A stretch of 22,026 nt of DNA from a virus, in IMG/VR virus record IMGVR_UViG_3300023236_000686, positions 1-22,026 of that record; one strand, written 5' to 3'. Of the stretch, positions 1 to 22,026 are shown piece by piece (the stretch's first letter is position 1; each line of letters begins with the position of its first letter). The translations under genes were made by a program, and so were the position numbers. The notes beneath the pieces are model-generated. The model saw only the letters and a program-made list of their open reading frames with translations. It ran no database searches and was not told the DNA's origin.

Positions 1-370
1 CGTCTGGTGAATCTTCTTCATGTAATTTTTTTAACATCTGAGCATCACTTGTTAAACTGAATCCGTTACCTAATTTAAGAGTGTTCTTACAACTCCATTC
101 GTCTGTGTGTAGTAATAAAATACTTTCTTGGTTTACTGGTCCACCTTGGTAAACTAGGTCCTTCATGTCAACTGTTGCAAATCCTTTAGATTCTAATATC
201 TTTTTTAATTTTGTTCTTGTGGGTTTATTAATAACAAGCCCTGCCACATGTTGCGGAGACTCTTCATATACAAATACTACACTTCTTGCAAATGTACTAT
301 CCTGCCCCATTTTGGGAGTAGAGATTAGTATCTTATTTTGCCATTTAGATCCTGTTATCGATGTTCTCAT
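1..370 (-). CDS. AlgH/YqgE (DUF179) family protein, partial
   Basis: Reading the minus strand from ATG at 370 gives 123 codons without a stop before the window edge, so the C-terminus is missing. The protein shows the family pattern in order: an N-terminal GSKWQNKILISTP segment (the family's 'G.LLIA.P.M'), a 'FARSVVFVYEES' strand, the GLVINKP signature near residues 46-52, then VYQGGPVN and a LLLH strand. These are hallmarks of AlgH/YqgE proteins, whose biochemical role is still unclear in bacteria. Its ATG overlaps the TGA of the upstream gene (ATGA), so the two are probably translated together. AlgH-like proteins are usual in proteobacteria; next to phage-type small genes it is unexpected. 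I recognised the family by motif, not by search. Confidence 0.8.
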   Translation of the reverse strand, partial: MRTSITGSKWQNKILISTPKMGQDSTFARSVVFVYEESPQHVAGLVINKPTRTKLKKILESKGFATVDMKDLVYQGGPVNQESILLLHTDEWSCKNTLKLGNGFSLTSDAQMLKKLHEEDSPD

Positions 371-603
371 TTACTATACAATGGTAATGGTCCGCCGTAT
401 GGCTCGCCTTTAATCTTCTTTCCAGAAACATAAACTCTCTTCTTGCCAATCTTGTAAGATTTTTTTCCTGAACGTTTTCTGTAACCTTGACTTTTACAAC
501 TTGCCAACTGACTGGCACCCAGTGCATGATCAGGTTTTTTGCTTCTACACAATGCTTTACTGGCAGGCCCTGCTTCGGATATTATTACTTCTTGTACTTT
601 CAT
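367..603 (-). CDS. Small basic phage-type protein
   Basis: A 78-residue, strongly basic protein. It starts with a short acidic/hydrophobic tag (MKVQEVIISEAG) followed by two Cys (CRSKKPDHALGA, ASCKSQGYRKR) and a Lys/Gly-rich tail ending GEPYGGPLP. From memory, similar small proteins with 'ALGAS.LASCKSQG' and 'GGPLP' recur in T4-like marine phages; the function is unknown to me. The ATG at 603 has no good Shine-Dalgarno, but a TAAATA box lies at 609-614, overlapping the stop of the upstream gene. The stop overlaps the start of the AlgH-like gene by ATGA. Lysine and arginine content would fit nucleic-acid binding or a virion-internal protein, but that is inference. Confidence 0.7.
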   Translation of the reverse strand: MKVQEVIISEAGPASKALCRSKKPDHALGASQLASCKSQGYRKRSGKKSYKIGKKRVYVSGKKIKGEPYGGPLPLYSK

Positions 604-611
604 AAAAATAT

Positions 612-821
612 TTAGCGATATTTGTCTGCTGAATTGCCCGCCTGAACCTCTGGTAACATCTTAAAAGTGAGTGCCTTCCTAGTGCCTCTAGTGGTCTTTA
701 TAACCACATCTCCAGACTTTTCAAAATGTTCTATTTTTGTGATGGTTGCTTTTTCTTCCTTGTGACCAACTAGAATCTGTTGACCTAGTGCTAGATTTAT
801 CTGAATGGATCGTAACTTCAT
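612..821 (-). CDS. Small beta-rich phage-type protein
   Basis: A 69-residue protein starting MKLRSIQINLALGQQ. The start at 821 is chosen over the longer reading frame at 833 because a strong Shine-Dalgarno (GGAGG, 827-831) sits five bases upstream of it. Alternating hydrophobic residues (ILVGHKEEKATITKIEHF, DVVIKTTRG) suggest a small beta-barrel or SH3-like fold. Proteins with a 'TTRG.R.ALTFK' ending resemble small hypothetical proteins of T4-like marine phages as I remember them. No catalytic motif is visible. It follows speD on the same strand, and a TAAATA box (852-857) overlaps the speD stop codon, so it may have its own promoter. Confidence 0.75.
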   Translation of the reverse strand: MKLRSIQINLALGQQILVGHKEEKATITKIEHFEKSGDVVIKTTRGTRKALTFKMLPEVQAGNSADKYR

Positions 822-854
822 GCTCACCTCCATTAGGTTGTGTGATAAACATAT

Positions 855-1313
855 TTATCTAGAAAGTATGCTGTCCATTGCTTCAACAATTTCTGTGGTT
901 GTGTAATTGTGTGTTGGCAAGGGTCTTGCTGGAGGGGTGTAATCTAGTTCTTGTAAACCGTGTTCTCTATCGATGTATTTCCAATCTACTTTACCTATAT
1001 CAAACTGTTGTAACCATTCAAACACTGTGTTGGGATCAAATGCTCCACAAGTGTACACATCAAGTTGTATGATAGCAGGCGTTGTTTCGTCCCAACTATG
1101 TAATACAATGTGACTGGTTTCTATAATTGCGGCAACAGTTAATCCTCGGTTGCCTTCCATTTCAACATACTTGGCAAACGGACCCATCAACAGTTTCATA
1201 TCAATGCGTTCGATTAAATTAGCAAGTGAATTGATAGCAAATGTTTCATCCTTAGGAGGATTGTTTGCTTCTGCTCTTATTATAATGTGTTTGTGTTCTA
1301 ATAGTTTTGTCAT
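855..1313 (-). CDS. speD: S-adenosylmethionine decarboxylase, class 1B (SpeD-like)
   Basis: AdoMet decarboxylase removes CO2 from S-adenosylmethionine to make the aminopropyl donor for spermidine synthesis, using a pyruvoyl group made by self-cleavage. The start at 1313 gives 152 residues, usual for the short bacterial form, and lies ten bases after a TAAATA box; a longer frame from 1352 would add 13 residues that do not look like family sequence. The processing region reads ETSHIVLHSWDE: Ser67 is the expected pyruvoyl precursor, His72 the processing histidine, and Cys89 in DVYTCG the catalytic acid. The residue before the serine is Thr rather than the usual Glu. No spermidine synthase gene is in the window. 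T4-like cyanophages are known to carry speD, so the gene fits either a cell or a virus. Confidence 0.88.
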   Translation of the reverse strand: MTKLLEHKHIIIRAEANNPPKDETFAINSLANLIERIDMKLLMGPFAKYVEMEGNRGLTVAAIIETSHIVLHSWDETTPAIIQLDVYTCGAFDPNTVFEWLQQFDIGKVDWKYIDREHGLQELDYTPPARPLPTHNYTTTEIVEAMDSILSR

Positions 1314-1362
1314 ATTCAATCTATATTTATGAAAAGCCAATAAAACTAGCACTTTATAACCA

Positions 1363-1391
1363 TTGACATTTCGGTTATTTTATTGTAATAT
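1363..1391 (+). promoter_or_regulatory. Sigma70-type promoter giving a near-leaderless mRNA
   Basis: TTGACA at 1363-1368, 17-base spacer, TAATAT at 1386-1391. The start codon of the next gene is at 1397, so the predicted transcription start falls on the ATG. No Shine-Dalgarno could fit. Confidence 0.7.
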
Positions 1392-1396
1392 AAAGT

Positions 1397-1627
1397 ATGA
1401 ATAGAATATTGTCAACAATTATTTTACTGACGTTGCTTCAAGGCTGTTCAGCCACAATGGGAGAATGGCAAAAAGGTGCCAAGGCTCCTGGTTACAGAGC
1501 ACACGATGTTTGTTTTGTGTGTGGAGAACAGATCAAATTTTTTCAAAACGAACCATACAGTTGGTCAAAATTTGTAGAAGAAACTGATTATTACAACAAC
1601 TCGGACACTGTGAAACTGCCTTGGTAG
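1397..1627 (+). CDS. Small lipoprotein with a CxxC motif
   Basis: A 76-residue protein with a hydrophobic N-terminal signal (residues 5-14) and a lipobox LQGC (Cys17), predicting lipid anchoring after signal peptidase II cleavage. The mature part holds CFVCGEQ (Cys39 and Cys42), a CxxCG knuckle that could bind a metal or form a disulfide, and ends in aromatic-rich sequence (YSWSKF, DYYNN). I do not recognise a family. The gene has its own consensus promoter and appears leaderless. It is divergent from speD. Confidence 0.72.
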   Translation: MNRILSTIILLTLLQGCSATMGEWQKGAKAPGYRAHDVCFVCGEQIKFFQNEPYSWSKFVEETDYYNNSDTVKLPW

Positions 1628-1659
1628 AAAAAGTCAATGAAACTGCGGTTTCTGTGCAG

Positions 1660-1705
1660 TTGACAGGTGGTACCAAAATGTGTTATAATAAGATAACTTA
1701 AGGAG
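1660..1705 (+). promoter_or_regulatory. Sigma70-type promoter and RBS for the small-gene operon
   Basis: TTGACA at 1660-1665, 18-base spacer, TATAAT at 1684-1689, then Shine-Dalgarno AGGAG at 1701-1705, five bases before the ATG at 1711. This is the only strong promoter I see for the run of coupled genes up to about 3597. Confidence 0.75.
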
Positions 1706-1710
1706 AAAAA

Positions 1711-1884
1711 ATGTTTACAGAATCAAACAAAGAACAAGTTGCTGATTTAGAACGTCAAAAAATAACAGTAAAAGACCAATTAGAGTTTGAAACCAATACA
1801 AAAAAGATTATTGAATTGGACGAACAACTGTATGAAATAGAAGATACTATCAAAAAATTAACTCAAGGTACTAGAATAGTATGA
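1711..1884 (+). CDS. Small coiled-coil protein
   Basis: A 57-residue, almost wholly helical and charged protein (MFTESNKEQVADLE...). Hydrophobic residues spaced by three and four from about residue 10 to 52 suggest a coiled coil; there is no membrane segment, Cys or catalytic motif. A consensus promoter and AGGAG ribosome site precede it, making it the first gene of the operon. Its TGA overlaps the next ATG (ATGA). Family not recognised. Confidence 0.65.
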   Translation: MFTESNKEQVADLERQKITVKDQLEFETNTKKIIELDEQLYEIEDTIKKLTQGTRIV

Positions 1885-2012
1885 TTAAGAAAAAAAGAAA
1901 CAAGTTAGAAAGAAAACTAGACGAATACAACCACACAATGGAGTTGATTAGAACTATCATTCCCGTTGCGATACTATGTCTTCAGGTAGTTATATTGGTG
2001 AAACTTATATGA
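1881..2012 (+). CDS. Small single-pass membrane protein
   Basis: A 43-residue protein: a very basic N-terminus (KKKRNKLERK), then one hydrophobic segment (about residues 22-42, TIIPVAILCLQVVILV). The positive N-terminal part predicts a cytoplasmic N-terminus. ATGA overlaps at both ends couple its translation to its neighbours. No family recognised; such tiny membrane proteins are frequent in phage early regions. Confidence 0.6.
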   Translation: MIKKKRNKLERKLDEYNHTMELIRTIIPVAILCLQVVILVKLI

Positions 2013-2149
2013 TGAAAAAGAAAAGAATACAAAAAGAATACAAATTAACCAAAAAGGATTGGATTGAGTTGTTAAACTTTTGGCCCATGACCATTGTGGT
2101 GCCCATTATGTTGATACTGATCCTGTTCGGACCATGGATAATGTCATGA
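2009..2149 (+). CDS. Small single-pass membrane protein
   Basis: A 46-residue protein with a basic N-terminal half (MMKKKRIQKEYKLTKKDW) and a C-terminal membrane segment (residues 25-44, with TIVVPIMLILILFGPW). Two in-frame ATGs lie side by side at 2009 and 2012; the first overlaps the upstream stop. Its TGA overlaps the next ATG (ATGA at 2146). The architecture matches the preceding gene, so the two may be partners or distant paralogues, but sequence identity is too low to claim it. Confidence 0.6.
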   Translation: MMKKKRIQKEYKLTKKDWIELLNFWPMTIVVPIMLILILFGPWIMS

Positions 2150-2325
2150 ATGAAATTTTAATATTTGGATTGAGTATTGGTGCAATAATCTATATCAGTT
2201 TTAAACTAGGCAAAGAACAAGGCACAATGTTAGCCAGTGCAAGAGCAGTGGACATGATGATTTCAATGGGTTATCTAAAAGAAACCGACAAAGGTGAAAT
2301 AGAAAAGGTGGAAAATGACAAATAA
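2146..2325 (+). CDS. Small membrane-anchored protein
   Basis: A 59-residue protein starting MNEILIFGLSIGAIIYISF (one membrane segment, residues 3-19), then a soluble tail with ASARAVDMMISMGYLKE and an acidic, Lys-rich end. The start at 2146 overlaps the upstream stop as ATGA; the longer frame back to 2080 would overlap the upstream gene and is not needed. N-anchored, C-cytoplasmic topology is likely because the tail is highly charged. Family not recognised. Confidence 0.62.
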   Translation: MNEILIFGLSIGAIIYISFKLGKEQGTMLASARAVDMMISMGYLKETDKGEIEKVENDK

Positions 2326-2515
2326 AATAAACTTGGTGATCAATCTAAGTATTTTGGCTCTGTTGATTTACCTTGCAGTATCTGTAAAAACACTTCAAGA
2401 CAAAGTATTTCCAGATCCTAAAGTAATGATACCGTTGAGTTCGTCAGTGACTGACGATGCTTTCAGAGATGCAATCAAAAATCTTTTGATTCAGAAATTA
2501 CAAGAGGTCAAATAA
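2315..2515 (+). CDS. Small membrane-anchored protein
   Basis: A 66-residue protein with one N-terminal membrane segment (residues 6-23, LVINLSILALLIYLAV) and a soluble tail with PSSSVTDD-like turns and a C-terminal amphipathic helix (FRDAIKNLLIQKLQEV). It overlaps the previous gene by 11 bases in another frame and its TAA shares a base with the next ATG. It has the same N-anchored layout as its upstream neighbour. No family recognised. Confidence 0.62.
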   Translation: MTNKINLVINLSILALLIYLAVSVKTLQDKVFPDPKVMIPLSSSVTDDAFRDAIKNLLIQKLQEVK

Positions 2516-2667
2516 TGAATAGATTAGCAAAAATGTTCGAACCCAGTAAAGAAAGACTGATTCGTAATGCTAGAAACTCTATGCTTACAGCACACGATCC
2601 TTGGTTTAAATCATATTGGGAAAGAGTTTTAAATCATCTACTAACAGTTTACAAAAGACATGACTAA
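2515..2667 (+). CDS. Small basic soluble protein
   Basis: A 50-residue protein, basic and rich in aromatic residues (HDPWFKSYWERVLNHL), without a membrane segment. It begins at the last base of the upstream stop (TAATG) and overlaps the next gene by eight bases. The spacing keeps it in the coupled operon. Function unknown. Confidence 0.6.
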   Translation: MNRLAKMFEPSKERLIRNARNSMLTAHDPWFKSYWERVLNHLLTVYKRHD

Positions 2668-2971
2668 TAAAAAACATATTAAATTAAACGACAAGATTAA
2701 AGCCTTGAACTCCACAAGAGTTTACAAAAAAGTTACACCAATGCACGATTTAAGTTGGTATGTCAAATGGGTGTCTGTGGTTTTTGTTATAGTAGGATGG
2801 ATGCTACACGCAGTCAACCTGTATCCAATCAACGTGGCAGTTCAGATGATCGGTGTTGCTGGTTGGTTGTGGGTAGGAATACTTTGGCACGACAGAGCAT
2901 TGATTGTGTTGAACAGTATTGGTGTTGCATTGCTTGGTTTGGGACTATTAAATTATTGGGTAGGAGCATAA
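2660..2971 (+). CDS. Three-pass membrane protein, DUF6552-like
   Basis: A 103-residue protein. After a basic N-terminus, the core reads HDLSWYVKWVSVVFVIVGWM, then a second segment (about 58-78) ending GWLWVGILWHDRA, then a third (about 82-102). The 'DLSWYVKW' and 'GWLWVG.LW.DRALI' blocks match my memory of a short uncharacterised membrane family, labelled DUF6552, in marine phages and bacteria; the label is uncertain. Three helices with conserved Trp residues and a HDR turn between helices two and three suggest a small inner-membrane protein. It lies inside the coupled run of membrane genes. Confidence 0.75.
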   Translation: MTNKKHIKLNDKIKALNSTRVYKKVTPMHDLSWYVKWVSVVFVIVGWMLHAVNLYPINVAVQMIGVAGWLWVGILWHDRALIVLNSIGVALLGLGLLNYWVGA

Positions 2972-3229
2972 ATGTCAGACGATATCAAAAAGAAAATTCA
3001 AATTGCAGAGCATCACGAAGAATTATACTCAGAAACATTTGAACAATTAGTTAACCAAGCAGTAGACAATGATCATCAAATGGTAGCCAGTGTGTATTTG
3101 GCGTTGGGTTTGAAACTTTATCGTTCGTGTTTACCCAAAGAAGACTTTCAAAGATTACTGGATGATGTTTGTTCATCAGCAGTAGACATTGAACCTTTTC
3201 AAAAAGATAAGAAAGAGGTTGTACATTAA
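2972..3229 (+). CDS. Small soluble helical protein
   Basis: An 85-residue acidic, helical protein (MSDDIKKKIQIAEHHEE...) with two Cys (CLPKEDF and DDVCSSA). It starts directly after the stop of the membrane protein (TAA ATG) and its last base begins the next ATG (TAATG). No catalytic motif or fold is obvious. A role alongside the DUF6552-like protein is suggested only by coupling. Confidence 0.68.
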   Translation: MSDDIKKKIQIAEHHEELYSETFEQLVNQAVDNDHQMVASVYLALGLKLYRSCLPKEDFQRLLDDVCSSAVDIEPFQKDKKEVVH

Positions 3230-3420
3230 TGGTTAGAAAAGTGAGCAAAAAGAAATTGATAGACATCTTGAAAGGCTCGAACAAAGACGCTGTGGTAGAA
3301 GCATATCAAAACATAGCAGACTGTATCAGAAGTGATCAAGTGCCTGCCAGCGATGTAGCGAAGTTCTTTTCAAACAAAGATTTTTACAAATGGTACAAAA
3401 CAAAATACTTGACTTATTAA
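3229..3420 (+). CDS. Small basic helical protein
   Basis: A 63-residue basic protein, MVRKVSKKKLIDILKGSNKD..., ending FFSNKDFYKWYKTKYLTY. Two or three helices are likely; the Lys/Tyr-rich C-terminus could bind nucleic acid. It starts on the stop of the previous gene. A 14-codon frame at 3425-3469 lies between it and the next gene and is probably only part of the ribosome-binding region. Confidence 0.65.
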   Translation: MVRKVSKKKLIDILKGSNKDAVVEAYQNIADCIRSDQVPASDVAKFFSNKDFYKWYKTKYLTY

Positions 3421-3465
3421 CACAATGGATATATTATTAACAAAAAGGCAAAAAGGAAAGGCAAT

Positions 3466-3597
3466 ATGATCAAAGGCATAATAATTGGTGCAATCGGAAT
3501 GTACATATATCTTGTACAACCAGAGTGGGCCTCAACTATTACTGAATATGCAAACAATCTGTATAATTCAATAATTGAAACAGCACAAAACAAATAA
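3466..3597 (+). CDS. Small single-pass membrane protein
   Basis: A 43-residue protein, MIKGIIIGAIGMYIYLVQPEW..., with one N-terminal membrane segment (residues 3-17) and a polar tail. A purine-rich AAAGGAAAGG stretch (3452-3461) just upstream can serve as the ribosome site. It is the last gene of the first coupled block. Too short to assign to a family. Confidence 0.55.
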   Translation: MIKGIIIGAIGMYIYLVQPEWASTITEYANNLYNSIIETAQNK

Positions 3598-3634
3598 CTT
3601 CTAATTGTTTGTTTTATTATAGAAAGAGACATTA

Positions 3635-3838
3635 ATGACACAATACTCATCACACGATTGGAGAAAGAACACCGACGATGCTGTTGTTGTAGACACCAAC
3701 TCGGCAACTCTTAAAGTCAACGACTGTATAGTCAGATTCACACACCCAAAGTCCTTGAAGACAGAGGAAGTTGATGTGTCCAGGCTGATAAGGGTTTTCT
3801 GCAATAACCAAGACTCACACAGAAGGAGTGTGAAATGA
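3635..3838 (+). CDS. Small soluble beta-rich protein
   Basis: A 67-residue protein (MTQYSSHDWRKNTDDAVVV...) with alternating hydrophobic residues in its centre (DAVVVDTNSATLKV, DCIVRFTHP, EEVDVSRLIRVF), which predict a small beta domain. Its TGA overlaps the next ATG (ATGATGA). Family not recognised. Confidence 0.62.
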   Translation: MTQYSSHDWRKNTDDAVVVDTNSATLKVNDCIVRFTHPKSLKTEEVDVSRLIRVFCNNQDSHRRSVK

Positions 3839-4122
3839 TGAGACCTAAAAATGCTCCAAAATTCAAAAAAGTTGTCAAACTGCAACGACTTGATTTGCCA
3901 GAATTAAGTTTGGAAGGGAAAGCAAAGGAAAGAGAAAAACTTATGAAAGAGTTTCTTGCCAAAGGTGGCAAAGTTGAAAAAGTTCCTTACGGAGTTACTA
4001 ATCAAGAAATGGGTATATCTAATCAGAATGCAGGTTGGATTCCTCCTAAAACAATTACTCCAAAAACTTGGCGTAGTAAAAAAACTAAAGCCTCAAACAA
4101 ATCTAAAAAATCTAGTAACTAA
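3835..4122 (+). CDS. Small basic protein with a KEFLAKGGKVEKV motif
   Basis: A 95-residue, very basic protein. A helix (EREKLMKEFL) leads into AKGGKVEKVPYG, then a linker and a Lys/Ser-rich, probably disordered tail. The 13-residue block KEFLAKGGKVEKV occurs again, letter for letter, in the minus-strand gene at 14149-14328. From memory, 'FLAKGG.(I/V)...P' is a recurring motif in small proteins of marine T4-like phages. It is coupled to the preceding gene by overlap. Function unknown. Confidence 0.68.
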   Translation: MMRPKNAPKFKKVVKLQRLDLPELSLEGKAKEREKLMKEFLAKGGKVEKVPYGVTNQEMGISNQNAGWIPPKTITPKTWRSKKTKASNKSKKSSN

Positions 4123-4169
4123 AACATATACACTACTGTTATCACTGTTCATAGGTAAATACTGTTATC

Positions 4170-4541
4170 ATGAAAAACCTTATTTGGGGAATATTAATTG
4201 CTGTATTTTTATTAAATTTTAGCATAACTGCGGAAGAAACACCCGAAACTCCAAATATCACTTTGCCCACATTGTCTCCAGGTTACCATTGGGAGAGGTT
4301 GCCTATGATTTGTGCTGAAGGGAAAAAAATTATTAACGATTTGACAGAAAAAGGATTTGTGCCTGTAAACATGAGTTTGGGCAGAAAAGGTGCTGACCCA
4401 GAAGGCGAACCTGTGTTTCTGATCACATATTTTGTTGGTCAAAATTTATCCAGCACTGCGGCAACAATGAATATCCCAGTCAGTGAAGACACTTGTCTGC
4501 TGTTTCTTACTCACGATTTAGTATTATCTGAACCACAATAG
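4170..4541 (+). CDS. Secreted or periplasmic hypothetical protein
   Basis: A 123-residue protein with a clear signal peptide (hydrophobic residues 3-18, then SITAEE as the likely cleavage area). The mature part has LPTLSPGYHWERLP and two Cys (MICAEG and EDTCLLF) that could form a disulfide outside the cytoplasm. Strand-rich C-terminal half (VFLITYFVGQ, CLLFLTHDLVL). A TAAATA box at 4156-4161 lies eight bases upstream of the ATG and no Shine-Dalgarno is visible. No family recognised. Confidence 0.7.
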   Translation: MKNLIWGILIAVFLLNFSITAEETPETPNITLPTLSPGYHWERLPMICAEGKKIINDLTEKGFVPVNMSLGRKGADPEGEPVFLITYFVGQNLSSTAATMNIPVSEDTCLLFLTHDLVLSEPQ

Positions 4542-4555
4542 CATAAACAGTTGGT

Positions 4556-4747
4556 ATGAGAACTATCGAATACCCTGTCAAAATTTATCTAATGCACACT
4601 GATGACGACAGTTGTTTCAAAGTGTATGCCATGGATCTTCAAGATGCTTACGAAACACTGTTGGAAAATGAACCAACAATCAAACTGGATGATGTCCAAT
4701 TTGTTGAGGAACACAAGTGTGCCGGTGTTACCGAAGCCATACATTAA
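4556..4747 (+). CDS. Small acidic hypothetical protein
   Basis: A 63-residue acidic protein (MRTIEYPVKIYLMHTDDDSCF...). The layout beta-strand, 'YAMDLQDAYETLLENEP' helix, strand 'DDVQFVEEH' suggests a small alpha/beta domain. It directly precedes the groEL promoter but is not groES: it lacks the mobile-loop and the beta-barrel sequence of the 10-kDa chaperonin. Function unknown. Confidence 0.65.
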   Translation: MRTIEYPVKIYLMHTDDDSCFKVYAMDLQDAYETLLENEPTIKLDDVQFVEEHKCAGVTEAIH

Positions 4748-4764
4748 AATATATTCATTATCCA

Positions 4765-4792
4765 CTTGACAAACACACACAAATGCTTATAT
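4765..4792 (+). promoter_or_regulatory. Heat-shock-like (sigma32-type) promoter of groEL
   Basis: CTTGAC at 4765-4770, 15-base spacer, CTTATAT at 4786-4792. The dnaK promoter has the same two boxes with the same spacer. The boxes resemble RpoH promoters as described in alphaproteobacteria (CTTG at -35, a pyrimidine-TAT type -10). A sigma70 reading (TTGACA-N18-TATACT) also fits, so the promoter may be dual. Confidence 0.6.
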
Positions 4793-4826
4793 ACTAGCAT
4801 AGTATTAACAAAGGAGTATTATACAC

Positions 4827-6482
4827 ATGGCAATTAATGGTAAAACAAAAAAAGTAGAATTCGGATCTCGTAGCAGAAACAAACTAATTCAGGGAGTAGA
4901 TATTCTAGCAAATGCTGTGAGAATAACTCTAGGACCCAAAGGTAGAAATGTTGTTCTACAAAGAACATGGGGTGCTCCAGCAATAACCAAAGATGGTGTC
5001 ACAGTAGCAAAAGAAATTTTATTAAAAGATGATCTAGCCAACATGGGTGCTCAGATGGTTAAGGAAGTTGCCAGCAGAACCAACGAAGAAGCAGGCGATG
5101 GCACAACCACTGCCACAGTGTTAGCTCAAGCAATTGTTAATGAAGGTATTAAGTATATCACTGCCGGAATGAACCCAATGGATTTAAAAAGAGGAATGGA
5201 CAAAGCCACTGATGCAGTGGTTGAACAACTCTCTAAAATATCAAAACAATGTAAAACACAAAACGAAATAGAACAAGTTGGAACTATATCTGCCAACTCA
5301 GACAAAGACATAGGATCTATGATTGCTGAGGCTATGGAAAAAGTTGGTAAAGAAGGTGTTATCACTGTTGAAAAAGGCAAGACCATGAAGAATGAACTGG
5401 AAGTTGTAGAAGGATTGCAATTTGATAGAGGCTATATGAGTCCGTACTTCATCAACGATCCAGCAAAACAACTTGTGGAACTGGAAGATGTCTACATTAT
5501 ATTAACAGGTAAGCACGTTAGAACTGTTCAAGAAATTGTTCCTCTATTAGAAGAACTTGCCAAAAAGAACAAACCGTTTTTATTTGTGTGCGAAGATGCT
5601 GAAGGAGAAGCACTAGCCACATTAGTGATGAACAATGCCAAAGGCACAATTAGATGTGCGGCAGTTCACTCTCCAGGGTATGGCAACAGCAGAAAAGCAA
5701 TGTTGCAAGATATGGCAACACTGACCGGCGGTGAAGTGATATCAGACGACACAGGATTAACTTTAGAAAAAGCCAAACTGGAAGACCTTGGACAAGCATC
5801 AAGAGTAGTTGTAGACAAAAACACAACCACAATCATAGGTGGCAAGGGATTTAAATCTAAAATAGACAGCAGAGTTGCAGAGCTCAAAAAACAGATTGAA
5901 ATGAGTGAGGGCGGCGATGACAAAAGAAAATTAGAAGAAAGATTAGCCAAACTTACAGGCGGCGTCGCAGTGATTAGAGTGGGTGCCGCAACCGAAGTTG
6001 AAGTGCAGGAGAAAAAAGACAGAATTGAAGATGCCTTAAATGCTACCAAAGCCGCAGTTGAAGATGGTATTGTGCCAGGAGGTGGAGTTGCTTTCTTAAG
6101 AGCCAAACAAAAGATTGAAAATCTGCAAGGAGACAACGAAGATCAAACAGCAGGCATACAGATTGTGTTGAAAGCAATTGAATCCCCTGTGAGACAGATT
6201 ATTGCCAACGCAGGCGGATCGCCAGATGTGATTATAAATGAAATACTGAAAGGTAAAGGTAACTTTGGTTATGATGCTGGAACAGGTAATTTTGGTGACA
6301 TGATTGAATTGGGTATTATCGATCCTACCAAAGTGACAAAAACAGCACTGATAAATGCTTCAAGTATTGCTGGATTATTAATCACAACAGGAGCATCAGT
6401 GTTTGATGAACCCGAGCCTGTTAAGAAAGATTGGGATCCTGTGGAAAATACTAACATGAAATCTGGGGATTTCTACGATTAG
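4827..6482 (+). CDS. groEL: Chaperonin GroEL (60 kDa), divergent apical domain and tail
   Basis: GroEL forms a double-ring ATP-driven folding chamber in the cytoplasm, capped by GroES. The 551-residue protein is full length. ATP-site motifs are intact: LGPKGRNV near residues 35-42, GDGTTTATV (Asp91 corresponds to E. coli Asp87), and the equatorial [11 protein letters not shown]; the family Asp in [15 protein letters not shown] is present. The apical domain departs from the usual sequence: [13 protein letters not shown] replaces the common APGFGDRRKAML, and the polypeptide/GroES-binding helix reads ALATLVMNN. The C-terminus ends KSGDFYD, without the Gly-Gly-Met repeat tail. No groES is adjacent, which is unusual because the two normally form an operon. 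A Shine-Dalgarno AAGGAG precedes the ATG and a heat-shock-like promoter lies upstream. Divergence could mean a viral or second-copy GroEL. Confidence 0.97.
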
Positions 6483-6495
6483 TTTACCAAAAACT

Positions 6496-6523
6496 CTTGA
6501 CATTTGACAAAGAGTGCTTATAT
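6496..6523 (+). promoter_or_regulatory. Heat-shock-like (sigma32-type) promoter of dnaK
   Basis: CTTGAC at 6496-6501, 15-base spacer, CTTATAT at 6517-6523, the same boxes and spacing as in front of groEL. A second TTGACA (6505-6510) lies inside the spacer. There is no terminator hairpin between groEL and this promoter, so read-through from groEL is possible. Confidence 0.62.
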
Positions 6524-6566
6524 ATAATTTACATAATAAAAAACTCGCTTAACAAGGAGAATTAAA

Positions 6567-8471
6567 ATGAGTAAAATAATAGGAATAGACTTGGGTACAA
6601 CAAACTCTTGTGTTGCTTTAATGGAAGGCAAGGACGCAAAAGTTATTGAAAATACAGAAGGAGCAAGAACCACTCCAAGTGTGGTAGCATTCACAGACTC
6701 CGAAACATTGGTTGGTATGCCTGCAAAAAGACAAGCAGTGTCCAATTCAAGCAACACAATATTTGCGGCAAAACGTTTGATTGGTAGAACATTCGAAGGA
6801 GATGCTGTGCAAAAAGATATCAAAACACTTCCTTACGAAATTGTGAAAGCAGACAACGGTGATGCTTGGGTGAAAGCCAATGGCAAAAACTATGCACCAT
6901 CAGAGATTTCTGCATCAGTGCTTCGTAAGATGAAAGAGACAGCAGAGAAATATCTAGGCGAAGAAGTAACCAAGGCAGTGATCACTGTGCCTGCATATTT
7001 CAATGACAGTCAACGTAAGGCTACCAAAGACGCTGGTAAGATTGCCGGACTGGAAGTGGAAAGAATTATTAATGAACCAACTGCGGCGGCGTTGGCATAT
7101 GGTCTGGACAAGAAAAAGTCAGGCACGATTGCTGTGTACGATCTAGGTGGAGGTACATTTGATGTTTCTATATTAGAACTGGGTGACGGAGTGTTTGAAG
7201 TTAAATCCACAAACGGTGACACAACACTGGGTGGTGAAGACTTTGATGCCACAATCACAAATTACATCATCAGTGAATTTAAAAAAGATCAAGGTATAGA
7301 CTTGGGCAACGACAAGTTGGCTGTACAACGTGTGAGAGAGGCGGCTGAGAAAGCCAAAATAGAATTGTCAAGCACAACTCAAACAGATATCAATCTACCT
7401 TTTATCACAGCAGATAAAACAGGACCCAAACACATCAACATAAAGATGACCAGAGCAACATTGGAAAGTTTGGTTGGTGATCTTATAGCACGAACACTTT
7501 CTCCTTGCAAACAGGCATTAAAAGATGCCGGACTGTCGACCAAGGACATCAGCGAAGTGGTGTTGGTTGGTGGTATGACCAGAATGCCCAAAGTGTTCGA
7601 CACAGTCAAAGAGTTTTTTGGTAAAGAACCTCACAAAGGAGTTAATCCAGATGAAGTGGTGGCATTGGGTGCCGCTATACAAGGTGGTGTACTGCAAGGT
7701 GATGTTAAAGATGTATTGTTGTTAGATGTTACACCTTTATCACTGGGTATTGAAACATTGGGCGGAGTCACAACCAAAGTAATAGAAAAGAACACAACTA
7801 TTCCCACAAAGAAAAGTCAAGTGTTCTCCACAGCAGAAGACAATCAAGCGGCAGTGACTATCAGAGTTACACAGGGTGAAAGAGATATGGCAGTGGACAA
7901 CAAATTGCTGGGTAACTTTAACCTTGAAGGTATTGCACCTGCTCCAAGAGGTTTACCACAGATCGAAGTTACATTTGATATAGATGCAAACGGTATCTTG
8001 AGTGTGAGTGCCAAAGACAAAGGCACTGGCAAAGAACAGAAGATCACTATTCAAGCATCGGGTGGATTGTCAGATGAAGACATTGACAAGATGGTCAAAG
8101 ATGCAGAAGCCAACAAAGAAGAAGACAAGAAGAAAAGAGAGTTGGTAGAAACAAAGAACCAATCTGAAACACTGACACATCAAATCGACAAGCAACTCAA
8201 AGAGCATGGCGACAAGATATCTGAAGAGGAAAAGAAAGCAATTGAAGATGCCAAAGCAACTTTAATCGACGCATCCAAAACAGATGATGTGAGTAAGATT
8301 CAAGAAGCAATCAAAACACTCACAGAAGCCAGTATGAAGTTGGGCGAAGCAGTGTACAAACAAGCACAAGAAGAACAAGCACAGTCGGAACAGCAAGGCG
8401 AAAGCACAGAAGAAAATATTGTGGATGCCGACTTTAAAGAAGTTGATCCCAAAGAAGAAGATAAGAAATAA
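6567..8471 (+). CDS. dnaK: Chaperone DnaK (Hsp70)
   Basis: DnaK is the ATP-dependent Hsp70 that binds exposed hydrophobic peptides, working with DnaJ and GrpE. At 634 residues it is full length. ATPase motifs are clear: phosphate 1 [13 protein letters not shown] at the N-terminus, the hinge/phosphate 2 block [29 protein letters not shown], and [11 protein letters not shown]. The linker [19 protein letters not shown] leads into the substrate-binding domain with [18 protein letters not shown] and [21 protein letters not shown], then a helical lid and an acidic tail ending EEDKK instead of the frequent EEVK-type end. The sequence is very close to alphaproteobacterial DnaK as I know it, for example [13 protein letters not shown] and [11 protein letters not shown]. 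Strong ribosome site AAGGAG. No dnaJ or grpE follows, contrary to the usual dnaKJ order. Confidence 0.98.
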
Positions 8472-8474
8472 CAA

Positions 8475-8503
8475 TTGACAGAAGTTTCCTTTTGTTGTAT
8501 TAT
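8475..8503 (+). promoter_or_regulatory. Sigma70-type promoter giving a near-leaderless mRNA
   Basis: TTGACA at 8475-8480, 17-base spacer, TATTAT at 8498-8503. The ATG at 8510 is where transcription should begin, so no Shine-Dalgarno is possible. Confidence 0.68.
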
Positions 8504-8509
8504 AGTAAT

Positions 8510-8782
8510 ATGATAGGCAAAAGGAAAACTTCACAATTCAAAACAGAGATAGAAGCAACTGTAAGAATCACAGTTGATCACAATCAACCATTCACACAAC
8601 AACAAATACTGGACGAATTTTCAACTAATGTGTCTGAAGATTTTCATCAAATGATGAGTTCAGATTCTGAACATTTACAACCCACTCAAGTAACTGTGAT
8701 GAGTGAAAAAGTTATTAAAAGTAATGGGATAAATGATTATACTGGATCAGGAACGCCAAACTTAGACAAATTGTCTTCCTGA
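8510..8782 (+). CDS. Small hypothetical protein
   Basis: A 90-residue polar protein (MIGKRKTSQFKTEIEATVRI...). The first half has a strand and the helix TQQQILDEFSTNVSEDFHQMM; the second half is Ser/Asn/Gly-rich and probably disordered. The start at 8510 is chosen because the promoter ends just before it; the upstream in-frame ATG at 8492 lies inside the promoter. Its 3' end overlaps the convergent minus-strand gene by 46 bases. Function unknown. Confidence 0.6.
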   Translation: MIGKRKTSQFKTEIEATVRITVDHNQPFTQQQILDEFSTNVSEDFHQMMSSDSEHLQPTQVTVMSEKVIKSNGINDYTGSGTPNLDKLSS

Positions 8783-8973
8783 ACGCACCACACTGAATCA
8801 ATAGGTTTGGGTCCAAATTCACCCGCCATACTCATTTTGATACTGTCAGCATTAAAAGTTACATAGAGTTGACATTCTTCAACTGAATCAAACTGAGGAT
8901 TTTTGAACCAGAACGAATCTTTACTGCCATCTGCATACGCACCCATTATTAAAACTATTATAAACCATTTCAT
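8737..8973 (-). CDS. Small secreted protein
   Basis: A 78-residue protein with a short signal peptide (MKWFIIVLIMGAYADG; cleavage probably after AYA). The mature part carries two Cys (EECQLYV and VWCVQED), typical of small disulfide-bonded periplasmic proteins, and the pattern 'F.S.EEC...' is frequent in short exported proteins of marine phages and bacteria. A TAAATA box at 8979-8984 stands five bases upstream of the ATG. It overlaps the plus-strand gene tail to tail. Confidence 0.68.
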   Translation of the reverse strand: MKWFIIVLIMGAYADGSKDSFWFKNPQFDSVEECQLYVTFNADSIKMSMAGEFGPKPIDSVWCVQEDNLSKFGVPDPV

Positions 8974-9046
8974 AACTGTATTTAACTATAATACACATCC
9001 ATTAACTATATGTTTTTAGTATAGGACTTATGCGTAAAGATTGAGT

Positions 9047-9349
9047 TTACTTGGAGTTTTCTTGTTGTTTGTCCACTGCTTCAAACTCTTTGGTCATGTT
9101 GTCTTCCAGTTCTTTTGAAGTTTCTGCAACATCGCTAGGGGTGTGTGCTTTGTTTTTCTTAACGTCTTCACAGTCTGATAGAGCAAACATACAACCCAAC
9201 ACTTTTCCAATTGATCCACCGTATATCAATATGTTGCTTGTGGGGTTTGTTTTACGTTCTGTGTTGGGTTTGGCACAATTACTCAAGCCAATACCTATCA
9301 ATATCAATAGCAAAATTAAGACCACTGCTCTTTCTTGTCTTTTATTCAT
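9047..9349 (-). CDS. Lipoprotein
   Basis: A 100-residue protein with basic N-terminus (MNKRQERA), hydrophobic segment VVLILLLILIGIG and lipobox LSNC (Cys25). The mature part has a short hydrophobic stretch with two Cys (GKVLGCMFALSDCEDVKKN) and an acidic, Lys-rich tail that is probably disordered. A TAAATA box at 9355-9360 lies five bases upstream of the start and faces a second one (9362-9367) belonging to the divergent gene. Function unknown. Confidence 0.7.
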   Translation of the reverse strand: MNKRQERAVVLILLLILIGIGLSNCAKPNTERKTNPTSNILIYGGSIGKVLGCMFALSDCEDVKKNKAHTPSDVAETSKELEDNMTKEFEAVDKQQENSK

Positions 9350-9373
9350 GCTAATATTTATTAAATACTATTA

Positions 9374-9556
9374 ATGACCTTAATTAAAAAAATATATCAA
9401 GACTTTCAAAGAGCATCAGAGAACAAAGAATTCTATGATAGATGCCAAATAGTATACAAAGGTCCTTATGCCCAATCCAATGCAGTTTTAGAACACATGG
9501 AATTGGATTATCTACCAAAAAGTCTAAGAAATATAATAACCAAAATAATCTCTTGA
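9374..9556 (+). CDS. Small hypothetical protein
   Basis: A 60-residue helical protein (MTLIKKIYQDFQRASENKE...) with one Cys and several Tyr. TAAATA at 9362-9367 lies six bases upstream of the ATG; no Shine-Dalgarno. Its stop lies inside the -35 box of the next promoter. I see no family signature. Confidence 0.55.
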   Translation: MTLIKKIYQDFQRASENKEFYDRCQIVYKGPYAQSNAVLEHMELDYLPKSLRNIITKIIS

Positions 9557-9587
9557 CTTTGGTAGCAGTTGATATTATACTAGGAGT
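9553..9587 (+). promoter_or_regulatory. Sigma70-type promoter and RBS
   Basis: TTGACT at 9553-9558, 17-base spacer, TATACT at 9576-9581, then AGGAG (9583-9587) before the ATG at 9594. It should drive the two small membrane genes and, without a visible terminator, the leader RNA and oxygenase downstream. Confidence 0.72.
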
Positions 9588-9593
9588 AACACT

Positions 9594-9728
9594 ATGGTAA
9601 AAACACTTAAAATTCGCAAACCAAAAAACAGAATGGAACGAATTACTTGGAGTTGTTTAGGAGCCGTTATGATCACATTCTTTGTGGTAATCTTAACAAT
9701 TACAGGATTATCATGGTTGGCAGGCTAA
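9594..9728 (+). CDS. Small single-pass membrane protein
   Basis: A 44-residue protein: basic N-terminus (KTLKIRKPKNRMER) then one membrane segment (residues 20-42, with GAVMITFFVVILTITGLSWL). It has a good promoter and ribosome site. Its 3' end overlaps the next gene by 16 bases. Function unknown. Confidence 0.65.
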   Translation: MVKTLKIRKPKNRMERITWSCLGAVMITFFVVILTITGLSWLAG

Positions 9729-9874
9729 AAGAGTTTATAGGGAATATTGTTTATTGGATCTTGATAGGTTCGATGACGATGGTATTTCTTTGCTTAATGT
9801 TGATTTACACAATATTAGATATGTTGATGGAAATCAGTAGCAAGGTAACTAGGTCAATTAATACAAAAACATGA
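9713..9874 (+). CDS. Small single-pass membrane protein
   Basis: A 53-residue protein from ATG 9713 (MVGRLKEFIGNIVYWILIG...). One long membrane segment spans about residues 9-38; the C-terminus is polar and basic. The earlier in-frame ATG at 9647 lies deep inside the upstream gene and is less likely. The stop is directly followed by the structured RNA. Confidence 0.55.
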   Translation: MVGRLKEFIGNIVYWILIGSMTMVFLCLMLIYTILDMLMEISSKVTRSINTKT

Positions 9875-9878
9875 AGCG

Positions 9879-10048
9879 CCGACCTAGGCCTTATTTTATA
9901 TAATTCCTCATAGAGGGTCGGAAACTCCACTGAATGAAGGTGGCATTGGTAAAAAGCCCTAGTTTCTTAATAGGAGGGGTTAGAGTACGTGAGTCTTTAA
10001 CCCACTTAAGGCTTTTCCAAACCTTTTTCCAGTAAGTGTGTTTCCGAC
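9879..10048 (+). ncRNA. Candidate structured leader RNA or riboswitch
   Basis: No frame looks coding here, but the strand folds well. A perfect 9-bp closing helix pairs GTCGGAAAC (9917-9925) with GTTTCCGAC (10040-10048). Inside it are a small hairpin CCAC/GTGG (9927-9930 with 9940-9943), an 11-bp helix TTGG+AAAAGCC with GGCTTTT+CCAA (9946-9949 and 9952-9958 with 10010-10020, two-base bulge), and a 9-bp hairpin GGGTTAGAG/CTTTAACCC (9977-9985 with 9995-10003, one G-T pair). The 5' segment CCGACC (9879-9884) can pair with GGTCGG (9916-9921) and so compete with the closing helix: a two-state switch. It ends 17 bases before the oxygenase start, which has no visible Shine-Dalgarno. I could not match it to tmRNA, RNase P, SRP, 6S or the riboswitch classes I know. 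Confidence 0.6.
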
Positions 10049-10065
10049 TAATGATAAATTAACAT

Positions 10066-10674
10066 ATGATCGACACTTTCTACGGAACTTTTCCAAATCA
10101 AGGCTATGTGCAAGCCACACTGCAACCTGAAGAACTTGCACCTGTTCAATTAGAAATAGACAAAATTCAAAAAGACTTTGATTCAGCAACGATTAATGAT
10201 TTAGGTCATGCCAGCAATTTACAAAACGAATTCTTTCTACAAGATTGTGTTAAACATTTAGAAAATTTGATAGCACCATTGTGTCAAAAATATTGTGAAC
10301 ACTCTGCTTATGGAGACAAATCAAAAAATACCTACTCACTCAAAGACGCTTGGGTCAATTATCAATCCAAACACGAATATTTTGGAACACACACTCATAA
10401 TGGTGAGTTCAGTTTTGCCTTGTGGGTCAAGGTGCCTTACACCATGGAGCAAGAAAAAGCTCATGTGAATTACACAGGCAGAAACATTGAACGACTGCCT
10501 GCATTTAACTTTCATTACACAGATGCCATGGGCACAATTAGAAACCAAATATTGCCTGTGGATAAAACTTTTGAAGGTAAATTAGTATTGTTTCCTGGAA
10601 ACATGAATCATTCTGTTACACCTTTTTACACATCGGACAAACACAGAATCACAGTGTCAGGTAACATAGTTTAA
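10066..10674 (+). CDS. Putative 2OG-Fe(II) oxygenase
   Basis: A 202-residue protein. The C-terminal half has the pattern of the short 2-oxoglutarate/Fe(II) dioxygenases common in marine phages: DAWVNYQSKHEYFGTHTHNG (first His ligand region), a strand SFALWVKVPY, then GKLVLFPGNMNHSV (distal His) and HRITVSGNIV with the Arg that would bind 2-oxoglutarate. The N-terminal half is helical and less conserved. The enzyme should hydroxylate an unknown substrate using O2, 2-oxoglutarate and iron. It sits alone behind the structured leader RNA, away from the four-oxygenase cluster at 18359-20795, and most resembles the gene at 20121-20795 in its FPSNLNHSV-type motif. Confidence 0.75.
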   Translation: MIDTFYGTFPNQGYVQATLQPEELAPVQLEIDKIQKDFDSATINDLGHASNLQNEFFLQDCVKHLENLIAPLCQKYCEHSAYGDKSKNTYSLKDAWVNYQSKHEYFGTHTHNGEFSFALWVKVPYTMEQEKAHVNYTGRNIERLPAFNFHYTDAMGTIRNQILPVDKTFEGKLVLFPGNMNHSVTPFYTSDKHRITVSGNIV

Positions 10675-10697
10675 TGCTTAAAAGTATAAAACAATCT

Positions 10698-10730
10698 GCC
10701 CCTTTAGCTCATTTGGTAGAGCAACCGTCT
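10698..10730 (+). pseudogene. tRNA 5'-half remnant (Thr-like)
   Basis: GCCCCTTTAGCTCATTTGG and what follows reads as an acceptor 5' strand (10698-10704), a perfect D arm (GCTC...GAGC) and the start of an anticodon arm, closest to tRNA-Thr. After about 10730 the sequence departs: no anticodon helix closes, there is no TTCGA T-loop and no AAGGGGC acceptor partner in the next 150 bases. It lies between the oxygenase and the phage-type block, so it may mark a recombination or integration scar. Confidence 0.55.
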
Positions 10731-10837
10731 TGGCGAACCTGGGATCCGGCATGTTTGGTGGTGCTATCAGCAACTTGCCCTGTGTGTCGATCATACAAAT
10801 ACTTATTGTGATCTGGGCTGTGAATTGTGTGTATTGA

Positions 10838-12325
10838 TTATTGTATTGCGATTGATGCCTTCTGTGCTATCTTGCCAGGCTCATTTTTATTGTAGTAACT
10901 AATTTTTCCAGTTGCTAGTTCTTTGTTTGGCCAAAGTACGCTTGTTGCAAACGTACCGTCTTTGCTAATTTGACTCCCTACTTTAATAAAGTTCTGTTGC
11001 AACATTTCACGAAACATAGATTCAAGATCTGGCAGTGCGCCATTGGCGAGACTCATTCTGATCATGTTGTTTAGTGCCCAGTGTATTCTACTGAAAAATG
11101 TTTTAGCCTTTGACCCTCTTTTTGAATAGAAGTTTTGTTGTTCTACGTGTTTGAAAAGGGAAATCATTTTTTTATCTTCTTTAGCATTTTCAACTGGAAC
11201 GACACCGAAAGGTAAGAATTTAAGTAATTTTTTATCTGAAATAGAATCAGGTGCATGTTTAAAAATAACATCCATTAATGCAAACGGGAAAGTGTATTGT
11301 GTGGCTTGTTCATTTGCCTGCATAAACTCTATCTCTTCCTTGTATTGCGTATTTTTTTTGAACTCGTCTGGTATTTTAAATCCGCCCATCGCAGTCGCGG
11401 CTCCTTTACCACTTGCTCCACCTTTTGATGATATCATTATTTTGAAGCCAGTCTTGGGATTTTTAAATCCTGCAACAGTTCCAATAGAATCGGCTAATGG
11501 ATTATTTGATTTAGAAGGAAAGAATATGTTTAGTTCATTAAATCCTGCTACGTCCAAGTGTTTGTAGAATGGTTCGCTATTTTCAAACTTTGCAAGTCCT
11601 TGTACAACCATTAAAACACCCAAATATTCTCCAGCATAATCCCTCAGGGCTTCTACACTCTGATTATGTTGACTCAAGTATTTCATATTGATTCTTGAAT
11701 CACCCTTCAATATTCTTTGTGCCAATTCAAGAGCTTCTTTTGCCACAGGATCAGAAGTAGCAATAAGGGTTAATGCTTTTATAATGGTTTGTCCTAGTTG
11801 ACCTGCAGGGATTTCTTTATCCACAATGCCTACGTCACTGGGTTTGACCTTATAAGATTCTTTTCCTCTCTCTTTTCCAGATATAGAAGGAGTTTTTGTT
11901 CCTCCATATTTTGGAGTTTTTGCCAAAGGACTCTGTGTTTTTGTGATCTTGACTACACCTTTATCTGATTGTAAGGTTAAAAGTTCAGGGTTTCCCTCAT
12001 CGTTTGTTGCCGCCCAGTTTTTGAATTTTTCTACTTCGTTTTTATTAATAATTACTTGCTTACCATTACTACCTATGAAAGGTGCCCCTGAGGCTATGTC
12101 ATTTATAAAAGTTGGAATTCTATCTTTAGGCTTATCTTTATACTTTAAAAGTTCATATCCTGTTAAAAATGGTCTAGAACCAGACTCTCTCAAGAACCAA
12201 GGAGTCTCCACGCCTGCCGCACCTTTTCCTACTTTTTTAAGGAAGTCTCTTCTGCTAGGATCCATTTCAAACAGCATACGATACTGATGATGTTGTGATT
12301 CGGATAAGAAGTCTTTTGCTTTCAT
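10838..12325 (-). CDS. Phage-type protein with a Tat-like N-terminal motif
   Basis: A 495-residue protein with three parts. Residues 1-23 are a tag-like MKAKDFLSESQHH... start seen in many marine T4-like phage proteins. Residues 24-38 read SRRDFLKKVGKGAAG, the core of a twin-arginine signal, but the hydrophobic stretch that should follow is cut short and replaced by VETPWFLRESG. The remainder includes a Gly/Lys-rich loop (SSKGGASGKGAATAMGGFK, near 299-317) of a kind I remember from large hypothetical phage proteins. No catalytic motif is certain. A virion or DNA-packaging related role is possible but unproven. It lies four bases downstream of the other phage-type gene on this strand. Confidence 0.75.
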   Translation of the reverse strand: MKAKDFLSESQHHQYRMLFEMDPSRRDFLKKVGKGAAGVETPWFLRESGSRPFLTGYELLKYKDKPKDRIPTFINDIASGAPFIGSNGKQVIINKNEVEKFKNWAATNDEGNPELLTLQSDKGVVKITKTQSPLAKTPKYGGTKTPSISGKERGKESYKVKPSDVGIVDKEIPAGQLGQTIIKALTLIATSDPVAKEALELAQRILKGDSRINMKYLSQHNQSVEALRDYAGEYLGVLMVVQGLAKFENSEPFYKHLDVAGFNELNIFFPSKSNNPLADSIGTVAGFKNPKTGFKIMISSKGGASGKGAATAMGGFKIPDEFKKNTQYKEEIEFMQANEQATQYTFPFALMDVIFKHAPDSISDKKLLKFLPFGVVPVENAKEDKKMISLFKHVEQQNFYSKRGSKAKTFFSRIHWALNNMIRMSLANGALPDLESMFREMLQQNFIKVGSQISKDGTFATSVLWPNKELATGKISYYNKNEPGKIAQKASIAIQ

Positions 12326-12329
12326 AATA

Positions 12330-12788
12330 TTATTCGTAATCTAGATGCCAATGTGTTCCGCTCCAGATACACTCTCTGATATTTTTAGTGTTTGTTGGAC
12401 CTGATGACGTACCCATTTGCCAATCATGATTTAGTTCTTCTACTGGATTAGCACTGGAGTTGTATACTGCTTTCGCAACCGTGACTTCTGTTGCTCCTGT
12501 GCCAATTTTTCTTATGAATGTAAGTCTTTGTCCAACATAAGTTCCATCTGCTAGAGTAAAAGTTTGTCCAGGCACAATAAAATGTACATCTTTAGTCAAA
12601 TCAATTGCTTGTCCAGTGGTATAATCTTTTGTACTGTCTAATGATTTTACTGGGTTTCCTCCTACTGTTGCTCCGTCGGCAACATAGATAGCATTGGTAA
12701 CTTCGTCTAGTAATACATCTCCTGGTCTACCTGTATGTAGAACACGACTATCGTTTACATTTTTATATTTCAATTTTCTAAAAGGCAT
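12330..12788 (-). CDS. Virion structural-like protein
   Basis: A 152-residue, Gly/Thr/Val-rich protein. It begins MPFRKLKYKNVND and contains GRPGDVLLDEVTNAIYVADG followed by TVGGNPV, a repeat-like motif ('GD...D..T..LYV.DG.T.GG.P') typical of tail-fibre and other virion proteins of marine T4-like phages. The second half is beta-rich (GQTFTLADGTYVGQRLTFIRK) and ends HWHLDYE. A TAAATA box (12797-12802) stands eight bases upstream of the ATG, consistent with a late phage promoter. It is followed after four bases by the 495-residue gene, so the two form a unit. Confidence 0.75.
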   Translation of the reverse strand: MPFRKLKYKNVNDSRVLHTGRPGDVLLDEVTNAIYVADGATVGGNPVKSLDSTKDYTTGQAIDLTKDVHFIVPGQTFTLADGTYVGQRLTFIRKIGTGATEVTVAKAVYNSSANPVEELNHDWQMGTSSGPTNTKNIRECIWSGTHWHLDYE

Positions 12789-12925
12789 AACAAAAATATT
12801 TATCTCAAATTAATCATAACTGTTAGTGCAACCTAGTTCTAGGTGAGCCACAGTCAAATAACCATCCTCAGGTACTCCATAATAACAATATTTATAATTT
12901 AATCTATTCAATAAATACTACTATT

Positions 12926-13102
12926 ATGAAGAAACCTAAATTCGATTTTGGCCCAACAAAAGAAGAACATGGTTGGTTTTATTATGTTTGGAACTGGAAA
13001 ACATATGTATTTTATGCCTTATTGGTTGCTGGTGCAACTGTGGGTTGGATAGATCAAGGTATTACAGGTGCTCTATCCAACAGCAGTTGTGGCAACAATT
13101 AA
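12926..13102 (+). CDS. Small single-pass membrane protein
   Basis: A 58-residue protein, MKKPKFDFGPTKEEHGWFYY..., with aromatic residues (WFYYVWNW) leading into a membrane segment (about residues 26-44, KTYVFYALLVAGATVGW). A Cys lies near the C-terminus (SNSSCGNN). TAAATA at 12912-12917 lies eight bases upstream of the ATG. No Shine-Dalgarno. Family not recognised. Confidence 0.62.
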   Translation: MKKPKFDFGPTKEEHGWFYYVWNWKTYVFYALLVAGATVGWIDQGITGALSNSSCGNN

Positions 13103-13301
13103 ATTTACACCTGCTGATGTCTACGAATAGTAGCACACCTATATAAAACACCCAAATAAACGATTCAGCATTGTACGCCGACTAAATACATACGAGACAA
13201 GAATAATAAGATAACACGCAGAAGAATTAACAAACCTCCCGCCCTAATTTTAGATATAAACTTCCTCAATATTATTAACAAAAACGAAAGAGTAAAAACA
13301 C
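13103..13301 (+). promoter_or_regulatory. Long 5' leader of the cold-shock gene
   Basis: About 200 bases without a gene precede cspA. No frame is coding, and the stretch is A-rich close to the start codon. Long untranslated leaders that regulate translation at low temperature are typical of cspA genes. A -10-like TATAAA is at 13141-13146, without a clear -35. I did not find a defined fold. Confidence 0.4.
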
Positions 13302-13502
13302 ATGAGTAAACAAGGAACAGTAAAATGGTTCAATGCCACTAAAGGCTTTGGATTTATCGCTTGTGAAGACAAAGATGTCTTTGTACACATTTCAGCAGTT
13401 GAAGCCGCAGGCTTGAGACAGTTGAATGAAGGCGAAACTGTGATGTTTGAAACAGAAGAAGGTCCGAAAGGTCCGAGTGCTGTAAACATTTCAGTTCAAT
13501 AG
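13302..13502 (+). CDS. cspA: Cold-shock protein CspA family
   Basis: A 66-residue single cold-shock domain, the usual family length. The start [15 protein letters not shown] holds RNP1 (KGFGFIAC) and [10 protein letters not shown] holds RNP2; the Phe, Trp and His residues that stack on single-stranded RNA are present. The protein should melt RNA structure at low temperature or act in antitermination. A long leader precedes it and a strong terminator follows, so it is a monocistronic unit. Cold-shock genes occur in both marine bacteria and some of their phages. Confidence 0.95.
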
Positions 13503-13509
13503 TAAAAAT

Positions 13510-13548
13510 AAAATAGGTTCACTGCTAATCGCATTGGACCTATTTTCA
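13510..13548 (+). terminator. Rho-independent terminator, probably bidirectional
   Basis: AAAATAGGTTC (13510-13520) pairs along 11 bases with GGACCTATTTT (13536-13546), one G-T pair. A-tract before and T-tract after let it end both cspA and the convergent minus-strand genes. Confidence 0.85.
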
Positions 13549-13563
13549 CGATAAATTAAGAAA

Positions 13564-13926
13564 TTACAATAAAGAAATAATCAACAAGTAGCCCGAGAAA
13601 TGTAAATTTTGATCCACAGTGGTTGCTACCCAATACCACTTGCCTGCCAAAGTCCAATCATTCTTTTTCACAATAGAACTTTTTACAAAATCAATGTGGT
13701 GGTGCAACAACAGATCCAGTATGGCTAAACTGATTGCTGTGAGATAGTTGGTAAACATCATCAACACAACCCAAGTGCCCAATCCATGATGTAATGAATG
13801 TAGCATGGCTTTGGGTGCTAGGTAAATGTGTTTATGGCTGGGACGACAGTACAAAGCCTGCAGTGCCAAATCACAAACACCATGCTTGATGGCTAGTAGG
13901 AAAAATATTAAAACTGTTTCACTCAT
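13564..13926 (-). CDS. DUF3307 family membrane protein
   Basis: A 120-residue, His-rich integral membrane protein. The family landmarks are in order: KHGVCDLALQALY near the N-terminus (usual 'H...DF.LQ'), HSLHHGLGTWVV, LLLHHHIDFVK (usual 'H..ID..K') and VDQNLHFSGYLL (usual 'DQ..H'). Three or four membrane helices are likely; the conserved His and Asp residues could bind a metal. DUF3307 proteins are found in bacteria and phages, with no established function. Its ATG overlaps the stop of the upstream lipoprotein gene (13926). Confidence 0.78.
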   Translation of the reverse strand: MSETVLIFFLLAIKHGVCDLALQALYCRPSHKHIYLAPKAMLHSLHHGLGTWVVLMMFTNYLTAISLAILDLLLHHHIDFVKSSIVKKNDWTLAGKWYWVATTVDQNLHFSGYLLIISLL

Positions 13927-14138
13927 TAAAATTTACACGCCAGTTGTCCGCTAGGTTGTGCGTTGTCCTTTACTGATTGTAAAATGGATTTGGGATCGTT
14001 GTCTTTGCTCTCGCTGTCTGAATTGGATCGAGCTTCTTTGGATTTTGTTTGAACAGTTATTTGCGGCTCTAGTTTGCAATCCCTTACAGCACAGCCTGCC
14101 AACAAAATTAAAATGGATACAAGAATAATCATCTTCAT
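13926..14138 (-). CDS. Small lipoprotein
   Basis: A 70-residue protein with hydrophobic N-terminus (MKMIILVSILILL) and lipobox LAGC (Cys16). The mature chain has a second and third Cys (RDCKLEP and QLACKF) and a Ser/Asp/Lys-rich middle that is probably disordered. It is joined to the DUF3307 gene by a one-base overlap. Two Cys in the mature chain may form a disulfide. Function unknown; it may be a small lysis- or envelope-related protein, but nothing in the sequence shows that. Confidence 0.7.
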   Translation of the reverse strand: MKMIILVSILILLAGCAVRDCKLEPQITVQTKSKEARSNSDSESKDNDPKSILQSVKDNAQPSGQLACKF

Positions 14139-14148
14139 TTTATACTTT

Positions 14149-14328
14149 TTATATTGTCCAATCTTTCTGTTGTTGTTTGGTAGGTTTGTGTGCCTTAACT
14201 TTTTCTACTTTACCACCTTTTGCTAAAAATTCTTTCATTTTGGCATCCAGTTCTACTTGTTTTTCTGCAGGTGATTTTTCAATGTCTCCTGCAACGTAGG
14301 CTCTATTAATTCCCATGTGTTTTGGCAT
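14149..14328 (-). CDS. Small basic protein with a KEFLAKGGKVEKV motif
   Basis: A 59-residue basic protein, MPKHMGINRAYVAGDIEKSP..., with a helix (EKQVELDAKMKEFLAKGG) and the same KEFLAKGGKVEKV block as the plus-strand gene at 3835-4122. Outside that block the two are different, so they share one motif or are distant paralogues. It ends QQKDWTI. It follows the MFNWIK gene at 14332-14541 by three bases and shares its upstream sequence (AAGATAAAATATG). Function unknown. Confidence 0.65.
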   Translation of the reverse strand: MPKHMGINRAYVAGDIEKSPAEKQVELDAKMKEFLAKGGKVEKVKAHKPTKQQQKDWTI

Positions 14329-14331
14329 ATT

Positions 14332-14541
14332 TTATCTTTCTTTTTTAGTTTTCTTCTTAGTTTTCTTTTTCTTCTTCTTTGGTGCTTTACCACCTACCCA
14401 TGCTTCGTTGTAGTTTTTTGTAGATTTATTGTCTGCTTTGTATTTGCCTTTTGATCTAGCACGTTTAGGTTTTACTTCCCATTCTGATTTTAATAGTAGA
14501 GTAGTGTTTGTTTTTATTAAGTTTTTTATCCAGTTAAACAT
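14332..14541 (-). CDS. Small Lys-rich protein, MFNWIK paralogue 2
   Basis: A 69-residue, extremely basic protein: MFNWIKNLIKTNTTLLLKSE, then KPKRARSKGKYKADNK, AWVGGKAPKK and a poly-Lys tail ending KKKTKKER. The N-terminus and the tail match the next gene upstream (14545-14688), so they are tandem duplicates. The short amphipathic N-terminus could touch a membrane; the tail could bind nucleic acid. The ribosome site is GGAAAG within the shared AAGATAAAATATG start context. Confidence 0.65.
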   Translation of the reverse strand: MFNWIKNLIKTNTTLLLKSEWEVKPKRARSKGKYKADNKSTKNYNEAWVGGKAPKKKKKKTKKKTKKER

Positions 14542-14544
14542 ATT

Positions 14545-14688
14545 TTATCTTTCCTTTTTAGTTTTCTTATTAGTTTTCTTTTTTATGTTCTTGTGCGGTT
14601 GTTGGAACTCATGATTGCCCACAATCCATTCTTGTCTTAGAACAAGTGCGTGGTTGTTTTTAAATATTTTTTTAATCCAATTAAACAT
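14545..14688 (-). CDS. Small Lys-rich protein, MFNWIK paralogue 1
   Basis: A 47-residue protein, MFNWIKKIFKNNHALVLRQE, then WIVGNHEF and a basic tail ending TNKKTKKER. It is a shorter copy of the gene at 14332-14541, three bases away: N-terminus, 'L..EW.V' centre and tail all correspond, and the middle differs by an insertion or deletion. TAAATA lies at 14694-14699, five bases upstream of the ATG. It is the first protein gene after tRNA-Gln on this strand. Confidence 0.6.
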   Translation of the reverse strand: MFNWIKKIFKNNHALVLRQEWIVGNHEFQQPHKNIKKKTNKKTKKER

Positions 14689-14735
14689 ATTTTTATTTAC
14701 CTTTGCTTATTTTGTTAGTTGGTTTGTTGGCTTGT

Positions 14736-14809
14736 TGGCTGGCCCACAGGGATTCGAACCTCGGATCTCTGTACCAAAAACAGATGTGATACCACTTCAC
14801 CATGGGCCA
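14736..14809 (-). tRNA. tRNA-Gln (anticodon TTG)
   Basis: Reading the minus strand: acceptor TGGCCCA pairs with TGGGCCA in full, D arm GTGA/TCAC, anticodon stem TCTGT/ACAGA with loop TTTTGGT giving anticodon TTG, T-loop TTCGAAT, discriminator G and an encoded CCA. The weak T1-A72 first pair is typical of glutamine tRNA. One T-stem mismatch (A-C) is present. A consensus promoter starts about 12 bases upstream. Confidence 0.93.
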
Positions 14810-14827
14810 ATAATTAACATTGTTTTC

Positions 14828-14856
14828 AGTATACACTGAAAAAGTATCAATGTCAA
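14828..14856 (-). promoter_or_regulatory. Consensus sigma70 promoter for tRNA-Gln
   Basis: On the minus strand TTGACA (14856-14851), 17-base spacer, TATACT (14833-14828). It is back to back with the plus-strand promoter, with only three bases between the two -35 boxes. Confidence 0.85.
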
Positions 14857-14859
14857 CAC

Positions 14860-14888
14860 TTGACAAACATGACAAAATGTAATATATT
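14860..14888 (+). promoter_or_regulatory. Sigma70 promoter of the tRNA-like element and operon
   Basis: TTGACA (14860-14865), 17-base spacer, TATATT (14883-14888). The predicted start of transcription (about 14895-14896) coincides with the first base of the tRNA-like fold. Confidence 0.8.
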
Positions 14889-14895
14889 AATAAAT

Positions 14896-14987
14896 GCGAA
14901 TGTGGTGGAACTAAACACATCTCTACTCCAAAAGGTAGAGTGCCGGGAGACTGGCTTTGTGAGTACCCAATCTCACCATCCGTACCA
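14896..14987 (+). ncRNA. Degenerate tRNA-Leu-like element
   Basis: The stretch follows a class II tRNA plan. GCGAATG (14896-14902) pairs with CATCCGT (14977-14983), one G-T pair and one A-C mismatch, followed by ACCA. D stem GTG/CAC; anticodon-like stem CTCTAC/GTAGAG with loop TCCAAAAG; a variable arm GCCGG-GAGA-CTGGC; T stem GTGAG/CTCAC. It is abnormal: the D-loop lacks the GG pair, the T-loop is TACCCAAT (eight bases, no TTC), and the anticodon loop is one base too long, so no anticodon can be named (CAA or CCA are possible). The loss of both partners of the D-loop/T-loop contact argues against a normal tRNA. It may be a decayed tRNA-Leu, a mitochondrion-like odd tRNA, or a tRNA-mimicking leader of the operon. 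Confidence 0.5.
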
Positions 14988-14999
14988 TCGATCCTGGTA

Positions 15000-15020
15000 G
15001 GGGGTGTACTAGGCACCCCC
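15000..15020 (+). promoter_or_regulatory. Strong hairpin in the operon leader
   Basis: GGGGGTG (15000-15006) pairs perfectly with CACCCCC (15014-15020), seven-base loop. It has no T-tract, so it is not a standard terminator; it may stabilise the 3' end of the tRNA-like RNA or act as a processing or attenuation site. GGAG of the next gene's ribosome site lies about 20 bases further. Confidence 0.5.
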
Positions 15021-15053
15021 ACTAAACTAAAAATAAAAAGGAGAGCACAAGTA

Positions 15054-15224
15054 ATGGAAGTAACAAATAAAGATCCTGGCAAAGGACATTTTTATGTCAG
15101 CCTTGTTAAGAGTGCAGTTAGAATAATAGGTTGTGCTGTGGCGGCATACACTGGCTCTGTGATATTGTTGGCTGTGTCGTTGGCAGTAGCAGAACTCATC
15201 GGAATAGTTGAGGAGTTAGTGTAA
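15054..15224 (+). CDS. Small membrane protein
   Basis: A 56-residue protein, MEVTNKDPGKGHFYVSLVKS..., with a Gly/Ala-rich hydrophobic stretch (about 18-48, RIIGCAVAAYTGSVILLAVS) and an acidic end GIVEELV. The start at 15054 is chosen for the AAGGAG site a few bases upstream; the longer frame runs through the hairpin. From memory, short proteins with 'PGKGHFYVSLVKS..RI.GC' occur in marine phages. Its last base begins the next ATG. Confidence 0.7.
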   Translation: MEVTNKDPGKGHFYVSLVKSAVRIIGCAVAAYTGSVILLAVSLAVAELIGIVEELV

Positions 15225-15667
15225 TGAATAGATTCCATTTGGCAATAGAAGCAGGTGATCTTAAAACAGCAGTAGACTTTTATGTTAATGTTTTAGGTTG
15301 TACCAAACACAACAGCGAATTCAAATATCCAGATGCATGGGTTGACATAAATTTTTGGGGCAATGAACTCACTCTACATGGATCAGATCCCACACAAAAG
15401 AAACAAGGAGAGAGACACAACGTGGACATGGGCAATGTCACTGTGCCGCACTTTGGTGTGCATCTAACTCAAGAAGCATTTGATGAAGTTAAACGTAGAT
15501 GCATCGAACACAATGTAAAATTCATAGACGAACCTTATGTGAGATTTAAAGGAGAAGCAGTGGAACAAGAAACAATGTTTTTTGCAGACCCGCACGGCAA
15601 CGCAATGGAAATTAAAACAATGAAGAACCCCGAGGAGTTATGGAAAATACAATCCAAACAAAACTAA
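15224..15667 (+). CDS. VOC (glyoxalase/dioxygenase) family protein
   Basis: A 147-residue protein with the vicinal oxygen chelate fold pattern: FHLAIEAGDLKTAVDFYVNV at the N-terminus, then NELTLHGSD, a second module starting VPHFGVHL and ending FFADPHGNAMEIK, the usual VOC C-terminal signature. Likely metal ligands are His5, His52, His76 or His80, and Glu129. Members isomerise, cleave or bind small molecules at a divalent metal; close relatives of this compact type are often annotated as glyoxalase or bleomycin-resistance proteins, so the substrate cannot be given. It overlaps the SufE-like gene by 28 bases. Confidence 0.85.
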   Translation: MNRFHLAIEAGDLKTAVDFYVNVLGCTKHNSEFKYPDAWVDINFWGNELTLHGSDPTQKKQGERHNVDMGNVTVPHFGVHLTQEAFDEVKRRCIEHNVKFIDEPYVRFKGEAVEQETMFFADPHGNAMEIKTMKNPEELWKIQSKQN

Positions 15668-16047
15668 CAGAATACAAAGAACACATCGAAACATTAAAAA
15701 GTATAGACGAGCTTGAAGTTTACAATTGGATGATGTCTCTAGGAGCAAAGTTAAATGATGATGCTTTATCAGAAGATAAACGAACAGTTGAAAACAAAAT
15801 TAAACAGTGCCAGTTTGATCTGTTTGTTGATGTGCAGGACAACAAGTTCAAAGCATGGAGCAATGGCATGATTGCGGCTGGGTATGCCTATATCTTGTTG
15901 GATGTGTTTAACTCTTTACCATTGGAACAATCTAAACAAATCACTGAGGATCATTTTAAAGAAATTAAACTGGACGAAATGTTGACCATGAGTAGAAAAA
16001 CAGGATTTTATGAAATGATCAACTTGATGATTAACAAAATATCTTAA
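15640..16047 (+). CDS. SufE-like iron-sulfur assembly protein
   Basis: A 135-residue protein matching the SufE pattern. The region ENKIKQCQFDLFVDVQDNKF carries Cys57 where SufE has its sulfur-accepting cysteine ('GC.S.VWL'); then NGMIAAGYAYILLDVFNSL (usual 'DA.IVKGL..LL') and the end LDEMLTMSRKTGFYEMINLM, close to the family's 'L..LSPSR.NGL..M'. SufE takes persulfide sulfur from the cysteine desulfurase SufS and hands it on for Fe-S clusters. The start at 15640 has a GAGGAG site. The usual glycine before the cysteine is Gln, and no other suf gene is nearby, so function is likely but not certain. Confidence 0.72.
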   Translation: MENTIQTKLTEYKEHIETLKSIDELEVYNWMMSLGAKLNDDALSEDKRTVENKIKQCQFDLFVDVQDNKFKAWSNGMIAAGYAYILLDVFNSLPLEQSKQITEDHFKEIKLDEMLTMSRKTGFYEMINLMINKIS

Positions 16048-16202
16048 TGAAAATAATATTCTGTGCAATTCTATTACTGACGTTGACCAACTGTACATCA
16101 ATGCGGTGTACCACAGATGACGTTTGTGAAAAAGTACATGACAAAAAGAAAACATTCAAACTGTTAAGATCAATCATATCCAACGGAGCATCAATTGACT
16201 AA
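16047..16202 (+). CDS. Small lipoprotein
   Basis: A 51-residue protein, MKIIFCAILLLTLTNC..., with a signal segment and lipobox LTNC (Cys16). The short mature chain has two more Cys (RCTTDDVC) six residues apart, likely a disulfide, and a basic tail. Start and stop overlap the neighbouring genes (TAATG at 16045-16049; stop within the start of the next gene). Function unknown. Confidence 0.65.
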   Translation: MKIIFCAILLLTLTNCTSMRCTTDDVCEKVHDKKKTFKLLRSIISNGASID

Positions 16203-16425
16203 GAAACACTGGACTGATGCACTTGCCGACAATATTCCCAACTCTGATATGTTTAAGAGATCGTTGGCAGAGATTAAAAAAGATTTAAATGTCGAGTACC
16301 CAAAATTGTTAAAAGCAGTTGAATCCAAAAAATTAACTCAAGCACAAAAGAAAGAAGCGGCTATGGAGTTTACTCGTTTGTTGGAAGAGTTTGCTGAAGA
16401 ATTTGATTACAAAAAGGACATATAA
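16195..16425 (+). CDS. Small helical protein, TTG start
   Basis: A 76-residue, helix-rich protein (TKKHWTDALADNIPNSDMFK...). The start is TTG at 16195, supported by GGAG nine bases upstream and by overlap with the preceding stop; no in-frame ATG fits as well. The composition (Lys/Glu/Ala/Leu) suggests a three-helix bundle or a short coiled coil near the end. It is the last protein gene before tRNA-Arg. Not recognised. Confidence 0.6.
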   Translation: MTKKHWTDALADNIPNSDMFKRSLAEIKKDLNVEYPKLLKAVESKKLTQAQKKEAAMEFTRLLEEFAEEFDYKKDI

Positions 16426-16434
16426 TAACATTAT

Positions 16435-16511
16435 GCACCTATGGTGGAGTTGGATACCACGCAACTTTGCGGAAGTTGAGGTCCCAGGTTCGAATCCTGG
16501 TAGGTGCACCA
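16435..16511 (+). tRNA. tRNA-Arg (anticodon GCG)
   Basis: All helices pair perfectly: acceptor GCACCTA/TAGGTGC, D arm GTGG/CCAC, anticodon stem CAACT/AGTTG, T stem CCAGG/CCTGG with loop TTCGAAT; A73 and an encoded CCA. The loop TTGCGGA gives anticodon GCG. A20 in the D-loop and C35 are arginine identity elements. Bacteria normally read CGY with an ACG anticodon deaminated to inosine, so GCG is unusual. Confidence 0.92.
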
Positions 16512-16532
16512 AAATTTAAAGTAAGTATAGAT

Positions 16533-17342
16533 ATGACAAGTTACACACCCGAACATTTTGCTCCAAAAAGATTGTACACATTTGGTTGCTCATTCACACA
16601 TTTCTTTTGGCCCACTTGGGCAGACATCTTGGGATCAACTTATGATCACTATGAGAACTGGGCATGTAGTGGATACGGCAATAGAGCCATTGTGGAACGA
16701 CTGAGTGAATGTGTTACTCACAACAACTTAACCAAAGACGATACCATTATTGTGCAGTTCACAGACTTTCATCGTCACGACATTCATCAACAAGGTATTG
16801 AACCAAACAACATTTCTAATTGGAGACTGGGTGGCAACATCTGGGTTAAAGAAATTGAAATGGAGTGGGTCAAAGACTTCTGGAGTGAGTCCAGTTATGT
16901 GTACCACACTTGCAACTTTATCACTATGGCACTTGCATTATTGAAATCGTTGCCTTGTAAATTTCACATCACCAGCATGGTTGATCTGCGTGATGACATT
17001 AAACAGTTCCACCCTGGCTACATGAAGATGTTCAATGACGAGATTAATTGGAAACAAGACTTCTTAGGTTTTTGTGCTCAAGAAAAATATCAAGGCATTG
17101 CTCACAAACAAAGAATATGGGATTCTACAATTAAAAAGTTAATAACCAAAACAACAGTTGACATGCACCCAACCTCTAAAATGCATCTCAAATGGTTGCA
17201 ACAAAATTTCAACTTCAATGAAACAAATGAGTTTATTGAAAAGATCAAACAGATGCCAGACGACATCATTGATGCAGGATCCAAAGAATTCAATGAAAAT
17301 TTAAATTGGCAGAACAATCAGTACAGGATAAAAGGCATATGA
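16533..17342 (+). CDS. SGNH/GDSL hydrolase-like protein
   Basis: A 269-residue protein with SGNH blocks: YTFGCSFTHFFW (block I, Gly-Cys-Ser-Phe instead of GDS; the Ser is the likely nucleophile), GYGNRAI (the Gly/Asn block III), and DMHPTSKMHLKWL (block V, Asp and His). Such proteins are esterases, lipases or acyl-transfer enzymes. The start at 16533 follows tRNA-Arg; a longer frame would begin inside the tRNA and is rejected. The ATGA overlap with hemE couples the two. The marine-phage version of this fold, without a proven substrate, is common in metagenomic viruses, from memory. It is followed by hemE and four oxygenases. Confidence 0.72.
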   Translation: MTSYTPEHFAPKRLYTFGCSFTHFFWPTWADILGSTYDHYENWACSGYGNRAIVERLSECVTHNNLTKDDTIIVQFTDFHRHDIHQQGIEPNNISNWRLGGNIWVKEIEMEWVKDFWSESSYVYHTCNFITMALALLKSLPCKFHITSMVDLRDDIKQFHPGYMKMFNDEINWKQDFLGFCAQEKYQGIAHKQRIWDSTIKKLITKTTVDMHPTSKMHLKWLQQNFNFNETNEFIEKIKQMPDDIIDAGSKEFNENLNWQNNQYRIKGI

Positions 17343-18349
17343 GAACACTTCTACAAAGAACTATCATAGACAAAGAACCCAATCTATATCCCATTTGGTT
17401 AATGCGTCAAGCAGGAAGATACATGCCTGAGTACATGGCAATTAAAAAAGCCAGCAAAGGATTTTTAGACATGGCACTGGATCCTGTCAAAGCCAGTGAC
17501 ATCACCATGCAACCCATCAATGCATTTGACATGGATGCCGCTATAATATTCTCTGACATATTGATAATACCTTACGCACTAGGACAAGGTTTAGATTACA
17601 CACCAGCACCTAAACTGGATCTGTTTGATCCTAAAATATTTGACACTGATTTAGAAACGTTTTTTAAGAAGTGTGAACCTGTGTATGAAGCCATAAGAAA
17701 AACCAGACAACAACTGGATCCCAGCAAGAGTCTTATAGGCTTTGTAGGAGCACCTTGGACACTGTATAGATATATGAAAGGCAACAACGATGTCGCCAGC
17801 ATGGATCCTTTCACATCGCGAGAGCATATTCAAAGTCTTGTTAAATTTTGTGTGGAACATCTCAGCAAACAGATCGAAGCAGGTTGCGATTGTGTGCAAG
17901 TGTTTGACTCATGGGCAGGCGATCTTGGAGAAGACTTTATTATTGATTATTGTTTTGATCCCACAGCACAAATTGTATCAGAAATAAAAACAAGACACCC
18001 AGATGTAGGTATCATTGGCTTTCCTAGACTGATAGGAAGAGAAGTCAAAAACTTTTCAGCATGGTGTGATCCTTATCTTGATTGTGTGAGTCTAAGTGGT
18101 GATGTGCCTGTAAAATTCTTGTACAAGCATCTAGGCACTGTGGCACTGCAAGGAGGTATAGATCCCGAAGCACTGCTTGGTTATGACAGAGAAGCCATAA
18201 TGAATGCCACCTTGCCCATACTGAGACAAATGCAAGACATGGCATATGTGGTGAACCTGTCGCATGGTGTGATCAAAGAAACACCCGTTGACAGTGTGGC
18301 ATTTTTGGTAGAAGTCATAAAACGTTTTAGAAAACAGTCAAGGAATTAA
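17339..18349 (+). CDS. hemE: Uroporphyrinogen decarboxylase (HemE)
   Basis: HemE removes four carboxyl groups from uroporphyrinogen III to give coproporphyrinogen III, an essential cytoplasmic step of haem synthesis. At 336 residues it is near the usual length. Signature 1 PIWLMRQAGRYMPEY (Arg23, Arg27 hold substrate) and the aspartate in AAIIFSDILIIP (Asp73, the catalytic centre) are intact, as are GFVGAPWTLYRYM, VQVFDSWAGDL and the C-terminal VNLSHGVIKETPVDSV with the active-site His. The usual NLGHG is NLSHG. No other hem gene is in the window. It begins on the stop of the SGNH gene (ATGA) and is followed nine bases later by the first oxygenase. A haem gene in this setting is unusual. Confidence 0.93.
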   Translation: MRTLLQRTIIDKEPNLYPIWLMRQAGRYMPEYMAIKKASKGFLDMALDPVKASDITMQPINAFDMDAAIIFSDILIIPYALGQGLDYTPAPKLDLFDPKIFDTDLETFFKKCEPVYEAIRKTRQQLDPSKSLIGFVGAPWTLYRYMKGNNDVASMDPFTSREHIQSLVKFCVEHLSKQIEAGCDCVQVFDSWAGDLGEDFIIDYCFDPTAQIVSEIKTRHPDVGIIGFPRLIGREVKNFSAWCDPYLDCVSLSGDVPVKFLYKHLGTVALQGGIDPEALLGYDREAIMNATLPILRQMQDMAYVVNLSHGVIKETPVDSVAFLVEVIKRFRKQSRN

Positions 18350-18358
18350 GTATAGTAT

Positions 18359-18907
18359 ATGAGAATAGAAAATTTATTAGGATCAAATCAATACGGTTAT
18401 GTGTTGAACAAATTGGACACTCCTGGAGTGGCTTGGTACCATGCTGAAACAACTGCCAATTACTTCGATAAAAAATTACCTTACAACAGCAGTTTCAGTC
18501 ATCTTATGTTTAAAAAAGATACAGGACCCATTAGTGAATTGTTTGAATGTGCATTTCCAATTCTATTGGCGGCGTTGGATCAACAACAAAAGACATTGAA
18601 AGAATTAATTAGAATCAGAATGGGATTGGTAACCAGAGCACCATACCAAGTGGTTCATGCTCCGCACAAAGATCACTCAGAACCTCATCACACAGGATTA
18701 TATTACCTGAACGAAACAGACGGCGACACTGTGGTTTACAATGAAACCGAAGAGTCAAAAGAATACACAATCAAAGAAAGATTAACACCCAAAGCAAACA
18801 CTTGGCATCAGTTTGATGGAGCTCATTATCATTCCAGTTCTGCTCCTACTCAACACGAGAAAAGAATTACATTAACTTTTAACTACACAACAATAGACGA
18901 CAAATGA
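18359..18907 (+). CDS. 2OG-Fe(II) oxygenase (cluster member 1)
   Basis: A 182-residue protein. The centre reads VVHAPHKDHSEPHHTGLYYLN: His103-x-Asp105 is the iron-binding pair. The C-terminal block TWHQFDGAHYHSSSAPTQHEKRITLTF gives a second His (His156 or His158) and Arg169 for 2-oxoglutarate. The N-terminal 80 residues are helical and not conserved. It is a small dioxygenase of the phage type; the substrate is unknown. It follows hemE by nine bases and its end overlaps the next oxygenase (ATGA), so translation is coupled. Confidence 0.82.
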   Translation: MRIENLLGSNQYGYVLNKLDTPGVAWYHAETTANYFDKKLPYNSSFSHLMFKKDTGPISELFECAFPILLAALDQQQKTLKELIRIRMGLVTRAPYQVVHAPHKDHSEPHHTGLYYLNETDGDTVVYNETEESKEYTIKERLTPKANTWHQFDGAHYHSSSAPTQHEKRITLTFNYTTIDDK

Positions 18908-19455
18908 AACCCATAGAGAAACCATATTTTTGGCAATATCCAGCAGGCACTATTCCAGACATATTGATAGAAGACACAATCAAGTTGGCAGACAGTAAAC
19001 AAAGAGAAGATGGCAAAGTGTTGGACGGCTCAATTGATAAAAATATTCGCAGTGTGGAACGAACTCCTTTAGATGAGTTTGATCCTATCGGAGTTTTCAT
19101 GTTCGGGTTGGCAGTCAAAGCCAATCAAGCATTGTTTAGATATGAATTAGGAGGCCCTTGTCAATTTGAAATGTTACACTACGACAAGCAAGGTGATCAC
19201 TATGACGGACATGTGGACACTGTGGAATACGACAACGGATTCAGTCGTAAACTCACAGTGATGGGATACCTTAATGATGATTACAAAGGTGGTGGATTTT
19301 ATTTTCAAACTGATCAAGGAACAAAACACACAGTTGAAGTTTCCAAAGGAACTGTGTTGGTGTTTCCGCCATTCATCATGCACGGAGTTGAACCTGTTGA
19401 AGAAGGTGCAAGACAAAGTGTGGTAGGTTGGGTTACAGGACCAACTTTTAAATAA
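18904..19455 (+). CDS. Prolyl-4-hydroxylase-type 2OG-Fe(II) oxygenase (cluster member 2)
   Basis: A 183-residue protein matching the P4Hc/PKHD-hydroxylase pattern. MLHYDKQGDHYDGHVDT carries the HxD pair (His103, Asp105), LTVMGYLNDDYKGGGFYF is the double-strand core, and GTVLVFPPFIMHGVEP carries the distal His160, with Arg170 ten residues later for 2-oxoglutarate. The family hydroxylates protein prolines or other substrates. It overlaps the previous gene by four bases and ends one base before the next start. It is the best defined of the four oxygenases. Confidence 0.9.
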   Translation: MKPIEKPYFWQYPAGTIPDILIEDTIKLADSKQREDGKVLDGSIDKNIRSVERTPLDEFDPIGVFMFGLAVKANQALFRYELGGPCQFEMLHYDKQGDHYDGHVDTVEYDNGFSRKLTVMGYLNDDYKGGGFYFQTDQGTKHTVEVSKGTVLVFPPFIMHGVEPVEEGARQSVVGWVTGPTFK

Positions 19456-19456
19456 G

Positions 19457-20128
19457 ATGCAAGACGATATACTTACAAATTTTGATAAAGACTCTTATGT
19501 GATTATCAGAGGACTGATTGATCCAGACTGGTGCAAGACTCTCTACGACTATTGTAGATACTCTGCTTCACGTTGTGAACTAAAACAACACAACGATGAA
19601 GAAAAATACAGAGAAGCATGGGACGGAACATTTCACGATAAACAATGTCCAGGAAACTATTCTCAATATGGAGATCCTTTGATGGACAGTATGTTGATGT
19701 CACATGGAAAGACATTTGAAGAAGCAACCGGAATGAAATTGGCTCCGTCATACACTTATTGGAGAATGTACACTCACGGTGCTGTGTTGCACAAACACAA
19801 AGACAGACCCAGTTGCGAAATCAGTGCCACAGTGTGTATAGATTGGGATGACTCCAACTGTGAAAAACATTGTACACCTTGGCCCATATGGTTAAAAGAC
19901 AAAAATGGCAAGACAACTGCAATAGAATTAAGACAAGGAGACGCCATGGTTTACAAAGGTTGTGAAGTCGAACATTGGAGAGAATCATATCACGGAGTGA
20001 CAGCGGCACAAGTGTTTTATCATTATACAGATGTAAAAGGTGAATTGTTCAATCCGTGGGACGGAAGACCTCATGGCGGAATACCACACGGATTCCAAAG
20101 ACCCAAACAGGAGAAAAAAGATGATTGA
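19457..20128 (+). CDS. 2OG-Fe(II) oxygenase (cluster member 3)
   Basis: A 223-residue protein beginning MQDDILTNFDKDSYVIIRGL, the phytanoyl-CoA-hydroxylase-like opening 'DGY.v..gl'. MYTHGAVLHKHKDRPSCEIS carries the HxD pair (His114, Asp116); GDAMVYKGCEVEHWRES carries the second His173 and Arg175. The chain has many Cys and a CEKHCTPWP turn. The C-terminus continues with a Pro/Gly-rich PHGGIPHGFQRP tail. Substrate unknown. It is sequence-distinct from its neighbours, so the four are not recent duplicates. Confidence 0.85.
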   Translation: MQDDILTNFDKDSYVIIRGLIDPDWCKTLYDYCRYSASRCELKQHNDEEKYREAWDGTFHDKQCPGNYSQYGDPLMDSMLMSHGKTFEEATGMKLAPSYTYWRMYTHGAVLHKHKDRPSCEISATVCIDWDDSNCEKHCTPWPIWLKDKNGKTTAIELRQGDAMVYKGCEVEHWRESYHGVTAAQVFYHYTDVKGELFNPWDGRPHGGIPHGFQRPKQEKKDD

Positions 20129-20795
20129 TGACAATAATGTACTACCATTGTTTGCTGTGCCACTATGCAAAACCAAAATAGAAGAACCCAGTACAGAGAT
20201 ACAGGATTACCTAAAGAACAAAATTAAATTTGTTAGAAGAAATTATAGTGATGCAGACAACTCTGAAGAATTGCATGTGTTGAACGATCCCATTTGCAAA
20301 CCATTGAAAGATGCATTGGTGAGTAAGATGTATGAGTATCTGGATTATCTTGATGTTGATTTAGAAAAAAATCAGTTCTACATGACCACCAGTTGGATGA
20401 ACAGGTACAGCAAGGATCAATGGTCCGATCTGCATTATCATTCCAACAGTTTGGTGAGCGGAGTATTATATTTTGAAGACTGTGATGATACCTCTGATAT
20501 TGTGTTCTACAAAAGACAAGGATTGGATAACATATTTTCAGACACAGTTAATATAGATCACAAGAAAGAATTAGACACCAATAAAAAGTCATATCTGTAT
20601 CATCAAAGAAAACTTAATGTCAGTCCGGAACAATGGGATTTGATGATGTTTCCCAGCAACCTTAATCACAGTGTGAATCAAAACATACACGCCAGCAAGT
20701 TCAGATACAGTCTTGCTTTCAATTCATTTGCTACAGGACAGTTAGGAACTTCCAGCAGTATTATGTTTCTTGATAAAAATAAGAAATACGATTAG
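20121..20795 (+). CDS. Putative 2OG-Fe(II) oxygenase, PF13759-like (cluster member 4)
   Basis: A 224-residue protein starting MIDDNNVLPLFAVPLCKTKI, the 'LF..P' opening of the TIGR02466/PF13759 type. DLHYHSNSLVSGVLYFEDCD corresponds to the family's 'WH.HPNS..SGV.YL' and WDLMMFPSNLNHSVNQN to its distal His block, followed by RYSLAFNSF. The start overlaps the previous stop; AGGAG lies upstream. The last four bases overlap the convergent SGNH-like gene. The nearest relative in the window is the oxygenase at 10066-10674. Confidence 0.8.
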   Translation: MIDDNNVLPLFAVPLCKTKIEEPSTEIQDYLKNKIKFVRRNYSDADNSEELHVLNDPICKPLKDALVSKMYEYLDYLDVDLEKNQFYMTTSWMNRYSKDQWSDLHYHSNSLVSGVLYFEDCDDTSDIVFYKRQGLDNIFSDTVNIDHKKELDTNKKSYLYHQRKLNVSPEQWDLMMFPSNLNHSVNQNIHASKFRYSLAFNSFATGQLGTSSSIMFLDKNKKYD

Positions 20796-21661
20796 ATATT
20801 TTTCTTTTTGAAATAATCAAACAAGCCAGTTCGTTGAGCCCAGGGTTTTTGAAACTCTGTCTTTAGATAAGTTTTTCTCTTCTCAATGGAACTGCTGTCT
20901 AACTCTTTTTCAACAAATTCTGAATCACTAATTGCGTTGTTGTCCAACACACCTGTGGTCCAGTTTGGGGTGAGGAGATCGATGGGTGTTTGATCAGTGA
21001 TGGCTTTAGCAACTGTTTCAGCCAACAGTGTATGATTAGATTTGATCATGTGATTGTATCTGCCGTCCCAGCCTTGCCATAAATCATATTCACTCAAACC
21101 TTTCACCATCTCTGGTTGTTCCACGTGAGTCAATAGATCGCCTTTACTAATTTTAACATGACTGTACGTCTCCCAATTGATGTGTTCTTCCATAGGATAC
21201 GGAGATTTGATATACAAAGGAAATGCACACAAAATCTGTGCAGGTTTTAATTTGTATTGTTGGCATTGTGCTTGTAGCCAACCCAGTCTATGACTCATCT
21301 GTTGAATGTCCAATGGTGGTCTTTGAATCTGTGTCATATAACCTTGCACTGCTTGTAATTGGTCGGGCGAAAGTTCACTGTCAATGTTCACAATGTTGGG
21401 ATTGGTCATTTGTGGTTTGTTATCAAAGTACCAATATCTTCCTGGGTGTGTCATCACAATCAAAATTTGATCTTCAGCAGTCATGTTTGGCAAGTCTTGT
21501 GCCAACTTCCACCAACACCAATCTTGACTGACACCAATCATGCTTTTGTTCTCCACATCAATGCGAAGCAGTTGTCCCAACTGAATATACCAAGGATGAT
21601 ATGGGTCACCTTTTTGGTTTGGAGAACTGAAACTGTCTCCCACTATGTAAAGTTTGTTCAT
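20792..21661 (-). CDS. SGNH-like protein
   Basis: A 289-residue protein beginning MNKLYIVGDSFSSPNQ: GDSFSS is a block I GDS motif. GVSQDWCWWKL, VMTHPGRYWYF and NHMIKSNHTLLAE look like the later conserved blocks, the last with a candidate catalytic His. The layout is like that of the SGNH protein at 16533-17342, though identity is low. It faces the oxygenase cluster tail to tail with a four-base overlap. No signal peptide. Substrate unknown; the same kind of protein recurs in marine T4-like phages as far as I recall. Confidence 0.7.
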   Translation of the reverse strand: MNKLYIVGDSFSSPNQKGDPYHPWYIQLGQLLRIDVENKSMIGVSQDWCWWKLAQDLPNMTAEDQILIVMTHPGRYWYFDNKPQMTNPNIVNIDSELSPDQLQAVQGYMTQIQRPPLDIQQMSHRLGWLQAQCQQYKLKPAQILCAFPLYIKSPYPMEEHINWETYSHVKISKGDLLTHVEQPEMVKGLSEYDLWQGWDGRYNHMIKSNHTLLAETVAKAITDQTPIDLLTPNWTTGVLDNNAISDSEFVEKELDSSSIEKRKTYLKTEFQKPWAQRTGLFDYFKKKNI

Positions 21662-21761
21662 ATGTGGTACTTAATCAATGTTTCAGCCAGTTGATAGAGT
21701 TTATGAAATCATGTAGGTTAAGTATTTGTGTGACACCGTGTGATACCAATTTTAAGGGTCT

Positions 21762-21795
21762 CACAGTTGACACAACTGTGTAGATATGCTACACT
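21762..21795 (+). promoter_or_regulatory. Promoter with palindromic operator over the -35 box
   Basis: CACAGTTG (21762-21769), three bases, CAACTGTG (21773-21780) is a perfect inverted repeat. The -35 TTGACA (21767-21772) lies inside it, and after 17 bases an extended -10 TGCTACACT ends at 21795. A repressor dimer bound there would block transcription of the gene at 21881. Confidence 0.6.
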
Positions 21796-21880
21796 ACAAA
21801 AACAGAAGGACTTGTTGATTTACAGGGGTCTACGAAGCAACAACGACCCACACAACGGTATGTTAATATGAGGAAACACA

Positions 21881-22026
21881 ATGAACAAAAAAGATTCCCC
21901 TCGCAAGTCCAAACCACGATGGCAACAGAAAAAAGAACGACAGGAACAAAAATATTCACAGTTCGATCCCAAAATACACAAGATGAGTAAAGTGGGAATT
22001 GGATTCAGTCTACGAAAAGACTATGT
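21881..22026 (+). CDS. Basic hypothetical protein, partial
   Basis: The frame from ATG 21881 is open to the window end (48 codons). It begins MNKKDSPRKSKPRWQQKKER and is very rich in Lys, Arg and Gln, then IHKMSKVGIGFSLR. A GAGGAAA ribosome site precedes it. The charge suggests nucleic-acid contact, but the protein is cut off and no family can be given. Confidence 0.6.
   Translation, partial: MNKKDSPRKSKPRWQQKKERQEQKYSQFDPKIHKMSKVGIGFSLRKDY

Follow-up and report, generated by a model that had tools for sequence, protein, structure and literature searches.

We found that a 22,026-nt stretch of viral DNA, positions 1 to 22,026 of the IMG/VR record IMGVR_UViG_3300023236_000686 (hereafter the window), carries a real, undescribed structured RNA, which begins 3 nt past the stop codon of the preceding ORF and measures about 145–170 nt across the phage group that possesses it. 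On balance, we consider it probable that this phage element works as a non-coding RNA in its own right, made early, processed and acting in trans. An undescribed structured RNA had been proposed here in a preliminary description, and covariation among relatives, folding z-scores and the lack of an Rfam match all agree with that proposal. The 9-bp closing helix, the 9-bp hairpin and the bulged 11-bp helix that it listed were recovered at the same positions (Table 1). Comparison with shuffled sequences, which it had put forward as a check, also came out in favour of structure: positions 9879–10048 (+) fold at −51.6 kcal/mol versus −40.1 ± 3.7 kcal/mol for shuffles (z −3.07; 0/200 as good). The core alone (Pb to P1) reaches z −4.4 in the window, and five relatives range from −4.1 to −6.2. 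The GC content of the RNA amounts to 0.42–0.57, against 0.29–0.32 in the 500 nt upstream.

Relatives were sought by protein and by DNA pattern, and repeated IMG/VR scans returned the same seven other contigs, which belong to the same phage group as the window. Two of them (L002/L008 and L003/L010) carry a copy identical to the window's own sequence, and five (L004/L014, L007, L009/L006, L011/L005 and L013) contain distinct sequences. The local gene order DnaK-small ORFs-RNA is common to the relatives and the window, GroEL precedes DnaK wherever a contig was examined that far, and every contig with the neighbouring 79-aa gene also has the RNA. The largest contig (148 kb) encodes a T4-type DNA polymerase and clamp loader. 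Its nearest polymerases are found in Sinorhizobium phage Phosso (469 kb) and further jumbo phages, so the window probably derives from a large T4-like phage. The RNA is hosted by a group of marine T4-like, likely giant, bacterial viruses.

The shared elements are hairpin Pa, an AU-rich spacer, hairpin Pb, closing helix P1, hairpins P2 and P3, and helix P4 capped by hairpin P5. In most copies P1, P2, P3 and P4 meet in a four-way junction, and the long hairpin P5 sits on P4. The window and L004/L014 constitute a divergent subtype, whose RNA is around 60% identical to the other copies; the dnaK gene of the window is 80–86% identical to that of the type-A relatives. Pa and Pb are almost unchanged, though the remainder of the RNA differs by about 40%. 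This subtype retains P1 and P5, with the long helix 9946–9958/10010–10020 (11 bp with a 2-nt bulge) in place of P3/P4; the helix uses a 25-nt insertion. Its predicted pairing probability is 0.99 in the window and 1.00 in L014, and the long-helix fold is 11–17 kcal/mol better than the four-way junction in the subtype; for the window copy, the type-A internal fold reaches −40.0 kcal/mol versus a predicted minimum of −50.8 kcal/mol. The fold given in the preliminary description is hence the predicted minimum of the window copy, but not the fold of the family, as the internal helix is restricted to the window subtype.

A covariance model (R1) was built from six copies, the window copy included, and scores 120–171 bits on these building copies (120.4 bits for the window). 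Searches with it detected one RNA per record, the sole additional match being marginal and on the opposite strand of L004's copy. We observed two-sided changes with pairing kept at nine pairs, mostly in P1 (three) and P5 (five), versus 1–3 pairs in controls with slid partners. Pairing is retained in 91% of the alignment cells, and the covariation score was reached by 0/500 shuffles. The covariation expected in homologous loci is therefore present, although it comes from few independent lineages: the six distinct copies represent about three, and as the two-sided changes fall mostly on the single branch separating the two subtypes, they correspond to few evolutionary events. Several pairing columns hold G-U on the + strand, and in every copy the + strand is lower in energy than the − strand, although only slightly in the window; both features indicate that the RNA has the same orientation as its neighbours. 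Among the four type-A copies, 8/14 columns of the linker are variable, compared with 0/39 in Pb, P2 and the 5′ strand of P4. Between L007 and L013 the RNA is 93.8% identical, dnaK 84.4% and the 600 nt upstream 66.6%. As the RNA outdoes both dnaK and the upstream region and its changes fall in the linker, not in Pb, P2 or the P4 5′ strand, selection seems to act on the RNA itself. At the level of comparison between genomes, RNA structure, strand and selection can be regarded as shown.

Table 1. Coordinates of the RNA element, its parts and its neighbours in the window
Feature	Position	Strand	Evidence or remark
Sigma-70-type promoter TTGACT-N17-TATACT	9553..9581	+	Head of the short operon carrying the RNA
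Small ORF of 44 aa, opening the short operon	9594..9728	+	Syntenic homologue in L007
Small membrane-protein-like ORF, 53 aa	9713..9874	+	Stop codon 3 nt before the RNA
CUAGGUC, candidate 5′ arm of helix P0	9849..9855	+	Pairs with GACCUAG 9881–9887; alternative to Pa
Structured non-coding RNA, copy of the divergent subtype	9878..10048	+	Covariance model R1, two-sided pair changes, fold z-scores
Pa, GCC-GAMCUA-GGC(C)	9878..9890	+	12/13 positions invariant in all copies
Pb hairpin, CCUC-AUA-GAGG	9906..9916	+	Fully invariant
P1 closing helix, 5′ strand GTCGGAAAC	9917..9925	+	Pairs with 10040–10048; three compensatory pairs
Subtype-specific internal helix, 5′ strand TTGGTAAAAAGCC	9946..9958	+	Partner 10010–10020
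P5 hairpin, GGGTTAGAG 9977–9985 with 9995–10003	9977..10003	+	Five compensatory pairs among relatives
Subtype-specific internal helix, 3′ strand GGCTTTTCCAA	10010..10020	+	Partner 9946–9958
P1 closing helix, 3′ strand GTTTCCGAC	10040..10048	+	Perfect 9 bp with 9917–9925
Late-promoter-like motif GATAAATT	10053..10060	+	5 nt before the oxygenase ATG
2OG-Fe(II) oxygenase (PF13759, phrog_81)	10066..10674	+	Adjacent to the RNA but outside it
tRNA-Thr 5′ half, broken in the anticodon arm	10698..10732	+	Intact in L004–L007 and L013

No known class of RNA was recognized in the searches. Against Rfam 15 at gathering thresholds, the RNA element of the window had no match, and only tRNAs reached these thresholds in the Rfam tests; at relaxed thresholds (E ≤ 5) the window returned only snoRNA/miRNA noise, and the best-conserved relative likewise gave noise only. 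The Rfam comparison suggested in the preliminary description thus yielded no class at either setting. The GOLLD and ROOL covariance models did not match the RNA, blastn of the region or of L013's copy gave no match among phages and plasmids, and a literature search retrieved no description of this phage RNA. Covariance-model searches with stricter filters found no match in the whole genomes of Sinorhizobium phage Phosso, Vibrio phage 2.275.O, 121Q, XbC2, GAP32, HTVC008M and two cyanophages. The only match of a pattern scan of bacterial and archaeal genomes (L020) fails the covariance model, and five further pattern matches (L012, L015, L017, L018 and L019) were discarded as chance ones by the same check. 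Two weak model matches among 289 alphaproteobacterial genomes, L068, which is antisense to an apparent 3-dehydroquinate synthase gene (aroB), and L069, were taken as chance.

The genetic context of the RNA is characterized by two types of promoter. A TTGACTTT(T)GGT-TATAAT promoter (10–11 of 12 positions) is present upstream in all six distinct copies, 319–495 nt from the RNA, and the last upstream ORF ends 1–3 nt before the RNA in every relative. Judged from this arrangement, the sigma-70 promoter would drive the RNA. In turn, the space between the RNA and the oxygenase ATG holds GATAAATT, or GATATATA in L011 and L013; L007, which is devoid of the oxygenase, has no late-promoter-like motif at the corresponding place. 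Motifs of the T4 late type (GATAAATA) occur 18 times on the main coding strand of the 148-kb contig (G006) versus once on the other, and TAAATA is enriched 20-fold in the 30 nt before its ORFs, with several sites located exactly 5 nt before the ATG. With the geometry of T4 late promoters, which we take to hold here, the 5′ end of the oxygenase mRNA would fall at the ATG or right beside it. The missing Shine-Dalgarno sequence, noted in the preliminary description and read there as part of the layout of a riboswitch or other cis-regulator, is better explained by such a near-leaderless late mRNA. The 2OG oxygenase hence appears to be a separate gene placed in the gap between the RNA and the tRNA, with a late promoter of its own. 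A tRNA-Thr gene lies 3′ of the RNA in all relatives and is intact in 5/6 distinct copies. In the window, L002 and L003 it is cut at the same junction.

The location of the RNA about 17–20 nt upstream of the oxygenase ATG in five distinct copies is what one would expect of a riboswitch or other cis-regulator in the 5′ leader of that gene, with fold switching controlling access to the start codon, as had been suggested at first. Moreover, the window and L014 share the RNA (95.8% identity) and the oxygenase (97.0%) while the 600 nt upstream are only 74% identical, as if the two had moved together. Yet L007 retains the RNA at high identity without the oxygenase and runs directly from it into tRNA-Thr, so the conserved association with a regulated gene that marks riboswitches is lacking, and L011 and L009 have RNAs that are 97.9% alike but oxygenase regions only 76% alike. 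The late-promoter-like motif between the RNA and the ATG also speaks against such control. As for the switch, CCGACC is indeed located at 9879–9884, but its pairing with GGTCGG, through which it was thought to steal half of the closing helix, has a predicted probability of 3e-9 versus 0.9999 for the closing helix. Nor is mutually exclusive pairing conserved: L007, L013, L011 and L009 keep CCGA(C/A)C while their closing helix is altered, so that at most 3 bp could compete there. No terminator-like site was seen at the RNA, and neither conserved exclusive folds nor an expression platform, as expected of a riboswitch, were detected. A different helix, P0 (7 bp; 4/6 copies), may tentatively be considered as an alternative to Pa; its modelled probability is about 1.0 in the window, 0.53 in L014, 0.72 in L007 and 0.24 in L013, and it is absent in L011/L009. 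Because the RNA is kept where the oxygenase is absent, it more likely has its own job than switches this gene, and we regard the riboswitch explanation as improbable.

Since the early promoter also serves coding genes, a 3′-UTR or cis role within the operon is conceivable: the nascent RNA could bind RNA polymerase or a factor for read-through, in the manner of HK022 put, or cap and stabilize the 3′ end of the mRNA. HK022 put consists of short two-stem sites close to the early promoters of lambdoid phages, and, like put RNA, the present RNA belongs to an early operon of a phage and is independent of the downstream gene content. It follows the stop codon by 1–3 nt in a short operon with a conserved sigma-70 promoter and stays constant where the downstream content varies (oxygenase or tRNA). 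However, in contrast to put, it is single, multibranch, situated 320–500 nt from the promoter and far larger; it occurs once in the 148-kb contig, where a general antitermination signal should have recurred in further operons, and no terminator-like site beyond chance was noted downstream of it. Such a cis element is therefore unlikely, if less so than an oxygenase switch. The compact closed multibranch fold with its invariant segments, and the direct adjacency to tRNA-Thr in L007, would suit a small ribozyme or an RNA that guides processing of the neighbouring tRNA-Thr. Still, we see very little chance for such a role, as no catalytic RNA family matched in Rfam, the RNA persists in the window phage although its tRNA-Thr is halved, and in most copies the oxygenase lies between the two. 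Neither the oxygenase nor tRNA-Thr is an obligatory neighbour of the RNA. Hardly credible, finally, is that the hairpins are incidental to a site acting as DNA, such as a replication origin or a recombination or protein-binding site: both strands fold well and identity jumps at the element borders suggest exchange there, but the G-U pairs of the + strand are A-C mismatches on the other one, and the + strand is the more stable in every copy, be it by little in the window.

Some further readings were considered. Pairing of the Pa loop with the variable region of tRNA-Thr was dropped as it showed no covariation, and a T-box, raised by the tRNA neighbour, had no Rfam match. For retron, Y-RNA and guide-RNA readings, no reverse transcriptase, TROVE or TnpB-type partner was found in the eight contigs, all of them probably incomplete genomes.

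The reading that we favour is thus a non-coding RNA with its own function. Transcription would proceed from the early sigma-70 promoter through very small ORFs into the RNA and on towards tRNA-Thr, and the RNA would probably be released by processing, with RNase P acting at the tRNA and an endonuclease in the AU-rich flanks. The product would comprise the two invariant 5′ hairpins, Pa and Pb, with the AU-rich spacer, followed by the domain closed by P1. A protein or RNA partner would likely bind at Pa and Pb, and it is probably through them that the RNA acts in trans. Transcription, processing, trans action and the partner are features that we infer for this RNA. More specifically, and with less than even confidence, we propose a new family of trans-acting RNAs of large marine T4-like phages, which would be produced early in infection, combine two invariant recognition hairpins with an exchangeable structural domain and bind a host or phage machine; this machine may be the ribosome, RNA polymerase, a nuclease or a defence protein.

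To our knowledge, lytic phages have yielded few non-coding RNAs so far, and large environmental phages hardly any. The small stable RNAs C and D of T4 (species 1 and 2), of unknown function, are encoded beside the T4 tRNA genes and resemble the present RNA in setting (T4-type phage, tRNA-adjacent), a likeness by context alone. Similar in their phage setting and tRNA neighbourhood are GOLLD and ROOL, structured phage and prophage RNAs of unknown function that are often found near tRNA islands, one GOLLD example from a marine metagenome being located downstream of tRNA-Met (PMC12286853). Yet GOLLD and ROOL are ornate and far larger (many GOLLD exceed 800 nt), whereas the present RNA is compact and unmatched by their models. 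Like the riboswitches and regulatory leaders of Rfam, it is a multibranch RNA just upstream of a gene, but it has no Rfam match or conserved alternative fold, and the following gene is dispensable, with a promoter-like motif of its own. By its setting the RNA thus seems closest to GOLLD, ROOL and T4 RNAs C and D, while it is a member of none of the classes tested (Rfam, GOLLD/ROOL). Being compact, strongly constrained and present in single copy, with one part invariant and another changeable, the RNA is a concrete candidate for one that acts on host or phage machinery. It also illustrates that a riboswitch-like position can mislead if the gene that follows is dispensable and served by a promoter of its own.

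Several other features of these phages were recorded. In the window (9878–10674) and L014, the RNA and the oxygenase appear, by the identity jump, to have undergone exchange as a cassette with its border at the RNA. The 148-kb relative, IMGVR_UViG_3300030376_006203, is a T4-like phage contig that possesses a circularly permuted tmRNA gene of alphaproteobacterial type (L046:3211–3562, −; Rfam alpha_tmRNA 92 bits against a gathering threshold of 50; ARAGORN tag ADAELVAA), hinting at an alphaproteobacterial host. GroEL and DnaK adjoin in the phage, and the relative encodes DnaJ and an ATP-dependent protease at other places, which makes an unusually full chaperone set (window 4827–8471; L043:3778–4626). 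A cytochrome-b-like ORF, recognized by eye from its translation, lies beside tRNA genes near the RNA locus in a viral-classed contig (L006:9041–10309, −), and the window itself carries uroporphyrinogen decarboxylase and ferrochelatase-like genes at 17306–20128, i.e., haem biosynthesis in a phage.
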